Shown piece by piece: positions 1 through 64,000 of a stretch of 64,000 bases of DNA (position 1 is the first letter of the stretch; each line of letters opens with the position of its first letter). The position numbers and the translations under genes are program-made. The notes below the pieces were generated by a model, which was not told the origin of the DNA, ran no database searches, and saw only the letters and a list, made by a program, of their open reading frames with translations. This DNA is from Aminivibrio sp. (lineage in GTDB: Bacteria; Synergistota; Synergistia; Synergistales; Aminobacteriaceae). The DNA lies in contig NZ_JAESIH010000051.1 in assembly GCF_016756745.1 (NCBI RefSeq), forward strand, positions 1 to 64,000, read 5' to 3'.

Positions 1-870
<870 letters not shown>

Positions 871-879
871 AAACCACGA

Positions 880-2370
880 ATGGACGCGAATGAACGCAAA
901 TTGAAGGAACTGATCCGCAGGGGTGAAGGCATTTCGACCGAGTTCAAAACCTGTCGGAACAGCCTCAGCCGGGATGTCTACGAGACAGTTTGCGCCTTTC
1001 TGAATCGGCATGGAGGGACGATTCTGCTCGGTGTTCAGGATTCGGGAGAGGTGCTGGGCATTGCCCCCGGCACCGTCGAACAGATGAAAAAGGACTTCGT
1101 GACTGCTATCAACAACCCGCAGAAACTCCAGCCGCCCGCCTATCTTTCAGTGGATGAAATGATGCTGGAAGGGAAACCAATCCTTCGCATTTATGTTCCG
1201 GAAAGTTCCCAGGTTCACCGTTGTAAGGGCCGCATTTATGACCGCAATGAAGACGGTGATCTCGACATTACAGACAATACCCGCCTGGTAGGTGACCTTT
1301 ACCAGCGTAAGCAGGCAACTTATTCAGAGAATAAAATATACCCATATGCCGGGCTGGACGAACTGGAGCATGAGCTGCTTGCAAAGTGCCGCAAGATCGC
1401 GGTGTTGCGTCGAGAGGACCATCCTTGGCGGAACATGGACGATATGGAACTCCTCAAAAGCGCGCAGCTCTATCAGACAGATCCGGAAACAGGCAAGAGC
1501 GGTGTTACCCTTGCCGGTTTATTGCTCCTAGGCAAACGGTCGCCGTTACTGTCAGCAGTGCCGCACCACCGCACCGACCTCATCCTGCGCAAGGTGAACC
1601 TGGACCGCTATGACGACCGGGATTTCGTGGACGTCAATCTGGTCGAGAGCTACGACCGCATCATGGCTTTTGTCGCCAAACATCTGCCGGACCCTTTCTA
1701 TCTTGAAGGTACGACCAGCATCAGCATCCGTGACGCAATCTTCCGCGAAGTCGCCTCGAACATCCTGATCCATCGGGAATACACCAACGCTTTTCCCGCT
1801 AAGTTGATTATCGAGCGGGGTCAGGTACGTACCGAAAACAGCAATAAACCGCATGGCTTCGGCGTTTTGAACCCGGAAACATTCACACCTTTCCCCAAAA
1901 ATCCAGTCATTGCAGCCTTCTTCCGCCGGATCGGCCGCGCCGATGAGCTGGGTTCCGGCATGCGCAAGTTGATGCGGTACGGCAAGGCGTATGGCGGTGC
2001 CAATCCCGAATTGATCGAAGGCGATGTATTTCAAATCGTCGTGAAGGTACCGGAGTTCAGCTCAACAGGTGAAGAATCAGGCACCTCCGAAGTCAAGCCC
2101 CAAGTTACACCCCATGTTTCACCCCAAGTCACACCCCAAGTCGAACGTCTGCTTCGGGTCGTCAAGGGTGAAGTAGACCGAGATGCTCTTCAGCAGGCGG
2201 TTGGTCTGAAAGCCCGCAAGAACTTTAGGCAGTTGTATTTGGCTCCAGCCATCGACGCCGGACTAATCGAGATGACAATCCCGGATAAACCTCGCAGCAG
2301 CAAGCAAAAATACAGGCTGACAGAGAAGGGCCGGAATGTGCTGAAGGGAATCGGAGGAGGCAGCGAGTGA
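880..2370 (+). CDS. AlbA_2/Schlafen-type ATP-binding protein with C-terminal winged helix
   Basis: A 496-residue protein. Residues about 15-140 match the AlbA_2 (Schlafen-like, putative DNA-binding) domain, with the typical EFK start and a GGTILLGVQD core. Residues about 270-380 look like the GHKL-type ATPase module found in these proteins, including an N-box-like REVASNILIHREY and the ADELGSGMRKL segment. A Pro/Val/Gln-rich linker with repeated PQVTP units leads to a winged-helix domain at about 425-495. Such proteins occur as accessory genes in defence islands and as transcription regulators. The gene is intact although both flanking defence-like genes are broken. It starts 9 bases after the upstream stop; ATG at 880 or 889 is possible. 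Specific function unknown. Confidence 0.75.
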   Translation: MDANERKLKELIRRGEGISTEFKTCRNSLSRDVYETVCAFLNRHGGTILLGVQDSGEVLGIAPGTVEQMKKDFVTAINNPQKLQPPAYLSVDEMMLEGKPILRIYVPESSQVHRCKGRIYDRNEDGDLDITDNTRLVGDLYQRKQATYSENKIYPYAGLDELEHELLAKCRKIAVLRREDHPWRNMDDMELLKSAQLYQTDPETGKSGVTLAGLLLLGKRSPLLSAVPHHRTDLILRKVNLDRYDDRDFVDVNLVESYDRIMAFVAKHLPDPFYLEGTTSISIRDAIFREVASNILIHREYTNAFPAKLIIERGQVRTENSNKPHGFGVLNPETFTPFPKNPVIAAFFRRIGRADELGSGMRKLMRYGKAYGGANPELIEGDVFQIVVKVPEFSSTGEESGTSEVKPQVTPHVSPQVTPQVERLLRVVKGEVDRDALQQAVGLKARKNFRQLYLAPAIDAGLIEMTIPDKPRSSKQKYRLTEKGRNVLKGIGGGSE

Positions 2371-2378
2371 GCAAGTTC

Positions 2379-2415
2379 GGGTTCCTGGTTTCTGGTTCAG
2401 AGTTCCTGGTTGAGG
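2379..2415 (+). repeat. Left arm of 37-bp inverted repeat flanking the IVP gene
   Basis: The arm is built from GGTTyCTGG-like units and ends 7 bases before the four-helix-bundle gene. Its reverse complement recurs at 2832-2868, with 29 of 37 positions identical in an ungapped hand alignment. The pair brackets the small gene like the ends of a cassette. Confidence 0.7.
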
Positions 2416-2422
2416 AAGAACG

Positions 2423-2812
2423 ATGGCAAGCATAGAGAGATTTGAGGACATCGAAGCCTGGCAAAAGGCTCGCGAACTGACGCAGGAGATTTACCGGATC
2501 ACAAATCAAGGCTCTTTTGCAAGGGACTTCGGTGTTCGCGATCAGATACGGCGGGCCGCTGTTTCGGTAATGTCCAATATCGCCGAAGGCTTTGGCAGAG
2601 GCGGAAACAAGGAGTTTATTCAATTCCTTTCAACCGCCAAGGGTTCAGCGTCAGAGGTTCAGGCTCAGCTTTATGTAGCCTTGGACGCGGGGCACATAAC
2701 GAAAGAACAATTTCGACAGCTATATGATCTGGCGCAGTCATCGGGAAAACTGACAGGTGGTTTCATCCGCTATTTGCAGAAGTCGGACCATAAAGGAGTG
2801 AAGTTCTCATGA
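2423..2812 (+). CDS. Four-helix-bundle protein (S23/IVP family)
   Basis: A 129-residue protein of the four-helix-bundle family first known from intervening sequences of 23S rRNA genes (S23 ribosomal / IVP-like). The N-terminal FEDIEAWQKARELT, the central RRAAVSVMSNIAEGFGRG and the C-terminal GGFIRYL are the family's conserved blocks, and the length is typical. Biochemical role unknown. Here it is not inside rRNA but inserted between the AlbA-type gene and a methyltransferase, enclosed by inverted repeats at 2379-2415 and 2832-2868. Its TGA overlaps the ATG of the next frame (ATGA), so the downstream frame may be translationally coupled. Confidence 0.85.
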   Translation: MASIERFEDIEAWQKARELTQEIYRITNQGSFARDFGVRDQIRRAAVSVMSNIAEGFGRGGNKEFIQFLSTAKGSASEVQAQLYVALDAGHITKEQFRQLYDLAQSSGKLTGGFIRYLQKSDHKGVKFS

Positions 2813-3598
2813 GCCGGAAAGAATTACCCGGCTTCAACCAGGAACCAGAAACCAGGCACCAGAAACCCGTCGAATGTCTCGGCATGACGTTCCCGAACGA
2901 CGAGGAGAGGCGGAAGCATTTTCTCGGTATCCTGCGCGAGAAGCTGAAGGACCCCGAGTTCCGCAAGATCGAGGGGTTCCCGCACGGCAGCGACAAGGAC
3001 ATCCTGGCGCTCTCCGCCCCGCCGTACTACACGGCCTGCCCGAACCCGTTCATTGCCGATTTCATCAAGCATTACGGCAAACCCTACGACCCGGCAACCG
3101 ATAATTATCGCCGCGAGCCATTCGCAAGTGACACGGGTGCGGGAAAGACCCATCCCATCTACACGGCGCATTCGTACCATTCCAAGATCCCCCATCTGGC
3201 CACCATGCCATGTATCCTGCACTACACCGAGCCGGGCGATATTGTATTCGACGGGTTCTCCGGTTCGGGCATGACGGGCGTGGCGGCGCAGCTTTGCGGC
3301 CAACCGGAAGCAGAGTTCAAGGCAACTCTTGAGGCGGAATGGAAAAAACGGGTTATGCACCACCCAAGTGGGGATCACGGCGGCCTATCCTCATCGACCT
3401 TTCACCTGTTGCCAATTTCATTGCCTATAACCTCAATCTGGATGTTTCAGCCCGCGAGTTCAAGAAAGCTGCTGATCATTTCTTCAAGAAGATCGAGTCG
3501 AAACTCGGCTGGTTGTACGAGACCCTGCACACAGACGGCGAGCGTAAGGGCCGTATCAACTATGTGGTCTGGTCCGAAGTCTTCACCTGCCCTAACTG
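2809..3598 (+). pseudogene. DNA methyltransferase (BREX PglX-like), broken
   Basis: N-terminal remnant of a large N4/N6 DNA methyltransferase. The first ~20 residues are read from the right inverted-repeat arm; family-like sequence begins at PVECLGMTF. The catalytic motif, normally DPPYY, reads APPYY (codon GCC instead of GAC). The AdoMet-binding motif FDGFSGSGMTG follows. One base is missing in the A6 run at 3343-3348, after which the protein continues in another frame (LIDLSPVANFIAYNLN to FTCPNCA). Homology stops at about 3598, where a MITE copy takes over. Family members are several times longer, so most of the gene is lost. With frameshift, motif change and truncation it is very unlikely to work. 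Confidence 0.7.
2832..2868 (-). repeat. Right arm of 37-bp inverted repeat flanking the IVP gene
   Basis: Inverted counterpart of 2379-2415. It lies inside the start of the methyltransferase frame and encodes its odd N-terminal extension, so it was probably placed there together with the IVP gene. Confidence 0.7.
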
Positions 3599-3647
3599 CG
3601 CCCAAGCGGTCCCCGGTGACGCCCCCTGCTGGGGTGCGGATTTAGGG
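3591..3647 (+). mobile_element. MITE copy 1 (short, eroded left end)
   Basis: Right-half sequence of the family, from CCCAAGCGGTCCCCGGTGAC to the right terminus GCGGATTTAGG. The left boundary is unclear: CCTAACTGCGC at 3591 resembles the left terminus at 9 of 11 positions, but it also encodes the methyltransferase's CPNC motif. It marks the point where the methyltransferase homology ends. No target duplication is visible. Confidence 0.65.
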
Positions 3648-3803
3648 CTAACCCTCTCGCTTGACGATAAGAGACGGTTGATGGCGGAGCCCCCGGCGCG
3701 GATATTTTCCCCCGGCGTCCGGCCAATCTCTTCAGAAGAGGGATGATGCTGCGAAAGCCGGGTACAATGGTGTGAGAAAAAAGAACTTCGAGGAGGCTCG
3801 GCA

Positions 3804-5057
3804 ATGACTTCAGGAGGAAATTCCCCTTCCCGTCCGGTTGTGCGGGGCGATGTGCTTCTTGGGCAGATTGAAAGCCTCGCGTCGGTGGGGCTGGATTCGG
3901 AGGGCGGCAGGACGAGGCTCGCCCTTTCGGAAAGTGAAAAGGCGGGCAGGGATTTGGTGGTTCGCTGGATGGAGGAGGCCGGGCTCGAGGTCAGGGTGGA
4001 CAGGATCGGCAACATTTTCGGCATTCTTCGGGGGGCGGACGGAGGGCTCGGGAACGGCCTGATGATAGGTTCCCACATTGATACTGTGATCCATGCGGGA
4101 CCCTTTGACGGCTGTTACGGTGTCCTGTCCGGCCTGGCAGTGCTCAGGGCCTTTCGGGAGGCAGGCGTGGTTCCTCCCCGTCCGCTTGCGGTTGCCGCAT
4201 TCACGAACGAAGAGGGAGTACGATTTCAGCCGGATATGCTGGGTTCCCTGGTAGCCGCGGGGGGCATGCCCCTCGGGGAGGCTCTGAACATCGCCGACGG
4301 GCAGGGATGCACCGTGGGCGAAGCCCTCGCCGCCATAGGCTGTTCCGGAGGGGAAGAGCCCGGGTTTCTGCTTCCTTCCGAATACCTTGAGCTTCATGTG
4401 GAACAGGGGCCGAGGCTCGACGCCGAAAAGAAGCGGATCGGTGTGGTGGAGGGAGTACAGGGAATATCATGGTGGCGGGTCACCGTTGAAGGAACGGCCA
4501 ATCATGCCGGAACGACGCCGATGAAGATGCGCCATGATGCGGGATATGCCGCCGCCCTGGTGTCGGTGTTCCTGAGGGAGCGTTCCCTCTCTTCCGGAAC
4601 CACTCTTGCCACCGTCGGGACCATTGCCTTCGAGCCCTGCGCGGTGAACGTCATTCCCTCGAAGGCCGTCTTTACGGTGGACCTCCGTGATCCGGACGGT
4701 GCGAAGCTGACGGAGGCGGAGGAGGGGCTTGCGGCGTTCCTGGAAAAAACGGCTCTCGAGGAGGGCGTCCGGATTTTATCGGAGCACCTGGTACGTTGCG
4801 AACCCGTGGTCTTCGACAGGGAACTCGTCCAGACCGTCGAAGACGCCGCCGTTTCCAAAGGCTATTCCTCCATGAGGCTGGTCTCGGGAGCAGGTCACGA
4901 TGCCCAGATGATGGCCGGAGTCTGCAGGGCGGCCATGATTTTCGTCCCGAGCATTGGCGGTGTCAGCCACAGCCCGGATGAAAAAACATCCGCCGGGGAC
5001 CTGCTTGCCGGGGTCGATGTCCTTCTTGACGTGGTCCTGAGGGTGCTGGGGTTCTGA
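3804..5057 (+). CDS. M20-family N-carbamoyl-L-amino-acid hydrolase / allantoate amidohydrolase
   Basis: A 417-residue cytosolic amidase of the M20 family that removes carbamoyl-type groups from amino acids or allantoate; the substrate cannot be fixed from sequence. Metal-ligand positions typical of the family are visible: His91 (GSHIDTV), Asp102 (GPFDGCYG), Glu136/137 (TNEEGVRF), His198 (LELHVEQGP) and His365 (GAGHDAQMM). The dimerisation insert with GTANHAGTTPM is at about 230-240. A GAGGAGG ribosome-binding site precedes the ATG. It stands alone and upstream of an arginine-deiminase-like gene, fitting ureido and amino-acid catabolism. Confidence 0.88.
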   Translation: MTSGGNSPSRPVVRGDVLLGQIESLASVGLDSEGGRTRLALSESEKAGRDLVVRWMEEAGLEVRVDRIGNIFGILRGADGGLGNGLMIGSHIDTVIHAGPFDGCYGVLSGLAVLRAFREAGVVPPRPLAVAAFTNEEGVRFQPDMLGSLVAAGGMPLGEALNIADGQGCTVGEALAAIGCSGGEEPGFLLPSEYLELHVEQGPRLDAEKKRIGVVEGVQGISWWRVTVEGTANHAGTTPMKMRHDAGYAAALVSVFLRERSLSSGTTLATVGTIAFEPCAVNVIPSKAVFTVDLRDPDGAKLTEAEEGLAAFLEKTALEEGVRILSEHLVRCEPVVFDRELVQTVEDAAVSKGYSSMRLVSGAGHDAQMMAGVCRAAMIFVPSIGGVSHSPDEKTSAGDLLAGVDVLLDVVLRVLGF

Positions 5058-5059
5058 GT

Positions 5060-5097
5060 GAGAAGGAAAGGCGGGGGTTTCCCGGCCCTTCCTTCTC
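5060..5097 (+). terminator. Terminator-like hairpin after the M20 hydrolase gene
   Basis: GAGAAGGAA pairs with TTCCTTCTC, and the stem continues inward through GGC/GCC and GGG/CCC with two mismatches. No U-run follows, so it may be a processing or Rho-linked structure and not a classic terminator. Confidence 0.45.
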
Positions 5098-5208
5098 CAG
5101 AAACTGCCGGAAATCGGCTAGCTTCGCTGACGGAACCGGAAGGACGGCCATGCAGGCCGTTCCCCGCCGGGGCGTTCAGGATATGGGGAGCATGTTGGCG
5201 GCGGTGGT

Positions 5209-5512
5209 TGCGGCCGGCGACCTGTCCGGGGGAGATATCGACGCAGGCGGTCTTTCCGGATGTCCTGGATATGATGGGGTCCGCGGGCCGGGTATTTTTT
5301 TCGATCCGGATTCCCAGGGAAGACGCCATCATGTGTATTGACTGCTCGAATCCGGTGTAACCGGCCATGACGCCCCTTTCGAGCCCTTTCCCGAATTCCT
5401 CCGGGGAGAGACCGATTCCCCGGCTTGCCATCACCGTTGGGCTGAAGGGGAAAAGGTCGTTTACCCGCATGCATGGCGGTAATTTTTTTTCACGTCCGCG
5501 CAGGCGGCGGCC
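5209..5512 (-). pseudogene. Relic of 2,4-diaminopentanoate dehydrogenase-like gene
   Basis: On the minus strand an open stretch reads MRVNDLFPFSPTVMASRGIG, then PEEFGKGLERGVMAGYTGFE and ADPIISRTSGK. This resembles the middle of Ord-type 2,4-diaminopentanoate dehydrogenases (dihydrodipicolinate-reductase fold, ornithine fermentation), judged from memory of the family. The N-terminal nucleotide-binding half is absent and the C-terminal side dissolves into unrelated sequence after about base 5209. It is therefore a gene fragment. It fills most of the gap between the M20 and arginine-deiminase genes. Confidence 0.5.
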
Positions 5513-5632
5513 GGTCTCCTTAGAGAGAAAGAACTTGGAAAGAACGTTGTTTTTCTCGTGTGCGATTCAGGGCTGAAGTACCTGAGTACGGACCTCTACC
5601 GCTGAAGAGGTTCAAGGAAAGGAGGGAACCCT

Positions 5633-6895
5633 GTGTCCGGGCTGAAGATCAGGGTGAATTCTGAGATAGGAAAGCTCAGGGCGGTGATAATGCAGCCTCC
5701 CGGAAAGGGTATCGAACGGTGTACGCCCCTCAATATCGGCTCCTTTGCCTGGGATGCGGTTCCCAGCCCCGGAAAGGCGACGGAAGAACACCGGAAGTGG
5801 GTGGATGCGGTGCGCTCGTTCGGGGCCGAGGTTCTGATCTTCGAGGATCTTCTCCGGGACATATTCGCCCTGCCGGGAATAAGGGAGGACGTTCTGCCCT
5901 CTCTCCTCGGGGCAGAGCGGCCTTACGTGACGGCCCAGACACTGGAGGTTCTCCGGGAATATCTTCTGTCGCTTTCCCCCCGGGACATGGTGGACCAGCT
6001 TTTTTTCGGCATGACGAAGGATGAACTCAACAGGAAGACCGGGGAGGTCTCCCTGGGGGACCTGGCCGACAGGAGGGACGAATGGTGTCTTTTCCCCATG
6101 ACGAACGTGCTTTATTCCCGGGATTCCGCAGCCGTTCTCGGGGAAGGGGTGGTTTTCGGAAGGATGCTGAACAGGGACAGGATGAAGGAGCCTGCCTGCG
6201 TGAAGGCCCTTTTCAAACATCATCCCCTGCTGAAGGACACGGGTTTCAGAACATGGTACGGTAGCGCCGAAGGGGACGACAGGCCCGCTGAAGGGGGCAA
6301 CATTCACTGCTACAGTCCGAACGTCTTTGTCGTCGGGGTGAACGAAAGGACCCACCCTGAGTCTATCGAGAGGATCGCCCGCAGGACCATGGAATCGGGG
6401 CATATTACCGACGTTCTTGCCCTTCTTTTCGAAAATCCCAGGCTCGGCCCCCAGGATTCCATCGGGCTCACGGTCCACGTTGACATGTTTCTGAACATGA
6501 TCGACCACGATGCCTTTCTCTTTTTTCCCTATATAGAAAAGAAAATCACAGTCCTGCATATTACGCGTGGACGGGGAGAGCGGCTCAGGATCACCAGTGA
6601 AAACTCTCTTTTCGGGGCCATCCGGAAAGTGCTGAAGCTATCGTCCCTCCGGATCGTCAAAGTGGGGGGCAGCGAGAGCGAAGCTGTGGCCTTTGCAGAA
6701 CAGAGAGCGGGCTCCGGCGGAAATACCTTCACACTGGAGCCCGGCAGGGTATGCATCTGGGACAGGAACACGGGTACCATCCGGGCCCTTGAAAAGGCAG
6801 GCATCGACGTGGTGCCCGTGGAGGCGGACGAGCTGGTGAAGGGCGGTGGAGGTCCCCGCTGCTCCACCATGCCGCTCTGGAGGGACGACCTCTAG
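5633..6895 (+). CDS. arcA: Arginine deiminase family protein
   Basis: A 420-residue guanidine-modifying enzyme that would hydrolyse L-arginine to citrulline and ammonia. Family landmarks in order: NSEIGKLRAVIMQPPG near the N-terminus, a VLYSRDSAAVLGEGVVF segment (usual TRD motif), EGGNIH, then HVDMFLNMIDHDAF, and the C-terminal GGPRCSTMPLWRDDL with nucleophile Cys410. The canonical EGGD reads EGGN here. Length matches the family. The GTG start has AAGGAGGG seven bases upstream. No arcB, arcC or arcD is near, so the rest of the pathway must lie elsewhere, or the enzyme may use another guanidino substrate. Confidence 0.85.
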   Translation: MSGLKIRVNSEIGKLRAVIMQPPGKGIERCTPLNIGSFAWDAVPSPGKATEEHRKWVDAVRSFGAEVLIFEDLLRDIFALPGIREDVLPSLLGAERPYVTAQTLEVLREYLLSLSPRDMVDQLFFGMTKDELNRKTGEVSLGDLADRRDEWCLFPMTNVLYSRDSAAVLGEGVVFGRMLNRDRMKEPACVKALFKHHPLLKDTGFRTWYGSAEGDDRPAEGGNIHCYSPNVFVVGVNERTHPESIERIARRTMESGHITDVLALLFENPRLGPQDSIGLTVHVDMFLNMIDHDAFLFFPYIEKKITVLHITRGRGERLRITSENSLFGAIRKVLKLSSLRIVKVGGSESEAVAFAEQRAGSGGNTFTLEPGRVCIWDRNTGTIRALEKAGIDVVPVEADELVKGGGGPRCSTMPLWRDDL

Positions 6896-6930
6896 AAAGT
6901 TCCCGTCCGCGGCGGAGAATCTCCTCCCGG

Positions 6931-7245
6931 TCAATCCGTCCGGGCCGCCGTCCCGCGGGTGGAGACCATGAACACGTTGCTTCCGTTGCTGCCGAGCACC
7001 TCGTAGTGGACCGGCATGCCTGCGATGGCGTTCGCTCCCAGCTCGGCAGCCCGCTGTTTCATTTCCTTCAGCGCCGATTCCCGGGCCTCGGTGAGTTCTT
7101 TTTCATAGGATCCCGACCGACAGTCGAAAAATCGATGAGGCTCGCCATGAAATCCTTTATGAAGTTGCCCCCGGCGATGACTTCTCCGAAGACGGTCCCC
7201 CGATATGGCGTGATGTGCTTTCGACGGCGTGCGTCGTGGTTATGA
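6931..7245 (-). pseudogene. YbjQ/UPF0145-family relic
   Basis: On the minus strand a decayed YbjQ (DUF74) gene can be read in three frames: TTTHAVES near 7240, then [20 protein letters not shown], then [11 protein letters not shown] through [18 protein letters not shown] to the stop at 6931-6933. Two frameshifts separate the pieces, and no good start codon remains. The family forms small oligomeric proteins of unknown function. A plus-strand frame over the same bases is only a shadow. Confidence 0.75.
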
Positions 7246-7270
7246 TCTCACCTATTGAATTCCCTTTCTG

Positions 7271-8041
7271 CTACCTTCCCTTGAATGCCGCTGGGCGCTT
7301 GGCGAGGAATGCCTCCACGCCTTCCCTTCCGTCCTCGGAGGAAGCCAGGGCGGCGAACAGCTCCCCGCCTGCCTCCACGGCCCGGTCGACGGGGAGACCG
7401 GACATGGCGGCGAAGCCCCTTTTCCCCGTGCGGACCGAGAGCCTGCTCTTCGAGGCCAGCCGTGCCGCCAGGGCCAGGGAGTTTTCCTCGAGTTTTTCTT
7501 TTCCCGTCACTGCATAGACAAAACCGAGATCCTTTCCTTTGGAAGCCGGTATGAGGTCCCCGGTGAGAACGTACTGGAGGGCCCGTTTTTCCCCGATCCA
7601 CCGCGAGAGTTGGTACCCCGGCTCAAGGCAGATGAGGCCGACGTTCACCGCCGTGGTGCCGAAGACGGCGTCTTCCGACGCAACAACGAAATCGCAGGCA
7701 AGGGCAAGTCCTGTCCCGTTGGCCAAGGCATATCCCTGAACCGAGGCGATGACGGGTTTCGTCATGGCGGCAAGGGTGTGGTTGTGGAGGTTCATCAGGG
7801 AGAGGAAACCCCTGATTTCGTGCCGTTCCTTTGTGAGGTATTCCCTGAGATCGATTCCCGTGGAGAAATGTTTTCCCGCACCGGAGACGATGACGACCCG
7901 CACGGTATCGTCGGACTCCATGGCGCGGAGAGCGTCGTTAAGCTCTGTAGCCAGCTCCGTGTTGAAGGTGTTCATGGCTTCGGGGCGGTTGAGGGTGATG
8001 GAGCCGATTCCGTCGCTTCTTTCCCGTAAGACTGCCGGCAT
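7271..8041 (-). CDS. Enoyl-CoA hydratase/isomerase family protein
   Basis: A 256-residue crotonase-fold protein. It shows the N-terminal GSITLNRPEAMNTFN and the oxyanion-hole segment GKHFSTGIDLREYL. The second segment, VQGYALANGTGLALACDFVVAS, lacks the usual Glu at the first acid-base position (NGTG where hydratases have GGxE-like sequence). It is likely an isomerase, hydrolase or other crotonase variant rather than a classical hydratase. It is transcribed with or just after the serine dehydratase gene, with 21 bases between them. Substrate unknown. Confidence 0.8.
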   Translation of the reverse strand: MPAVLRERSDGIGSITLNRPEAMNTFNTELATELNDALRAMESDDTVRVVIVSGAGKHFSTGIDLREYLTKERHEIRGFLSLMNLHNHTLAAMTKPVIASVQGYALANGTGLALACDFVVASEDAVFGTTAVNVGLICLEPGYQLSRWIGEKRALQYVLTGDLIPASKGKDLGFVYAVTGKEKLEENSLALAARLASKSRLSVRTGKRGFAAMSGLPVDRAVEAGGELFAALASSEDGREGVEAFLAKRPAAFKGR

Positions 8042-8062
8042 GTTTTGTTCCTCCTTGTGAAT

Positions 8063-9610
8063 TTAGTTTGTCCCCGGATCGAGCCGGGGGAGGGACCGGG
8101 CCGAGGGACAGAGGGCGAGCCCTCCCCGGGAAGTGCAGCGCAGTTCCTCCGGAAGCATTCGTCCCACGCTGTCCACGGCGTCGATGGTTTCATCCAATGG
8201 GACAGGGTTTTCATATCCGCCGAGAACCAGGTCCGCGCAAAGAAACGCCTGGGACGCAAGGGACGCGTTTCTGCTGTGGCAGGGTATTTCCACAACTCCT
8301 TGGACGAGGTCGCACACCGATCCCATGACATTCTGGAACACGGTGGCAGCCGCGTCGCACCCCTGCCGCGCCGTTCCTCCCGCCGCTTCGGTCACGGCTG
8401 CCGCAGCCATGGCGCCCGCCGCCCCGATCTCCACCTGGCATCCCGCAACTTCCGCGGCGAAGGTGCTTTTGAGGTCGTGGAGGTACCCCACGGCCCCGGC
8501 GGCCCAGAGGGACAGCAGGAGCCGCTCTCCGGCGATGCCGAAATCTTCCGCCAGGGTGGCCGCCACTCCGGGAAGGACCCCCGCCGCGCCGCCTGTGGGA
8601 GCCGCGCAGACCACGCCGCCGGAAGAGCTGACGTGGAGGGCAGCCATGGACCGTATGGCTGCCCTGGCGTGAGGCCCTCCGGTGAACAGTGTGCCCCCTT
8701 TTTCCGAATTCCATAGCTTTTCAGCCATGGGGGGGAGCAGCTTCATGGAGGGAAAATCCCCGGCCAGCCCTCTGCGGACCGCCGTGAGCATGATGTCGAG
8801 ACGGAGTCCCATCTCCTCCATAAGGTCCTTTTCAGGCACTCCCAGCAGAGATGCCTCCGATGCAAGGGCAACGCGGCCAAGAGACCATCCTTTTTCTGCC
8901 GCAAGGGAGAGCAGTTCGGAAACACCGGAAAAAAGCTGTGCCCCGGGCATGGGCAACATGACGGGTTCGGCGTAGAAGAAGGAAACGCCTCCCCTGGCAA
9001 TCGTCTCCCTGGCGGTTTCCGGAAGGGGAGCGGAGGATTTGCCGAAGAGCGCCGGTCCCCCGGAGCCGCGGCAAAGGGAGGTTTCCCACCCGCGTTCTTC
9101 AGCGAAGGCGGCGGCATGTTTTAACTCTTCCTCCCGCCGGCCTTCCAGGAGAAGGACGTAGGATTCCCCCGTAATGGCGGCAGGACACCCGTTGACGGAA
9201 GCGATTTCAAAGGAGCCTCCCCCTGTGGACCTGCTGTGGATGGCCAGTTCCCTTCCTCCCCCCGAGAGACGGAGGAGGGAGCTGTTCGGATGGTCGGCTT
9301 CGGGGAAAGGGGCCTTTTCGAAGCCGATGTCGAGTCCGAGACCGGGAGCCAGAGAGAGAATCCGGGAAAAATCAGGGTCAGTGAGAGGACGGCCCAGGAG
9401 TCCCGCGGCAAAGGCCAGGTCGCTGCCCTGGTCTCGGAAACAGACTGCCAGGGAACTGGAGGGGGGAAAGATGAAAAGGGCCCGTTCCGGAGGTGCGCCG
9501 AGCAGGTTTGCCGCCATGCGCCCTATTCGCCACGGGCCGGCGGTGTGGGAGCTCGAGGGGCCTCTCATCACCGGGCCGATAACGTGATTCAGTATGCTCA
9601 CCTTTTTCAT
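8063..9610 (-). CDS. sdaA: Iron-sulfur-dependent L-serine dehydratase, fused beta-alpha form
   Basis: A 515-residue single-chain enzyme converting L-serine to pyruvate and ammonia with a [4Fe-4S] cluster. The beta domain begins with VIGPVMRGPSSSHTAG; the alpha domain carries AAPTGGAAGVLPG and the cluster-type cysteine segments VEIPCHSRN and EELRCTSRGGLALCPS near the C-terminus. I chose the start at 9610 (MKKVSILNHVIGP) because upstream residues are not family-like. It fits an amino-acid-fermenting lifestyle and shares the strand with the crotonase gene behind it. Confidence 0.85.
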   Translation of the reverse strand: MKKVSILNHVIGPVMRGPSSSHTAGPWRIGRMAANLLGAPPERALFIFPPSSSLAVCFRDQGSDLAFAAGLLGRPLTDPDFSRILSLAPGLGLDIGFEKAPFPEADHPNSSLLRLSGGGRELAIHSRSTGGGSFEIASVNGCPAAITGESYVLLLEGRREEELKHAAAFAEERGWETSLCRGSGGPALFGKSSAPLPETARETIARGGVSFFYAEPVMLPMPGAQLFSGVSELLSLAAEKGWSLGRVALASEASLLGVPEKDLMEEMGLRLDIMLTAVRRGLAGDFPSMKLLPPMAEKLWNSEKGGTLFTGGPHARAAIRSMAALHVSSSGGVVCAAPTGGAAGVLPGVAATLAEDFGIAGERLLLSLWAAGAVGYLHDLKSTFAAEVAGCQVEIGAAGAMAAAAVTEAAGGTARQGCDAAATVFQNVMGSVCDLVQGVVEIPCHSRNASLASQAFLCADLVLGGYENPVPLDETIDAVDSVGRMLPEELRCTSRGGLALCPSARSLPRLDPGTN

Positions 9611-9747
9611 TGCCGCCGTCACCTCGGGAAGGAAAATACGCTTCTCCCAAAGTATACCACCGGTCTTTTCCCCGGCTGAATGGCCGGTATCAGTAATTTT
9701 CTTTTTCCTTTTGGACGGCATTTGTGTTAGATTACCGTCATGGGGTG

Positions 9748-10896
9748 ATGGAAATGAAACCGATGGTCTCAGTGATTCTTCTGCTCGGCTTTTTGCTTTC
9801 TCCGGCCCTTCCCGCAGCTGGGGAAAGCGATCCGTACTTTGCGAAAATATGGGAAAAGGCTCTTCCTAAGCTGGAAAAGTCCCTTGAGGTGTTTGATCGC
9901 CGGAAGGATCTCCCCGAATCGAGTTTTTTCGGAGAGGACAAACAGTCGAACACAAAAAAGTATGAAGCCCTTCTTGACGAGGTCTTTGCCGTTCTTATCG
10001 GCTCGGAGCTTCAGAACGCCCGCCAGGAATACAAATTTATCGAGATGAAGATCGAGCAGGCGGGGGACGAGATTACGGTGCTCCTGAAGGAAAGAATAGG
10101 GGCGCCTGAAAAAACATGGAACCCCATGAAGAAAACCCGGGCGAAGATCGATGAAAAAATTGCCGATCTCAGGGAAGACATTGAAGGCCTGACTGCAAGA
10201 AAAACGGAGCTGAAGAGGGCAATGCGGGAGGCCTTGGCGAAAATGGGCGTGAACGTGGAGGAGCAGCAGCTCGACGTGCTTCTTTCCAGCGTCAGCGGCG
10301 ACGACGTCCTGCACCTTCTGCTGGCTGCCGACAGCATCAAGAAAATAAACGGGCAGATTTTGAGCCTTCTCCAGGGAGGCCATGGCAGCGTCCAGTCTGC
10401 CAGGAAGTACACGGGGGTCCACATGGTGCTGGTGGATCTCTACCTTCAGGCAAACCTCAACGTCCTGGGCAAAATCGGCAGGGAATACATCCCCCGCCTT
10501 GAAGAAGTCATGAAAACAGCCCGGCGCATTGGCGACGATGCCAGGCAGATGCTGGCGAAGGCAGGACGGGACGAAAAAAACAGGCAGGTCCTGGAAGCGA
10601 ACGTCAAGGCGAACGAGCGCACAGTCCGGACGGCGGAGCTCTATCGACAGTATCTGAGGGGACAGGAAAACGCCCTCCGGGGCGCCTCGGAAAAACTCGA
10701 GAGAGACTATTTTGTTGCCCGGAACACCTACGACACAGTAAAAACGGGCAGTGACCTCATCTCCCTCATCCAGGTCTCCATGAGCACCATGGAGGGAGTC
10801 TTCAGTTTTGCGGTGCCCGACCTCGCCCTTGTGTACGACCAGGAGCTCATGAAGGAATTCGAGAGGATCACCGAGCGGATCAGAACAGGGAACTGA
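9748..10896 (+). CDS. Secreted coiled-coil protein of unknown function
   Basis: A protein of about 382 residues with an N-terminal signal peptide (MKPMVSVILLLGFLLSPALPAAG) and likely cleavage after the AAG region. The rest is highly charged and helical, with long heptad-like stretches (about 100-160 and 255-330), which suggests a periplasmic or envelope-associated coiled coil. I recognise no domain. The ATG at 9748 (or 9754) is preferred over an in-frame GTG at 9724 because the signal peptide starts there. It is divergent from the serine dehydratase and followed by a clear terminator, so probably monocistronic. Confidence 0.75.
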   Translation: MEMKPMVSVILLLGFLLSPALPAAGESDPYFAKIWEKALPKLEKSLEVFDRRKDLPESSFFGEDKQSNTKKYEALLDEVFAVLIGSELQNARQEYKFIEMKIEQAGDEITVLLKERIGAPEKTWNPMKKTRAKIDEKIADLREDIEGLTARKTELKRAMREALAKMGVNVEEQQLDVLLSSVSGDDVLHLLLAADSIKKINGQILSLLQGGHGSVQSARKYTGVHMVLVDLYLQANLNVLGKIGREYIPRLEEVMKTARRIGDDARQMLAKAGRDEKNRQVLEANVKANERTVRTAELYRQYLRGQENALRGASEKLERDYFVARNTYDTVKTGSDLISLIQVSMSTMEGVFSFAVPDLALVYDQELMKEFERITERIRTGN

Positions 10897-10942
10897 AACC
10901 GGAGGGGCAGCCTTCACCCGGAAAGGGCGGGAAAAGGCACAG

Positions 10943-10975
10943 ACGGCGGAATCCCGTGGGACCGCCGTTTTTATT
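10943..10975 (+). terminator. Rho-independent terminator
   Basis: ACGGCGG pairs with CCGCCGT, with an inner TCCC/GGGA stem, followed by TTTATTTT. It ends the coiled-coil protein transcript. Confidence 0.85.
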
Positions 10976-11014
10976 TTCCGGCGCCATCTCCCGGAATAGA
11001 AGACGCAGGGGCAT

Positions 11015-11177
11015 CCTCAATCCGCAGGCTTTTCAGGCACGGATGTCGGTTCCACAGGCAGACAGCCGGCGAACGCAGGGAGCCGCGGGACTCGCCAGGG
11101 CAGTTGTCACGGACGACAATCCGCGCCTCCCGCCCAATTGGTCCCGGTGACACTCCCCGCCGGGGTGCGGATTTAGG
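11015..11177 (+). mobile_element. MITE copy 2, with 5-bp target duplication GGCAT
   Basis: A 163-bp copy. The left end CCTCAATCCGC (one mismatch) and the right end GCGGATTTAGG are bordered directly by GGCAT at 11010-11014 and 11178-11182. The left part is shortened: the TTTTCAGGCA block is joined directly to the GGATGTCGG block. It separates the coiled-coil gene's terminator from the next promoter. Confidence 0.85.
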
Positions 11178-11191
11178 GGCATGTCCTTGTC

Positions 11192-11230
11192 TTTACAGCG
11201 GGACGGAAAAATGATATGAATTTTTTATCA
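11192..11230 (+). promoter_or_regulatory. Promoter and 19-bp operator of the YheO/DauR-type regulator gene
   Basis: TTTACA, 17-base spacer, TATGAA (11215-11220). The -10 box lies inside an inverted-repeat 19-mer, TGATATGAATTTTTTATCA (11212-11230). Sixteen of its 19 positions match a site at the iorAB promoter, which suggests autoregulation. Confidence 0.65.
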
Positions 11231-11267
11231 GACAACAAAAGATTTTGCACGAAAGGGATGGCGCTGC

Positions 11268-11975
11268 ATGAAACCTGAAGGCCAGGCATCCGGAAACCGG
11301 GAGTTTCTGGAAAAATACATTCCGCTTCTCGATTTTTTCGCCGAGGTTTGCGGCCCCGAATACGAACTGGTGCTCCACGACGTGTCCAGACCGGAAGCTT
11401 CCATTATCGCCATACGGAACGGACAGATCAGCGGCCGTACTGCGGGAAGTACCATGTCCGACTATGCCCCGACTTTCATCAAGCTGATCCGGAACGGGGG
11501 ATGCAGCGAGGACATGGTCGCCCACGTGGACAAGACCAGGGACAACCGAATCCTGGAATCCCACACCTTTTTCATCAAGGATGAACAGGGTGAGCTTCGG
11601 GGCATGATATGCGCGAACCACGACGTCACCGACCTCATTCGCCTTCATGACACCCTGCACGAGAAGATCTTGATGCTGAACGGACTTTCGGGGAGATCGG
11701 CGCTTCCGGAAAAAGAAGAAACTCCCGCTCCCCTGGAAAATATTTTCACTGCGGAGAACGAATCTAACCTTGACGGCCTCATGGACGTGCTGATAGAGAA
11801 GGCCGTCTCAGAGTTTCCCACCCCCCTTGGGGCGATGACCCCGGAAGAGAGGACCAGGTTCGTGGGGGTTCTGAAAGGAAGGCATCTCTTTTCCATGAAG
11901 GGGGCGGTGCCGAAAGTGGCCCGGCGCCTGGGAGTCTCGGAGGCCACCGTGTACAGGTACCTGAAGAAGGAGTGA
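11268..11975 (+). CDS. YheO/DauR-type transcriptional regulator (PAS-like + HTH)
   Basis: A 235-residue DNA-binding protein. The N-terminal domain (about 15-130) is a YheO-like PAS sensor, with the typical YELVLHDVSRPEASIIAIRNG start. The C-terminus (about 205-235) is a helix-turn-helix ending in ARRLGVSEATVYRYLKKE, as in DauR-family regulators of amino-acid catabolism. It lies immediately upstream of iorAB in the same direction, with a 146-base gap that contains the iorAB promoter. The matching palindromes at both promoters make it the best candidate regulator of indolepyruvate oxidoreductase. Effector unknown. Confidence 0.85.
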   Translation: MKPEGQASGNREFLEKYIPLLDFFAEVCGPEYELVLHDVSRPEASIIAIRNGQISGRTAGSTMSDYAPTFIKLIRNGGCSEDMVAHVDKTRDNRILESHTFFIKDEQGELRGMICANHDVTDLIRLHDTLHEKILMLNGLSGRSALPEKEETPAPLENIFTAENESNLDGLMDVLIEKAVSEFPTPLGAMTPEERTRFVGVLKGRHLFSMKGAVPKVARRLGVSEATVYRYLKKE

Positions 11976-12039
11976 TCTCCCCGGGGCAGGGCCACTTCCG
12001 GGAAGGTGAAAAGAGATTCCGCGGGGAATATCTTTTTTG

Positions 12040-12079
12040 TTGCGAAACGCGGGCATGTGTGATAAGAAATTATTATCAC
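12040..12079 (+). promoter_or_regulatory. iorAB promoter with palindromic operator
   Basis: TTGCGA, 17-base spacer, TAAGAA (12063-12068), embedded in TGATAAGAAATTATTATCA (12060-12078); the inverted repeat GTGATAA/TTATCAC spans 12059-12079. Its geometry relative to the -10 box is the same as in the 11212-11230 site. Confidence 0.65.
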
Positions 12080-12121
12080 TTTGAACCGGCCAAGAGAATT
12101 CAATAAAGGAGCGACCTCTCG

Positions 12122-13888
12122 ATGAAAGCGATACTGTCCGGCAACGAAGCCGTAGCCCAGGGCGCCTGGGAGGCGGGATGCCATGTGGCGGCCGCCTATC
12201 CCGGAACGCCCGGTACTGAGATACTTGAGAACCTGGGACGATTTCCCGAAGTGTATTGCGAGTGGTCTCCCAATGAGAAGGTTGCCCTCGAAGTCGCTTC
12301 GGGAGCGTCCATAGCGGGAGCCCGTGCCTTGAGCGCCATGAAGCACGTGGGGTTGAACGTGGCGGCGGATCCCTTTTTCACCATGTCCTACATCGGGGTA
12401 AACGGCGGGCTGGTCATCGTCTCCGCGGATGACCCGGGGCTTTCCAGTTCCCAGAACGAACAGGACAACCGCTGGTACGCCATCCACGCCAAGGTGCCCA
12501 TGCTCGAACCGTCAGACAGCCGGGAATGCCTGGATTTCACCAGGGCCGCCTTCGACATTTCCGAGCGGTTCGATACGCCCGTCCTCCTGAGGCTCACCAC
12601 CAGGATATGCCACGGCAAGAGCGTGGTCGAGACGGGAGAGAGAGTCGAGACTGCCGTCAGGGAGTACAGGAGAAATCTGGCCAAAAACGCCATGCTGCCC
12701 GCCTTCGCGAAACAGAAGCACTATATGGTTGAAAAGAGACTTGATGACCTGAGGGAATACGGAGAATCTTCCCCCCTCAATTCTGCGGAGATGGTCGACG
12801 GAGCGGAGATCGGGGTGATCGCCTCGGGCGTGGGATATCAGTATGCCCGGGAGGCCCTTGGAGACGGGGCGAGCTTTCTGAAGATAGGCTTTTCATGGCC
12901 TCTCCCCCGCAGGCTTATCCGGGAATTTGCCTCAAAGGTGAAGATTCTCTGGGTGGTGGAGGAGAACGATCCGTTTCTGGAAACGGAAATTAGGGCCATG
13001 GGGATCCCTTGCTTCGGTAAGGATGTCCTGCCCGTGGTGGACGAACTCACACCGGCCATCGTCGCCCGGGCAGTCCTGGGGAAAAAATTAGCGCAGGCAC
13101 TGGAAGCGGAGCTTCCGCCTCCGAACAGGCCCCCTCTTCTTTGCCCGGGATGCCCCCACAGGGGACTGTTCTTCCCCCTGGGCAAAAAGAAGGATGTGAT
13201 CGTGACGGGGGATATCGGCTGTTATGGTCTCGGATCCATGCCCCCCCTTAACGTAGGAGAGACCACCATCTGCATGGGGGCGGGCTTTTCCGCCGCCATC
13301 GGCTTCCAGAAAGCCGGCGAGAAGGCGGGCAGGAATCAGAAGGTTTTCGGAATCCTTGGAGATTCCACGTTCTTTCACTCGGGGATTACCGGGCTCATCG
13401 ACGCGGTGGTGAACAAGTCCCGGGGAGTGTTCGTCATCATGGACAACAGGATCACCGCCATGACGGGACAGCAGGAAAATCCCGGGTCGGGCAGGACTCT
13501 TTCGGGGGAGGATACCGTTGCGCTGGACATCCCGAAGATCTGCGAGGCCTGCGGGGTCAGGAGGGAGAATATCCACGTGGTGGACCCCTACGACCTGAAG
13601 GCCTCAGGGGAGGCTGTGGACAGGGCGTGGGCGGCGGAGGAACTATCCGTCATCGTAACCACCCGCCCATGTGCGCTGTTGAAGGATGTGCAGAAGGAGC
13701 GGGAAGGATTGAAATGTTCCGTCGACGAAGAACGGTGCGTTCTCTGCGGTGCATGCCTGAACCTTGGCTGCCCCGCCATTACGAAACGGGGCAGGATTGT
13801 CATTGACCAGGCGGCCTGCAACGGATGCGGCCTGTGCGTCCAGGTCTGCCCGAAGAAAGCCATTGGAAGGGAGGGCGAGGCTCGATGA
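12122..13888 (+). CDS. iorA: Indolepyruvate:ferredoxin oxidoreductase alpha subunit
   Basis: A 588-residue subunit of the thiamine-pyrophosphate enzyme that oxidatively decarboxylates aryl-pyruvates (from Trp, Phe, Tyr) to aryl-acetyl-CoA, reducing ferredoxin. In order: the pyrimidine-binding domain starting LSGNEAVAQGAWEAG with AAYPGTPGTEI, a linker domain, CPGCPHRGLFF, then the TPP-binding core GDIGCYGLGSMPP and GDSTFFHSGITGL. At the C-terminus are two 4Fe-4S ferredoxin motifs (CVLCGACLNLGC and CNGCGLCVQVCP). Length and order are standard. It overlaps iorB by ATGA, indicating translational coupling. Confidence 0.96.
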   Translation: MKAILSGNEAVAQGAWEAGCHVAAAYPGTPGTEILENLGRFPEVYCEWSPNEKVALEVASGASIAGARALSAMKHVGLNVAADPFFTMSYIGVNGGLVIVSADDPGLSSSQNEQDNRWYAIHAKVPMLEPSDSRECLDFTRAAFDISERFDTPVLLRLTTRICHGKSVVETGERVETAVREYRRNLAKNAMLPAFAKQKHYMVEKRLDDLREYGESSPLNSAEMVDGAEIGVIASGVGYQYAREALGDGASFLKIGFSWPLPRRLIREFASKVKILWVVEENDPFLETEIRAMGIPCFGKDVLPVVDELTPAIVARAVLGKKLAQALEAELPPPNRPPLLCPGCPHRGLFFPLGKKKDVIVTGDIGCYGLGSMPPLNVGETTICMGAGFSAAIGFQKAGEKAGRNQKVFGILGDSTFFHSGITGLIDAVVNKSRGVFVIMDNRITAMTGQQENPGSGRTLSGEDTVALDIPKICEACGVRRENIHVVDPYDLKASGEAVDRAWAAEELSVIVTTRPCALLKDVQKEREGLKCSVDEERCVLCGACLNLGCPAITKRGRIVIDQAACNGCGLCVQVCPKKAIGREGEAR

Positions 13889-14472
13889 ACGCAAAGACCA
13901 GGAATGTGCTGCTTGTGGGTGTCGGAGGTCAGGGCACCATCCTCGCGGGCAGGGTGCTGGCGGAGGGGCTCCTTTCCTTCGGCTATGACGTTAAGATGTC
14001 GGAGATTCACGGCATGGCCCAGAGGGGCGGAAGCGTGTCAACCCACGTTCGCTACGGAACAAAAGTGTATTCCCCTGTCATATGCAGGGGGGAGGCGGAC
14101 GTGGTGGCGGCCTTCGAGAAAATGGAGGCTCTCCGCCGGCTTCCGTACCTTTCTCCCGGCGGAAGGCTGATCGTGAACAACCACGAGATCTTCCCCATGC
14201 CGGTGATCCTGGGGGAGGCGGAATATCCCCGGGAGATCGAAAAGACCCTTTCGGCCGTCGCTCCCGGAACTTTCGTGGTGGAAGCGACCAAAACGGCGGA
14301 GGACTTGGGAAATACGAAAGTGATGAACATGGTCCTCCTCGGTGCGGTGGTGAAGTCCCTGGGGCTGGACGGCATGGACTGGAGCGGGACGTTCCGGGCC
14401 TGTGTTCCTCCCCGTACCGTTGAGGTCAATGAAAGGGCCTTCGCCGCGGGAATGAATCTCCTTCCAGGGTAA
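13885..14472 (+). CDS. iorB: Indolepyruvate:ferredoxin oxidoreductase beta subunit
   Basis: A 195-residue gamma/beta-type domain partner of IorA, with the GVGGQGTILAGRVLAEG nucleotide-binding-like start and the conserved EIHGMAQRGGSVSTHVR segment. I take the ATG at 13885, which overlaps the iorA stop, over longer in-frame starts inside iorA. It is the last gene of the operon, followed by a terminator and MITE copy 3. Confidence 0.95.
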   Translation: MNAKTRNVLLVGVGGQGTILAGRVLAEGLLSFGYDVKMSEIHGMAQRGGSVSTHVRYGTKVYSPVICRGEADVVAAFEKMEALRRLPYLSPGGRLIVNNHEIFPMPVILGEAEYPREIEKTLSAVAPGTFVVEATKTAEDLGNTKVMNMVLLGAVVKSLGLDGMDWSGTFRACVPPRTVEVNERAFAAGMNLLPG

Positions 14473-14494
14473 ACGACAACGACAGCATTGAAAA

Positions 14495-14541
14495 CAAAAA
14501 AGGAGGGGCCGGGTCCGGACCGTTTCTTCTCCTTTTTTTCT
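14495..14541 (+). terminator. Terminator after iorB
   Basis: AAAAAAGGAG and CTCCTTTTTT form the outer stem, and GGTCCGGACC gives an inner palindrome, followed by a T-rich run. Confidence 0.7.
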
Positions 14542-14582
14542 TCTCCCGGCGCCGCGTGTTTTCTTTTCAGTCCGACAGAAGC

Positions 14583-14847
14583 CCTAAATCCGCACCCCGG
14601 CGGGGAGCGTCACCGGGACCAATTGGGGCGGGGGGCGGATTGTCGTCAGTGACAACTGCCCGGACGAGTCCCGCGGCTCCCTGCCTGAGAAACCGATATC
14701 CGTACCGGTTTCTCTCCCCTCAGGCGCCTTCCCCCCAGGAGATCTCTCAGCAAAGAGCGCGGAGCGAAATCTCTTCGCCCCCGGGGAGGGCGAATTGGTC
14801 CTATGCCCGGCGACATTCCCTCTGCCTGAAAAATTTGCTGATTTAGG
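14583..14847 (-). mobile_element. MITE copy 3 (near full length, inverted)
   Basis: A 265-bp copy in reverse orientation, from CCTAAATCCGC to GCTGATTTAGG (one terminal mismatch). It contains both halves and the internal hairpin in a variant form, AAACCGGTA-CGGA-TATCGGTTT on the minus strand. No target duplication is recognisable, suggesting an older insertion. It fills most of the iorB-MFS gap. Confidence 0.85.
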
Positions 14848-14933
14848 TTTATAGGGGGAGAGGAAAAACTTGGCAAATGCATTCTATATGGTATCCTACT
14901 ATTTTAAAGTTCTTGAAAAGCGAGTGGTGACTC

Positions 14934-16391
14934 ATGACCCGTACCGGAACCCAATCTCCCGATATTTCGAAGAACGCCGTCCTGGCGGTTGCGGCGTTGA
15001 CGGCCTTTCTGCCGCCCTTCATGCTCTCGTCGGTGAACATCGCCCTGCCCTCCATTCAGCAGGACTACGGTGCGAGCGCCGTGTGGCTGAGCTGGGTGGC
15101 CACATCCTATCTGCTTTCCTCGGCGGTTTTCCTCATCCCGGCGGGGAAAATGGGGGATATCTGGGGACGAAAGCGCATACTCGTCATCGGCACGGGAATC
15201 TTCATTGTCTCAACGATCCTCTGTCCCCTGGCCCCAACCATGCCCTTTTTCATCCTTCTCAGGGCGGTGCAGGGAGCAGGGGGTTCCTTGATGCTGACCA
15301 TGGGAATGGCCATTCTGACTTCCGTTTTCCCGGCGGCGGAGCGGGGGAAAGCCCTCGGCGTCAACGTAGCGTCAATTTACCTCGGGGCTTCTGCGGGGCC
15401 CTTTTTCGGCGGGCTTCTCATCGGGGCCTTCGGGTGGACTTCAGTGTTTTTCGTGAACGCCCTTCTCGGGGCAGTCTCGATTATACTGCTGAAAACACGG
15501 GTTCCCTTTGAATGGCGGGAGGGGAGCAGCAAACGGCTCGACCTTACAGGTTGTTTCGTTTACGGGACCTCTCTCGTCGCCGTCATGTACGGGGCCTCCA
15601 TTCTTCCGTCGGCTGGAGGGCTCTTTCTGATTGCCGTGGGAGGCGGACTGTTCGCAGTCTTTATCCGGAGGATGCTCCGGTCTGAAGATCCCCTGTTCGA
15701 GATCCGCCTTTTTTCCGGGAACCGGGTCTTTGCCTTTTCCAACGTGGCTGCGCTGATCAACTATGCCGCCACCTATTCCGTGTCTTTCCTCCTGAGCCTG
15801 TACCTCCAGTACATCAAGGGCATGTCTCCGTCCGAAGCTGGGGTAGTCATGGTGACCCAGCCTCTCCTGCAGGCGTTTCTCTCCCCCTATACCGGAAAAT
15901 TATCGGACAGGATAGAACCGGGACTGCTCGCATCGGGGGGTATGCTGTCCACCGCCCTCGGTCTGACCATTTTTGCCTTTCTCGGCAGGGAAACGCCCAT
16001 GGCCTTCATTTTCACGGCCCTCGTCCTGCTTGGCCTTGGTTTTGCCTTCTTCTCATCGCCGAACACCAATGCCATCATGGGGTCCGTTCCGTCGAGGTTT
16101 TACGGTGCGGCCTCAGGTTCGGTGGGCACCATGAGGGTAATGGGGCAGATGACCAGCATGGCCGTGATCACAGTGGTCTTTGCCGCGCTGCTCGGGAGCG
16201 ACCAGATCACTCCCGAACGGTACGGCAACTTTCTTGTCGTGGTGAGGATCAGTTTTTCTATTTCTTCACTGTTGTGTTTTCTGGGAGTCTTTTTCTCATG
16301 GTTCCGGGGAAATCTCCATGAAGGACAGGCGGGAAAGGCCGGCCAGGAAGAAGGAGATGAAACGCTGCTCAGCTCCCGGGACGTCAGATAA
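14934..16391 (+). CDS. MFS transporter, DHA2 (EmrB/QacA-like) family
   Basis: A 485-residue inner-membrane protein with about 14 predicted membrane helices. It has the first-loop motif GKMGDIWGRKRILVIG and the antiporter-type motif LGVNVASIYLGASAGPFFGG at about 140-160. Members are proton-driven drug or metabolite exporters; the substrate cannot be told. The ATG is preceded only by a weak GAGTGG. No neighbour suggests a function, and it is separated from iorAB by a terminator and a MITE. Confidence 0.9.
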   Translation: MTRTGTQSPDISKNAVLAVAALTAFLPPFMLSSVNIALPSIQQDYGASAVWLSWVATSYLLSSAVFLIPAGKMGDIWGRKRILVIGTGIFIVSTILCPLAPTMPFFILLRAVQGAGGSLMLTMGMAILTSVFPAAERGKALGVNVASIYLGASAGPFFGGLLIGAFGWTSVFFVNALLGAVSIILLKTRVPFEWREGSSKRLDLTGCFVYGTSLVAVMYGASILPSAGGLFLIAVGGGLFAVFIRRMLRSEDPLFEIRLFSGNRVFAFSNVAALINYAATYSVSFLLSLYLQYIKGMSPSEAGVVMVTQPLLQAFLSPYTGKLSDRIEPGLLASGGMLSTALGLTIFAFLGRETPMAFIFTALVLLGLGFAFFSSPNTNAIMGSVPSRFYGAASGSVGTMRVMGQMTSMAVITVVFAALLGSDQITPERYGNFLVVVRISFSISSLLCFLGVFFSWFRGNLHEGQAGKAGQEEGDETLLSSRDVR

Positions 16392-16711
16392 GCGTCAGCT
16401 GAGACTGATCTCCCGGGGGCGGGTGTCTTTTCTCAACAAGGGACATTGCCCTGTCCCGATCGATGCGGCGAACCGGCCGTTCAGGGGGTTGATGGCCGAC
16501 AGTATGTCCGAAAGGGCTTGTTCCCTGCATAACTGGCACAGGCTCCTTTTTGAAAGGGAAAGAAAGGGTCTTTCAGAGCTGCATTTTTGCAGGGGGACAG
16601 GGGCTCCTACCTTCGTTTTTTCCCAATTGCAGCAGAAATCACGGCATGCATTTTTTGTTCTGTGAGATAATAAATAAAACGTTCAGCCAGTCTTCGGGGG
16701 TGAGAATAACT
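16392..16711 (+). other. Non-coding gap of 320 bases
   Basis: No convincing gene is seen. A GGGACA/GTCCC hairpin lies near 16440-16460, and a GATAAT hexamer at 16666-16671 could be the -10 box of the following gene, without a good -35. Short frames here lack ribosome-binding sites and family-like sequence. Confidence 0.5.
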
Positions 16712-17212
16712 ATGATCGATTTTTCAAAAGGATATTCTCTGGAGGAGTACTTCCGGAAGGGGTACGAGGAAGAGCGGGACCGGCAGAAAAGGGCCTGCGA
16801 AAGGACCGTTTTTTCCCCGGAGTTCGAGGAAGCCGTGAAGGGTGTGAAACAGCCCGTCAATCTCGCGGCCTTCGCTGAAATCTACTGTCCGGATACGGTG
16901 GTCACCATGCCCTTCGTAAAAAGGGCGGCGGACCTCAACCCGCTCATCCGCCTGGCGGTATTCGAGCGGGAGCCTTGGGCGAAGGAACTTGAGGCTTACA
17001 CGGGAGCCGCCAGGATTCCCACCCTGCTTTTCTTCGACGGGGACATGAATCTCCGGGGGAAATACGTCGAGCTTCCTGACGGCCTGAAAGACGCGATGCG
17101 GGATGCCGATCCGGGAGAACGAAGCGTCATGACCCTGGAATACCGCCGGGGAAAATACAATGGTCTGATCCAGGAGCAATTCATCGCCATTCTGGCTTCC
17201 TTTTCTTCATGA
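16712..17212 (+). CDS. Thioredoxin-fold family protein
   Basis: A 166-residue cytosolic protein. It resembles the thioredoxin-like proteins (about 160-190 residues) that carry a YCPDTVVTMPF segment followed by the ARIPTLLFFDGDMN strand-turn with cis-Pro. One cysteine (YCPD) occupies the active-site region; the second of the usual CxxC is absent, so it is probably not a general disulfide reductase. Start taken at 16712, with GGGGGTGAG upstream; a longer frame starting at 16550 has no family-like N-terminus. Role unknown. Confidence 0.7.
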   Translation: MIDFSKGYSLEEYFRKGYEEERDRQKRACERTVFSPEFEEAVKGVKQPVNLAAFAEIYCPDTVVTMPFVKRAADLNPLIRLAVFEREPWAKELEAYTGAARIPTLLFFDGDMNLRGKYVELPDGLKDAMRDADPGERSVMTLEYRRGKYNGLIQEQFIAILASFSS

Positions 17213-17276
17213 TGACGGAAGCTGACCCGGTCATGAGAATTCGCGGGGGGTGTCCCGGGGAGACCGGAACGCTCTG

Positions 17277-17810
17277 ATGTCTCTCGCAGGAGTTTTTTTG
17301 CTTTTTCTCCGCCTGGGAGCCTTTACCTTCGGAGGAGGAATCGTAATGATGGGCATCCTTGAGAGAGAGCTCAGGGAGACGGGCAGCTTTGCCCCGGGCG
17401 AGATTATGGACATGATGATTTTTGCCACTGCTTTCCCCGGTCCCATCGCAGTTAACCTCGCACTTCTGGCAGGCGGGAAACTGGCCGGAAAGGCCGGGGC
17501 GATTGTTGCGGTGACCGGAACGGTCCTTCCGCCTTTCCTCACCATTCTCTTCCTGACCAAAGTCCTTCTTCTCTTTCTGAGCACCCCTCTCGTCCGGGCG
17601 TTTTTTCTCGGGGCGGCCTGTGCCGTGGCGGTGATTATCGGGGGAGTGGTCTATGACATGACGAAAATTTCTTTTTCGGGCGGATGGAAAGACATGGCCG
17701 TTTTTGCTCTTGTTTCGGCGGTTCTCCTCGGTTTCGGGCTTCATCCGCTCATAGCCCTCGGTGCGGGAACGGCTCTCCGTCTTGCCCTCGGGGAGGGGAA
17801 GTCGGAATGA
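17277..17810 (+). CDS. Chromate-transporter (ChrA-type) half protein 1
   Basis: A membrane protein of about 177 residues with the CHR-domain start LFLRLGAFTFGGGIVMMG and the AFPGPIAVNLALLAGG motif, about six helices. CHR half-proteins work as pairs. The start is uncertain: ATG 17277 gives the usual N-terminus, while GTG 17250 is also in frame. The stop overlaps the ATG of the second half (ATGA), as expected for a two-gene transporter. The family exports chromate, but other anions have been proposed as substrates. Confidence 0.88.
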   Translation: MSLAGVFLLFLRLGAFTFGGGIVMMGILERELRETGSFAPGEIMDMMIFATAFPGPIAVNLALLAGGKLAGKAGAIVAVTGTVLPPFLTILFLTKVLLLFLSTPLVRAFFLGAACAVAVIIGGVVYDMTKISFSGGWKDMAVFALVSAVLLGFGLHPLIALGAGTALRLALGEGKSE

Positions 17811-18340
17811 GTGCCCTTTCCGTCCTTTTTTTTACCTTCGTCCGCATCGGCCTCGGCGCTTTCGGCGGAGGACTGGCGACCATCCCCTTTATCCATCATG
17901 AACTTGTCGCCTCCCACCCATGGCTGACAGAGAGGGAATTTGCAGAGGTGGTCTCACTTGCCCAGATGACTCCCGGACCTGTGGCGGTCAATGCGGCGAC
18001 GTACGTGGGCTACCGCCTTGCGGGTTTTGCCGGTTCGCTGGCTGCGACGTTTGCCGTGGTGGCCGCACCACTGGCCCTCGTAGCGGCGGCGGCATGGCTT
18101 CTTTCCAGGGCGTCCGGCCGGACGAAAAGAGGGGTGGAGCGGGTGCAGAGAGCTCTTCGGCCGGCAGTGGCCGCCATGCTGTTCGGAGCGTTCTGGATGG
18201 TGGTCCGTCCTCTGGCGGGAGACTGGAGGCTGTGGCCATTCACCCTTGTTCTTTTGGGGATGTCACGATTTTCCCCTTTCAGGAAATACCCCCAGCTTCT
18301 TCTCCTTGCAGCAGGGATGACGGGCATGGTTCTTCTCTAG
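17807..18340 (+). CDS. Chromate-transporter (ChrA-type) half protein 2
   Basis: A 177-residue partner of the preceding half transporter, with VRIGLGAFGGGLATIPFIHH and the SLAQMTPGPVAVNAATYVGY motif. The two halves overlap by four bases and are followed after 38 bases by the aldehyde:ferredoxin oxidoreductase gene, so all three are probably co-transcribed. Because that enzyme class carries a tungstopterin, an oxyanion substrate other than chromate is conceivable; this is inference only. Confidence 0.88.
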   Translation: MSALSVLFFTFVRIGLGAFGGGLATIPFIHHELVASHPWLTEREFAEVVSLAQMTPGPVAVNAATYVGYRLAGFAGSLAATFAVVAAPLALVAAAAWLLSRASGRTKRGVERVQRALRPAVAAMLFGAFWMVVRPLAGDWRLWPFTLVLLGMSRFSPFRKYPQLLLLAAGMTGMVLL

Positions 18341-18378
18341 AAAATAAATTTTTTTGCTCTGGAAAGGATGATTCGACA

Positions 18379-20205
18379 ATGGAAATGAAAGTGGCACTCG
18401 TGCATCTGACGTCCCGGACTATGGAAGACCTGATCGTTCCGGGAACGGTTGTCCGCAAATTCATCGGCGGCTCAGGCCTCGGAACCTGGCTTCTTTTTCG
18501 GTACGGATCTCCGGCGGCGGACCCCCTCTCTCCCGACAATCCTCTCATCTTCATGAACGGTCCCTTCCAGGGAACGGGAATACCCACCTCGGGACGGCAT
18601 CAGGTGATAAGCAAGTCACCCCTGACGGATGCCTTCGGAGAGTCCGACTGCGGCGGAGCCTTCGGCTTTCACCTGAAAAAGGCAGGGTATGACGGCATCG
18701 TGTTTCTCGGAAAGGCTTCTTCTCCCGTCTACGTGGCGGTTATCGACGGCAGGGTGGAGATCCGGAACGGGACCTCCCTCTGGGGAAAGGATACCTTTGA
18801 GACGGAAGAAGCTCTTTTAGCCGCCGAAGGAAAGCCCGCCGGCGTTGCCTGCATCGGGCCGGCAGGGGAGCGGATGGTTCTGCTGGCGAATATCATGCAC
18901 GATGGGCGGAATGCCCGGGCTGCCGGGCGGGGAGGAATGGGAGCCGTCATGGGGTCCAAGAACCTCAAGGCAGTCGTGGCCAGGGGTAACGGCAGGACAG
19001 TCATGGCGGACGAGAAAAGGGTCCGGGAAAAATCGGCGGAGAAAGCAAAGTTCTATATGGAAAAACACCTGGCAATGACCCGCTTCGGGACGGCCGGAGG
19101 GGTTGCTCTGGCTGAACAGAACGGCGATCTCCCCCTGAAGAACTGGAGCCTGGGAAGCTGGCCCGAGGAAGTGAAGAGCATAACGGGAGAGGCCATGGCC
19201 GAAACTATCCTCACGGGAAACTGGGGATGCGTGGCATGTCCCATCCGGTGCGGCAGGGAAGTGGCCTTTGACGACATACACGGAGCCGGTCCCGAGTATG
19301 AAACCATAGGCATGCTTGGTAGCAACTGCCTCATCAATGACCTGAAGGCGATCGGCCGCGGCAATGATCTCTGCAACCGCATGGGAATCGACACCATTTC
19401 CGGAGGTTCGGCGGTGGCTTTTTCCATGGAGCTCTATGAACGGGGCATCATCGACGAAAAGACGGTGGGGTATCCGTTGCATTGGGGCGATGGAGAGGCC
19501 ATGCTAAAGCTCCTCGGCGATATTTCCGAGAAAAGGGGATTCGGTGCTGTGCTTGCCGAAGGCACCCGGAAGGCGGCGAAAAAGATAGGCAAAGGAGCGG
19601 AAAAGTATGCCATCCACTCCAAGGGCATGGATTTCCCGGCCCATGACCCCAGGTGCTACAAAAGTCTCGCGGCGGGCTACGCCACGTCGAACCGGGGAGC
19701 GTGCCATCTTTCAGGCTTCTCCTATTCTTTCGAAAGGAGCATGACCTACCCCGAGCTGGGGGTGGACACCATCCTCGACCGGACGGTGGACGAGGGAAAG
19801 GGAAGGATCAACGTGGGTTTCCAGAATCTCATGGGAGTGATGGATTCCCTGAAGATGTGCAAGTTCCCCTTTGCTGCCACGAGAATCGACGACCTTCTCG
19901 AGTGGATCAGCGGCGTCACAGGCTGGAACATGGACGCCGGGGAGCTTATGACCGCAGGCGAGAGGATCTTCAACCTCAAGAAACTGTTTAACCTGGCCTG
20001 CGGCCTTACCGCCGGGGACGATACTCTCCCCGAAAGAATTCTTCGGGAACCCCGGGGATCGGGAGGTTCCGCCGACACCCTTCCCGACCTCGAGAAACAG
20101 CTCCGGGAGTATTACGCAGAGCGGGGGTGGACCGAAGAAGGAATTCCTCTACCGGAAAAAATCAACTCCCTCGGTCTGGAAGAGTTTTTTCCCCGGAAGG
20201 ACTAG
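18379..20205 (+). CDS. aor: Aldehyde:ferredoxin oxidoreductase (tungsten-type)
   Basis: A 608-residue enzyme oxidising aldehydes to acids with ferredoxin, using a tungstopterin and a 4Fe-4S cluster. Cluster cysteines are Cys284, Cys287 and Cys291 (CVACPIRC) with Cys494 (KMCKFPF), a spacing close to that of the Pyrococcus AOR. The N-terminal FIGGSGLGTWLL and GGRGGMGAVMGSKNLKAV-type pterin-binding segment are present. The start at 18379 has GAAAGGA upstream; the longer frame back to 17920 overlaps the transporter and is not family-like. It probably disposes of aldehydes from amino-acid degradation (for example after IorAB). Confidence 0.93.
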   Translation: MEMKVALVHLTSRTMEDLIVPGTVVRKFIGGSGLGTWLLFRYGSPAADPLSPDNPLIFMNGPFQGTGIPTSGRHQVISKSPLTDAFGESDCGGAFGFHLKKAGYDGIVFLGKASSPVYVAVIDGRVEIRNGTSLWGKDTFETEEALLAAEGKPAGVACIGPAGERMVLLANIMHDGRNARAAGRGGMGAVMGSKNLKAVVARGNGRTVMADEKRVREKSAEKAKFYMEKHLAMTRFGTAGGVALAEQNGDLPLKNWSLGSWPEEVKSITGEAMAETILTGNWGCVACPIRCGREVAFDDIHGAGPEYETIGMLGSNCLINDLKAIGRGNDLCNRMGIDTISGGSAVAFSMELYERGIIDEKTVGYPLHWGDGEAMLKLLGDISEKRGFGAVLAEGTRKAAKKIGKGAEKYAIHSKGMDFPAHDPRCYKSLAAGYATSNRGACHLSGFSYSFERSMTYPELGVDTILDRTVDEGKGRINVGFQNLMGVMDSLKMCKFPFAATRIDDLLEWISGVTGWNMDAGELMTAGERIFNLKKLFNLACGLTAGDDTLPERILREPRGSGGSADTLPDLEKQLREYYAERGWTEEGIPLPEKINSLGLEEFFPRKD

Positions 20206-20234
20206 GAATCGGGCAGCCCCACGGGAATAAACTC

Positions 20235-20266
20235 AGGGCGGAGATGCCGAAAGGTTCTCCGCCCGT
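20235..20266. terminator. Hairpin after aor
   Basis: GGGCGGAGA pairs with TCTCCGCCC around a short loop. There is no T-run on the plus strand, so it may be a weak or Rho-assisted terminator. Confidence 0.4.
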
Positions 20267-20338
20267 CGGGGGAAAAGGAGCTTTCGCGAAAAAACGAGGG
20301 CGGCGGGCAGGCCTTTCCGCTGTTACATTCCCCCTAGG

Positions 20339-20344
20339 TATAAT
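20339..20344 (+). promoter_or_regulatory. -10 box before the YibE/F gene
   Basis: A consensus TATAAT 60 bases upstream of the start; no good -35 at standard spacing. Confidence 0.4.
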
Positions 20345-20403
20345 AATGGCGGTCCCGGTTTCCCGTTCCTGCGGGAAATGCGCCTGAGGAAAGGGCATAA
20401 AGA

Positions 20404-21552
20404 ATGAAAAAGATCGCTTCAAATCTTGCAGCTTCAGCAGCCCTCCTCTTTCTTCTTGCATGGGGAGTCGCTGCAGGGACGGATTTGTTTGTCCTCTCGC
20501 GCTGGAATGCAAAGGATTCTTCGGTGGTGGTCATCGAAGACCTGCTCGGAAGAAGGATTGATCCTGAATCCGGTGAAGGTGGCGAGTGGGAAAGCGAGTT
20601 TGTAAAACTCCGGATCATGTACAGGAGCGGTCCAGAGGCTGGCACGCGGGAAGAGGTAGAGATCATGCAGCTTTCCGACAGCAGGCTCTCCCTCCTGCCC
20701 GGAAAGGAGTATCTTCTTCTGGCAGACGCTTTCGACGATGGAACGGTTCAGTATTCCATCAGCGACCGCTACCGGGTTCCTGCCGTGGTAGGCTTTATCA
20801 CCTTCGCTTGCGGCATTCTCGTCATTGTCGCGGGGAGACCGGGGTTCAAGGCCCTCGTGGGACTCTTTCTCTCGCTCCTCTTTCTCATCGGCTGGTTTGT
20901 CCCCCGGTTAGCTTCGGGCTATCCTCCAGTTCCCTTCGCCGTTCTGGCGGTTGCTGCCGTTTCGGTGGTGACTTCCTTTTTCGTCGTCAGGAAACGGGAG
21001 CTGCGTCCTATTCCGATTTTCGGTGCGGTGGGCGGAGCCGCCGGAGCTTCGGTCACGGGATGGTTTATGGTATCCCTTTGGCAGCTTACGGGGCTGGAAA
21101 GCGACAGCGCCGCCCTTCTCGCATCCACGGCCCCGGACCTTTCCCTGAGAGGGCTGCTCCTTGCGGCCGTCATGGTGGGTTCCATAGGGGCCGTGCTGGA
21201 CGTCGCTGTTTCCGTTACATCTTCCATGGGCGAACTGTACGAGTATGATCCGTCCATTCCAAGAAAAAGGCTGTGGAAAGCAGGGATAAGCGTCGGAAGC
21301 GATGTGCTGGGCAGCATGATCAATACGCTCATCCTGGCCTACCTTGGAAGCTCTTTGCCGTTCGTGGTGCTCATCGCCACCGAGGGAGCCGATTTCATCG
21401 GGCTCCTCAACGACCCCCACATAGCTCAGGAAGTTCTGAGGAGTGTGGCGGGGACGGTGGGGCTGCTTCTGACCATACCGGCAACAGCTGCGGCCGGGGT
21501 GTGGTGGATTTCCGGCCGCTGGAAAGAGCCTGAGGATTCGGGGGGTGCCTAA
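20404..21552 (+). CDS. YibE/F family membrane protein
   Basis: A 382-residue integral membrane protein of the YibE/F family (function unknown). It has an N-terminal signal or anchor helix, an extracytoplasmic domain to about residue 120, then seven or eight helices with the family segments LDVAVSVTSSMGELYEYDP and GSDVLGSMINTLILAYLGSS. The last codon and TAA stop are read from the left terminus of MITE copy 4 (CCTAAATC at 21548), so the C-terminus was set by the insertion; few residues seem lost. Probably monocistronic. Confidence 0.88.
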   Translation: MKKIASNLAASAALLFLLAWGVAAGTDLFVLSRWNAKDSSVVVIEDLLGRRIDPESGEGGEWESEFVKLRIMYRSGPEAGTREEVEIMQLSDSRLSLLPGKEYLLLADAFDDGTVQYSISDRYRVPAVVGFITFACGILVIVAGRPGFKALVGLFLSLLFLIGWFVPRLASGYPPVPFAVLAVAAVSVVTSFFVVRKRELRPIPIFGAVGGAAGASVTGWFMVSLWQLTGLESDSAALLASTAPDLSLRGLLLAAVMVGSIGAVLDVAVSVTSSMGELYEYDPSIPRKRLWKAGISVGSDVLGSMINTLILAYLGSSLPFVVLIATEGADFIGLLNDPHIAQEVLRSVAGTVGLLLTIPATAAAGVWWISGRWKEPEDSGGA

Positions 21553-21825
21553 ATCCGCTAATTTTTCAGGCAGAGGGAGTGTCGCCGGGCATACGGCGAA
21601 TTTGCCCCCAAGGGTGAAGAGATCCCGCTCCGCGCTCTTTGCGGATGAATCCCCCGGGGGAGGGCGCCTGAGGGGAGAGACAGCGGCACGGATGTCGGTT
21701 TTACAGGCAGGCAGCCGGCGAACGCAGGGAGCTGCGGGACTCGCCTGGGCGGTTGTCACGGACGACAAACTGCCCCCCGCCCAAGGGGTCCCCGGTGACG
21801 CTCCCCGCTGGGGTGCGGATTTAGG
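21548..21825 (+). mobile_element. MITE copy 4 (full length)
   Basis: A 278-bp copy with intact CCTAAATCCGC and GCGGATTTAGG ends and all internal blocks. Its left terminus supplies the stop codon of the YibE/F gene. The flanks share only a partial GGTG, so the target duplication is not clear. Confidence 0.9.
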
Positions 21826-21860
21826 GTGGTGACCGACTTGCTGACTGAACCTTCTCTTTG

Positions 21861-21869
21861 TGATAGAAT
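21861..21869 (+). promoter_or_regulatory. Extended -10 promoter of gap
   Basis: TGA-TAGAAT, the same extended -10 as before the gene at 29466. It would give a leader of about 200 bases, in which I recognise no riboswitch. A second AT-rich TATATTTTAT patch lies at 22055-22064, near the gap start. Confidence 0.45.
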
Positions 21870-22079
21870 CGTATCCTAAGCTCAGAACATCCTGTTGAGA
21901 CAAAAGATGACGCTTTGCCGATAAGGGCGAGGCAAGGGGGATTGGGTGACCCTGAGGAAATGGAGGACATCCAGTGCCGGGTTTTTTCTTCTCCCCCGGT
22001 GTCCGCGATTGGTGACGATATGTGGTCTTTTGCTTACAGGAGCGTCCGGAACGGTATATTTTATCATGGAGGTGCTGCA

Positions 22080-23087
22080 ATGAAAAGAATAGCAATAAAC
22101 GGTCTGGGGAGAATCGGGCGTCTCGTTCTTCGGTGCTATATGAAGGCCAAACCCAAGGATTTTGAAATTGTCGCGCTGAACGATCTCACCCCCCCTTCGG
22201 AGATGGCGTATCTCATCAAGTATGATTCCATTCACCGCAAGGCCGGATTTTCCGTGGAAGCTGCCGAGGGAGCATTGATCCTGGACGGAAAATCCGTTCC
22301 CCTTTTCAGCGAAAAGGATCCTTCAAAGCTTCCCTGGAAAGAACTGAATGTGGATATCGTCCTTGAGTGCACCGGCTTCTTTACAAAACGGGAAAAGGCA
22401 GCCGCCCACCTCGCTGCGGGAGCAAAACGGGTCATAATCAGTGCTCCGGCGGACGATGCGGATCTGACCGTCGTTCTCGGCGTCAACGAAAAACTCTATG
22501 ATCCCTCGAAGCATGCGGTGGTCTCCAATGCCTCCTGCACCACGAACTCCCTGGCTCCGGTGACGAAGGTGCTTCATGAAGCTTTCGGGATCGAATCCCT
22601 CATGGGAACCACCATTCACGCCTACACATCCACCCAGGTCCTCGTCGACGTTCCAAGGGGAGGCGGCCGGAAAGGCCGTGCGGCCGCAGTTTCTCTCGTT
22701 CCGGCCACGACCGGTGCGGCCAAGGCCATGGTTCCCCTGTTCCCGGAACTGAAGGGCAAGATGGACATGATTTCCGTCCGTGTCCCCGTGGCTGACGGTT
22801 CCCTTACCGATGTCGTGGTTCACTTGAAGAAGGAAGTCACCGTCGAGTCGGTCAACGCCGCTCTGAAAGCGGCGGCCGAAGGCAGCCTGAAGGGGATCGT
22901 TGAATTCTGCAATGAGGAAATCGTCTCCGCCGACATCATCGGCAACTCCCATTCGGGAATCGTCGACGCCCTCTCCACAAAAGTTATCATGGGGCATATC
23001 GCGAAGGTGATGATCTGGTACGACAACGAATACGGTTATTCGAACCGGATGCTTGAGCTTGCCATGTACATGGCGGGCCGGGAATAG
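22080..23087 (+). CDS. gap: Glyceraldehyde-3-phosphate dehydrogenase, type I
   Basis: A 335-residue glycolytic/gluconeogenic enzyme. N-terminal Rossmann motif INGLGRIGRLVLR, catalytic Cys153 in SNASCTTNSLAPV, the histidine segment TTIHAYTSTQ, and the C-terminal WYDNEYGYSNRM. GGAGGTG precedes the ATG. The longer frame starting at 21915 is rejected because its extra residues are not family-like. A strong terminator follows, and a degenerate second copy of the gene's last ~25 codons lies about 110 bases downstream. Confidence 0.96.
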   Translation: MKRIAINGLGRIGRLVLRCYMKAKPKDFEIVALNDLTPPSEMAYLIKYDSIHRKAGFSVEAAEGALILDGKSVPLFSEKDPSKLPWKELNVDIVLECTGFFTKREKAAAHLAAGAKRVIISAPADDADLTVVLGVNEKLYDPSKHAVVSNASCTTNSLAPVTKVLHEAFGIESLMGTTIHAYTSTQVLVDVPRGGGRKGRAAAVSLVPATTGAAKAMVPLFPELKGKMDMISVRVPVADGSLTDVVVHLKKEVTVESVNAALKAAAEGSLKGIVEFCNEEIVSADIIGNSHSGIVDALSTKVIMGHIAKVMIWYDNEYGYSNRMLELAMYMAGRE

Positions 23088-23126
23088 ATTTCCCCGGCGC
23101 AGCGTCACAACGAAATTTCCGTTCGT

Positions 23127-23164
23127 ACCGGTGTTTCCCCAGATGGGGAAACACCGGTTTTTTC
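23127..23164 (+). terminator. Rho-independent terminator of gap
   Basis: A perfect 14-bp stem, ACCGGTGTTTCCCC / GGGGAAACACCGGT, with an AGAT loop, followed by T5. Confidence 0.95.
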
Positions 23165-23196
23165 GGGAAAAAGCGGGCAAACCCGGAAAAATCACG

Positions 23197-23265
23197 GGTG
23201 ATGATCGGTATGGCAACGAATATGGTTATTCGAAACGGATGCCTGAACTTGCGCAGTTTATCGGG
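23197..23265 (+). pseudogene. Duplicated fragment of the gap 3' end
   Basis: This stretch resembles bases 23011-23076 of gap and would encode a version of YDNEYGYSNRMLELAMYM (here reading NEYGYSKRMPELAQFI). It lacks a start and is separated from gap by the terminator. It may be the leftover of a second gap copy or a partial tandem duplication. Confidence 0.75.
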
Positions 23266-23360
23266 GGAGGAAGAGCCGGTGGTCTGCCGCACATGCCGGG
23301 TTTGAAAGGAAGGATGACGCTGACCTGGTCGGACGTCGGACACCCTCCCATTCTGACGGG

Positions 23361-25970
23361 TCACGAAGGGTTTTCCTTGAGGATGGCTTCGAGAGCTTCC
23401 ACAATTTCCGGGTCATAGGCTTTTCCCGACAGGCTCCTGATTTCTTCCGCGGCCTGGGAGGGTGAATGCATCTTTCTGTAGGGGCGCTCGGAGGTCATGG
23501 CATCGAAGGTGTCCGCCACCGAAAGAATTCTGGCTTCGATGCGGATTTCATCTTTTTTCTTTCCCAAGGGGTAGCCGCCGCCGTCGATCCGTTCATGATG
23601 CTGGAGGATAATTTCCGCAAGGGGCCAGGGAAAATCCAGGGGAGAAAGAATATCCTTCCCGAATTCGGGATGTTTTTTTACGAGTTCGTATTCAGGCGGT
23701 GTGAGCTTTGATGGTTTGGACAGTATCTCCGCCGGAATGTAAAGCTTGCCGATATCGTGCACCAGTCCGGCATACCTGACGCCGAGAACCGTCTCTTCAG
23801 GAAGTCCGAGTCTGCGGGCCAGCTCTTCAGCAAGAGCCGAGACATTTTTCTGGTGTCCCGCCGTAGATACGTCCCGAAGTTCGCTGACCTGGCAGAGAGC
23901 GAGAATGACGCCGGTGAAGCGTTCGTTGATCTCCCGATGGTTTCTTTCCAGTGAAACTTCGTCCTGGTAGCGTTCCATGGCTGCGGCAAGGGCGTTTCGA
24001 AGAATGTCGAACACCGGTTCGGCCATACTTTCTCTCCAGCCCGGGGAGGGGTCGGCAAGAGCCAGAAATCCCTGGAAGGAATCCCGGAGAAACAGCGGAA
24101 GAACGGAGACCGATGAAATTCCGCGGTCCGCGAGGGGGAGCCAGTTTTTTTTCTCATTCTGGGGAAGGTCAGCCAGGCAGAGGGTAGCGGGCCTGAAAGA
24201 TCCTTCCCGGAACAAAAGGGATTTCCAGAGGAAATCTTCTTCCTGCTCCGATGGAAACAGCCCCGCCAGGGACGGGCTCTCTTCAGAAGCCCGTACTTCC
24301 GTCTCTGCGGCCAGCGTGCCCTTTCGTCCCGAGAGCCTGTAAAGGGTAGCCGTTTTTGCGTTTGAAAGGGCGAGGATGTCTTCGAGGGAAGACCGCATGG
24401 CATCATGGTAACTCGGAGAAAGAATAAAACGGGATAATATGGCGGAAAGGGTTTCCTGGAACAGCCCCCTTTCTTCAAGTTGCTTTTCCAATTCCTTTCG
24501 TTGGCTGATGTTCTGGACGAGGGAGCAGTAAATTTTTTCCCTGCCGGAAACCAGGGGAAAGGAATGATGGGTCGCAGAAATAAGGATGCCGTCCCTGTCC
24601 GGAATTTGTACTTCCCTGCTTTCCCTCCTGCCGTCGCTGAAAAAGTCTCCGGGAGACAGGGTTCCTTTTTCCCACGGAAGTAGGGTGGCGATATTCGCCC
24701 CCGCAAGGTCGCCTTCAGAAAGAGCGAAGGTGGCCCGGAAAACGGAATTTGTCTCCAGCACCTCTCCGGCTTCGTTATAGACCACAACGCCCTCCGGGGA
24801 TCTCCGGAAGAGCTGTTCCCAGTATTTGGTTCTGTCCCGCAGGTTTTTCTCGGTTCTTTTCCTTTTTGCGATCTTTCCCTTCAAAAGAAACACCAAGCCT
24901 CCGAGAAGGGTGGGCAGCCCGATGTAGAGGAGGGCAAGCGGAAAGTACCTTGCCGCCAGTTCGGCGGGATCGTTCAGGATGACGCTTTGGTCTGAAAGGG
25001 CGCTTCTTGGAATTGAATGGAGTTTCATCTTCCGGTAGTCAAAAACCAGGTGCTCTGCCATGGATTTTTCGGCCGGTATGGTTTGGACTGGTTCTCCAGA
25101 TAGAATCCTCACCGCCATCTCCCCCGCTTTCCTTCCCTTTTCGTAGCCCTTCCCTGCCACGCTTGCCAGGGCGCCGAAACGAACGCCATCCTCGTTGAGG
25201 GTATACACTGGCAGTGATGCGTTCTCCAATATGAGTGCGAGGGTGTCCTGCATGGTTATGGGACTGCCGTCGGGCAAGGAGGAATGTGACCCCAGCATGA
25301 TGACCGTATTGGCCGGCAGTTCCCGGAGGGAATCCGCAAGCTGCTTTGCCGACAAGCCGGAGAGGGGGATCAGGTTGGGGCGGATTTCTGTATGCACCAA
25401 GCTTGAGTTAAGCTGTGAAAGATCCCTGAGCCCCGCGGGAGTAAGGTCCGAAACAAAGGCGATGGAAGCGCCGGGGTGGAGCCTCGCGATTTCAGAGATG
25501 AGGAGGGCGTGGGCGGGGACTGAATAGACTCCTGTCCCCTTGTTGTCCGGGAACACCGAAAAAAAATGTTTATTGGAAAGGCCGCAGTAGACAATGGGGG
25601 CTCCCCCGAACAGCGCCTGTGAATTCACGAGGGCGAATGTGACGGCCTCGTTCCCTGTCGCGATTACCACCGAAGGAGGGGAGGAGGAGTACTTCGCCTC
25701 CAGGAGATCCTTCAGCCGGTCCAGGTGGGCTGACCAGAAGGTGCTTGTCATGTCCATGTATTCTATAAAAAACTCGGCCATGACATCGGATTCGGAGAAG
25801 AAAGACAGTATCCCGTCCGTTGCACGGCGGGTCCATTCGTCGGCAGGAGAAAGGGTGTGAAGCAGAAGCACCTTCCTGTTTTCCGAAGCCCACGCCGGGA
25901 AAACAAGGGTTTGCAGAAGGAGAACGAAAATGACAAGAAGTTGTTTCCCGCGGCGGAACGGAGCCGTCAT
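23361..25970 (-). CDS. Membrane HD-GYP sensor: ABC-type binding domain, PAS, HD-GYP
   Basis: An 869-residue signalling protein, predicted to hydrolyse cyclic di-GMP. In order: signal sequence (1-30), a periplasmic ABC-substrate-binding-like domain (about 33-305), a transmembrane helix near 340-360, a PAS domain (about 380-490), a GAF-like region (about 500-650) and a C-terminal HD-GYP domain with VHDIGKLYIPAEIL, HHERIDGGGYP and DTFDAMTSERPYR. All HD-GYP signature residues appear intact. Start at 25970, with AAGGAGGA just upstream. The start overlaps the end of the flavoprotein gene upstream. The sensor ligand is unknown; binding domains of this kind often recognise amino acids or aromatics. 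Confidence 0.88.
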   Translation of the reverse strand: MTAPFRRGKQLLVIFVLLLQTLVFPAWASENRKVLLLHTLSPADEWTRRATDGILSFFSESDVMAEFFIEYMDMTSTFWSAHLDRLKDLLEAKYSSSPPSVVIATGNEAVTFALVNSQALFGGAPIVYCGLSNKHFFSVFPDNKGTGVYSVPAHALLISEIARLHPGASIAFVSDLTPAGLRDLSQLNSSLVHTEIRPNLIPLSGLSAKQLADSLRELPANTVIMLGSHSSLPDGSPITMQDTLALILENASLPVYTLNEDGVRFGALASVAGKGYEKGRKAGEMAVRILSGEPVQTIPAEKSMAEHLVFDYRKMKLHSIPRSALSDQSVILNDPAELAARYFPLALLYIGLPTLLGGLVFLLKGKIAKRKRTEKNLRDRTKYWEQLFRRSPEGVVVYNEAGEVLETNSVFRATFALSEGDLAGANIATLLPWEKGTLSPGDFFSDGRRESREVQIPDRDGILISATHHSFPLVSGREKIYCSLVQNISQRKELEKQLEERGLFQETLSAILSRFILSPSYHDAMRSSLEDILALSNAKTATLYRLSGRKGTLAAETEVRASEESPSLAGLFPSEQEEDFLWKSLLFREGSFRPATLCLADLPQNEKKNWLPLADRGISSVSVLPLFLRDSFQGFLALADPSPGWRESMAEPVFDILRNALAAAMERYQDEVSLERNHREINERFTGVILALCQVSELRDVSTAGHQKNVSALAEELARRLGLPEETVLGVRYAGLVHDIGKLYIPAEILSKPSKLTPPEYELVKKHPEFGKDILSPLDFPWPLAEIILQHHERIDGGGYPLGKKKDEIRIEARILSVADTFDAMTSERPYRKMHSPSQAAEEIRSLSGKAYDPEIVEALEAILKENPS

Positions 25971-25981
25971 ACTGTCCTCCT

Positions 25982-27238
25982 TCAGCTCTCCAGGCAAGCG
26001 GACGATGCCGCGCTGTCACCGGCGGCGTAGCCTGTGCTCCAGCACATCTGGAGATTGTACCCGCCCGTGGGGCCGTCGATATCAAGAATTTCGCCGGCAA
26101 AATAGAGGTTTTCAACGATTTTGGACCGCATGGTCCCGGGATCGATCTCCCTGAGGTCCACGCCTCCGCTTGTGACGATGGACCAGTCGAAGCCCAGCAG
26201 GCCTTCGGGAGTCAGGGGAAATTCCTTGAGAAGACAGGCCAGCTCTCTTTTTTCCTCGGGGGAAATGTATTCGCCCCTTTTGTCGGGAGGAATTGTCGCT
26301 TTCTCCACCACTGCAGGGATGAGATCCCGGGGAAGCAGATCCTTCAGGCAGTCCCTGAACATTTTCCCGGCGTATTTTTTCAGGTCCCTCTCGATGCGCG
26401 CAGTGAGCACGTCCATGGTAAGGGCGGGCTTCAGGTCCAGTATGAGAGTTGCGTTTCCAGAAGTGCAGGCTTCACCGATATCCCTGCTCATGTCCATGGC
26501 GATGGGGCCGCTGATGCCGAAATGGGTCAGAAGCAGTTCACCGAAGCGTCTCGAAACGACAATGCCATCCTTCAGGAGGGTTAGAGAGACATTCTTCAGG
26601 TTCAGGCCCCGGGCTGACTGGGGCCACTTCTCCTTCAGCCGTACAGGGCAGAGCGCCGGGACCGGCTGGATGACCTCATGGCCGGCCCTTTTTGCGAACC
26701 TGTAACCGTCCCCTGTCGATCCGGTTTTGGGGAAGGATTTCCCTCCGGTGCAGACTATGAAGGCATCTCCCTCTACTTCCTGACCCCGCAGGATGAAACG
26801 GACCGCCCTTCCGTCCCTGATTTCCAGGTTGAGGGCTTCCCTGTTCCGGTAGACGGTGACCCCTCCCTGGCGGATGTAGCCGATCAGGCAGTTGATCACT
26901 CTTTCTGAGCCTCCCTTTTCGGGAAAGACTCTTTTTCCCCTTTCCACCTTCGTCCTGAGACCCCGGGAAGCAAAAAACTCCAGGGTCCTGGCAGGGCCGA
27001 ACCGGGAGAAGGCCGAGTAAAGGAATTTCCCTTTGGAGCCGTAGGCCGAAAGAAAGGTTTCCAGGTCTTCTTCGGCGCTGGTCAGGTTGCACCTGCCCTT
27101 GCCGCTGAGCAAAAGTTTCGCGCCGAGGGTCTGGTTTTTCTCCACAAGAATAACCCGGGCCCCCCTTTCCGCAGCCCGTCCGGCTGCCATGAGTCCTGCG
27201 GCGCCGCCTCCGATGACGACTATTCTCGGTCCGCTCAT
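25982..27238 (-). CDS. BaiN/RdsA-family (HI0933-like) FAD-dependent oxidoreductase
   Basis: A 418-residue flavoprotein with the FAD-binding start VVIGGGAAGLMAAGRAAERG, the family-specific GAKLLLSGKGRCNLT and the C-terminal GEILDIDGPTGGYNLQ. The family includes bile-acid reductases, but most members have no assigned substrate. It starts on the last base of the tex stop (TAATG), so the two are translationally coupled, and its end overlaps the HD-GYP gene's upstream region: a three-gene minus-strand operon. Confidence 0.9.
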   Translation of the reverse strand: MSGPRIVVIGGGAAGLMAAGRAAERGARVILVEKNQTLGAKLLLSGKGRCNLTSAEEDLETFLSAYGSKGKFLYSAFSRFGPARTLEFFASRGLRTKVERGKRVFPEKGGSERVINCLIGYIRQGGVTVYRNREALNLEIRDGRAVRFILRGQEVEGDAFIVCTGGKSFPKTGSTGDGYRFAKRAGHEVIQPVPALCPVRLKEKWPQSARGLNLKNVSLTLLKDGIVVSRRFGELLLTHFGISGPIAMDMSRDIGEACTSGNATLILDLKPALTMDVLTARIERDLKKYAGKMFRDCLKDLLPRDLIPAVVEKATIPPDKRGEYISPEEKRELACLLKEFPLTPEGLLGFDWSIVTSGGVDLREIDPGTMRSKIVENLYFAGEILDIDGPTGGYNLQMCWSTGYAAGDSAASSACLES

Positions 27239-29373
27239 TATTTCTTCCTCCTCCCTTGTCCTTTCATGGACAGGGCAATGCGGTTCCTGGCACGGTCCAC
27301 GTCAAGCACCGAGACCTCCACCCTTTGCCCGGGCCGGAGTCCTGATTCAGTTCCTCCGGGAAGGTGCTTCCTGTGCACAAGACCGTCCTGGTGGACGCCG
27401 ATGTCCACAAAGGCGCCGAAGGAGGTGATGTTAGTCACCACTCCAGGCAGAGTCATGCCCGGAGCGAGATCGTCGATTTTTTCGATTCCCTCGGTGAAGG
27501 AATAGATCTCGAAGGTCTGTCGGGGGTCCCGCCCCGGACGTTCAAGTTCCGCAAGGATGTCCGTGAGGGTCGGGAGTCCCGCGTCGCCCGAGATATAGCG
27601 TTGCGGATCGATCAGGCTTCTCTTTTCGGGGTCCTTCATGAGTTCCGACACGGTGCAGCCGAGGTCGTCCGCCATCCGTTCCACGATCGGATACCGTTCG
27701 GGATGGACGGCACTGCGGTCGAGAGGGTCCGGCCCCCCGGAAACCCGGAGGAACCCGGCGGCCTGTTCGAAGGTCTTCGGCCCGAGCCGGGGGACGTTCA
27801 AAAGTTCTTTCCTTGTGGAGAAGGGGCCGTTGGCCTCCCTGTACCTGATTATCTGCCCGGCAGTGGACTGCCCGAGTCCGGACACAGAGGAAAGGAGTTC
27901 AAGGCTTGCGGTGTTCAGGTCGACCCCCACGGCGTGAACGCAATACTCGACCACCGTGTCGAGAGCCTTCTTCAGCTCCTTCTGGTCCACGTCGTGCTGG
28001 TATTGCCCCACGCCGATTGACTTGGGATCAATCTTCACCAGTTCCGCGAGGGGGTCGAGAAGCCTCCGTCCGATGGAAACGGCTCCCCGGACGGTGAGGT
28101 CGTGATCGGGGAATTCCCTCCGGGCGGTTTCGGATGCGGAGTAGACCGAAGCCCCGCTTTCGTTCACCATGGTTATGATGATGGAAGAAGGAAGGCCGAG
28201 TCCCCGGAGGAACCGCTCCGTTTCCCTTCCTGCGGTGCCGTTGCCCACGGCGATCGCTTCGATGCCGTATTTTTCCGCGGCACGGCGGATGGTGTCGGCG
28301 CTTCCCTTTTCGTCTCCCCGGGGAGGATGGGGATAGATCACCCCGTGGTGGAGCAGGTCACCCTGCCGGTTCAGGCAGACGAACTTGCACCCTGTCCTGA
28401 ATCCGGGGTCTACGGCGAGGATGTTCTTCGGCCCGAGAGGGGGGGCCAGGAGCACTTCCTTTACGTTTCCCGCAAAAACAGAAATGGCCTCCCGGTCAGC
28501 CTTTTTCTTCAGGGCATTTCTCAGTTCCGTTTCCATGGACGGAGCGAGAAGTCGACGGTATCCGTCTACGATCGCCCGATCAACAAGGAGGGAATCGGGA
28601 CCGCTGCCGAGAAGGAATATTTCCCTGAGAACCCTCAACGCCTCGTCCTCGGGGGGGAGGACCGAGAGGCTGAGAATTTTTTCTTTTTCTCCCCGGAACA
28701 TGGCCAGGACCCTGTGGGAGGGAGCCGGCGCCGCCAGTTCTTCCCAGGCGAAGTAATCCCTGAAGTTGGCTCCTTCCTCTTCCTTCCCTTTGGCTACGGA
28801 ACTCCGTATTTTCCCCCGTTTCCCGAAAAGAAGCCGCATCTTCCTCCGGGCCTCGCCGTGTTCGCTTATCCGTTCGGCGATGATGTCGAGCGCCCCCTGA
28901 AGGGCGTCCTCTCCGGATGGCACACCTTTTTCTTCGGAAACGAAGGGGATGGCGAGAACAGCCGGATCATCCCCCCTCTGGAGCAGCAGCTGCTCGGCGA
29001 GGGAAGCCAGTCCCTTTTCCTCGGCGATGGATGCCCTGGTTCTTCGCTTGGGCCGGAAGGGAAGATATATGTCCTCGAGGACGGCCAGGGAAGGGGCGTT
29101 CCGGACCTTTTCCCCGAGCTCGGCCGAAAGAAGGCTTCGTTCCTCGAGGGATGAAAGCACCGCCTTTTTTCTGTCTTCAAGCTCCTCGAGCCTGGCATAT
29201 CGCTCTTTTATGGCAAAAATGGCCTCTTCATCGAGGGAGCCTGTGGCTTCCTTTCTATACCGAGCAATAAAGGGTACGGTGGCGCCCTGTTCAAGAAGGG
29301 ACAGAGCCGCTTCCGTGGACGAAGGGGCGATTTTGAGTTCCTGGGAAACGCGCTTGGCGATGTAGGCGTTCAT
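27238..29373 (-). CDS. tex: Tex-family RNA-binding transcription accessory protein
   Basis: A 711-residue protein. N-terminal helical domain with GATVPFIARYRKEATGSLDE, a central YqgF-like fold (NILAVDPGFRTGCKFVCL), helix-hairpin-helix region (NTASLELLSSVSGLGQSTAG) and a C-terminal S1 RNA-binding domain (about 640-705, LPGVVTNITSFGAFVDIGVHQDGLVH). Length is close to the bacterial norm. First gene of the minus-strand operon. Confidence 0.95.
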   Translation of the reverse strand: MNAYIAKRVSQELKIAPSSTEAALSLLEQGATVPFIARYRKEATGSLDEEAIFAIKERYARLEELEDRKKAVLSSLEERSLLSAELGEKVRNAPSLAVLEDIYLPFRPKRRTRASIAEEKGLASLAEQLLLQRGDDPAVLAIPFVSEEKGVPSGEDALQGALDIIAERISEHGEARRKMRLLFGKRGKIRSSVAKGKEEEGANFRDYFAWEELAAPAPSHRVLAMFRGEKEKILSLSVLPPEDEALRVLREIFLLGSGPDSLLVDRAIVDGYRRLLAPSMETELRNALKKKADREAISVFAGNVKEVLLAPPLGPKNILAVDPGFRTGCKFVCLNRQGDLLHHGVIYPHPPRGDEKGSADTIRRAAEKYGIEAIAVGNGTAGRETERFLRGLGLPSSIIITMVNESGASVYSASETARREFPDHDLTVRGAVSIGRRLLDPLAELVKIDPKSIGVGQYQHDVDQKELKKALDTVVEYCVHAVGVDLNTASLELLSSVSGLGQSTAGQIIRYREANGPFSTRKELLNVPRLGPKTFEQAAGFLRVSGGPDPLDRSAVHPERYPIVERMADDLGCTVSELMKDPEKRSLIDPQRYISGDAGLPTLTDILAELERPGRDPRQTFEIYSFTEGIEKIDDLAPGMTLPGVVTNITSFGAFVDIGVHQDGLVHRKHLPGGTESGLRPGQRVEVSVLDVDRARNRIALSMKGQGRRKK

Positions 29374-29432
29374 TCAAAGCCTCCGGTTCTTTTTTCTCAT
29401 TCTAGCACGGCGCTAAAAGACGGACCACATCA

Positions 29433-29441
29433 TGATAGAAT
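29433..29441 (+). promoter_or_regulatory. Extended -10 promoter before the metallophosphoesterase gene
   Basis: TGA-TAGAAT, 25 bases before the ATG. It lies between divergent genes (tex on the other strand). Confidence 0.45.
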
Positions 29442-29465
29442 CTGTCTGGAAGAGAGGGAACGCTC

Positions 29466-30086
29466 ATGGATAAAAACTGGTGGATGCCGTTGTACAGCGT
29501 CTTGTTCGGAATATATGTCCCGGAGGAGATCCGGGAGCTGAAAGGTGATGTGGTCATGCACCTCGCCGATACCCCGTCGACCGTCTACGGGGCGCTGCGA
29601 AGGCTTGTGAAGGCCATTTCGCCGCGCTGGATAGTTCATACGGGCGACCTCGTCGATGATGTGAAGCTTGAACTTTCCCCGGCGGAACTGCCGAGATACA
29701 GGACCAAGCTGGAGCATCTCAGGCGATCCCTTGAAGGAGATGATTCTCCCGGCCTTGTTTTTGTCACCGGAAATCACGACGACGAATCTACGGTCAGGGA
29801 AATGTTCCCTGACAGCGTGGTCTTCAGGGAACGGGGGCGGATTGAACTCTGCGGAGAGGGGTTCAACCTCAGCCATGACAGGGCCTGCCTGGGGGAGCCG
29901 CCCCTCAGGTACAATCTTTTCGGCCATGAGCCGTCCAAAGCGGATCTTTCCGAACAGGGGCGCTTTTATTTAAACGGGCTTCTGGGCGTGCATATCATTT
30001 CTCCTTCCCTGGGAAAGGTGTACTGCCTACCCTATCCAGGGTACGTGGATGACGGACGGTTGGGACGGAGAAAAAGGGGTTTGTGA
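29466..30086 (+). CDS. Metallophosphoesterase family protein
   Basis: A 206-residue calcineurin-like phosphoesterase with HTGDLVDD, FVTGNHDDE, NLSHD and FGHEP blocks. The first metal-binding motif (usually DxH) is replaced by HLADTP, so only part of the di-metal site is canonical. It has a GAGAGGGA ribosome-binding site. It is followed after 18 bases by a gene of unknown function in the same direction. Substrate unknown. Confidence 0.8.
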   Translation: MDKNWWMPLYSVLFGIYVPEEIRELKGDVVMHLADTPSTVYGALRRLVKAISPRWIVHTGDLVDDVKLELSPAELPRYRTKLEHLRRSLEGDDSPGLVFVTGNHDDESTVREMFPDSVVFRERGRIELCGEGFNLSHDRACLGEPPLRYNLFGHEPSKADLSEQGRFYLNGLLGVHIISPSLGKVYCLPYPGYVDDGRLGRRKRGL

Positions 30087-30104
30087 TGAAAAGGGGGGAC
30101 CATC

Positions 30105-31118
30105 GTGCTTTCCATCGTCCGCGGGGGACCGCGAATTCTGCTTCTGAGCGGAAACGTGGCCGCAATGAAGTCTCTGGTTTCTTCGAAATTCAGGTGCACT
30201 GAACACACTCTCGAAGGCGCTTTTGACAGCGCCGGAGAGGGGCAGTCCGTTATTCTCTTCCGGGAACGTCCCTTGGGGGGGCGACGGTTTTTCATGGCGG
30301 ACGCAGCCGCAGACGAGATACTTGCCCTTTTCCTGAACAGCGGGGGCGAAGCTCTGCCGGCGTCGGTAAGGATCATGCCCCGTCTTCTATTTTTTCGGGT
30401 CTTTGGAGAAAAGGAACGGGTCATCGGACAGATAGCCCGGGACTACTCGGCGGAACGGGGAAGACTCCGGTCAGTCCTCCGTGTTCCGAAAAAGGGGGCC
30501 ATCGCGGTCTGTTTTACGGCGAAACCGCTGAACAGGCCCCTCTCGCTGGCTGACATGATGGACGAAGTGCTCCACGTGGAGGGAGTCTCCTTTGAAAAAC
30601 TGTTGAACTCCCTTCGGAGCAGGGCCCTGTGGTATTTCAGCGAGGGACTCGAGAACCGGCAGTGGAACGAACTGGAGATACGGATCTATGATTCGTGGGG
30701 CAGGTATCTCGACCATTATGAACGGCTCCGTATCGTCCTGGAAAGTCTCGAAGCGGGCATGATCCTGGGGGAAGGGTGGGGGAAGGATTACGCCCACATC
30801 CTCATGGCAGTGAAAATTTATCGTGTGAGGCTTTTTACCTTTCTGCCGGCCCCGGTGATAAAGGAAATTCTTATGGGCCTGGAATACGGAGCGGACGGTT
30901 CCCGGCTCGTCGACTTCGACCTGTACAGCGGAAAGGAAAAGATTTCCTGGGGCGGCATAGGAGGAAAAGCGAAGTCACGGGGCGAGAGGAACTCCATGGG
31001 CGCGGATCTCAGGGCTCAGCTTTTTTCTCAGCTTTTTCCGGAGGACAGGGAGCACCTCGAAGAGTGGGAACGCCGGGTTCTCAGGCAGCGGACGGGGGAA
31101 GGGAACCGGGAGAACTGA
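30105..31118 (+). CDS. Uncharacterised protein (337 aa)
   Basis: I recognise no family. The protein is soluble and mixed alpha/beta, with an N-terminal part (1-130) rich in strands and a charged helical C-terminal half that includes WYFSEGLENRQWNELEIRIY and DSWGRYLDHYERL. It starts at GTG 30105, with AAGGGGGG seven bases upstream. Its position right behind the phosphoesterase suggests a shared transcript. Possibly a lineage-specific protein. Confidence 0.7.
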   Translation: MLSIVRGGPRILLLSGNVAAMKSLVSSKFRCTEHTLEGAFDSAGEGQSVILFRERPLGGRRFFMADAAADEILALFLNSGGEALPASVRIMPRLLFFRVFGEKERVIGQIARDYSAERGRLRSVLRVPKKGAIAVCFTAKPLNRPLSLADMMDEVLHVEGVSFEKLLNSLRSRALWYFSEGLENRQWNELEIRIYDSWGRYLDHYERLRIVLESLEAGMILGEGWGKDYAHILMAVKIYRVRLFTFLPAPVIKEILMGLEYGADGSRLVDFDLYSGKEKISWGGIGGKAKSRGERNSMGADLRAQLFSQLFPEDREHLEEWERRVLRQRTGEGNREN

Positions 31119-31150
31119 TCCATCAGAAAGGAAGAAATTGTATTTTCTTC

Positions 31151-31180
31151 TTGCAAAGAACTAAACTCTGCGATTATACT
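31151..31180 (+). promoter_or_regulatory. spoVS promoter
   Basis: TTGCAA, 18-base spacer, TATACT; the leader to spoVS is about 90 bases. Confidence 0.65.
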
Positions 31181-31277
31181 TATTCAGAAACTTCGCGTTG
31201 GTTTCTGTGGGCCTTCAGGTTTTATGATTGCATCTGATCACAATTCGGGTCGTCAACCAATGAAGGAGGTCTTTCCT

Positions 31278-31538
31278 ATGGAAGTTCTCAAGGTCTCTGC
31301 CAAGTCACAGCCCAAGTCCGTTGCGGGGGCCATAGCTGCGGTGCTCCGGGAAAAAGGGGCCGTGGAGGTACAGGCAGTAGGCGCAGGTGCGGTCAACCAA
31401 TCGGTGAAGTCCATTGCCATAGCCCGCGGATATGTGGCGCCGAACGGCATCGATCTCATATGCATCCCTGCCTTTTCCAAGATATCCATTGACGATGAAG
31501 AGAGGACGGCCATCAGGTTCCAGCTCGAATCGCGGTAG
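31278..31538 (+). CDS. spoVS: Stage V sporulation protein S homologue
   Basis: An 86-residue protein with the highly conserved core EVLKVSAKSQPKSVAGAIAA, then GAGAVNQSVKSIAIARG and DLICIPAFSKI. SpoVS has an Alba-like fold and is thought to bind nucleic acids; it occurs in many non-sporulating bacteria. The ATG at 31278 has GAAGGAGG upstream. Monocistronic, with its own promoter and terminator. No other sporulation gene is seen. Confidence 0.95.
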   Translation: MEVLKVSAKSQPKSVAGAIAAVLREKGAVEVQAVGAGAVNQSVKSIAIARGYVAPNGIDLICIPAFSKISIDDEERTAIRFQLESR

Positions 31539-31555
31539 AACCGCAGGAATCGATC

Positions 31556-31586
31556 AAGCCCCGGCCGAAGAAGCCGGGGCTTTCCT
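31556..31586 (+). terminator. Rho-independent terminator of spoVS
   Basis: A perfect 10-bp stem, AAGCCCCGGC / GCCGGGGCTT, followed by TTCC. Confidence 0.85.
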
Positions 31587-31732
31587 GTTTCCCCGCAGCT
31601 TCCCGGGGAAAATACAGAACCGGTATGGAAAATAAGCCCATCGTTGAGGTATACTATCCTGCATAATGTATATCCGGCGCTTTCTTTCTTTAACATGAGG
31701 GAGGAAAGGATCTGCCGGCAGGAGGAGACAGC

Positions 31733-33010
31733 ATGTCGGAAATCACTGCTCCCAAGGGAGTCCGGGATATTCTTCCCGATGAATCGTGGAAATGGGATTA
31801 CGTCTTCGGAGTTCTCCGAAAGACTGCGGCGGATTTCGGTTTTTCCGAGGTTCACCTGCCCATTTTCGAACATACCGAGCTTTTTTCAAGGGGTATCGGC
31901 GACACCACGGACGTGGTGGAAAAAGAGATGTACACCTTCACCGACAAGGGAGGGCGGAGCATCACCCTTCGTCCCGAGGCGACGGCATCCATGGTCCGCT
32001 CCTATCTTGAACACAGGATGGGAACCCTTCCCCAGCCGGTTAAGTTGTGGTGCGCGGGTCCCATGTTCAGATACGAACGCCCCCAGAAGGGCCGTTACAG
32101 GCAGTTCTGGCAGGTCGATTTCGAGAGCCTCGGCTCAGCCTCCCCCTATGCCGATGCAGAGATCATCGCCCTGTCCCTGGAGGCTTTCAGACGGCTGGGC
32201 CTGTCCCGGCTCGAAGTGGTCATCAATTCCGTGGGATGCCCTGCCTGCCGGCCTGATTACAGGCAGCGCCTGACGGAGTATTTCGCGTCCAGGGAAGGAG
32301 ATCTGTGTGAAACCTGCCGCGACAGGATGGGCAGGAACCCTCTGAGGATTCTTGACTGCAAGAAGGAGTCCTGCAGGGGAGTCACAGAGGGCGCTCCTTC
32401 TGTATATGAAAGCCTCTGCTCCGAGTGCAGGGAGCATTTCGACGCCGTCAGATCCTCCCTCGACGGGCTGGGGGCGGTCTACAGCATGGACAAGCGCCTT
32501 GTCAGGGGGCTTGACTACTATACAAAAACAGCCTATGAAGTGCTCTCCGGAGCCCTGGGATCCCAGAACGCCGTGTGCGGCGGAGGGCGGTACGACAATC
32601 TCGCAGAAGCCATCGGGGGTCCCCCTGTCCCCGGCGTAGGATTTGCCGCCGGAGTGGACCGTATCCTCATGGTCATGGAGCAGGAGGGCTGTTCCTTCGG
32701 GGAAGAACCCCGCCTCGACGTGTTCGGCATCGCCCTGGATTCCCGCTCGCGGGCCGGAATTCTTTCCGTTGTGAATTTGCTCAGGAAAAAGGGCATATCG
32801 GCGGACATGGATTTCAACGACAGAAGCATGAAAGCTCAGATGAAGACGGCTTCGGCAAGAAACGCGCGGCTTGTCTGCATCATCGGCGAGGATGAACTTG
32901 CCCGGGGGACGGTGGCGATCAAGAACCTTGCCACGGGCGAACAAAAGGAAATCGCCGGAGAATGTTTGGCGGAAGCGGTACAGGAAACGCTCTCTACCCT
33001 GAAAGGGTAA
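31733..33010 (+). CDS. hisS: Histidyl-tRNA synthetase
   Basis: A 425-residue class II synthetase. It begins ITAPKGVRDILPDESWKW, with motif 2 at CAGPMFRYERPQKGRYRQFW, the histidine-specific LVRGLDYYTKTAYEV and GGGRYDNLAEAIGG, and a C-terminal anticodon-binding domain from about 330. First gene of a hisS-aspS pair (33 bases between them), an arrangement common in bacteria. Confidence 0.97.
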   Translation: MSEITAPKGVRDILPDESWKWDYVFGVLRKTAADFGFSEVHLPIFEHTELFSRGIGDTTDVVEKEMYTFTDKGGRSITLRPEATASMVRSYLEHRMGTLPQPVKLWCAGPMFRYERPQKGRYRQFWQVDFESLGSASPYADAEIIALSLEAFRRLGLSRLEVVINSVGCPACRPDYRQRLTEYFASREGDLCETCRDRMGRNPLRILDCKKESCRGVTEGAPSVYESLCSECREHFDAVRSSLDGLGAVYSMDKRLVRGLDYYTKTAYEVLSGALGSQNAVCGGGRYDNLAEAIGGPPVPGVGFAAGVDRILMVMEQEGCSFGEEPRLDVFGIALDSRSRAGILSVVNLLRKKGISADMDFNDRSMKAQMKTASARNARLVCIIGEDELARGTVAIKNLATGEQKEIAGECLAEAVQETLSTLKG

Positions 33011-33043
33011 AGAACCCGGCTTGTTGTGAGAGGAAGGGTCCCC

Positions 33044-34855
33044 ATGGAAGGCACACATCGTCATTATGACGGCAACTGGCAGCGCACCTTTTATTGCGGC
33101 ATGGTCTCCGGCAGGGCGGGAGAAGAGATTCCGGCGGCAGTGAACGGGTGGGTCCGCAGGAGGCGGGATCTCGGAGGCCTCATATTTATCGAGTTATGGG
33201 ACCACACCGGGGTCGTCCAGGTAGTCTTCAATCCCGAGCTGACCCCTGAAGTCCACGAGCGGGCGGGAGACCTCCGCAGCGAATTTGTGATTGCCGTCCG
33301 GGGAAGAATCCGTCTCCGGCCCGAAGGAACGGCCAATCCCTCCATGAGGACGGGGGACTGGGAGATCGTGGCGGAGGACTTCCTTCTTCTGTCGCCCGCC
33401 GCCCCTCTTCCCTTTGAAATTTCCGAGGCCACCGACCGGGTCGACGAGAATCTCAGACTGCGCCACAGGTACCTTGATCTCCGCAGGGACAGGATGCAGC
33501 GCAACCTCAGGATCCGGCACAGGATCTCCATGTTCACGAGGAACTTTCTCTCCGGAGAGGGTTTCCTCGAAATCGAGACGCCTATGCTGACCCTCTCCAC
33601 CCCTGAAGGGGCCAGGGACTATCTTGTTCCGAGCCGGGTGAATCCGGGGACCTTCTACGCGTTGCCCCAATCGCCCCAAATCTTCAAGCAGATACTTATG
33701 ATCAGCGGGTTCGACCGCTACTTCCAGATAGTGAAATGCTTCCGGGACGAAGACCTGCGCGCCGACAGGCAGCCCGAGTTCACCCAGGTGGACATAGAAA
33801 TGAGCTACCTCACGGAGGAAAACATCTTTTCCCTTATGGAAGTCTACATGAAGGGGCTCTTCAAGGAAATCCTCGGCGTGGACATCCCCGTACCCTTCCG
33901 CAGAATGCCCTACTGGGAGGCCATAGACCGCTTCGGAAGCGACAAACCCGACCTCAGGATCCCCTTTGAAATTGCCGACCTGTCCTCTGTCTTTGCCGGG
34001 GCGGGTTTCGAGCCTTTCAGGGAGACTCTTGCGGGCGGAGGATACGTCAGGGGGCTTCCTCTCCCAGGCGGTGCCGCCCTTTCGAGAAAGAACCTTTCCG
34101 ATGTGGAGGAGAAGGCGAAAAAACTCGGAGCCGGAGGGCTTTCGGCGTTCCAGCTGAAAGAAGGTGTTCTCAAGGGACCCCTTGTGAAGTTCCTTGACGA
34201 AGAGCAACAGGCTCTCCTGGTAAAAGTATCGGGACTTCAGGAGGGGGACGCTCTCTTCGTCCTTGCCGGCAGCGACAGAAGGGAAGTCTCCGAGATTCTC
34301 GGCTCTCTTCGTCTGGACCTGGCCAGGGAACGCGGACTTGTTCTTTCTGACCGGTGGGAGTTTCTCTGGGTCGTGGAATTTCCCCTCTTCGAGAAAGACG
34401 AAGAGGCCGGACGGTGGGCGGCGGTGCATCACCCCTTCACGTCTCCCATGGCTGAGGACATCGCTCTCTTGGATACGGACCCGGGCATGGTCAGGTCCAG
34501 GGCCTACGACTGCGTGCTGAACGGGAACGAAGTGGGCGGCGGTTCCATCAGGATTCATGACCCTGCGGTCCAGGAAAAGGTCTTTTCCTGCCTTTCCTTC
34601 ACCAGGGAAGACGCCCGGGCCCGGTTCGGCTTCTTTCTTGACGCTCTCGCTTCCGGCACGCCGCCCCACGGGGGGATTGCCCTCGGCCTGGACAGGCTGA
34701 CCATGCTTCTCTGCGGTGCGTCCTCCATACGGGACGTCATGGCCTTCCCCAAGACCCAGAAAGCCCAGTGCCTCATGTCCGGGGCCCCTTCGCCGGTCTC
34801 GCAGGATCAGCTCGATGAACTCCGGATCTGTTCCGTGCCGGAAGAGAGAAAATAA
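33044..34855 (+). CDS. aspS: Aspartyl-tRNA synthetase (bacterial type)
   Basis: A 603-residue class II synthetase with an N-terminal OB-fold anticodon-binding domain ([20 protein letters not shown]), motif 2 ([20 protein letters not shown]), the bacterial GAD insertion (about 290-420) and motif 3 ([16 protein letters not shown]). Start at ATG 33044 after GAGGAAGG; a GTG at 33026 is also in frame. The discriminating or non-discriminating type cannot be judged safely from sequence. Confidence 0.97.
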
Positions 34856-34864
34856 AGAATCATC

Positions 34865-34894
34865 CGCGGTCTCACCAGTACTGGGGAGACCGCG
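34865..34894 (+). terminator. Hairpin between aspS and the MBL hydrolase gene
   Basis: CGCGGTCTC / GAGACCGCG stem with a 12-base loop and no T-run. It lies 25 bases before the next ATG and could be a partial terminator or a processing site. Confidence 0.4.
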
Positions 34895-34919
34895 ATCATA
34901 CATAAGGAGGAGATGACCA

Positions 34920-35606
34920 ATGGTTCGAATTCGATACCTCGGGCACGCGGCATTCGAACTGAAGGGAGAGGGGGCGACCATACTGGTGGATCCTTTTCTG
35001 AGCGGCAACCCGTCCGCAGCGGCAGCCCCCGGTGATTTCGAGTCGGTGGATTTTATTTTCGTTACCCACGGTCACGACGACCATCTGGGCGATACCGTTG
35101 AGATAGCCTCCCGCACGGGAGCCACCGTTGCAGCCAACTTCGAGATCTGCCACTACCTGGGCGGAAAGGGGCTGAAATGCCATCCCATGCACATCGGAGG
35201 AGCTTTTACCTTTCCTTTCGGCAGGGTGAAGATGACGCCGGCCCTTCACGGTTCGGACATAACGGAAGGGGACCATCTCATACCTGGAGGCAATCCCTGC
35301 GGGTTTCTTTTCGACATTGGGGGAGTGAAGATCTACCACGCCGGAGATACGGGACTGACCATGGACATGCAGCTTCTCGCCATGGAAGGGGTGAAGGCGG
35401 CCCTGCTGCCCATAGGGGGAAACTTCGTCATGGACGTGAAGGATGCGGTCCGGGCCGTTGGGTTCATCCATCCCGAAATAGCCGTTCCCATCCACTATGA
35501 CACGTTCCCCGTGATACAGGCTGATCCCGGAGAATTCGCCCGCCTGGTGGGGAGCGCGGCAAAGGTGGTTGTCATGAAAGCGGGAGAGTGCCTGGAACTG
35601 GCGTGA
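34920..35606 (+). CDS. UPF0173 metal-dependent hydrolase (MBL fold)
   Basis: A 228-residue metallo-beta-lactamase-fold protein. It begins IRYLGHAAFELKGEGATILV, with metal motif THGHDDHLGD, a late KIYHAGDTGLTMDM and the C-terminal VPIHYDTFPVIQADP, as in the UPF0173 family. AAGGAGGAGATG precedes the start. The family hydrolyses unknown substrates. It converges on rpiR with a shared terminator hairpin between. Confidence 0.92.
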   Translation: MVRIRYLGHAAFELKGEGATILVDPFLSGNPSAAAAPGDFESVDFIFVTHGHDDHLGDTVEIASRTGATVAANFEICHYLGGKGLKCHPMHIGGAFTFPFGRVKMTPALHGSDITEGDHLIPGGNPCGFLFDIGGVKIYHAGDTGLTMDMQLLAMEGVKAALLPIGGNFVMDVKDAVRAVGFIHPEIAVPIHYDTFPVIQADPGEFARLVGSAAKVVVMKAGECLELA

Positions 35607-35619
35607 GGCAAAGCGGTAA

Positions 35620-35654
35620 ACGGCGGAGAGGGACGTCCATCCCCTCTCCGCCGT
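35620..35654. terminator. Bidirectional terminator-like hairpin
   Basis: ACGGCGGAGAGGG pairs with CCCTCTCCGCCGT between two convergent genes. No strong T-run on either side. Confidence 0.6.
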
Positions 35655-35658
35655 ACGC

Positions 35659-36525
35659 TCAGTATCGCAGACCGTATGCCGGGTAATAGATTCTTTCGTC
35701 GTGAAGTCCCATTTCCTGGTCATGCAGTGCGGCGCGCACCTTCTCGCCGAGATTCACGCAGAGGACCGACGTGAGAATGTGGATAAGGAAAACGGGGCCC
35801 ACGATGCTGCTGCCGAAGGTGGGGCTTGTCTCGCTGGCGAAAAAGGAGAGGTCGGAAAGCTGGCAGACCGGAGCTGCCGGGCTGTCCGTGATGGTGATGA
35901 CCTTCGCGCCGTTGGAGGAGATCCTCTCTATGGATTCCGTCACCTCGATGACGTAGCTCGGCAGTTCGCATACCACCACGATATCACCCTTCGTCACCGT
36001 CCTCGCCTGCTCGATCAGGGCCACTGACCCCCTTTTCATCAGCGAACTCCGGATGCCCATCTCCATGAGACGGGTATACAGGGCTTCGGCAACCAGGGAG
36101 GAAATTCCCCAGCCCATGCAGTAGACCATGTTGGCCTGCCGGACCATTTCACAAAACTTCACGATGTTCTGGGGCTTGAGCTGGTTCCAGGTGTCGTCGA
36201 GATTCGCGTGTTCCATGCGGAGGATTTCTTCGGGGAGATCCTGGCGGTTTTTCATAATCTTGCTGAGAAGAGCGGTGGGGTTGACGTGTTCAAGGACTGA
36301 ATTCTGCAGAGCGTCCTTCAAATCGGCGTACCCGCTAAAGCCGACCATCCTGGAGACGCGAACGAGCTGGGCCTTTGAAACATCCAGCTTTTCAGCCACC
36401 TCGCCAATGGAAAGAAATGCCGCTTCCCTGGTGTTGGAGAGAAGATATTCCACAACGCGCCGGGCCTTGTTCGGCATTTGCTCCATCTTTTCACGCAGCA
36501 TGGCTTGAAGCTCTGCACTATCCAT
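35659..36525 (-). CDS. MurR/RpiR-family transcriptional regulator
   Basis: A 288-residue regulator with an N-terminal RpiR helix-turn-helix (IGEVAEKLDVSKAQLVRVSRMVG split across about 38-58) and a C-terminal SIS sugar-phosphate-binding domain (about 120-260, GDIVVVCELPSYVIEV). Start at 36525 after CGGAGGTG; the longer frame's 11 extra residues look non-native. No sugar-utilisation gene is adjacent, so the target is unknown, but a palindrome on its own promoter suggests autoregulation. Confidence 0.9.
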   Translation of the reverse strand: MDSAELQAMLREKMEQMPNKARRVVEYLLSNTREAAFLSIGEVAEKLDVSKAQLVRVSRMVGFSGYADLKDALQNSVLEHVNPTALLSKIMKNRQDLPEEILRMEHANLDDTWNQLKPQNIVKFCEMVRQANMVYCMGWGISSLVAEALYTRLMEMGIRSSLMKRGSVALIEQARTVTKGDIVVVCELPSYVIEVTESIERISSNGAKVITITDSPAAPVCQLSDLSFFASETSPTFGSSIVGPVFLIHILTSVLCVNLGEKVRAALHDQEMGLHDERIYYPAYGLRY

Positions 36526-36549
36526 GAAAGACACCTCCGAAACCGGATA

Positions 36550-36589
36550 ATATTTCAAGAAATATATGGAGATTTAAGTTTATTCCCAA
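36550..36589 (-). promoter_or_regulatory. rpiR promoter with 16-bp palindrome
   Basis: On the minus strand, TTGGGA, 17-base spacer, TATATT. The perfect palindrome ATATTTCAAGAAATAT (36550-36565) covers the downstream edge of the -10 box, fitting a repressor site. Confidence 0.6.
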
Positions 36590-36619
36590 GAAAGGGTTCC
36601 GTCAATTCCTCTCTTATTC

Positions 36620-36875
36620 CCTAAATCCGCAGATTTTTCAGGCAGAGGGAGTGTCGCCGGGCATAAGGTGAATTCGCCCTCCCCAGGGGCGAAGAGATTA
36701 TCCCCTGGGGAGGGCGCCCGGGGGAGAGAAACCGACACGGATGTCGGTTTCACAGGCAGGCAACCGGCGAACGCAGGGAGCCGAGATGATCGCCTGGGCA
36801 GTTGTCAAGGACGACAATCTGCACCCCCCGCCCAAGCGTTCCCCGGTGACACTCCCCGCTGCCTGCGGATTTAGG
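36620..36875 (+). mobile_element. MITE copy 5, with target duplication TATTC
   Basis: A 256-bp copy with intact termini, bordered by TATTC at 36615-36619 and 36876-36880. It carries a perfect internal hairpin, AAACCGACA-CGGA-TGTCGGTTT (36729-36750). On the minus strand it is read as the last ~59 codons of the radical SAM gene. Confidence 0.95.
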
Positions 36876-37864
36876 TATTCCTCTGTTATTCTTCTCGTAT
36901 CCGGGTGTTCCGGTTTTTCACCGCTCTCCGCACAGAAGACGACCCTGCGGGCCGTTTCTTCCTGCGAGAGGCCCGTCATGCCGGCAAGGAGGCGCAGTCC
37001 GTACTGTCCGTGACCGGTCAGAAGCGACCTGGCCCTTCCGGGAACGCGCCACTGCTTCGGTAAAGACCCGGCGGCAAGGGTCAGGGCCAGTTCGGCGGCC
37101 CGGGCGAGTTCTCCGAAGGCGGGATGGTGGGGGCCGGTTACAACGGACCGGCTGAGGGTTGCCGATTCCTGAAGTCCCACCCGCTGGACAGGAATGCCCA
37201 GATCCCGGGCGAGAACCAGGAGCCTGCCGGACCAGAGTGCTGCTGCATCAAGGTGCAGGGGGACATAGTCTCCCCGGCGGTAGAGCTCTTCCAGCGGGGT
37301 GTCCCGGAGAACGAGACACGGATAAATCCGGAGGGTCAAAGGCCTGCCCTTCCGGGCTGCATCCAGCCTGAGAAGGTCTTCGAAGGAGCTCCGTTCCGAC
37401 TGCCCCGGAAGGCCGATCATCATCTGGGCTCCCGCATGGAACCCTGCATCCAGCACCCTTTCAACGGCGGACAGGACCTCCGTTCCGGAATAGCCCCGGT
37501 TGCACAATGTAAGCACATGGTCATCCAGGGAAGAAATCCCCAGTTCGATCATGGACACGGGGTAGCGGGCCAGCAGCGCAAGAACTGCGGAAGAAAGGCA
37601 TTCAGGGTGGGTGGAGAGCCTGACGGTGCTTCCCCGGGGAGCTTTCAACGCCCCCTCGAGGTATGCCTTCTGCCGGTCGTGAGGAATACAGGTAAAGCTG
37701 CCGCCGAAGAAGCAGATTTCCACCGGTTCCGTCGCTGATGCCGCAGCCGCTTCCACGTGTTCCGGGGATGGAATGTTGAAGGTCCCTGTAATCTCCCCCT
37801 GGTGGCAGTAGACGCATCGCCGGGGGCAGCTCTGCATGGAAAGGAAAAAGGGAAGGCGCTTCAT
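36698..37864 (-). CDS. Radical SAM protein with MITE-encoded C-terminal tail
   Basis: A 388-residue protein. The radical-SAM cluster motif CPRRCVYC (Cys13, 17, 20) is followed by EICFFGGSFTCIP, HPECLSSAVLALL and an ELGISSLDDHVL segment, resembling the Elp3-like core of tRNA-modifying or oxygen-independent radical SAM proteins. Codons after about residue 329 (EEYLNPQAAG onward) lie inside MITE copy 5, so about 59 residues are element-derived. The native protein probably ended near here; activity may be kept. It is 10 bases behind the ImmA-like gene and likely co-transcribed. Substrate unknown. Confidence 0.82.
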   Translation of the reverse strand: MKRLPFFLSMQSCPRRCVYCHQGEITGTFNIPSPEHVEAAAASATEPVEICFFGGSFTCIPHDRQKAYLEGALKAPRGSTVRLSTHPECLSSAVLALLARYPVSMIELGISSLDDHVLTLCNRGYSGTEVLSAVERVLDAGFHAGAQMMIGLPGQSERSSFEDLLRLDAARKGRPLTLRIYPCLVLRDTPLEELYRRGDYVPLHLDAAALWSGRLLVLARDLGIPVQRVGLQESATLSRSVVTGPHHPAFGELARAAELALTLAAGSLPKQWRVPGRARSLLTGHGQYGLRLLAGMTGLSQEETARRVVFCAESGEKPEHPDTRRITEEYLNPQAAGSVTGERLGGGCRLSSLTTAQAIISAPCVRRLPACETDIRVGFSPPGALPRG

Positions 37865-37874
37865 CTGCGGGACC

Positions 37875-38291
37875 CTAGACCGTGGATTCTTTCCAGCATG
37901 TTTCCCACTCCTTCAGCGTAGCCGCCCAAGCGAAAAGATCGGCCTGCCGTTCGAAGCTCGACAGGGGAGTAGCCGTTCTTTCCCAGAAAGCCTCTCCCTT
38001 CCTGTGTTCAAGAAGGTGGAAAAGTTCGTGGAAAAGGGCGAATCTCTTCCACCGTTCCGGAAGTCTCCGGTTGATGAATATTCCCGCTCTTCGCCCCTTC
38101 ACGATGTGAAACCCCCATGTTTCACCGGGAAGAAGCGGATATTCCAGGTCGATTTGTTTTCCCGTCCGTTCCTCGGCCCTGACGAGAAGGGAGAACTCGT
38201 CGAGGCCCGTCCATTCTGCGGCGGCCTTTGAGGCCCACTCCGGAATGTGTTCGGGAGGTTCGGGAAAACGGAAGGCCGGCGTTGTATTCAT
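37875..38291 (-). CDS. ImmA/IrrE-family metallo-endopeptidase-like protein
   Basis: A 138-residue protein with zinc-protease motif HELFHLLEH (His88, Glu89, His92) and a downstream SSFERQADLFAWA segment typical of ImmA/IrrE. Proteins of this family cleave or antagonise an XRE-type repressor encoded next to them; that partner is the gene just upstream (7-base gap). Start taken at 38291; an in-frame start at 38354 would overlap the XRE gene. No integrase or phage genes are near, so this looks like a free-standing stress-response pair. Confidence 0.82.
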   Translation of the reverse strand: MNTTPAFRFPEPPEHIPEWASKAAAEWTGLDEFSLLVRAEERTGKQIDLEYPLLPGETWGFHIVKGRRAGIFINRRLPERWKRFALFHELFHLLEHRKGEAFWERTATPLSSFERQADLFAWAATLKEWETCWKESTV

Positions 38292-38298
38292 GTAATGA

Positions 38299-38670
38299 TC
38301 AGACGTCGCCGTCCGCCCGGTCCTCTTCTTCCCAGCGCGAGATGGCCGCGTCAATGAGGCTTTGGACGAACTTGAGCTCTCTGGGCTTGAGTTTCTTGCT
38401 CCTGTACCAGACCTCCACTTCGGGGCTCACCTGGAGCACTTCCTCAAGCTGGAGCCGTCCGGAAGGAGCTGACGACACCGTTTTCACCAGGTCCTGAACC
38501 TCGACGCTGAGGGCTTCCGCCAGGCGGTTCAGAAGTTTCATGGAGGGCATCCTCCTGTTGCTTTCGAGGGCCTGGATGTATATTCTGCTGACTTGCGTTC
38601 TGTCCGCAAGGGCCTGCTGAGTGAGGCCAAGGGCCTTACGCAGCGTTCTGATCCTCATTCCGAGGCTCAT
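38299..38670 (-). CDS. XRE-family transcriptional regulator
   Basis: A 123-residue repressor-like protein with an N-terminal helix-turn-helix (RIRTLRKALGLTQQALADRT, 5-60) and a charged C-terminal tail (about 70-123). Start at 38670, with GGAGGTG nine bases upstream; the longer frame includes promoter sequence. It is paired with the ImmA-like protease behind it and divergent from a LysR gene. Confidence 0.9.
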   Translation of the reverse strand: MSLGMRIRTLRKALGLTQQALADRTQVSRIYIQALESNRRMPSMKLLNRLAEALSVEVQDLVKTVSSAPSGRLQLEEVLQVSPEVEVWYRSKKLKPRELKFVQSLIDAAISRWEEEDRADGDV

Positions 38671-38713
38671 GGCGATTTCACCTCCGATGGAGTGTTTTCT
38701 CAGGATATATATT

Positions 38714-38741
38714 ATTATACCAATGATTACAATTTGCTCAA
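38714..38741 (-). promoter_or_regulatory. Promoter of the XRE-immA-radical SAM operon
   Basis: On the minus strand, TTGAGC, 16-base spacer, TATAAT. The A+T-rich intergenic region is shared with the divergent LysR gene. Confidence 0.75.
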
Positions 38742-38860
38742 GAAAAACATTCCGTAAAAAATCATATACCCCCCTTGAACTCCTTTCCCGTTCAGAATAT
38801 ATTAAGGGGGGGAAAGAAACAAAGGTAAAAATGAACATATTTTGTGGGGAGGAATCAGCG

Positions 38861-39748
38861 TTGGATTTTCGTGAACTTCAGAGTCTCGTGGAAGTAATGG
38901 AGAAGGGAAGCATCTCTGCTGCTGCGGCTTCTCTCGGAATTTCCCAGCCTGCCGTGAGCAAGCACATCGCAAAACTCGAGCGGGAAATGGGTGTCAAAAT
39001 TTTCGCCCGGGGGCAGAAATGCTCCAATCTCACCGTGGAGGGCGAAGTGCTCTACAAATTCGCCCGGAAGACCATTTCCCAGCTCGCGGACATAAAAAGG
39101 GACTTCTCCGACATTGCCGACGATGTCTCCGGCATCGTGAGGATCAGCGCAAGCTCCATTCCGGGCGACTTCATCCTTCCCGGCCTTCTCGTGGAATTCC
39201 GGAAGCTCTACCCGAATATAGAAGTGGAAGTCCGTATATCCGATTCGAGGGAAGCAATCGAAAAAATGGTGACCAGGGAATCGGATATTTCCGTTACCGG
39301 TCACGGGCGTCATGCGTCCGGTTTCAACACCGTTCCCTTCGCCAGGGACGAACTGGTCCTCCTTGTCAGTGAGGATCACCCCTTTGCAGGCAGGGAGAGC
39401 GTCACCCTGAGAGATCTCGAGAACATGGATCTTGTGGGAAGGGTGACCGGATCATCCACCTCCCGTATCTGGGAAGATGCCTTCAAGGCTCATATGGGGA
39501 AAGGAAAACATGTGTACCTCAAGTTCGGCCATGTGAGCGCCGTGGTGGAGGCTGTGAAGAAAGGCGCCGAGGGAGCGGTCATCTCCCGCCTCGCCGGCTC
39601 CGGTGAGATGCAGGGGCTTGTGATGATACCCTTCAAGCCGTCCCTCATGAGAACCTTCTCCATCACCTACGGGACCATGACCACCAAGGCCATGGAAATG
39701 CTTCTCGACTTTCTTCTGCGGAGGAAAATGATCGGCGATGACGAATAA
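38861..39748 (+). CDS. LysR-family transcriptional regulator
   Basis: A 295-residue regulator with an N-terminal winged helix (LDFRELQSLVEVMEKGSISA, SQPAVSKHIAKLEREMG) and a C-terminal LysR substrate-binding domain from about 90. The start is most likely TTG 38861, because GGGGAGG stands eight bases before it and LysR proteins typically begin this way; ATG 38831 is a weaker alternative. Its end overlaps the YbaK-like gene by 11 bases, so the two share a transcript. Target unknown. Confidence 0.92.
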   Translation: MDFRELQSLVEVMEKGSISAAAASLGISQPAVSKHIAKLEREMGVKIFARGQKCSNLTVEGEVLYKFARKTISQLADIKRDFSDIADDVSGIVRISASSIPGDFILPGLLVEFRKLYPNIEVEVRISDSREAIEKMVTRESDISVTGHGRHASGFNTVPFARDELVLLVSEDHPFAGRESVTLRDLENMDLVGRVTGSSTSRIWEDAFKAHMGKGKHVYLKFGHVSAVVEAVKKGAEGAVISRLAGSGEMQGLVMIPFKPSLMRTFSITYGTMTTKAMEMLLDFLLRRKMIGDDE

Positions 39749-40250
39749 AGCCACCGGGGGATCGCCGGAAAGACATCACCCTTCCGGCGATCCCGTGGAA
39801 AAAGTGCGGGCCTTTCTCAGGGAAAGAGGATACCCTGATTCCATCACCTTTTCTCACGAAACTATTTTTACCGTAGACGACGCCTCCCGGGCAGTCGGCG
39901 CGCCGCCCGCCCATATTCTGAAAAGTCTCGTTCTCCTCGTGGACGAAGCGCCCCTTCTTGCGCTCATGTCGGGAATCAACAAGGTTGATGCCAGAAAAGT
40001 CCGCTCCGCGTGCAGCGCGAAAAAAGTCCGGATGGCCGACCCCGAATACGTCTACCGGTGGTCCGGGTTCCAGGTGGGAGGCGTTCCGCCGGTGGGTTAC
40101 CCGGAGGAAATACCCGCCCTTCTGGACGAGGACCTTTTCCTCTATTCGGTAGTATGGGCCGCAGCAGGAAGCGATCACGCATTCTTCCCCGTTTCACCCG
40201 AAGATCTGCTGAAATTGACAGGGGGCAGGAAATGCCCCCTTCGGAAATAA
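39738..40250 (+). CDS. YbaK/EbsC-family aminoacyl-tRNA deacylase
   Basis: A 170-residue trans-editing-type protein that would hydrolyse mischarged aminoacyl-tRNAs. The conserved segments are AHILKSLVLLVDE, SGINKVDARKV, FQVGGVPPVGYP and LDEDLFLYSVVWAAAGS. Length is typical. It overlaps the LysR gene end and is followed by a strong bidirectional terminator. Confidence 0.9.
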   Translation: MTNKATGGSPERHHPSGDPVEKVRAFLRERGYPDSITFSHETIFTVDDASRAVGAPPAHILKSLVLLVDEAPLLALMSGINKVDARKVRSACSAKKVRMADPEYVYRWSGFQVGGVPPVGYPEEIPALLDEDLFLYSVVWAAAGSDHAFFPVSPEDLLKLTGGRKCPLRK

Positions 40251-40283
40251 AGAGGAAGGCCCGGAAACGGGCCTTCCTCTTTA
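40249..40283. terminator. Bidirectional terminator between convergent genes
   Basis: AAGAGGAAGGCCCG / CGGGCCTTCCTCTTT with a GAAA loop. The stop codons of both neighbours lie at its edges. Confidence 0.92.
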
Positions 40284-40706
40284 CAGCCTCTTTTCCGGGG
40301 CCAGGGCTTCAAATGCTCCGTCAAAGGCTCTCCCGAGCATTACCGTGGAGAGGGGTTTGAGAAAGACCTCAGCATTGTTAAAGACGATGGCTTGCAGGAT
40401 ATGCCCTGAAATCGCCCCGTGGTCCGGTTTGTTGAAGACTCCGTGCAGGTGGGGGTAGAGCCCCCCTCCACGGTAACTGATGTTGCCGCTGAGAGCTGCC
40501 AGTTCCATGATGTCCTTCACGGTCTCCGTATTGTAGTCCCTCCCGTTGTACCACCCGAAGGTAACGAAGGAAACCATCCCGGCGGCGCTGAGGATTACCG
40601 CGGAATCCACGTCGCACGCCCCGCATGCGTGGACGATGGAGTCTCCGATATCGTCCCCTTCAGAAAGGCGCAGCGCTATTATTTCGTCAGTGGCGGCATA
40701 TTTCAC
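40281..40706 (-). CDS. PPC/DUF296 domain protein
   Basis: A 141-residue protein that is almost entirely a PPC (DUF296) domain, with IIALRLSEGDDIGDSIVHAC, ILSAAGMVSFVTFG, YPHLHGVFNKPDHGAISGHI and a C-terminal AFDGAFEAL. Bacterial members are trimeric and may bind DNA or a small ligand. I place the start at GTG 40706 with AGGGGG eight bases upstream, rather than the ATG at 40754. Function unknown. Confidence 0.85.
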   Translation of the reverse strand: MKYAATDEIIALRLSEGDDIGDSIVHACGACDVDSAVILSAAGMVSFVTFGWYNGRDYNTETVKDIMELAALSGNISYRGGGLYPHLHGVFNKPDHGAISGHILQAIVFNNAEVFLKPLSTVMLGRAFDGAFEALAPEKRL

Positions 40707-40913
40707 AGCCCATTCCCCCTTTCTTTCCCTTGACGGCGAAAAGCTGCTTCGCACCCTTGAAACACGGAATATTACAAATATATTTTACCACTTAAATGAC
40801 ACGCTTCCAGCCGGTTTTGCGAGAAAAAAGATGAGAAATGCAGTGAGGAAACGTTCCGGACGCGCCCCGGAAAAAGTCCCCTCCAGCAGACCAGTGGAAC
40901 AAAACGACAGGGT

Positions 40914-41909
40914 CTACACTTCCAGGAGATAGGCCTGGAGTTCCTGGCGGGAAAGACCCGCACCAAGGGCGACGGCGAGTCTCAGCCGTGCCTGCAGGGG
41001 TCTCAGTCCTCCTCCGTCGAACACTCCGATCTCGAGGAGCCTGGCCATGTTTCCCTCGAAGGTATAGGGCATTCCCCTTGTATGGCCCTGGGGGCACCGG
41101 GAAGTAATCACCACCGGGATATCATCTTTCACAAGTTTCTTGATGTGGGGGATCCAGGAGGGAGGGACATTTCCGCTTCCGAATCCGGCGATGACCAGTC
41201 CGTCAAGCTCTCTTTTCTCGTCTGAGGCGAGAAATTCAAGCATTTTGTCATTTGAGCCGAGGGAAGCGAAAAGGAGTTCCACGTCCCGTGCGGGGCTTCC
41301 ATTTCCTTCCAGGATCTTGGCGCGGCGTTTCTGTCTCAGTATGTCAACCCTGTCGCCGATAAATTGGGCCACCGGCCCCCTGTCAGGAGCGGAAAAGGAA
41401 TTTCTCCGCTGGCTGGCGATCTCCGTCATTTCCGATGCGGCGAAAAGCTGGTCCTGAAGACAGACGAGAACTCCCACGCCCCAGCATTCCTTCGAAAACG
41501 AGGCAAGGACGGACTGGTACAGGTTGATTGAGGCGTCGGATCCCCTGCTGTCGGATGGAAGGGTCGCGGCGGTGAAGACGACCGGCTGAGGATAAGCCCA
41601 GTAGAGATCGGTCAGGTAGGCCATTTCTTCCAGGGTGTCGCTGCCGCATGTGACCACGATGCCGTCGGCTCCCTCGACTACTGTTTTCGAAAGGATCTGG
41701 ACCAGGTCCGATGTCATGCGGATTGTATAATGGCTGCTCGGCTGCCGGCTCCAGTCAACCACGAAAATCTTGTCCGCCAGTTCCTGGGGGAGCCAGGAAA
41801 GCATTTCTTCGGCGGTGACCGTCGGCTGGTATGAGTTCGTCCGGGGGTTGTATTTCATGCCGATCTGCCCGCCTGCGAGAACAAGCGCAGTCTTTTCCCG
41901 ATTGGACAT
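40914..41909 (-). CDS. Asparaginase-family protein lacking the canonical nucleophile
   Basis: A 331-residue protein of the L-asparaginase/glutaminase fold. In the N-terminal motif, LVLAGGQIGMKYNP, Gln15 occupies the place of the catalytic Thr of TGGTI(A/G). The second motif reads VVTCGSDTLEEMAYLT (usual HGTDTMEETA), and the lysine region is also altered. The fold-wide SDASINLYQSV and the C-terminal VVITSRCPQG are kept. It is therefore an asparaginase homologue with either a shifted mechanism or another role. Start at 41909 after GGAGGAGG. It is next to, and on the same strand as, the LUD gene. Confidence 0.82.
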   Translation of the reverse strand: MSNREKTALVLAGGQIGMKYNPRTNSYQPTVTAEEMLSWLPQELADKIFVVDWSRQPSSHYTIRMTSDLVQILSKTVVEGADGIVVTCGSDTLEEMAYLTDLYWAYPQPVVFTAATLPSDSRGSDASINLYQSVLASFSKECWGVGVLVCLQDQLFAASEMTEIASQRRNSFSAPDRGPVAQFIGDRVDILRQKRRAKILEGNGSPARDVELLFASLGSNDKMLEFLASDEKRELDGLVIAGFGSGNVPPSWIPHIKKLVKDDIPVVITSRCPQGHTRGMPYTFEGNMARLLEIGVFDGGGLRPLQARLRLAVALGAGLSRQELQAYLLEV

Positions 41910-41992
41910 TTTGTTTCCTCCTCCCCGCACTTTACTGTCGGGGCAAGTTTACACTACACGGCTGCAAAAAGCACATATGCCCGAACCTAAAA

Positions 41993-42077
41993 ACTAAATC
42001 CGCAGGCAGCCGGAGGGGCGAATTTACCTTGTGTCCGGGGACACACTCCCTCTGTCAGGAAAAGCTGCGGATTTAGG
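41993..42077 (-). mobile_element. MITE copy 6 (short)
   Basis: About 85 bp, with CTAAATCCGC at the left and GCGGATTTAGG at the right. It carries only the left-half block (AGCTTTTCCTGACAGAGGGA on the minus strand), hence it is inverted. No target duplication seen. It lies between the asparaginase-like and LUD genes. Confidence 0.75.
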
Positions 42078-42100
42078 GGAAGGCCGGGGGCTCCGGGAAA

Positions 42101-42757
42101 TCAGAAGCCGAGATCTTCACCCACGAGGATGACATGTGTCTTTCTGCCGCCCGTAGCCCGTTCGAGAATGAGAAGAGCTTTACATACCCTTTCTTCCGAA
42201 GAGCAGTTCACACAGTGACCTGTTTTTGTGCATGGGGGTTCCAGACCGAGCCGGAGAGCGTTGGGGGGAGTCGCGGCGTTCCTTGTACGGGAAATGGCCC
42301 CGTCCAGATCAGCGGTTACCTTGTTCATACCTATGACAAAGATGAGGGTGTTTTTCCCCCAGGCCATGCCGCTTACCCTGTTCCCGTTTCCGTCGATGTT
42401 TACGAGCATGCCGTCTTTCGTAACGGCGTTGGAGCTTGTCAGGAAGAAATCCGCAAGAAGTTCGTCCTGGAGTTTTTGGAGCCTTTCTTCTCCGGAAAGG
42501 GAAGGATCCCAGTGGTGGATGACGGTGCATCCCCTTTGGGTGAGGGCTTCCATGGCCCCTATTTCCCTTATGGTGACGCTCCCCGGAACTCCAACGGAGG
42601 CGCCTGCAGGGATCAACTTCAGTACTTCGGCCAAGGCCTCTTCAGCCGAATCCACGTAGACCGCTTCAAACCCCTTAGCCGCAAGATTTGCGGCTACAGT
42701 GAGACCCAGCGCTCTCCAGTGTTTTTTCCGGGCCGCGTCAAAAGGACTTTCGTTCAT
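42101..42757 (-). CDS. LUD-domain (LutC/YkgG-like) protein
   Basis: A 218-residue protein of the LUD (DUF162) family with AGASVGVPGSVTIREIGAME, FFLTSSNAVTKDGMLVNIDG and a C-terminal cysteine cluster (CTKTGHCVNCSSEERVC) that could hold metal. Family members act in lactate or related organic-acid oxidation with LutA/LutB partners, which are absent here. AAGGAGGAAG precedes the ATG. Exact role unknown. Confidence 0.87.
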   Translation of the reverse strand: MNESPFDAARKKHWRALGLTVAANLAAKGFEAVYVDSAEEALAEVLKLIPAGASVGVPGSVTIREIGAMEALTQRGCTVIHHWDPSLSGEERLQKLQDELLADFFLTSSNAVTKDGMLVNIDGNGNRVSGMAWGKNTLIFVIGMNKVTADLDGAISRTRNAATPPNALRLGLEPPCTKTGHCVNCSSEERVCKALLILERATGGRKTHVILVGEDLGF

Positions 42758-42839
42758 CGTTCTTCCTCCTTGGGTGCCGTTTATCGTATTCTACGTATGA
42801 TGACAAGAAACGGTTCCTTTGTCCATCCCCCTGTTTGAC

Positions 42840-42904
42840 CCTAAATCCGCACCCCGGCGGGGAGCGTCACGGGGACCGCTTGGGCCGGGGGTGCGGATTT
42901 AGGG
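42840..42904 (-). mobile_element. MITE copy 7 (65 bp), with target duplication TTGAC
   Basis: Both termini are intact around a right-half-only core (inverted). TTGAC borders it at 42835-42839 and 42905-42909, with one extra G at the right end. It sits 31 bases upstream of the ylxM-ffh promoter. Confidence 0.9.
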
Positions 42905-42935
42905 TTGACTGAAAGGTGGTGTAAAGAATATTTTC

Positions 42936-42964
42936 TTGACAGTCTGCGGAGAGCCGTCTATAAT
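42936..42964 (+). promoter_or_regulatory. Promoter of the ylxM-ffh operon
   Basis: Consensus TTGACA, 17-base spacer, TATAAT. A start near 42971 would leave a leader of about 20 bases. Confidence 0.9.
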
Positions 42965-42989
42965 TCCTCTGTTTCGGGGAGGTGCCGTT

Positions 42990-43346
42990 TTGGCAAAGGA
43001 AGATCTGATCCTGTCGAGAAGGCTTTTCGTCAACCAGTTGTACGACCTTTACAGCCCCCTGCTGACGGAAAAGCAGAGAGAAGCCTGGGAGCTTCACGAG
43101 TTCTCCGACCTTTCCCTTTCAGAAACTGCCGAAAAACTCGGAGCCAGCAGGCAGGCCGTTCATGATCTCATTTCCAGGAGCCGGGAAAAACTGGAGGAAC
43201 TTGAAACGCTCCTGGGGTTTCACCGGAGAGAAGAGGGGCTGGAGGAAGAAATCCGCTCGCTCCGCAGGGCCCTCGAAGAAAACGGGGGAAGCACCGGAAC
43301 AAATTCACGACCGGAGGAAGACCGCGATGTTCGACGCACTTCGTGA
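42990..43346 (+). CDS. ylxM: YlxM family DNA-binding protein (UPF0122)
   Basis: A 118-residue helix-turn-helix protein with FVNQLYDLYSPLLTEKQREA and LSLSETAEKLGASRQAVHDL, as in YlxM, which is classically encoded before ffh and linked to the signal-recognition particle. The start is TTG 42990 with GGGGAGG seven bases upstream; the longer ATG frame begins inside the promoter. It overlaps ffh by 20 bases. Confidence 0.92.
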   Translation: MAKEDLILSRRLFVNQLYDLYSPLLTEKQREAWELHEFSDLSLSETAEKLGASRQAVHDLISRSREKLEELETLLGFHRREEGLEEEIRSLRRALEENGGSTGTNSRPEEDRDVRRTS

Positions 43347-44676
43347 ACGCCTGGAAGGCGTTTTCGCCAAACTGAAGAGCCGGGGCAAACTTTCCGAATC
43401 CGACGTTGACAGCGCTCTCAGGGAGGTCCGCAGGGGTCTTCTCGAGGCCGACGTGGATTACAAAGTCGTAAAAAACCTTGTGGAAGCCATAAAAATCAGG
43501 GCACTGGGCAAGGATGTTCTTGATTCCATAACCCCAGGCCAGCAGGTTACGGCCATAGTCTACGAGGAGCTTTCGGCGCTCATGGGCGCCGAACCGGTTC
43601 CTTTGGCCATTTCTCCAAGGCCGCCGTCGGTTTACCTCATGGTCGGACTTCAGGGCGGAGGAAAAACTACCACCACGGTGAAAATAGCAAAGAAACTTTC
43701 TTCCGGGCATAAGCCCCTCGTGGTTGCATGCGACCTCAGAAGGCCGGCCGCCGTGGAACAGCTCAGGATTCTTGCCGAGCAGTCGAAGATAGGCTTTTTC
43801 GGCCCGGCGGCGGGAGAGTCGGATGTTCTTTCCGTCGTCCGGGAAGCGGTCTCGTTCGCCTCGGAAAGGCTGTATGACGTAATTCTCCTTGACACTGCCG
43901 GGCGGCTTCACGCCGACGAAGAGCTCATGGAGGAGCTGGCGGCGATGAAACGGCAGCTGCCTCCCACGGAAGTTCTTCTCGTGGTGGATGCCATGACAGG
44001 CCAGGAAGCGGTGAAGGTAGCTTCGGCGTTCCATGAAAAGCTCAGCCTCACCGGAGTGGTCCTTTCCAAGCTTGACGGTGATGCCCGCGGAGGTGCCGCC
44101 CTTGCCATCAGGCAGGTCACCGGTGTTCCGATCAAGCTCGCCGGCGTTGGGGAAGGAACTGATGCCCTGGAGGTGTTCGATGCCAGGCGCATGGCCCAGA
44201 GGATCATGGGTATGGGCGATGTTATGGGGCTCGCCGAGAAGATAAGGGAAATGGCCGATTCCGGAGGGGCGGAAAAGATCGCCGAAAGCCTGAAGCAAAA
44301 GAAGTTCACCCTGGAGGATCTTCTCCTCCAGTTCGAGCAGATAGAAAAAATGGGCCCCCTCGACAAGGTAATGGAGATGATCCCCGGTTTCAGCAAGATG
44401 AAGGGGATGGGGAGCGACGACCTCGACACGAAAAGGCTGAAGCAGTCGAAGGCCGTCATCCAGTCCATGACACGGGAGGAGCGGCGGAACCCGGCCGTGA
44501 TCAAGGGTAGCAGGCGGCGGCGTATAGCCCAGGGTTCCGGTACTTCGGTCCAGATGGTGAACCAGCTTCTTGCTCAGTACGAGCAGATGCGGAAACTCTG
44601 GAAACAGTTCGGAAAGCAGGGCGGCAAAGGATTTCGTCTCCCGAAGGGGCTTTTCGGAGGCGGAGGATTCAGGTAG
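43327..44676 (+). CDS. ffh: Signal recognition particle protein Ffh
   Basis: A 449-residue GTPase of the signal recognition particle. N domain, then G domain with GLQGGGKTTTTVKIAKKL (about 107), DTAGRLHADEELM and SKLDGDARGGAAL, then a methionine-rich M domain (about 300-435) including the RNA-binding SRRRRIAQGSG motif. Start at ATG 43327. Second gene of the operon. Confidence 0.97.
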   Translation: MFDALRERLEGVFAKLKSRGKLSESDVDSALREVRRGLLEADVDYKVVKNLVEAIKIRALGKDVLDSITPGQQVTAIVYEELSALMGAEPVPLAISPRPPSVYLMVGLQGGGKTTTTVKIAKKLSSGHKPLVVACDLRRPAAVEQLRILAEQSKIGFFGPAAGESDVLSVVREAVSFASERLYDVILLDTAGRLHADEELMEELAAMKRQLPPTEVLLVVDAMTGQEAVKVASAFHEKLSLTGVVLSKLDGDARGGAALAIRQVTGVPIKLAGVGEGTDALEVFDARRMAQRIMGMGDVMGLAEKIREMADSGGAEKIAESLKQKKFTLEDLLLQFEQIEKMGPLDKVMEMIPGFSKMKGMGSDDLDTKRLKQSKAVIQSMTREERRNPAVIKGSRRRRIAQGSGTSVQMVNQLLAQYEQMRKLWKQFGKQGGKGFRLPKGLFGGGGFR

Positions 44677-44757
44677 GGAGCGTCCGGTCACGGACCGCCG
44701 GGAGAGAAAAGCGGCTCCCAGGTGTGATCCGGTAATCTTTTAGGAGGTGTATGGTAT

Positions 44758-45033
44758 ATGGCAGTACGAATTCGCCTTGCCCGTCATGGACGGAAGAAGG
44801 CCCCGTTTTACCGTTTGGTTGTTGCGGATTCCCGCTCTCCCAGGGATGGAAGGTTCATTGAGCTTCTCGGCACCTATGACCCCATGGTGGAACCAGCGAA
44901 AATCACCGTCAATGAAGAAAGGGCCGTTTACTGGCTGACAGTCGGAGCGACCGCTTCCGATACGGCCAGAGGTCTGCTCAAGAAGTCGGGCGTCTGGGAG
45001 AAATTCGAGGCGGGCAAGAAGCAGGCCGAATAG
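44758..45033 (+). CDS. rpsP: 30S ribosomal protein S16
   Basis: A 91-residue ribosomal protein beginning [20 protein letters not shown] with [16 protein letters not shown] ribosome-binding site. Followed two bases later by khpA. Confidence 0.98.
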
Positions 45034-45035
45034 TC

Positions 45036-45284
45036 ATGCCCGACTACAGGGAGCTCGTCGAATTCATCGTCAGGCGTCTCGTGACGGATCCGGACAGTGT
45101 CCGGGTTGAAGACGAGACTGACGACCGGGGAGTAACGGCGGTTACGATTCACGTCGCCCCAGATGACGTGGGCCGTGTGATCGGGAAACGCGGTGCGACG
45201 ATCAACGCCGTCCGCCTTCTTGCGAAGGCGGCCGCGGTGAAGGTTAACGACCGGGTGGATGTGGACATCGTTGAGGACGAATAG
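45036..45284 (+). CDS. khpA: KH-domain RNA-binding protein KhpA
   Basis: An 82-residue single KH-domain protein with the GxxG loop IGKRGATINAVRLL. The family binds RNA broadly and, with KhpB, affects cell elongation and translation in Firmicutes. Typical location between rpsP and rimM; it overlaps rimM by 26 bases. Confidence 0.95.
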   Translation: MPDYRELVEFIVRRLVTDPDSVRVEDETDDRGVTAVTIHVAPDDVGRVIGKRGATINAVRLLAKAAAVKVNDRVDVDIVEDE

Positions 45285-45795
45285 GATTCTGATCGGACGC
45301 GTCGTGGGAGCGCAGGGTCTGCGTGGCGAGCTCAAAATCCATGCACTGACCGACAACCCCGCGCGATTTGCCGATATGGACACGCTCAGGCTGTATGGGA
45401 GCGACGGAACGCTCCGGTCGGAACTGACCCTTCTTTCTGTCCGGTTTCTTGACAGCAAGGGAATCGTTGTTGCCGGGACAAAAGAAGTAAAAGACAGGAA
45501 CGGAGCGGAGGCTCTTGTCGGGACAACCGTGGAGATCTTGCCCGAGGAACGCTATCCTCTCGAGGAAGGAGCTTTCTGGGTAGACGATCTACTAGGGATG
45601 ACGGTGGTGAACCATTCCACCGGCGACGTTCTGGGGACAGTTTCCGACGTGGTTCCGGCGGGAGAAAACGACCTGTACACAGTGCGGGACGAAACGGGAA
45701 CCGATCATTTCATACCTGCGGTAAAAGAATTCATCGCGGGAGTGGACCTTGAAAAAAGAGAAATGAGGATTTCACTCATCGAGGGGCTCTGGTAA
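45259..45795 (+). CDS. rimM: Ribosome maturation factor RimM
   Basis: A protein of about 178 residues required for 30S maturation. It has the N-terminal RILIGRVVGAQGLRGELKIH and a C-terminal PRC barrel (about 95-178, FWVDDLLGMTVVN). The start is uncertain: ATG 45259 lies inside khpA, and a TTG at 45271 is a possible alternative. It is followed two bases later by trmD. Confidence 0.95.
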   Translation: MWTSLRTNRILIGRVVGAQGLRGELKIHALTDNPARFADMDTLRLYGSDGTLRSELTLLSVRFLDSKGIVVAGTKEVKDRNGAEALVGTTVEILPEERYPLEEGAFWVDDLLGMTVVNHSTGDVLGTVSDVVPAGENDLYTVRDETGTDHFIPAVKEFIAGVDLEKREMRISLIEGLW

Positions 45796-45797
45796 TC

Positions 45798-47057
45798 GTG
45801 AACGTAACCATTGTCACCGCTTTTCCCGGTTTTTTTCGTGACTTTCTTTCCGAAAGCATGATCGGGAGGGCGATCCGGAACGGCCTTATCCGAGTTGACG
45901 TGGTGGACCTGCGGGATTTCGGCGCTGGAAACTACAGGCAGGTGGACGACTACGCCTTCGGAGGCGGTGGTGGAATGGTCCTTCTGCCGGAGGTCCTCGA
46001 AAAGGCCCTTGATTCGATCGAGACAGCGAAAGGCCCTGCTTACGTGGTCTGTCCGGGGCCCCAGGGCGACCTCCTGTCCCAGGAGATCGTCGAGACTCTC
46101 GCTGCAAGGGATCACGTGGTGATCATCTGCGGTCATTACGAGGGGCTCGATGAGCGGTTTATGGAAAAACGGGTGGACCGGGAAATTTCCATGGGGGACT
46201 TTGTCCTTACCGGAGGAGAGATTCCTGCCATGGCCGTCATCGATGCCATGGCGCGGCTTGTACCCGGAGTAATCGGGAAAGAGTCGGCGGTGGTGGAGGA
46301 CTCTTTTTTCAGGGGGATGCTCGATCATCCTCACTACACCCGCCCCTCCGAATGGGAGGGAATACCCGTCCCGGATGTGCTTCTTTCCGGACATGCCGCA
46401 GAGATTGAGAACTGGCGCAGGAGTGAAGCTGTACGAAGAACCCTGTCGAGGAGGCCTGACCTCATAGGGAGGGCCAATATACGACCCTACCTGCCCAAAG
46501 GAATGTATGCCGCCCTGGTGCATTTTCCGGTTCTTGACAGAAAAGGCGAAAAAACGACGGCGGCGGTCACCGGACTTGATCTTTCGGACATTGGACGGTC
46601 GTGCAGAACCTACGGGCTTGACGGGTTTCTTGTGACGACACCGCTGCAGAGCCAGAGGGAGCTTGTGAAGACCATGGCCGCGCACTGGATCGGCGGTGCC
46701 GGAGGAGAGGTCAATCCCGACAGAAAAGAGGCCTTCAGCACAATCAAAATTTTCCCTTCTCTCGACAGGGCGACGGAATGGGTAACCAGGCGGGAAAAAG
46801 AGCCGCCCCTTTTCATAGGAACCACCGCCCGGACGAGGGAAGGCGGTTTTCACTGGCTCGAAGCCAAAAGAAGAATTCTTCGGGAAAGAAAACCGGTGGT
46901 TTTTGTCTTCGGAACGGGGTCGGGACTCCACGAAGAGGTGCTCGGCCGGTGTCACATGGTGCTGCAGCCTCTTTCAGGAGGATTCGGCGATTACAACCAT
47001 CTTTCGGTCAGGACTGCCGTGGGAGTTGTTCTGGACCGTTTTTTCGGATGGCGTTGA
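45798..47057 (+). CDS. trmD: TrmD fused to a second SPOUT RNA methyltransferase domain
   Basis: A 419-residue two-domain protein. Residues 1-230 are tRNA (guanine-37-N1)-methyltransferase TrmD, with FGGGGGMVLLPEVLEKAL, CGHYEGLDERF and the knot segment SMGDFVLTGGEIPAMAVIDA. Residues about 233-419 (ALVHFPVLDRKGEKTTAAVT to GGFGDYNHLSVRTAVGVVLD) match the TM1570-like SPOUT family (Methyltrn_RNA_4), normally a separate protein. No stop or frameshift separates them. Each domain has its own knot-type C-terminal SAM-binding segment. GTG start. Confidence 0.92.
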   Translation: MNVTIVTAFPGFFRDFLSESMIGRAIRNGLIRVDVVDLRDFGAGNYRQVDDYAFGGGGGMVLLPEVLEKALDSIETAKGPAYVVCPGPQGDLLSQEIVETLAARDHVVIICGHYEGLDERFMEKRVDREISMGDFVLTGGEIPAMAVIDAMARLVPGVIGKESAVVEDSFFRGMLDHPHYTRPSEWEGIPVPDVLLSGHAAEIENWRRSEAVRRTLSRRPDLIGRANIRPYLPKGMYAALVHFPVLDRKGEKTTAAVTGLDLSDIGRSCRTYGLDGFLVTTPLQSQRELVKTMAAHWIGGAGGEVNPDRKEAFSTIKIFPSLDRATEWVTRREKEPPLFIGTTARTREGGFHWLEAKRRILRERKPVVFVFGTGSGLHEEVLGRCHMVLQPLSGGFGDYNHLSVRTAVGVVLDRFFGWR

Positions 47058-47105
47058 AAAAGTTGGAAAATGAAGAGTGAAACGGACGCAAGGAGGGCTT
47101 ATACA

Positions 47106-47453
47106 ATGGACGTAATCAGTCTTGTGGAAAAGAAGTATCTGAGGAGCGACGTCCCCGATTTCCGTTCGGGAGACACCGTTCGGGTTCACGTGAAGGTTAA
47201 GGAAGGTACGAGGGAACGTATCCAGGTGTTCGAGGGCGTGGTCATCGCAAGGAAACACGGGGGGCTCAGCGAGACCTTTACCGTGAGGAAGGTTTCAAGC
47301 GGCGTGGGCGTGGAGAGGGTTTTCCCCCTGCACTGCCCTTCCATCAGCCGGATCGAAGTGAAGCGGCTGGGCAAAGTCCGCCGGGCCAAACTCTACTACC
47401 TCAGGAAGAGAAGCGGAAAATCCGCCAGGATCAAGGAGAGAAGAGAATTTTAG
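47106..47453 (+). CDS. rplS: 50S ribosomal protein L19
   Basis: A 115-residue ribosomal protein with [20 protein letters not shown] and [19 protein letters not shown]. Start at 47106 after CAAGGAGGG. Last gene of the ffh-to-rplS operon. Confidence 0.98.
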
Positions 47454-47472
47454 TTTTCTTCTATTGAGTCTA

Positions 47473-47501
47473 TTGACTCTCTTGAAAAGGGCGATTATAA
47501 T
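47473..47501 (+). promoter_or_regulatory. tRNA-Leu promoter
   Basis: TTGACT, 17-base spacer, TATAAT, ending 12 bases before the tRNA. Confidence 0.9.
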
Positions 47502-47513
47502 ATCCGTCGTTGC

Positions 47514-47600
47514 GCGGGGGTGGCGGAACAGGTAGACGCGCAAGGCTAAGGACCTTGTGGCCGCAAGGCTGTGGGAGTTCGAGTCTCCCCCTCCGCACCA
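47514..47600 (+). tRNA. tRNA-Leu, anticodon AAG, CCA encoded
   Basis: Class II tRNA: acceptor GCGGGGG pairs with CCTCCGC (one G-U), D-arm GCG/CGC, anticodon stem CAAGG/CCTTG with loop CTAAGGA, hence anticodon AAG (codon CUU). Long variable arm GCC-GCAA-GGC, T-arm GGGAG/CTCCC, discriminator A and encoded CCA. An unmodified A34 is uncommon in bacterial leucine tRNAs. Confidence 0.95.
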
Positions 47601-47610
47601 TTTTAATTAT

Positions 47611-47650
47611 AAAAGAAGCCTTTCTCTTAAAAGAGAAAGGCTTCTTTTAT
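47611..47650 (+). terminator. Terminator of tRNA-Leu
   Basis: An 18-bp perfect inverted repeat, from AAAAGAAGCCTTTCTCTT, whose second arm ends in a T-run. Confidence 0.92.
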
Positions 47651-47655
47651 ATATT

Positions 47656-48175
47656 TCTTTTCACTGTTGTTTTTCCTCCCTCCTTCCACAGGTTGCCTAG
47701 AAAATCTCCTTCTGACCCAATGCAACGAGTTGATCGGCGGGATTCTTACCTCCCTCCTGCCTTTGGGGAGACGTTTATGAATCCGGGACGGGAAAATCAG
47801 CTTGCAATAAGAGCTTCAATCGGGTAAACAACAGGAAGGCTGAGCGAAACCGCGCATTGGAAGCCGCTTTGATTGCATCGTATGAATATTTGACATTCAC
47901 AGGGAGGAGGGGGGATATTGGAGTTAAGCGCCGCATGCTGAGCGCGGCGCGGATGGACCTCCCTTTCATTACGACAAATCAGCCTTCCTTGGGGTAAGAA
48001 CGGGTACGAGAAGGTGGGTTTTCGACATGGGGGTAATGTCCGGATAAAAGGGCTGCCCCCCTTTGCGGGAGCTACATCGAAAACAACCCGTGGAATGATG
48101 TCTTCTCCGGGACTGGCCCGGAAATCGTTTTTTTAGTACACTTATAAAAATTCCGGTTTACCAAGGGGTGGGGCA
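47656..48175 (+). other. Non-coding gap with gene relics and repeat B copy 1
   Basis: No intact gene. Bases 47830-47990 contain an open stretch without a start codon (RKAERNRALEAALIASYEYL) that looks like a decayed gene of unknown kind. Bases 47997-48100 form the first copy of a ~105-bp repeat whose second copy is at 54823-54930. An inverted CGCCGC/GCGGCG lies near 47927. The promoter of the TPR gene probably sits near 48130-48150. Confidence 0.55.
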
Positions 48176-50413
48176 ATGGACAGGAACCTGGAAAACTGGT
48201 TGAGGGGAAAGCCGGATCAGCCGGAAGATGCGGGGAATCCGTCTTCAAGGAAAATGCAGCGCGATGTGGCGGCCCTTCTGGGGCTTCCCGTTGCGGTGTA
48301 CGGTGCCGGACCTTCGGGAAAAGACGAATCTTCCCCTGACGCAGCTCCGACGGAACGCCCGTATTCCGAAACTGAATCCGCGGCTCCTCCGGAAGCAGGA
48401 AGTGTCCCTTCCTCCCGGGAAGAAGCTGAAGACGGTGTTCGTTCCCTCGAGCCGGACGAAGCGGAAAGGGCCGAAGGGGTTTACGGGGAAAACGGGCAGG
48501 ATGAATCTCGGAGCCAGGGAGAGGATTTGCCTTTTCTGCCGGAAGAATCTGTGCTTCCCGGGAAGGAAGAGTTTTCTGCTCCCCTTGTTTCATCCCTTGA
48601 AAGGGAATCACCGGGAACAACGGGCAGGAAAAAAAGAAGGGCCGCCGTCGGCATGGCGGCCACGGCTGCGGCTGTGGTCGTTGGAGCTTATTTTCTTTTC
48701 GGCGGGGAAAGCACGAGAGATCTGATCCTGAAAGGCCGGGAGCATTCCAAAGGGGGGGACTACGTACAGGCTCTCGCTTACTACAAACGGGCGGCGAAAA
48801 AAAATCCCCTGGAGTTCGACGCTCTCCTCGGCATAGCCGAAGCCCTCGAGCGGCTTGACCGGAAGGGCGAGGCTGTAGACGCCTACTACCGCTGTCTTCA
48901 GGTAGCTCCTGAGGACCCCTTGGTGCACGCAAGGCTCGGTTTCCTTTTTTTTGCCATGTCCTCCTATGACAATGCAATCCGCTCCTTCCAGGAAAGCGTG
49001 AACTTCGACCCTTCCGATGCGCGGGTATTTGCAGGCATGGGCAGAGCATACGAGGCGAAGGGCGATTTTGTCCAGGCCGTTTCAGCCTTCAAAAAGGCTC
49101 TGGATCTGGAGAGCTCTTCGGAAGAATATCGTTCCGATCTTGAACGGGCGGAGAGGGCCCTGTCAGTTCAGAACGAAGAAGCGGAAAAACTGGAACGGGA
49201 AATTGCTGCCAGGGAAAGGGTTCTTCTCGGGCGGGCCGCCCTCGGACTCGGAGATCTTGAAGAGAGCCGGAACAGGTTCCTTCAGGCTCTTGACCTCGTC
49301 CCCGACGACCATGACGCCCTGATGGGGCTCGGTGATGCAAAAAAAGCAGCCGGCGACATGGAAGGAGCGGCCTCTTATTACAGGATGGTTCTCAAATTTC
49401 ATCCCGCTTCGGCCATTGCTGCGGAAGCCCTGGCCGAAGCGGAAAAGGCCCTCTCGGCTGCTGTGCCGGATGGGAAGCCGAATGAAGGGAACGTAAAAGG
49501 AGGATCCACCGAAACGAAGCATAATGTTCCTGCGGCCCACGCCGCAGGAAAAGAGCCTCCTCGAGCAAAGAAGGAGCCGAAGAGCGGAACGACAGCGCCA
49601 AAAACTTCCCATCCTTCAGCGGTGCAGCAAAAAAAGCCTGCCCCCACACTACGCCCCAGCCGGAAGGGACAGCCCCAGGCAGAACGGGTCAGGCCGGAGG
49701 GGCGGGGGTCCGGGGCTGGTACCGGTCGGGTTGCCGCAGATTACCCCCCGTTGACCCCCCGCAGTTACGGGAAAGAATTTACCGGCAGGGAGAAGTCCCT
49801 TTGGGCTCCTGCTTCGGTGAGCCCCGCTGCAGGAGAATCTCCTGATGCTCTTTGGGGGAAGGGGATGGAACAGCTCAGACGGGGCAATTATTCATCCGCT
49901 TTTTCTCTTTTCTGGAAGAGAATGCTCCTCCCGTCCTCCCTGGTTTCCGGGGCTTCCGCTGAGAGTTCCCGGATTTTCGGCGGCGTGCCGTTCAGCGAAC
50001 GCCGCTGGAGGGATATCACTCCCGTGGAGGAAGGCCCCCTGGCGGGGAACATCCCCAATTCCATCCCTCTTCCCGGAACGGGGGGGATGTCGCCCGGATG
50101 GGCTGCCGCAAAGGCTCCCCTCATGGAAGCCGTGGCTCTTAACCCCGAAGAGGGGGGCGTTTACCTCAACCTTGCCATGAGTTACATTCTCAGAAGAAAG
50201 GAGGAGGGGCGGGCGGTTGTTTTCCGGGATCGGGACGAAGAAGAGCAGGCCGTCTACTTTTCACTTCTTGCTCATGCCTGGCTCCGTAACGGAGAGAGGG
50301 ACAAGGCGGCCCTTTTTCTGAACGCCGCTAAGAGGCGGGCGAGGGGTGAACTTCTTTCCCATGTTCTTTCCCTGGAACGGTTTTTTCTCGGTAAAGAAAA
50401 ACTGGGGACCTGA
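48176..50413 (+). CDS. TPR-repeat single-pass membrane protein
   Basis: A 745-residue protein. Residues 1-150 are acidic and low complexity; a transmembrane helix at about 157-176 (VGMAATAAAVVVGAYFLFGG) follows a KKRR stop-transfer, so the N-terminus is cytoplasmic. At least four to five TPR-like repeats lie at about 185-420 (for example DYVQALAYYKRAAKKNP). A Lys/Pro/Ala-rich linker (440-530) leads to a second helical, TPR-like region (560-740). Probably a scaffold in envelope assembly; no specific family recognised. MITE copies 8 and 9 follow directly. Confidence 0.82.
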   Translation: MDRNLENWLRGKPDQPEDAGNPSSRKMQRDVAALLGLPVAVYGAGPSGKDESSPDAAPTERPYSETESAAPPEAGSVPSSREEAEDGVRSLEPDEAERAEGVYGENGQDESRSQGEDLPFLPEESVLPGKEEFSAPLVSSLERESPGTTGRKKRRAAVGMAATAAAVVVGAYFLFGGESTRDLILKGREHSKGGDYVQALAYYKRAAKKNPLEFDALLGIAEALERLDRKGEAVDAYYRCLQVAPEDPLVHARLGFLFFAMSSYDNAIRSFQESVNFDPSDARVFAGMGRAYEAKGDFVQAVSAFKKALDLESSSEEYRSDLERAERALSVQNEEAEKLEREIAARERVLLGRAALGLGDLEESRNRFLQALDLVPDDHDALMGLGDAKKAAGDMEGAASYYRMVLKFHPASAIAAEALAEAEKALSAAVPDGKPNEGNVKGGSTETKHNVPAAHAAGKEPPRAKKEPKSGTTAPKTSHPSAVQQKKPAPTLRPSRKGQPQAERVRPEGRGSGAGTGRVAADYPPLTPRSYGKEFTGREKSLWAPASVSPAAGESPDALWGKGMEQLRRGNYSSAFSLFWKRMLLPSSLVSGASAESSRIFGGVPFSERRWRDITPVEEGPLAGNIPNSIPLPGTGGMSPGWAAAKAPLMEAVALNPEEGGVYLNLAMSYILRRKEEGRAVVFRDRDEEEQAVYFSLLAHAWLRNGERDKAALFLNAAKRRARGELLSHVLSLERFFLGKEKLGT

Positions 50414-50433
50414 CATTGACGGGATCCGATTCC

Positions 50434-50539
50434 CCTAAATCCGCAGCTTTTCCAGGCGGAGGGGGTGTCGCCGGGGATGATGTGAATTCGCCCGGCCTGG
50501 GGTGAAGAAATCACGCTCTTCGCTGCCTGCGAATGTAGG
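50434..50539 (+). mobile_element. MITE copy 8 (106 bp)
   Basis: Left-half block with CCTAAATCCGC at the left and a diverged GCGAATGTAGG at the right. Flanked by ATTCC (50429-50433) and TTTCC (50540-50544), a target duplication with one mismatch. Directly followed by copy 9. Confidence 0.88.
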
Positions 50540-50544
50540 TTTCC

Positions 50545-50709
50545 CCTAAATCCGCAGGTTTTTCAGGCAGAGGGAGTGTCGCCGGGCACAGTGCCCGGGC
50601 CGAGAAACCGACACGGATGTCGGTTTCAGGTGCAGTTGTCAAGGACGACAATCTGCACCCCCCGCCCAAGCGAGCACCGGTGACGCTCCCGCTGAGGTGC
50701 GGATTTAGG
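50545..50709 (+). mobile_element. MITE copy 9 (165 bp), with target duplication TTTCC
   Basis: Intact termini with both halves shortened, and the perfect AAACCGACA-CGGA-TGTCGGTTT hairpin. Bordered by TTTCC at 50540-50544 and 50710-50714. Copies 8 and 9 share the middle TTTCC, as expected if one inserted beside the other. Confidence 0.93.
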
Positions 50710-50881
50710 TTTCCCGACAGGGCTTTTCAATGGAGTTGTCTTACTATATACTTGCCGATGGATTGTGTATTCAGGGGAATCTCCCGCAGGCGGCCTGTCG
50801 TTCGTTCAAGGGGCTTTAACCGGCTGAATGCCGGGTTTTGCGGGCCGGCAGCACTTTATAATTATGGGCGGTGATGAAGTG

Positions 50882-51961
50882 ATGAACGGATCGAGAACTG
50901 ACGAATGGGGAAGGAAGTACATGGAAAAGTACTCTCTCTATGAAGAGTTCGCCGGGAGGATCAGCAACCTTCTTCAGAACCTCGTCGAGGGAGAGAACAT
51001 CGAAGTGTACGGCGTCTTCGGAAGGGCGAAGACCCCGGAGGAGTTTCTCAGGACCGCCGGGACGCTTCCGACGGCGGAACAGTCGGTTCTTGCCGACATC
51101 GCGGACTTATGCACCGTGAAAATTCTCGTCAATTTCCCCGACGATGTGGAAAAAGTGGAGGGCATTGTCCGGAAGGAATTCCTGGCGGACATGTCCCGTT
51201 CCGTTCCCCTTGCCGGCCTGGATTCACCCGACCGGTACGGCTACCCCGCGGTATCCTACGTTCTTTCCCTGAGCAGGGAGCGGGGAGCCTTGAGGGAATG
51301 GGCGAAGTACAGGGACCTGCCCTTCACCCTCGAGATTCGAACCGTACTCCAGGAAGTCTGGGCCGCGAACGCTCCGAAAGTATCCCTGCCAACCGATACG
51401 GCAACGAAGAAAAAGATGCAGAGGAAGCTTCTACGCCTGAGCGCGCTGCTTGAAGAAGCCGACGAAGGATTCCTCTCTCTCTGGGAAGCGGCAAGGGAAG
51501 CTGCAGTGCCTGTCACCGCTTCCTCTTCCCCTGAACCGGATCCTGACCGGCGGAAGGTTTTCGATAGGACAATGCTGAAGCAGTACTTCGAGGAACGGGC
51601 CGATGTACTGCGAAGATGGACGGATGCAGCGGTGGAAACCGGTTTTCCTCCCTTTGCGCCTTCCCAGGAGTATCTGGAGACAAGCCTTTCCTACCTCTGG
51701 GACATTCTGAGAGCCGCCGAAATAGACAGCTTGGAAGATCTGGACGAATTCCTCCGATCCCTAGAGGAGGAAGGCCGGGGAGAAGAGCAGATTTCCACGA
51801 TCTACAAGGCCTTCGAAAAGGAGGCGTCCGCCTGGAAAGTGGACGGGTATTCCGCCCTTTTCCTTCTCGTTCTGAACCTGAAATGGGATATTCTGCAGCA
51901 GAAGGACCTTGTTGAGCTGAACATAAAGAAGGGCTCAGACAGGATCAAGGGAGTATCCTGA
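50882..51961 (+). CDS. Divergent RelA/SpoT-domain protein
   Basis: A 359-residue protein. Its N-terminal ~170 residues recall the RelA/SpoT nucleotidyltransferase core in order: VYGVFGRAKTPEEF (G-loop-like), ADIADLCTVKILVNF, DRYGYPAVSYVLSL (usual GYxSxH) and FTLEIRTVLQEVWAAN (usual EIQIRT..WA). Several catalytic positions differ, so (p)ppGpp synthesis is doubtful. The C-terminal half is helical and unassigned. Start at 50882, with GGGCGGTG eight bases upstream; TATAAT stands at 50857-50862. It could be a regulatory or toxin-like pseudo-synthetase. Confidence 0.7.
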   Translation: MNGSRTDEWGRKYMEKYSLYEEFAGRISNLLQNLVEGENIEVYGVFGRAKTPEEFLRTAGTLPTAEQSVLADIADLCTVKILVNFPDDVEKVEGIVRKEFLADMSRSVPLAGLDSPDRYGYPAVSYVLSLSRERGALREWAKYRDLPFTLEIRTVLQEVWAANAPKVSLPTDTATKKKMQRKLLRLSALLEEADEGFLSLWEAAREAAVPVTASSSPEPDPDRRKVFDRTMLKQYFEERADVLRRWTDAAVETGFPPFAPSQEYLETSLSYLWDILRAAEIDSLEDLDEFLRSLEEEGRGEEQISTIYKAFEKEASAWKVDGYSALFLLVLNLKWDILQQKDLVELNIKKGSDRIKGVS

Positions 51962-52052
51962 TTTTTCACTGCGGCGGTGTCTGCGTTACTGGGGGAGGGC
52001 CGAATATGCTCTCCCCTTTTTTGATACCCTGCGGAAAAAGGGGGAGTGGAGG

Positions 52053-53825
52053 ATGCTGAAAAATGACAGGCTGCCCGGAATGGGGAAAACACTCCTGATC
52101 GGAGATGACATGGAGATTTTTTCCCCGACTCTGCCCGGTGTCGAACCGGTTTCCTCAATACTGGAAGAAGATTCCCCCCAGACAGTTCTTATCGGGGAAA
52201 AAGACCGATCCCGGGGCAGAGAAGTCCTTGGAGACTGCATTTCAAGAAAAATCCCCTTTATCGTGCTTGGAAGAGGGTGGTCCCGGGATGTGCCCGCTTC
52301 CCTGCGAAGCCTTGCAAAAAAGACAGGCTCGAAGATCATCGGCCCGGGGAGCGGGGGGCTGATCACTCCGTTCCTTTCAGGAAACGATCGGGGAAAAACT
52401 GCCCTTCTCGCCGAGGGAAAGGGGCTTTTCCTGAGGACTGCAAGGGAATCGGAAATCCGGTCCATTCCCCTGCGCTACGGTTTCTCCTTCGGGGAGCGGA
52501 GCGATCTTTCTCCCGTGGAGGCCGCATGGAGTATCCTTGAACTCGATGAAAAGGTCCGTTTTTTTGCTTTTATCCTGGAACGGCTCCGTAAAGGGCGGGA
52601 ACTTCTCGAGTTCGCCGCAGAGGCTGCCAGGCAGGGAAAATGTGTCGGACTGCTCGAATTCGATCCTGTCCCCGGCGACGACAGGGTGAAGGACTCCGCG
52701 CTCCGCCAGTTCGGAGTTGTTTCCTTGCAGGAACCCTCCCACATCGTGGATGGCGCGGCCGCCTTTCTGACGGCAGATGCCGAGGGGCTCAGGGGCATAT
52801 TCATCGAAGCGGGGCAGGGTGAAATGGCACGGCTTGTCCGAAATGAAGCTGTCAGGAGGGGCATACCCCTCCTCGATGCGGACGACGGAACATCTATCGT
52901 GCTGAAAGTGGTCAGGAACGACGAGCATTCGTCCGCTGGCCGGACATCGGCGAATAGTGTGCAGGATGGAGAGCGCCCCTGTCTTCTGGCGTCTTCCCTG
53001 TCCTTTCCCTCTGCGGAGTTCCTGGCCGGTGCGGCGAAAGCGGGAAATCCCTTTATCCCGGGCATAGGGAGATGTCTGGATGCCGTAGCCTTCACCATCT
53101 CCGCTGGAGGGACCCGCCCTCCGGCCCATGCTGAAAAGGCGGCCCCGTCCGGGTGCCCAATCCATCCCTGGCCGACTGAATACGATGCGAAAGTCCTTCT
53201 CGGCGCCTTCGGCATCCCCGTGGCGCGGGAACGGCTCTGCCGTTCCTTCAGGGAAGCCGCAGAGGCGGCCGAAGCAATCGGGTACCCCGTGGCCCTCAAG
53301 GTCATGTCGCCGAATATCCTTCACAAAACGGAAGCACGGGTCGTCGCCCTCAATATTCAGGACCGGGAAGAGCTGCGGAATGCCTACGGCAGAACCCTGG
53401 AAAAGGCAAGGGTGGCCGATCCCCGGGCAAGAATCCGGGGAGTTCTGGTGCAGGAAATGATCAGGGGAGGAACCGAATGGAGGTTGGAATTCCGGAGGGA
53501 TCCTCGGTTCGGTCCCGTAGTGGAAACGGGAATCAGCGGCGTATATACGGAGATTCTCCCTGACGGAGTAATCCGGATGGCTCCTTTCGACGAGGAGGAG
53601 GCCCTGAAAATGATCCGGGAATCAAAGGGGTACCCGCTGCTGCTCGAAGGGTGGCGAAGGGAGCGTCTTGATATCGAGGCCTTTGCCTCCGCTCTCTCGG
53701 CCTTTTCGAGACTTGCCTTCTGTGAGAGGGAAGTGGCGCGGCTTGACGTCAACCCTCTGTTTGTAAACAGAAAAGGCGTCCTTGTGGTGGATGCCTTCAT
53801 AGAAAAGAAAGGAAGGAAAAGATGA
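52053..53825 (+). CDS. ATP-grasp acyl-CoA synthetase (ADP-forming type), degenerate N-terminal half
   Basis: A 590-residue protein. The C-terminal ~225 residues are an ATP-grasp domain of the acetyl/acyl-CoA synthetase (NDP-forming) kind, with LLGAFGIPVARE, AEAIGYPVALKVMSPNILHK, VLVQEMIRGGTEWRLEFRRD and VARLDVNPLFV. The N-terminal part resembles the CoA-binding and ligase domains, but the phospho-histidine loop (usually GHAGA-like) is not recognisable; that region reads IEAGQGEMAR. Enzymes of this type make ATP from acyl-CoA in amino-acid fermentation. The protein may act differently or depend on a partner. It overlaps plsY by ATGA. Confidence 0.8.
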   Translation: MLKNDRLPGMGKTLLIGDDMEIFSPTLPGVEPVSSILEEDSPQTVLIGEKDRSRGREVLGDCISRKIPFIVLGRGWSRDVPASLRSLAKKTGSKIIGPGSGGLITPFLSGNDRGKTALLAEGKGLFLRTARESEIRSIPLRYGFSFGERSDLSPVEAAWSILELDEKVRFFAFILERLRKGRELLEFAAEAARQGKCVGLLEFDPVPGDDRVKDSALRQFGVVSLQEPSHIVDGAAAFLTADAEGLRGIFIEAGQGEMARLVRNEAVRRGIPLLDADDGTSIVLKVVRNDEHSSAGRTSANSVQDGERPCLLASSLSFPSAEFLAGAAKAGNPFIPGIGRCLDAVAFTISAGGTRPPAHAEKAAPSGCPIHPWPTEYDAKVLLGAFGIPVARERLCRSFREAAEAAEAIGYPVALKVMSPNILHKTEARVVALNIQDREELRNAYGRTLEKARVADPRARIRGVLVQEMIRGGTEWRLEFRRDPRFGPVVETGISGVYTEILPDGVIRMAPFDEEEALKMIRESKGYPLLLEGWRRERLDIEAFASALSAFSRLAFCEREVARLDVNPLFVNRKGVLVVDAFIEKKGRKR

Positions 53826-54421
53826 ACTCCCTGCTCTGGATTCTCTTCGGCTATCTCGCAGGCTCCTTTCCCACGGGCTATCTTGCGGCCCGGGCGGTCA
53901 AGGGAGTGGACATACGGACCTTCGGTTCGGGAAACGTGGGCGCCACAAACGTGGGGCGGCTCATGGGGAAAAAATGGGCGGTGGCGGTGACTGTTGTCGA
54001 CATGATCAAGGCCTCCGTAGGCATTCTGTGTGCCCGGGCCGCCGGCGTGGCTGATCCCTGGACCATTGCCTTTACAGGGTTTGCAGGGGTTTGCGGTCAC
54101 AACTTCCCGCTCTGGCTCGGTTTCCGGGGAGGGAAGGGTGTCGCTTCCACCTACGGCGTTGTTTTTTTTCTCCACCCCCCCCTCTCCTTTTTCCTCGCTC
54201 CCGCCGGGGGAGTCATCTGGTTCGCCCTGCTGAAACTGAAAGGATATGTTTCTCTTGCCTCCCTTATCTCTCTCTGGTGCCTTCCCCTCATCGCAGCTGT
54301 TCTTTCCTTCCCCTTCCCTTATATCTTCCTGCTCACGCTCCTGGCGGTCCTTTCAACCGTCCGGCACAGGGAGAATATCCGCCGTCTTTTTGAAGGAAAG
54401 GAGAACAGCTTCAAAAAATAG
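53822..54421 (+). CDS. plsY: Glycerol-3-phosphate acyltransferase PlsY
   Basis: A 199-residue inner-membrane enzyme using acyl-phosphate for phospholipid synthesis. It has about five membrane helices and the PlsY motifs GYLAGSFPTGYL, RTFGSGNVGATNVGRLMG and HNFPLWLGFRGGKGVAST. Translationally coupled to the preceding ligase gene. Confidence 0.96.
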   Translation: MNSLLWILFGYLAGSFPTGYLAARAVKGVDIRTFGSGNVGATNVGRLMGKKWAVAVTVVDMIKASVGILCARAAGVADPWTIAFTGFAGVCGHNFPLWLGFRGGKGVASTYGVVFFLHPPLSFFLAPAGGVIWFALLKLKGYVSLASLISLWCLPLIAAVLSFPFPYIFLLTLLAVLSTVRHRENIRRLFEGKENSFKK

Positions 54422-54467
54422 GAATTTCGTGCCGGGCGTGCCGGGCGTGTCGTGGCGGGAGTCCTCG

Positions 54468-54529
54468 CCTAAGTCCACGGTTTTCAGGCAGGGGGAGTGT
54501 CGCCGATACCCGCTGCCTGCGGATTTAGA
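54468..54529 (+). mobile_element. MITE copy 10 (62 bp, diverged)
   Basis: The left end CCTAAGTCCAC and the right end GCGGATTTAGA enclose only TTTTCAGGCAGGGGGAGTGT and CGCTGCCT. The smallest clearly two-ended copy. No target duplication. Confidence 0.8.
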
Positions 54530-54756
54530 GCGGGGTGGGTTGAAATCGGAAAAGTGTGACAGTCTGTTTATCGTAGTGTATCATTGAGAAAAGATGATGA
54601 TGTTGCGAATTTCCGAGGCTTGAAATTATGTTCATGGATTCTTCGGTTCGCTTGACGGTGTGCTTGTCTCCGCCGTGAATCTTCTGAACGAGTATCAGGG
54701 GGAAAAGAAACGCACCGGAAAGGCCTTTCCCGCCCCTTCGGTCTTCCGCTCCTTTT

Positions 54757-54935
54757 TTGACCGACGCGGAAAGTACGGAGGGGGAGGTTACAGTCGATAG
54801 GGACGCCACGATCATTCCTGTGGATAAGAACGGGTACGAGAAGATGGTTTTTTTCGACGTCGGAGGTAATGTCCGGAGAAAAAGGGCTGACCCCCCTCGC
54901 GGGAATTCATCGAAAACAACCTGTGGAATGAGGAA
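54757..54935 (+). repeat. Repeat B copy 2 inside a short frame of unknown origin
   Basis: Bases 54823-54930 are a near copy of 47997-48100, sharing AAGAACGGGTACGAGAAG, GGTAATGTCCGG and ATCGAAAACAACC. Here it lies in a 65-codon frame (VDKNGYEKMVFFDVGGNVRR) that does not align in frame with the other copy throughout. Likely relics of one dispersed sequence, not a gene. Confidence 0.7.
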
Positions 54936-54945
54936 AATTTATCAA

Positions 54946-54975
54946 GTTGACTAATACTGACCAATGGCGTAGAAT
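54946..54975 (+). promoter_or_regulatory. ctsR-clpC promoter with CtsR-like operator
   Basis: TTGACT, 17-base spacer, TAGAAT. The -35 box is part of GTTGACT-AAT-ACTGACC (54946-54962), which fits the CtsR heptad direct repeat (TTTGACC-N3-TTTGACC) at 10 of 14 positions with the correct 3-base spacing. CtsR would block its own promoter. Confidence 0.75.
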
Positions 54976-55011
54976 AATCATCGGAAATTGTTGCATCTGG
55001 AGGGAAGTGCC

Positions 55012-55491
55012 GTGGCGAGTCTGACGAGAGTTATTGAAAACTACATCAACAATCTTTTTACCGAGATGGACGAACAGGCGGTGTCGCTCCGGAGAAAAGA
55101 GTTGGCGGAGATCTTCGGGTGCGTACCAAGTCAGATAAATTACGTCCTCAGAAGCCGCTTCACCCCTGAGCGGGGGTATATAGTGGAAAGCCAGAGAGGC
55201 GGCCATGGTTATATTCGTATATTCCGCCTCCGATACGACATTCCGGAGGAAAAAATCAACCACATCGAAGAAATCATCGGGGATGCCATTACAGGACAGG
55301 AAGCAAAACGGCTTCTCACTTCACTTCAGGAACGGGGATTGATCGGTTCCCGGGAACGCATCCTGATCGAGGTGGCCCTTCGTTATGTCGAAGAGCTCGG
55401 CAGCACGGAATTCGATGTGTCGCCCTACAAACGGAACGCCATACAGGCGGAGCTTCTGAAGAGAATGCTCCGGAGCTTGGCTCTGGCATGA
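55012..55491 (+). CDS. ctsR: Transcriptional repressor CtsR
   Basis: A 159-residue heat-shock repressor with LRRKELAEIFGCVPSQINYV (winged helix), the glycine-rich ESQRGGHGYIRI turn that senses heat, and a C-terminal helical domain. GTG start at 55012 with GGAGGGA upstream. It directly precedes clpC (48 bases); mcsA and mcsB, usually between them in Firmicutes, are absent. Confidence 0.94.
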   Translation: MASLTRVIENYINNLFTEMDEQAVSLRRKELAEIFGCVPSQINYVLRSRFTPERGYIVESQRGGHGYIRIFRLRYDIPEEKINHIEEIIGDAITGQEAKRLLTSLQERGLIGSRERILIEVALRYVEELGSTEFDVSPYKRNAIQAELLKRMLRSLALA

Positions 55492-55539
55492 GCCGAAGGA
55501 GAAACTCCCTGACGGGAAAAGAAAAAGGGATGATCATTC

Positions 55540-58032
55540 ATGTGGCAGTTTTTCACTGAGAGAGGCAAAAAAGTGGTTCAGCTTGCCCACAGAGAGGCTC
55601 TTCGCCTCGGGCATGACGTCATTGGGACGGAACATATCCTTCTCGGCATCCTTGCCGAAGGGGAAGGAGTGGCTGTGCAGGCCATGGAGTCTCTCGGGAT
55701 CAATCTTCACGAGATGAAGCGCCGGCTTGAGGATTCGGTGGGCAAGTCTCACCCCATCCTCAAACCGGTGGATCTTCCTCTCAGCCCGAGGGCAAAGAGG
55801 GTGCTCGATCTTTCCATCAGGGAAGCCCGGAATATGGGCGTCAACTATGTCGGGACGGAGCATATCCTTCTGGGTATTCTGGCCGAAGGCGAGGGCATGG
55901 CCGCCCAGACGCTCCAGTCTGTAGGTGTTGATCACGCCCAGCTGGTCAGGGAAATCCAGCGGTTCCTCGGAGGGACCGACAGCGAAGGTGACCGGGGAGC
56001 GGAACCCTCGGTCGAGACGGGCCGGAAAAAGGGCCGGACGAAGACCCCGACTCTTGACCAGCTTGCCCTTGACCTGAGCGAAAAAAGCAGGAACGGCGAG
56101 CTGGATCCCGTCATAGGGAGAACCAAGGAGATCAGGAGAATCATCCAGATTCTCTCGAGGAGGACGAAAAACAACCCTGTTCTCATAGGCGACCCGGGCG
56201 TGGGGAAGACGGCCATCGTGGAAGGGCTTGCCCAGAAGATTGCCGAGGGGGACATTCCGGAAATTCTCAGGGACAAAAAGGTCATGCAGCTCAATATGGG
56301 GAACCTTGTGGCGGGAACCAAATACCGGGGAGAGTTCGAGGAACGCATGAGAAAACTGGTGAAGGAACTTTCCGAGGCCAGGGACGTCATCCTCTTCATC
56401 GACGAGATCCACACCATTGTCGGAGCGGGCGGGGCCGAAGGGGCCGTTGATGCCGCCAACATTCTCAAGCCGAGCCTTTCCCGGGGAGAATTCCAGGTTA
56501 TCGGCGCTACCACCCTGGACGAATACCGAAAGCACATAGAAAAGGACGCTGCCCTGGAGAGGAGGTTTCAGCCCGTTCATGTCCACGAACCGAGCGTGGA
56601 CGACTCCATTCTCATCCTGGAAGGACTCCGTGACCGGTACGAATCCCACCACAGGGCGAAGATCCGGGATGATGCCCTTGAGGCTGCGGCGCGTCTTTCA
56701 GCCAGGTATATCACCGACCGCCATCTCCCGGACAAGGGGATCGACCTCATTGACGAGGCGGCCGCCAGGGCGAGGATCAACGCCATGGAGACTCCTGACT
56801 CCTTGAAAGAGATGGAGAAGAAGCTTGAGGAAATCAGGAGGGAAAAGGAGGGTGCCGTCGATTCCCAGGAGTTCGAAAAAGCTGCCCGGCTCAGGGACGA
56901 TGAGCGGAGGCTTTCGGAGGATCTGGAGGAAGAACGGCGGAAGTGGCGTTCCCGCAGAAACTCCTACCAGCCTATTGTTACGGGCGAGGACATTGCGGAT
57001 GTTGTGGCCGAGTGGACGGGAATTCCCGTCTTTCAGCTCACCGGAGAGGAATCGGAGCGGCTCCTCAGGATGGAAGAGGAAATTGAGAAACGGCTTGTCG
57101 GCCAGAATGATGCGGTGGTTTCCGTCGCCAGGGCTATTCGTCGCGCAAGGAGCGGACTGAAAGACCCAAGGCGGCCCATCGGCAGCTTCCTTCTTCTTGG
57201 CCCGACGGGAGTCGGAAAGACGGAACTCGCAAGGCGTCTTGCGGAATTCCTTTTCGGTTCGGAAGATACCATGATCCGCCTTGACATGAGTGAATTCATG
57301 GAAAAGCATGAGGTGTCCAAACTCATCGGGGCCCCTCCGGGATATGTAGGCTATGAAGAGGGGGGCAAGCTCACCGAAGCGGTCCGCCGGAGACCCTACT
57401 CGGTGGTGCTCTTTGACGAGATCGAAAAGGCCCATCCCGATATTTTCAACATCCTGCTCCAGATTCTGGAAGATGGACGGCTGACCGACGGTCAGGGGAG
57501 AACGGTGGATTTCCGAAATACAGTCATCCTCATGACAAGCAACGTGGGGGCGAGGGAAGCGGCCAAGGGGTCTACCCTCGGCTTTTCGGGGGGAGACGAG
57601 AAAGACCCCTTCGACTGGAGCAAACTCAAGGCGGCGATCATGGACGAGGTCAACAGGACCTTCAGGCCGGAATTTATAAACCGCCTCGATGAAATGATCG
57701 TCTTCCGGCCCCTGAACAGGGAGAGTATGATGGCCATAGTGGCTATCATGGTCGAAGAATTAGTCTCCAGGCTTTCCTCCAGGGGCATCGTCCTCTCTGT
57801 AGGTGATGAAGTCCGTTCCTTTATCCTGGAAAAGGGGTACCAGCCGAAATATGGGGCCCGCCCTCTCCGGCGGATCATCCAGACGCTCATTGAGGACAGG
57901 CTGGCCGATTTCCTGCTTGGGAAGGGAAGCACCGGTGGAGAATGCATCGAGGCATTTCTTGACGGCGGTGAAGTGCGTTTCCGTTCCGTCGCGTGCAGAA
58001 AACCCGATCTCGCGGAAACGGCTTCAAAATAG
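55540..58032 (+). CDS. clpC: ATP-dependent Clp protease ATP-binding subunit ClpC
   Basis: An 830-residue Hsp100 unfoldase. N-domain with the double Clp-N repeat (RLGHDVIGTEHILLGILAEG and again VGTEHILLGILAEGEG), first AAA+ module (GDPGVGKT), an M-domain/UVR segment (SQEFEKAARLRDDERRL), second AAA+ module (GPTGVGKT, FDEIEKAHPDIFN) and a C-terminal D2-small domain. Works with ClpP on damaged proteins. Under the CtsR-like operator upstream of ctsR. Confidence 0.97.
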   Translation: MWQFFTERGKKVVQLAHREALRLGHDVIGTEHILLGILAEGEGVAVQAMESLGINLHEMKRRLEDSVGKSHPILKPVDLPLSPRAKRVLDLSIREARNMGVNYVGTEHILLGILAEGEGMAAQTLQSVGVDHAQLVREIQRFLGGTDSEGDRGAEPSVETGRKKGRTKTPTLDQLALDLSEKSRNGELDPVIGRTKEIRRIIQILSRRTKNNPVLIGDPGVGKTAIVEGLAQKIAEGDIPEILRDKKVMQLNMGNLVAGTKYRGEFEERMRKLVKELSEARDVILFIDEIHTIVGAGGAEGAVDAANILKPSLSRGEFQVIGATTLDEYRKHIEKDAALERRFQPVHVHEPSVDDSILILEGLRDRYESHHRAKIRDDALEAAARLSARYITDRHLPDKGIDLIDEAAARARINAMETPDSLKEMEKKLEEIRREKEGAVDSQEFEKAARLRDDERRLSEDLEEERRKWRSRRNSYQPIVTGEDIADVVAEWTGIPVFQLTGEESERLLRMEEEIEKRLVGQNDAVVSVARAIRRARSGLKDPRRPIGSFLLLGPTGVGKTELARRLAEFLFGSEDTMIRLDMSEFMEKHEVSKLIGAPPGYVGYEEGGKLTEAVRRRPYSVVLFDEIEKAHPDIFNILLQILEDGRLTDGQGRTVDFRNTVILMTSNVGAREAAKGSTLGFSGGDEKDPFDWSKLKAAIMDEVNRTFRPEFINRLDEMIVFRPLNRESMMAIVAIMVEELVSRLSSRGIVLSVGDEVRSFILEKGYQPKYGARPLRRIIQTLIEDRLADFLLGKGSTGGECIEAFLDGGEVRFRSVACRKPDLAETASK

Positions 58033-58071
58033 AAAAACAACTTTTCCCCTTCGGGCGGAAGGAGGATCCCA

Positions 58072-58905
58072 ATGGACGGGTCATTTTTCTGGCTGTACTT
58101 TCTCCTCATTTTCATTATCTTTCCCCAGCTGAAGCAGCAGCAGCTCCAGTGGCGCAGGGTGGCCGCCATACGGAACTGCGAAAAAAGGCGCGGGACTCGG
58201 ATCATCACTCTTATCCACCGTCAGGAGACCATGGGCTTCTGGGGCATGTTTTCCCGGAACTTCATCAACATCGAAGATTCGGAGGAAATACTGAGGGCTA
58301 TTCGTCTCACATCTGATGAGACACCGATCGACATTATCATCCACACCCCCGGCGGGCTCCTTCTGGCAGCGGAGCAGATCGCCAGGGCGCTGAAGCGTCA
58401 TCCGTCAAAAGTGACGGTGGTTGTTCCCCACTACGCCATGTCCGGGGGAACCCTTATCGCCCTGGCGGCGGATGAGATCCTCATGGACAGGCACGCCGTC
58501 CTTGGGCCGGTGGACCCCCAGATCGGCAAATTCCCGGCGGCCTCAATTCTGAAAGCCGTGGAGAGCAAAGCTGTAAACGACGTGGACGACGAAACCCTCA
58601 TCCTGGCTGACGTGAGCAGGAAAGCTCTTCGGCAGACGCGGGACCTCGTATATGAACTGGTATCCGACCGCCTTGGAGAGGAGAAGGGAATGGAGCTGGC
58701 AACCGCACTCACCGAGGGGCGCTGGACCCATGATTATCCGATCACGGTGGATGAAGCGGCAACTCTCGGACTGCCGGTGGTACCGAACGAACACGATTTT
58801 TTCAGCAATCTCATGAGCCTCTATCCCCAGTCCTCTTCAGCACGGCCGTCAGTTCAGTACATCCCCGTGCCGTATCCTGGTCGCCCCTCCGGCGGCCGTT
58901 CATGA
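58072..58905 (+). CDS. SDH-family Clp-fold serine protease, membrane-anchored
   Basis: A 277-residue protein with an N-terminal membrane helix (about 5-20) and a ClpP/SppA-like fold: PIDIIIHTPGGLLLAAEQIA, then PHYAMSGGTLIALAADEILM with presumed nucleophile Ser124, and DRHAVLGPVDPQIG. This matches the serine-dehydrogenase-proteinase family (PF01972). Possibly in one transcript with clpC and the PPIase gene, forming an envelope protein-quality group. Its stop overlaps upstream sequence of the next gene. Confidence 0.88.
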   Translation: MDGSFFWLYFLLIFIIFPQLKQQQLQWRRVAAIRNCEKRRGTRIITLIHRQETMGFWGMFSRNFINIEDSEEILRAIRLTSDETPIDIIIHTPGGLLLAAEQIARALKRHPSKVTVVVPHYAMSGGTLIALAADEILMDRHAVLGPVDPQIGKFPAASILKAVESKAVNDVDDETLILADVSRKALRQTRDLVYELVSDRLGEEKGMELATALTEGRWTHDYPITVDEAATLGLPVVPNEHDFFSNLMSLYPQSSSARPSVQYIPVPYPGRPSGGRS

Positions 58906-58934
58906 AAGGACACCTTCTGATATGGAGGTTCATA

Positions 58935-59783
58935 ATGAAACGGCGGATCCGGAACGCATTCTGTACTCTTCTTGTTCTTCTGGCAGCGGCTTCTGCGGCA
59001 GGGGCGGCAGAAACAGTCCTCGCGGTTGGGGACGAAAAAGTGTCGGCGGAAGAGATCCTTTACCTTCTGGGCCTCGAATTCGGAGGAAACGATGCCCTTG
59101 CCGCGCTTGCGGCGAAAGAAATGACGGACGAGGAACTTAATGGATTTCTCGGCAGGGTTTCCATGGCTCTTCTCTTTTCCAGGGGGGCTGTTCTCAAGGG
59201 ACTCCACCTTGACCCGAGAATAGCCGCCCAGATACGGTGGAACCAGATCAACCTTCTGGCAAATGCCTATATCGCCTCTCTCGCACCCCGGCTTGCCTTC
59301 GGTGAAAAAGAACTGAAAGCTGCGTATGAAAAGAACCGAAAAAAATATGTTCGTAAAGGCAGCGCGAGGATCAGGCATATTTTCGTCACATCCGAGGAAA
59401 AAGGACGGTCGGCCCTTCTTGCCCTTCTCTCCGGCGAGGATTTCTTTTCCGTGGCCGGGCGTTTCAGCGAGGATCCCGCCTCATTCCCGTCAGGAGGCGA
59501 TGCCCGGTGGGTTGAAGAGGGAACGCTTCCGGCAAGCCTGGACAGACTCGTATTCTCTGTCCCTCTCAATACGGTCCTCGGGCCTGTGGAAGCCGGCGAC
59601 GGCTTCTGCATTTTCGAAGTGCTGGAACGAAAAGAGCCCCGTTCTCTCACGTTCGCTGAAGCGAAAAAACTCGTCACCGCCGATCTTGAGCAATCCGTCC
59701 TCTCCGAAGAGGCCGCTTCTCTCGCCGGGCGGTTTCCTGTCGTTTCCAGTCCTGACATCCTGGGACGTTTTCCGGTACGTTAA
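58935..59783 (+). CDS. Secreted PpiC-type peptidyl-prolyl isomerase (SurA/PrsA-like)
   Basis: A 282-residue protein with a signal peptide (MKRRIRNAFCTLLVLLAAAS to GAAE), an N-terminal SurA-like chaperone region and a parvulin domain at about 150-245 (IRHIFVTSEEKGRSALLALL, FPSGGDARWVEEGTLP). Start at 58935 with GGAGG seven bases upstream. Probably folds exported proteins. Followed by a strong terminator. Confidence 0.88.
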   Translation: MKRRIRNAFCTLLVLLAAASAAGAAETVLAVGDEKVSAEEILYLLGLEFGGNDALAALAAKEMTDEELNGFLGRVSMALLFSRGAVLKGLHLDPRIAAQIRWNQINLLANAYIASLAPRLAFGEKELKAAYEKNRKKYVRKGSARIRHIFVTSEEKGRSALLALLSGEDFFSVAGRFSEDPASFPSGGDARWVEEGTLPASLDRLVFSVPLNTVLGPVEAGDGFCIFEVLERKEPRSLTFAEAKKLVTADLEQSVLSEEAASLAGRFPVVSSPDILGRFPVR

Positions 59784-59801
59784 TTTCCGACATGTTTTCG
59801 G

Positions 59802-59829
59802 GGGTGCGGCTTCTGCTGCACCCTTTTTT
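59802..59829 (+). terminator. Rho-independent terminator
   Basis: GGGTGCGGC / GCTGCACCC stem with TTCT loop and T6 tail. Confidence 0.9.
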
Positions 59830-59854
59830 CTTTCCCTCCAGGCAATGTACTTAA

Positions 59855-59883
59855 TGGACAGATGAAATATCTCTCTCTATAAT
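59855..59883 (+). promoter_or_regulatory. nhaC promoter
   Basis: TGGACA, 17-base spacer, TATAAT, about 60 bases before the start codon. Confidence 0.75.
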
Positions 59884-59942
59884 GAAAAAACGCCCGACCG
59901 GATAGAGGCGAAATTTCTGGGATACGGAAAGGATGGATTTGT

Positions 59943-61499
59943 ATGGAGATTGAAAGGGGAAGAAAACCCCGCTTCGGCGAAGCCCTCTTTGTTCTCGCTG
60001 TCGATGCTCTTATCATAAGCTACGGAGTTCTGGACATCAAATTCGAGTCAGGCGCCGCCTTCGGGCTGGCTCTCTCGGCCCATGTGCCCCTTTTCATAGC
60101 GGCGGTCTTCACCGCTCTTGTCGGAGTGTTCTTCATCGGGAGGAAATGGCGTGACGTGGAGGAAGGGATGATCAACGGCATCACCGTTGCCCTTCAGGCC
60201 GTCCTGATCCTCATGACCATAGGTGGACTCATCGGAGCCTGGATCCAGAGCGGAGTCGTTCCCACCCTCATCTATTACGGGCTGAACCTCCTTTCTCCCC
60301 AGTACTTCCTCCTGGCGTCCCTCCTCATATGCTCGATCGTGTCCCTCTCCACCGGCAGCTCCTGGAGCACCAGCGGCACCGTGGGCATCGCCCTTATGGG
60401 GATAGGCGCCGGCCTTGGCGTTCCTGCTCCCGTAACGGCAGGATTTGTCATCTCCGGGGCCTATTTCGGCGACAAGATGTCCCCCCTGTCTGACACTACG
60501 AACCTCGCCCCGGCAGTGGCCGGAAGCGATCTTTTCAGCCATATCCGGGCCATGATGTGGACTACCGGGCCCACTCTTCTGATCGTGGCGGGAATTGCCG
60601 CCTACATGGGTGGAAGCTACAGCGGTGCCGAGCTCGACAATTCAAGGATATCCGTCATCCAGCAGATGATGTCCGCCGAGTTTGTCATATCCAAGATCGG
60701 GTTCCTTCCTCCCCTCCTCGTGCTCGTTCTTGTGGCGCTGAGAGTTCCCGCCCTGCCCGGTATAACTGCCGGAATGCTGCTCGCCTCGGGCATGTCCCTC
60801 TTCCATGGAGTCGGCCTCGGCGATGTGCTTGGAGCGCTTCACTCGGGATATACTCCGGTCCTTTTCAGCCAGGTGGCCGAGTCTGCAGACATAGGAGCCG
60901 TAAATGAACTTCTCAGGGGGGCCGTCGTTTTCCAGCCGGAAAGTTTCGATACCGTAAAGGAAGTGGCCTCCATGCTGAACGACCTTCTCGCCCGGGGCGG
61001 CCTGACGGGCATGCTTGAAACAGTGGCCCTCATCCTGGTAGCCCTTGTTCTGGGCGGCATCATGGAGACCTGCGGTTTCCTCGAGGTGCTCCTCGAGCGG
61101 CTCATGGAAAGGGTGAAGACCGTGTTCGGCCTCGTGGGGGCGGTTATTTCCTCCTGCGTGTTCACCAACATGTTCCTCGGGGACCAGTACCTCGCCCTGG
61201 TCATGCCGGGAAGAATGTTCCGGCCTGCATTTGAGGAATTTCGAAAGGACGGTAAAGGACTGGACCCGAAACTGCTTTCCCGTACTCTCGAAGATTCAGG
61301 AACCCTCACGTCGGTCCTCGTCCCCTGGAATACATGCGGAGCATACAACAGCGGCGTTCTCGGCGTGCCCACCCTTTCCTACCTGCCCTATGCCTTTCTC
61401 AACTATATCAACCCTCTCGTGGCGCTTCTCATGACCAGGTTCGGCATCGGAGTGCCCTGGGTTGAAAAGGGCGAGTCCGGGGAGGTTTCAGGGGATTGA
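59943..61499 (+). CDS. nhaC: NhaC-family Na+/H+ antiporter
   Basis: A 518-residue inner-membrane protein with about 11-12 helices and the NhaC segments STGSSWSTSGTVGIALMG, GAYFGDKMSPLSDTTNLAPA and VVFTNMFLGDQYLA-like CVFTNMFLGDQYLALVMPGR. It would exchange Na+ for H+ (or act as an amino-acid-linked antiporter, as some homologues do). Its stop overlaps the TTG start of the next gene. Confidence 0.93.
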   Translation: MEIERGRKPRFGEALFVLAVDALIISYGVLDIKFESGAAFGLALSAHVPLFIAAVFTALVGVFFIGRKWRDVEEGMINGITVALQAVLILMTIGGLIGAWIQSGVVPTLIYYGLNLLSPQYFLLASLLICSIVSLSTGSSWSTSGTVGIALMGIGAGLGVPAPVTAGFVISGAYFGDKMSPLSDTTNLAPAVAGSDLFSHIRAMMWTTGPTLLIVAGIAAYMGGSYSGAELDNSRISVIQQMMSAEFVISKIGFLPPLLVLVLVALRVPALPGITAGMLLASGMSLFHGVGLGDVLGALHSGYTPVLFSQVAESADIGAVNELLRGAVVFQPESFDTVKEVASMLNDLLARGGLTGMLETVALILVALVLGGIMETCGFLEVLLERLMERVKTVFGLVGAVISSCVFTNMFLGDQYLALVMPGRMFRPAFEEFRKDGKGLDPKLLSRTLEDSGTLTSVLVPWNTCGAYNSGVLGVPTLSYLPYAFLNYINPLVALLMTRFGIGVPWVEKGESGEVSGD

Positions 61500-61942
61500 T
61501 CAGCACGAAGGTTTTTTCGGGCAGCGGGCTCCCTTTCCCCCGGTGGTTGAGGGGTGCCGGTCTGCTGGCAGGTTTCTTTCTTCTATCCGACGGGCTTCGC
61601 CGCTTCCTTTCAGGAGGCGGCCTGTCGGCCTTTATTCCGTACCTCCTGGTGGGATCCGCCTGTGTCTACGTGGCTGGATATGACAAGAAAATCACCCTGT
61701 CAGACAAGGGATTTGTACGGCAGACCCTTTTCTGGGGGAGAGGGAGGACGGAGGTTCTTCCCTGGAGCGAAATGGAAGAAATGATCCTCATGCCGGCCGC
61801 GAAAGGCACCGGGGTCCTGTTTCCCATGAAGAACAGGGGGTGGAGGGCCTTTTTCCCAGATGCGACGGAAGCGGATCTCCGTGCAGCGGCGGCGGAATTC
61901 AGGCCGGATCTTCCTGTTTTCACCGGCACCGGGCCCCGATGA
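61496..61942 (+). CDS. Small membrane protein, unknown function
   Basis: A 148-residue protein with two N-terminal membrane helices (about 20-35 and 42-60) and a cytoplasmic domain of PH-like character (YDKKITLSDKGFVRQTLFWG, LPWSEMEEMIL). TTG start overlapping the nhaC stop, so translation is probably coupled. May serve the antiporter. Family not recognised. Confidence 0.7.
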   Translation: MISTKVFSGSGLPFPRWLRGAGLLAGFFLLSDGLRRFLSGGGLSAFIPYLLVGSACVYVAGYDKKITLSDKGFVRQTLFWGRGRTEVLPWSEMEEMILMPAAKGTGVLFPMKNRGWRAFFPDATEADLRAAAAEFRPDLPVFTGTGPR

Positions 61943-62016
61943 TTCAATTTCGGCAAGGTGGTGCCGAACTCGGGATGGTTCAGGCTCATATCTGAAGAGG
62001 AGAGGATTTTTTCAAC

Positions 62017-63120
62017 ATGACAAAGGACAATTCGATTTTCAGAGCGCTTGCCCTCGGGCAGAGCATCTGGTGCGACTTTCTCAGCAGGGATCTTCTTCGT
62101 TCCGGCAGGCTGGACAAAATGATCGAAGAAGGTGTGCGGGGAGTGACGACCAATCCCTCCATATTTGAGAATGCCATAGGAAAGACCTCCGATTATGACG
62201 GGGACATTCTTTCCATGGTAAGGCAGGGAAAAAACAGGGAAGAAATCTATACATCTCTTACCGTGGCCGACGTTCGGGAGGCTGCCGACCGGTTCTTCCC
62301 GATATACGCCGGGAGCGGCGGCAAGGATGGTTTCGTAAGCCTTGAAGTCAGCCCTCTTCTCGCCCACGACGCGGAAGGAACGGTGTCGGAGGCGCAGACC
62401 CTTGCCCGGCTCACGGAAAAGAAAAACGTCATGATCAAGATTCCGGCGACCCCGGAGGGCATGAAGGCGATCCGCCGCTGCATTGCCCTGGGCATCAACG
62501 TGAACGCTACGCTCATTTTTTCGGTACGGCAGTATCGTGAAGTGGCTGAGGCTTTCATTGCAGGCCTTGAGGATCGGGCATCGGAGGGAAAGCCGCTTTC
62601 GGGCATTGCCTCCGTAGCTTCACTTTTCGTGAGTCGTGTGGATACGGCAGTGGACAAGCTTCTCGCTTCCAAAGACACAGGAGGAGCCCTCGCCGGCAAA
62701 ATTGCCGTGGACAACGCACGGGCAGCCTACATGGACTTTGAGATCATCTTGTCCGGCCCCCGCTGGCGCTCTCTTGAAGAAAAGGGAGCCCAGGTTCAGC
62801 GGCTTCTCTGGGCAAGCACGGGAACAAAGAATCCTGACTATTCGCCGACCATGTACGTGGATTCCCTCATCGGCCCCCATACCGTCAACACAATTCCGCC
62901 CGCGACCCTTGAGGCCTTTCTCGCCGGAGGGACCGTCGGCCTGACCGTCACGTCAGACAGGGAAGGGATGAAACGCAGACTCGATAAGCTTGCAGCCCTC
63001 GGCATCTCCCTCGATGAAGTGACCGACAGGCTGCTCGAAGAGGGGCTGGATGCTTTTGAAAAAGCCTATATCCTTCTGCTCGAGGTGATAGAGAAAAAAG
63101 GGCAGTCACTGGCCGGCTGA
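62017..63120 (+). CDS. tal: Transaldolase
   Basis: A 367-residue non-oxidative pentose-phosphate enzyme of the long TalB2-like class. Conserved GVTTNPSIFENAI, FVSLEVSPLLAHD and the Schiff-base Lys141 in VMIKIPATPEG, then NVNATLIFSVRQY and SVASLFVSRVDT. It ends at 63120, 79 bases before tRNA-Ala, with no clear terminator before the tRNA promoter. Confidence 0.95.
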   Translation: MTKDNSIFRALALGQSIWCDFLSRDLLRSGRLDKMIEEGVRGVTTNPSIFENAIGKTSDYDGDILSMVRQGKNREEIYTSLTVADVREAADRFFPIYAGSGGKDGFVSLEVSPLLAHDAEGTVSEAQTLARLTEKKNVMIKIPATPEGMKAIRRCIALGINVNATLIFSVRQYREVAEAFIAGLEDRASEGKPLSGIASVASLFVSRVDTAVDKLLASKDTGGALAGKIAVDNARAAYMDFEIILSGPRWRSLEEKGAQVQRLLWASTGTKNPDYSPTMYVDSLIGPHTVNTIPPATLEAFLAGGTVGLTVTSDREGMKRRLDKLAALGISLDEVTDRLLEEGLDAFEKAYILLLEVIEKKGQSLAG

Positions 63121-63153
63121 TTTTTTCTCTGTTTATTTTTCATTCCGGTCGGG

Positions 63154-63182
63154 TTGACAGAATCGGCGAGGCTCCTTATAAT
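63154..63182 (+). promoter_or_regulatory. tRNA-Ala promoter
   Basis: Consensus TTGACA, 17-base spacer, TATAAT. Confidence 0.92.
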
Positions 63183-63199
63183 ACTCCCGTTGTGCGTAA

Positions 63200-63275
<76 letters not shown>

Positions 63276-63303
63276 AGGACAAAGAAACAGGTAGAGCATA
63301 AAG

Positions 63304-63355
63304 ATTCCGATGGAGACGCCCGGCATTTCAATGTCGGGCGTCTTCATCGGAATCA
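63304..63355 (+). other. Long hairpin downstream of tRNA-Ala
   Basis: GATTCCGATG and GAGACGCCCGGCAT pair with ATGTCGGGCGTCTT and CATCGGAATC around a TTCA loop, with few mismatches. No T-run follows. It may be a tRNA 3' processing or termination structure. Confidence 0.55.
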
Positions 63356-63416
63356 GGAAGATGCCCGGCATACTCCAGACTGAAGGACAATCCCCGGCGA
63401 TGCAGCGGAACGGACC

Positions 63417-63700
63417 CCTAAATCCGCTAATCTTTCAGGCAGAGGGAGTGTCGCCGGGCATACGGTGAATTCGCCCTCCCCAGGGGCGAAGAGATCTCGC
63501 TCCGCGCTTTTTGCTGATGAATCCCCCGGGGGGAGGGCGCCTGAGGGGAAAAGAAACCGGCACGGACGTCGGTTTCACAGGCAGACAACAGGCGAACTCA
63601 GGGAGCCGCGGGACTCGCCCGGGCAGTTGTCACGAACGACAATCTGCACCCCCTGCCCAAGTAGTCCCCGTGACGCTCCCCGCCGGGGTGCGGATTTAGG
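63417..63700 (+). mobile_element. MITE copy 11 (full length), with target duplication GGACC
   Basis: A 284-bp copy with perfect CCTAAATCCGC/GCGGATTTAGG ends and all internal blocks, bordered exactly by GGACC at 63412-63416 and 63701-63705. The best reference copy in the window. Confidence 0.96.
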
Positions 63701-63735
63701 GGACCGCCCCGCAGTCTTCCAACCCTGTGCATTTA

Positions 63736-63744
63736 TGATATAAT
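63736..63744 (+). promoter_or_regulatory. Extended -10 promoter of the structured leader
   Basis: TGA-TATAAT, with no convincing -35. A start near 63751 is predicted. Confidence 0.6.
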
Positions 63745-63750
63745 TCCTCA

Positions 63751-63912
63751 GGAATTCAAATACGGATGCTCGTCGGAGCAGTGCAGAGGTTACCACCTCT
63801 GCCGAATTTTGATAAAACAGGCGGGAACGGGGAAGTTGCAGGATGGCGGCATCGCCGCCGCCATTGTTTTGATGATCAGGCCGGCCGGTGAGATTATCGG
63901 CCGGCCTTTTTC
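63751..63912 (+). ncRNA. Structured leader or small RNA ending in a terminator
   Basis: About 160 bases containing a GCAGAGGT-TACC-ACCTCTGC hairpin (63783-63802), an ATGGCGGC/GCCGCCAT hairpin (63843-63864) and the terminator at 63878-63912. The layout (promoter, folded region, terminator, then a start codon 42 bases later) is that of a riboswitch or attenuator for the next gene, or of a free small RNA. It does not match any riboswitch class I can recognise by eye. Confidence 0.5.
63878..63912 (+). terminator. Rho-independent terminator inside the leader
   Basis: AGGCCGGCCG / CGGCCGGCCT stem with a 10-base loop and T5C. Confidence 0.92.
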
Positions 63913-63954
63913 TTCCCTTGGAAAAAAATATCTGCCTGGAAGAGGAGGGGGAAA

Positions 63955-64000
63955 ATGGCACCGCAGGGGTTTCATTTCATAGTGGAGGCTTCAGGGTGCG
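63955..64000 (+). CDS. Start of a probable S-adenosylmethionine decarboxylase (partial)
   Basis: Only 15 codons are in the window (MAPQGFHFIVEASGC). The GxHxIVExxGC pattern recalls the N-terminus of prokaryotic SpeD proenzymes (polyamine synthesis), but such a short stretch is weak evidence. A strong AGGAGGGGG stands before the ATG. Confidence 0.35.
   Translation, partial: MAPQGFHFIVEASGC

Follow-up and report, generated by a model that had tools for sequence, protein, structure and literature searches.

Proteins of the IVP/S23 family are, to our knowledge, common orphans whose fold has been solved and whose role is not known. The STRR repeats of cyanobacteria also belong to the background against which the present locus has to be viewed. 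The closest described system is the intervening sequence (IVS) in the 23S rRNA of Coxiella burnetii, which carries an S23p open reading frame in the loop between terminal inverted repeats forming a 28-bp stem, and which has been described as a selfish element (PMC4990558; this and the following papers are cited from parts of their texts). Tandem heptameric GACAGAT repeats of strain-variable copy number lie just upstream of the reading frame and are treated as a local feature in the available sections of that report, which also refers to work describing the Xanthomonas protein as homopentameric (Lin et al., 2006, via PMC4990558). REPIN/RAYT systems combine a gene between inverted short repeats with dispersed hairpin doublets, the repeat type being paired with a protein clade (PMC3116915), and the palindromic elements of Rickettsia are short palindromes of about 150 bp which lie in frame in protein genes and add a peptide (PMC10969869). 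Finally, orphan heptamer arrays have been reported, represented by GGGAATC in Xanthomonas and GGGGATT in Nostoc (PMC4692102), TAACTGA in Beggiatoaceae (PMC4679880), and GGGACCG and MTYCTGA in Geobacter metallireducens (PMC2700814). These arrays have a period of 7 and are in some cases located within genes; they often form convergent pairs, of which two Xanthomonas genomes have 70 and 75. As far as the main texts of these three papers go, a word search returned no mention of S23, nor of "four helix" in PMC4692102 and PMC4679880, nor of "intervening sequence" or IVS in PMC4679880. Apart from the Coxiella heptamers, no text joining free-standing IVP genes to heptad arms was found in a literature search lying outside most subscription journals, which leaves this absence weak.

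The window, i.e., the whole stretch of 64,000 nucleotides analyzed here, starts at a contig end and contains the following features:

48..870, plus strand: remnant of a BrxC/PglY (DUF6079) gene in frames 48-563 and 664-870, with a frameshift between about 563 and 664
880..2370, plus strand: Schlafen/AlbA_2 - Fic-like-C gene upstream of the element, with an orthologue in the IVP-less operon L234
2367..2369, plus strand: GTG (GTGAGCAAGTTC), candidate ancestral methyltransferase start to the left of the element
2378..2413, plus strand: left arm, a degenerate heptad array (GGTTCCT GGTTTCT GGTTCAGA GTTCCT GGTTGA)
2423..2812, plus strand: IVP/S23/four-helix-bundle gene of 129 aa (PF05635, TIGR02436)
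2792..2798, plus strand: AAAGGAG, possible ribosome-binding site for the frame starting at 2809, inside the IVP 3' end
2809..3645, plus strand: remnant of a PglX-type methyltransferase gene, 278 aa versus 923 aa in L234, with the right arm in its N-terminus
2834..2869, plus strand: right arm, an inverted heptad array coding for approximately FNQEPETRHQKP within the methyltransferase frame

The arms and the IVP gene are likely to represent a copy of a small palindromic insertion element, with IVP as its sole gene and inverted arrays of about four to five copies of a degenerate heptamer as its ends. As judged from a repeat search of the window, the arms are 36 nt long each, 81% complementary and spaced by 420 nt, in essential agreement with the 29 of 37 identical positions reported in the first-pass annotation; the GGTTyCTGG units described there are real repeats, but the arms consist of tandem heptads (GGTTYCT) rather than of unique 37-mers. 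The sequence GGTTYCTGGTTYCTGG gives four matches in the window at up to two mismatches, all of them within the two arms, compared with a mean of 0.44 in shuffled windows (none of 100 shuffles reaches four), and its matches at up to one mismatch in the 2.94-Mb genome are confined to the arms as well (one forward, three overlapping reverse). The left-arm sequence recurs identically at locus L033 of Desulfacinum hydrothermale. The gene between the arms matches PF05635 (E = 4e-37) and TIGR02436 (E = 5e-35) with scores well above the curated cut-offs (127 bits versus 33.8, and 119.9 versus 24), is the only TIGR02436 member found in a profile search of its genome, and has 2gsc (XCC0516) as the nearest solved structure. 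An Rfam scan of positions 1-5000 of the window yielded no rRNA and only two sub-threshold matches; phage records gave no match, and 12 pattern matches obtained by scanning viral contigs with the IVP protein included no relative.

As had been noticed before, the IVP stop codon (TGA, 2810-2812) overlaps the start codon of the next frame (ATG, 2809-2811), which is also the case in L033 and L034, and the right arm lies inside the PglX N-terminus, where it covers about codons 9-20 and is closely followed by the conserved PVECLGMTF. In the window (2786-2812), L033, L034, L035, and L036, a Shine-Dalgarno-like AAAGGAG or AAGGGAG codes for the IVP C-terminus HKGVKF/Y, as if positioned for a restart of translation downstream; this layout of the IVP 3' end is common to L033 and L034.

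The expectation that the same flanking arms would be found at other IVP genes was not borne out in its literal form. TIGR02436 has 28 matches in 19 of 149 Synergistota genomes, and none of the loci other than the window contains a GGTTYCT array, only stray single motifs being present; GGTTYCTGG arms were rejected as a general feature, since the array occurs in the window alone among these matches. Most Synergistota IVP loci have inverted short-repeat arms of their own, with a unit differing from that of the window. A scan of named bacterial genomes provided the closest relatives of the window IVP, the best 80 of which (L033-L112) stem from many phyla according to their record titles. Comparing the 350 bp upstream with the reverse complement of the 350 bp downstream, an arm score of at least 30 was obtained for 59 of the 79 usable loci (L050 lacked downstream DNA) versus 10 of the 518 ORFs taken as controls from these loci and 55 of 929 mismatched pairs, which runs against the alternative envisaged in the first-pass annotation that IVP homologues generally lack arms. 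A chance inverted repeat is ruled out by the shuffles, the genome-wide search with GGTTYCTGGTTYCTGG and these scores.

The periodicity of the arms was assessed with a pooled set which represents part of the matches of the larger searches (30 loci per search plus 40 stretches), leaves out IVP matches covering fewer than about 70 profile positions and excludes L065, a 99.99% duplicate of L064, from the period, orientation, core and correlation counts. Among the 162 of 166 IVP genes flanked by 150 bp or more on either side, 97 flank pairs reach a lag-7 self-match of at least 12, compared with 5 of 221 control windows, which were drawn from the IVP loci themselves and not from random genomes. The best lag is 7 or 14 in 111 of the 162 pairs versus 8 of the 221 controls; lags other than 7 and its double are near background in the IVP flanks, and 20 of the 162 genes are devoid of any periodic array at score 10. 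Arrays are present on both sides in 78 of the 166 cases, with heptad profiles agreeing in inverted orientation in 61 and in direct orientation in 13 of them, compared with agreement in 11.7% of mismatched loci; the median array length is 4.4 units (251 arrays). The feature common to IVP homologues is the pairing of two period-7 arrays in inverted orientation, with a 7-mer that varies by locus, and the comparisons, many of which involve metagenome assemblies, show heptad arms flanking most IVP genes across phyla. Genome G156 has 17 IVP genes, most of those read being without heptad arms. The arms change quickly, as seen between L060 and L068 or between L064 and L069; in the latter case the IVP ORFs are 92% identical and lie in the same operon, the arrays of L069 being expanded and inverted.

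The core of the heptad follows the IVP protein clade. With loci picked by protein and not by repeat, an RGTY core in outward sense is present in 82 of the 117 window-clade arrays (at least 50% identity) and in opposite sense in 8, compared with 3 of 28 arrays at 40-50% identity and 11 of 106 below 40%. The correlation over all pairs is weak (Spearman 0.17, a value reached in none of 300 permutations), a clear rise in array similarity being confined to protein identities above 60%. L080 and L089 have arms with an RGTY core and a period of 8 or 9 instead of 7. Because heptad core and protein co-vary, IVP may bind its arms; the arms would be the recognition ends of the element.

A search for arrays of GGGAATC, the published orphan repeat of Xanthomonas (PMC4692102), in 369 genomes sampled from the class to which G151 (the Thiohalocapsa marina genome) belongs revealed a single carrier, G590. 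As predicted beforehand from the orphan repeat, this genome contains an IVP gene, in frameshifted form, with GGGAATC arms, through which the repeat type gains an IVP partner. The gene, which belongs to another clade than the window IVP, is located between two genes which we take to be accB and accC on the basis of their sequence motifs. The accB-accC spacer is filled with IVP and both arms in G590 (470 bp) and G652 (483 bp) and empty in six genus-mates (13, 13, 71, 14, 13, and 11 bp), one of which is 92% identical in the accB flank; the empty sites contain no array, the filled ones two. As a candidate target-site duplication, GCC is found on both sides of the element in G590 and G652, but the left spacer differs from that of the empty sites. 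In the family of G590, IVP is present in 20 of 59 genomes, and 18 of 22 loci read have a lag-7 array scoring 8 or more on one or both sides; seven loci (L321, L322, L323, L329, L333, L334, and L336) show IVP adjoining accC with GGGAWT-type arms.

Heptad hairpins also occur without the gene. Three of them lie in frame in the BrxC/PglY gene of L049 (3561-4330) and one in the PglX gene of L035 (8536-8610), coding for peptides that resemble VPGSxxLVSGSxNQEPETRNQEP, and the orthologues compared are free of them. The acidobacterial genome G159 contains 85 + 80 matches to five RGTYNNN units and 104 + 104 to its own unit; the 19 array sites read are all hairpins, mostly of ~83 bp with arms of 4-5 units, and their unit is the arm unit of one of the four IVP genes of G159. 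Genome G205 of the same family gives 54 + 50 matches to an RGTTTCA array, and no IVP gene was detected in it despite these arrays. In G590, the gene-less hairpin L312 shares about 9 nt of non-repeat sequence with the IVP element beside each arm, as expected of an internal-deletion derivative. The gene-less arrays look like non-autonomous hairpin derivatives, and the reservation that arms might be found equally often without the gene applies in part: such arrays exist and outnumber the gene-bearing copies in some genomes.

Three results, namely the filled and empty accB-accC sites, the in-frame gene-less hairpins and the identity of GGGAATC with an IVP arm unit, show insertion. IVP gene and arms behave as one inserted unit in these comparisons, the filled and empty sites showing the arms as part of the insertion. 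The original suggestion of a tiny gene moving with its arms gains support in this respect, both from accB-accC and from IVP-less operons corresponding to the window site. Such versions of the methyltransferase operon, which had been proposed as a check, were sought and found at L234, L236, L237, and L238, being carried by Roseicitreum, Roseomonas, and Leisingera on plasmids; a further one, in which the methyltransferase is cut off, comes from Klebsiella.

In the window, the element is positioned at the Schlafen/PglX junction of a BREX-type operon, for which PADLOC reports BrxC (8e-63) and PglX (8e-87), both genes being broken. The operon is decaying, as seen from the BrxC/PglY frameshift and the short PglX; the PglX frame stops after 278 aa and is followed by unrelated metabolic genes. 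IVP is found within a BrxC/PglY-(Schlafen)-PglX operon at 18 of 83 loci of the window clade, mostly just 5' of pglX, and between BrxC and Schlafen in L035. Loci L016 (Synergistota) and L039 (Thiohalocapsa marina) are 93% identical in DNA along 1.34 kb and 92% identical along 0.6 kb surrounding IVP in the BREX-type operon, a similarity which would reflect recent transfer between phyla.

The element would have entered the junction in such a way that its right arm was incorporated into the PglX N-terminus. In the IVP-less operon L234, AATGAGC overlaps the upstream stop, and the methyltransferase ATG in Roseicitreum shares bases with the stop codon of the preceding gene; in the window, the GTG at 2367..2369 overlaps the stop (TGA, 2368-2370) of the Schlafen gene. 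The sequence to the left of the left arm at this stop reads GTGAGCAAG in the window, GTGACCAAG in L034, and GTGAGCGAG in L039. The peptide encoded by the array borders immediately on V-x-CLG in IVP-bearing relatives (...NQEPETRHQKP/VECLG in the window, ...RPATRDSGP/VTCLG in L064). We infer that the ancestral methyltransferase start lay to the left of the left arm and that the element supplied a new one. The N-termini would also allow the ATG at 2809 as ancestral start, in which case the right arm could stem from an array inserted independently; the N-terminus MQEELFNS of the IVP-bearing L039 resembles MQQDSLFSS of the IVP-less Klebsiella operon.

The unit encodes IVP as its only gene, with no transposase, recombinase, or reverse transcriptase, and the enzyme for strand transfer is probably supplied by the host, because IVP matches no transposase domain. 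The hairpins may be internal-deletion derivatives mobilized in trans, by analogy to REPINs, which are thought to be mobilized by RAYTs. The five subunits of the Xanthomonas homopentamer and the 4-5 heptads per arm make a suggestive match, nothing more.

Another reading, which we consider unlikely, is that the arms pair in the transcript and RNase III cleavage releases the IVP message from the operon mRNA; gene and arms would then form a resident regulatory module that is not mobile. It draws on the Coxiella IVS, where the terminal inverted repeats of 28 bp and the heptamers upstream of the S23p ORF go along with excision by RNase III (PMC4990558, from the sections available), and on the 18 operon loci, most of which have IVP immediately 5' of pglX. 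However, the arm mismatches comprise 111 G.U-compatible versus 142 A.C-type ones, and the sign of selection for a sense-strand RNA stem is absent because the G.U-compatible mismatches are not in excess; moreover, gene-less in-frame hairpins and clean filled and empty sites require an insertion mechanism anyway. RNA processing may be an additional property of the insertion element rather than an alternative to it.

It is less probable still that IVP genes have merely settled in or near pre-existing heptad arrays, these being ordinary satellites produced by slippage or hot spots of recombination. Arrays do expand and change quickly (L060 versus L068, L064 versus L069) and do occur without the gene, but the window genome is free of them outside the two arms, the accB-accC spacer is array-free when empty and has two arrays when filled, and heptad core and protein clade go together. 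A gene inserted into a tandem array would furthermore be left with direct arms, whereas 61 of the 78 pairs are inverted and 13 direct. Finally, it is very improbable that IVP is a functional accessory of BREX-type defence operons with the arms as operon regulatory sequences, a view suggested by the 18 of 83 operon loci and the PADLOC calls for BrxC and PglX in the window, but opposed by the other 65 loci, which lie elsewhere or have none of these genes in the stretch examined, by the IVP-less operons of the same type on plasmids, the varying position of IVP (L035), the broken state of the window operon (BrxC frameshift, short PglX), and the lack of any PADLOC model matching IVP.

The proposed link of IVP proteins with their own heptad as specific nucleic-acid partner, and with insertion, provides this family with a first testable function. 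As a tentative extension, which we would not yet favor over narrower views, heptad-armed IVP elements might constitute a distinct and very widespread class of mobile DNA, in which a non-catalytic pentameric IVP would read about five heptads per arm, roughly one per subunit, and in which elements and gene-less hairpins would be copied by a host-encoded enzyme; the orphan heptamer arrays (Xanthomonas GGGAATC, cyanobacterial STRRs, TAACTGA, Geobacter GGGACCG) and the rRNA intervening sequences would all be branches or debris of this class. The link also suggests a common source for several heptamer-repeat families that were published separately, and it opens the old question of how rRNA intervening sequences arose to direct tests.

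Parts of this picture are already known from the IVS as a selfish element with heptamers, the REPINs, the Rickettsia palindromic elements, and the orphan heptamer arrays (PMC4990558, PMC3116915, PMC10969869, PMC4692102, PMC4679880, and PMC2700814, as far as the parts of these texts reach), and the findings point to an overlooked kind of small mobile element. With respect to BREX, both BrxC/PglY and PglX are present at the window, each as a broken gene. The window element shares with the Coxiella IVS the terminal inverted repeats around an S23p ORF, but is flanked by Schlafen/AlbA and PglX genes instead of lying inside a 23S rRNA gene. More generally, the elements described here are found in protein-coding operons and intergenic spacers, not in rRNA, their heptads form the arms themselves, and their gene-less hairpins are dispersed. 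Compared to REPIN/RAYT, the unit contains no Y1 transposase, IVP being a small four-helix bundle, and the arms consist of heptad arrays instead of one REP palindrome; dispersed hairpins in the same genome are lacking in the window genome and present in relatives such as G159. REPINs driven by RAYTs were rejected, since Y1_Tnp (PF01797) is missing in three of the seven array-bearing genomes searched (the window genome, G184, and G205) and was found in the other four. With MITEs and insertion sequences the element has in common terminal inverted repeats, represented by the arms, and discrete insertion, as seen from the filled and empty accB-accC sites and the IVP-less operons for the window site, but no transposase, the unit encoding IVP alone. 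As in the Rickettsia palindromic elements, palindromes lie in frame in protein genes, three in L049 and one in L035, with a single arm in the window PglX; unlike those elements of about 150 bp (PMC10969869, in the part available), the heptad hairpins are about 65-85 bp long and linked to the IVP gene.

Follow-up and report, generated by a model that had tools for sequence, protein, structure and literature searches.

The hairpin at positions 36728–36751 of the window (the whole 64,000-nucleotide stretch of DNA that was analysed) is very probably a module of a MITE that an IS1380-family transposase would mobilise in trans and whose hairpins change as DNA units. The element itself is a MITE, a non-autonomous DNA transposon, of the ordinary kind, well documented here and with an interior of interesting modular hairpins. 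At the locus of the finding it is represented by a 256-bp mobile element (36620–36875) with 11-bp inverted ends CCTAAATCCGC and the 5-bp target duplication (TSD) TATTC. The features of this copy and of other copies in the window are as follows:

36615–36619, unstranded: left TSD TATTC
36620–36875, plus strand: MITE, class A copy with the hairpin under study; perfect 11-bp terminal repeats, 5-bp TSD, empty site in two sister species
36620–36630, plus strand: left terminal inverted repeat CCTAAATCCGC
36675–36715, unstranded: hairpin module H1, 15-bp stem (predicted fold and class consensus alignment)
36728–36751, unstranded: hairpin module H2 (the hairpin under study), 10-bp stem, NGGA loop (predicted fold and copy alignment)
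36753–36796, unstranded: module H3, imperfect stem (predicted fold and class consensus alignment)
36798–36822, unstranded: hairpin module H4 (CAGTTGTC/GACAATCTG), stem conserved, loop variable (predicted fold)
36865–36875, minus strand: right terminal inverted repeat
36876–36880, unstranded: right TSD TATTC
11015–11177, plus strand: 163-bp copy, left part lost, TSD GGCAT
14583–14847, minus strand: class C copy, sole carrier of the H2 compensatory change
21548–21825, plus strand: class C copy, H2 with two broken pairs
42840–42903, minus strand: 64-bp end-only remnant
50545–50709, plus strand: class B copy, 165 bp, TSD TTTCC
63417–63700, plus strand: class C copy, 284 bp, TSD GGACC

Two element copies, 50434–50539 and 50545–50709, lie side by side with the 5-bp TTTCC between them. 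A separate pair of 70-bp repeats, 74% identical, is located at 48029–48098 and 54862–54931.

The features found together in this family, namely terminal inverted repeats, a TSD of fixed length, a size of 165–284 bp without a transposase gene, high copy number and an empty site, are those of a MITE. The exact end motif occurs at 282 sites (148 + 134) in the 2.94-Mb genome versus 14 (3 + 11) for the reversed control. DNA searches revealed well above 100 copies of the element in the source genome and dozens in two sister species; the copy set, gathered piecewise from the genome, is large and incomplete. Among genomes of the same genus, two contain dozens of matches and a third contains one marginal match, while no match to the element was detected in 36 other genomes of the family or order. 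The left-end pattern of the MITE has no matches in named genome contigs or in the plasmid collection. The H2 hairpin, with up to two mismatches, was found 116 times in the source genome, 22 and 18 times in the sister genomes and not once in 23 other genomes. The alignment comprises 111 near-complete copies from three genomes, those of the window and of the two sister species; a perfect 5-bp TSD, varied in sequence, flanks 66 of them. At the locus of the finding, an empty site is present in both sister genomes, G001 and G002, and in G001 its left break coincides exactly with the element boundary.

By length, the copies fall into four classes: A, of 254–264 bp, and B, C and D, of about 165, 284 and 213 bp, respectively. 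Compared with shuffled sequences, the complete element gives a much stronger fold on either strand (RNA z −9.8 and −10.0; DNA z −10.8), and the predicted fold is represented by paired ends around H1, H2, H3 and H4. According to the class consensus alignment, class C has an extra hairpin within the H1 loop, class D is without H3, class B is without H1 and H3, and H2 and H4 are common to all four classes. A MITE copy of a sister species (L143, 112–454) contains seven H1 units of 48 bp in tandem, and in another copy (L037, 406–664) the 12-base loop of H1 stands in exactly inverted orientation between two perfect arms. No inversion of the H2 loop was found in the 103 loops read; all four bases occur at its first position in the sister genomes. 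Hairpins that are gained, lost, multiplied and, in one case, loop-inverted as whole units point to DNA-level hairpin dynamics. Template switching is known to yield loop inversions and arm conversions (PMC8794818).

The likely mover of the MITE, judging from the similarity of their ends, is a 1,912-bp insertion sequence of the source genome (IS; C76, L049 372–2283) with the TSD CGGTC, encoding a 533-aa transposase that would act on the MITE in trans. This transposase matches PF13701 with 67.8 bits, above the cut-off, and the IS1380 model NF033539 with an E-value of 3.6e-51 and 174 bits, just below the NCBIfam equivalog cut-off of 180. Both IS ends, which are distinct, match the two MITE ends across about 13–16 bp: the left IS end (CCTAAATCC.CACCCT) is similar to the right end of class A and C MITEs, and the right IS end (..AAATCCGCAGGTT) to the left end of class B and D MITEs. 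Only one intact IS copy was found in the assembly, which weighs against this account; more ends of related IS copies were found at contig ends of the source genome, which suggests collapsed repeats, and similar fragments were found at contig ends of G001. In both G001 and G002, the MITE occurs together with IS-like fragments. The best transposase matches belong to Synergistota MAGs, including a Synergistaceae MAG transposase that is 64% identical and has the same ends. ISEcp1, an IS1380 element, makes 5-bp duplications (PMC2887853). As in the IS1380 family (ISEcp1, ISPme1), the partner transposase matches the IS1380 model, the ends begin with CC and the TSD is 5 bp long; unlike members of this family, the MITE has no transposase, and the partner transposase scores 174 against the cut-off of 180.

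Similar to other prokaryotic MITEs (Correia, Chunjie, QMITE1/2; reviewed in PMC10969869), the element is short, non-coding, intergenic and of high copy number, has terminal inverted repeats and a TSD, and is represented by size classes and truncated copies with a stable predicted fold. It differs from them in its IS1380-type ends, its GC-rich composition, its size classes differing by whole hairpin modules, and the tandem hairpin array in a sister species; IS1380 is not mentioned in the review PMC10969869. QMITE2 of Coxiella likewise has large and small hairpin versions and a very stable fold and is found at gene 3′ ends, but it has TSDs of 7–9 bp and no identified mover and yields an sRNA.

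The perfect 9-bp stem AAACCGACA-CGGA-TGTCGGTTT given in the preliminary description is present at 36729–36750 and 50605–50626, and with the flanking G-C pair the stem is 10 bp long. At 14690–14711 (minus strand), the hairpin reads AAACCGGTA-CGGA-TATCGGTTT, with C-G changed to T-A on both arms and A-T to G-T, as had been described; the copy at 63554–63575 has one pair broken and one G-T, and the neighbouring hairpin CAGTTGTC/GACAATCTG does recur. A copy left out of that description, at 21680–21701 (ACAGCGGCA-CGGA-TGTCGGTTT), has two broken pairs. With up to three mismatches, the quoted hairpin has five matches in the window versus 0 in 100 shuffles.

The further claim, that pairing is kept by compensatory changes, does not hold as a general property. 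The H2 stem is near-invariant across the 111 copies, and a two-sided compensatory change was found in one copy only, at 14583–14847; in class C, this 1 compensatory cell compares with 0.28 by shuffling, and at least one such cell was obtained in 76 of 300 shuffles. Covariation was assessed by a script in the style of R-scape, distinct from R-scape itself (FastTree, Fitch, G-test with APC, 30–60 null alignments). In this tree-aware test, no pair reached E < 0.05 in all copies, in the own genome, or in classes A + C, B or C, and the pair quoted earlier gave E 0.23 in class C, where it was the best H2 pair, and 0.91 in A + C. No covariation above the tree background was thus found, the outcome that the preliminary description had named as refuting its claim. 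With 0–8 substitutions inferred per pair, this negative has little power and is of the low-power kind discussed in PMC7214042; a constraint on pairing is possible in a stem that varies so little. For the whole structure in class C, compensatory cells number 22 versus 12.7 in shuffled data, the observed count being reached in 0 of 300 shuffles. This excess counts against the present account, although shared ancestry alone can produce it. An apparent double change in the copy L036 is a probable misalignment, since H2 there is GGAACCGACA-TGGA-TGTCGGTTTC. The single compensatory change does not demonstrate that selection acts on an RNA, and one compensatory pair can mislead when few copies are compared.

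In class A, the H2 stem has 5 changes where the element mean predicts 21; the corresponding figures are 1 and 11 in class B and 27 and 28 in class C. Windows as quiet as the H2 stem number 11 of 236 in class A and 7 of 142 in class B. The H4 stem hardly changes, and its loop varies. Most of the stem identity is probably due to the descent of same-class copies from recent source copies; the contrast between stem and loop is not predicted by youth alone, so there may be constraint on the source copies, or repair of arms. We infer that the low stem variation reflects youth together with some constraint on source copies.

These observations would be explained as follows. An IS1380-family transposase would recognise the MITE ends, act in trans and leave the 5-bp target duplication, the interior of the mobilised element being a predicted chain of the stem-loops H1–H4 between paired ends. 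Recent source copies, as ancestors, would give rise to the similarity within classes. Deletion of whole hairpins, tandem multiplication and loop inversion would be expected where the replication of palindromes involves slippage or template switching, and the lone compensatory change may have arisen by chance, from two mutations in an old class C copy, or from one template switch between the arms.

The latter possibility can be extended to a general homogenisation of arms, in which template switching copies one arm onto the other and produces paired changes and loop inversions without selection. Such a process is compatible with the MITE reading and competes with it only in explaining how the paired change arose; as such an explanation it is plausible, with a probability short of even. 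The exact H1 loop inversion (L037), the tandem H1 units (L143), the indels of whole hairpins between classes and several copies with paired changes at their ends (CCTGAATCC/GGATTCAGG) are consistent with it, and the mechanism has been described (PMC8794818); nevertheless, the 103 H2 loops contain no inversion, one-sided mismatches persist in class C, and chance explains the single compensatory cell equally well.

It is rather doubtful, though conceivable, that the stems are needed or bound as DNA, in the form of a cruciform or of a putative palindromic site to which the transposase or some host factor would bind, in transposition or regulation, and would therefore be kept in source copies. The presence of H2 and H4 in all four classes, with H1 and H3 dispensable, argues for such a role, as does a conserved stem with a free loop, the first position of which takes any of the four bases in the sister genomes. 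Class C, however, keeps its TSDs although its H2 varies at the mean rate of the element, end-only remnants exist, and the H2 palindrome does not occur in genera that have no MITE. Capture of a host operator was rejected on this last ground and because the sites of the own genome that were compared by eye are located inside elements.

Genes flanking the element were analysed for 59 mapped copies, nearly all of which are intergenic according to a home-made gene caller. Relative to an expectation taken from the intergenic length of the window alone, divergent sites are over-used (24 versus 12.7 expected) and convergent, 3′–3′ sites under-used (3 versus 9.9 expected), the loci with wide flanks not being a random sample. 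This distribution speaks against a terminator or an RNA acting at 3′ ends and is consistent with elements being inserted or tolerated in regions upstream of genes; a terminator role is unlikely, with convergent sites at 3 of 54. No bias in element orientation relative to the flanking genes was detected (17 versus 10, p 0.25).

Several genes of the window extend into copies of the element. The radical-SAM gene 36698–37864 (minus strand) runs into the MITE, and its last approximately 59 codons are element-derived, while the gene of the sister species (342 aa) ends without the element. The stop codon TAA of the YibE/F-like gene 20404–21552 (plus strand) is supplied by the left terminal repeat of the MITE 21548–21825. 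The ORF 2809–3645 (plus strand), which partially matches an N6/N4 DNA methylase, terminates inside a short MITE remnant, its TAG lying within the terminal repeat.

The preliminary description had proposed that the structure acts as RNA or as a folded DNA substrate. What stands is a repeated, strongly folding, multi-hairpin mobile element with some stems conserved beyond the element average; action as RNA found no support. That selection maintains pairing in transcribed stem-loops, which would function as sRNAs, as RNase sites or in stabilising mRNA, is quite unlikely here. The fold is indeed very stable (z −9.8), the H2 stem is conserved in classes A and B, the H4 stem is conserved beside a variable loop, and Coxiella has sRNAs derived from MITEs (PMC5896051). 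Against these points, covariation is not significant, the opposite strand folds equally strongly, class C stems decay at the mean rate of the element, there is no orientation bias relative to genes, and convergent sites are avoided. One-sided stem changes, counted in element orientation, have no RNA-strand bias (124 G-U versus 154 A-C; p 0.08 and opposite to the expectation for an RNA), and neither strand favours G-U over A-C. The Rfam search of the window gave tRNAs only and no family for the element. The DNA reading fits better than the RNA reading because the element is a putative transposase substrate via its ends and because whole hairpins are gained, lost, multiplied and loop-inverted.

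Mobilisation by a Y1 (RAYT) transposase in the form of folded single-stranded DNA, as in REP/REPIN elements, which are likewise extragenic, palindromic and of high copy number, is highly improbable and was rejected, since the element has 5-bp TSDs and terminal inverted repeats and a DDE-type partner, and Y1_Tnp (PF01797) has no match in the genome, with control genomes positive.

For the MITE with its candidate IS1380-type mover, a more far-reaching proposal may be put forward as speculation, improbable as it stands: the H2 and H4 stems would be kept by selection in source copies as folded DNA or RNA needed for spread, and the family would evolve by shuffling hairpin modules, i.e., by loss, insertion, tandem amplification and loop inversion, through template switching. 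Whether selection or DNA template switching keeps the hairpins of MITEs is a question beyond the reach of a few copies inspected by eye. The bacterial MITE family described here is well sampled; it has four structural classes, empty sites in sister species and a plausible IS1380-type mover, and offers a good natural data set for asking this question.
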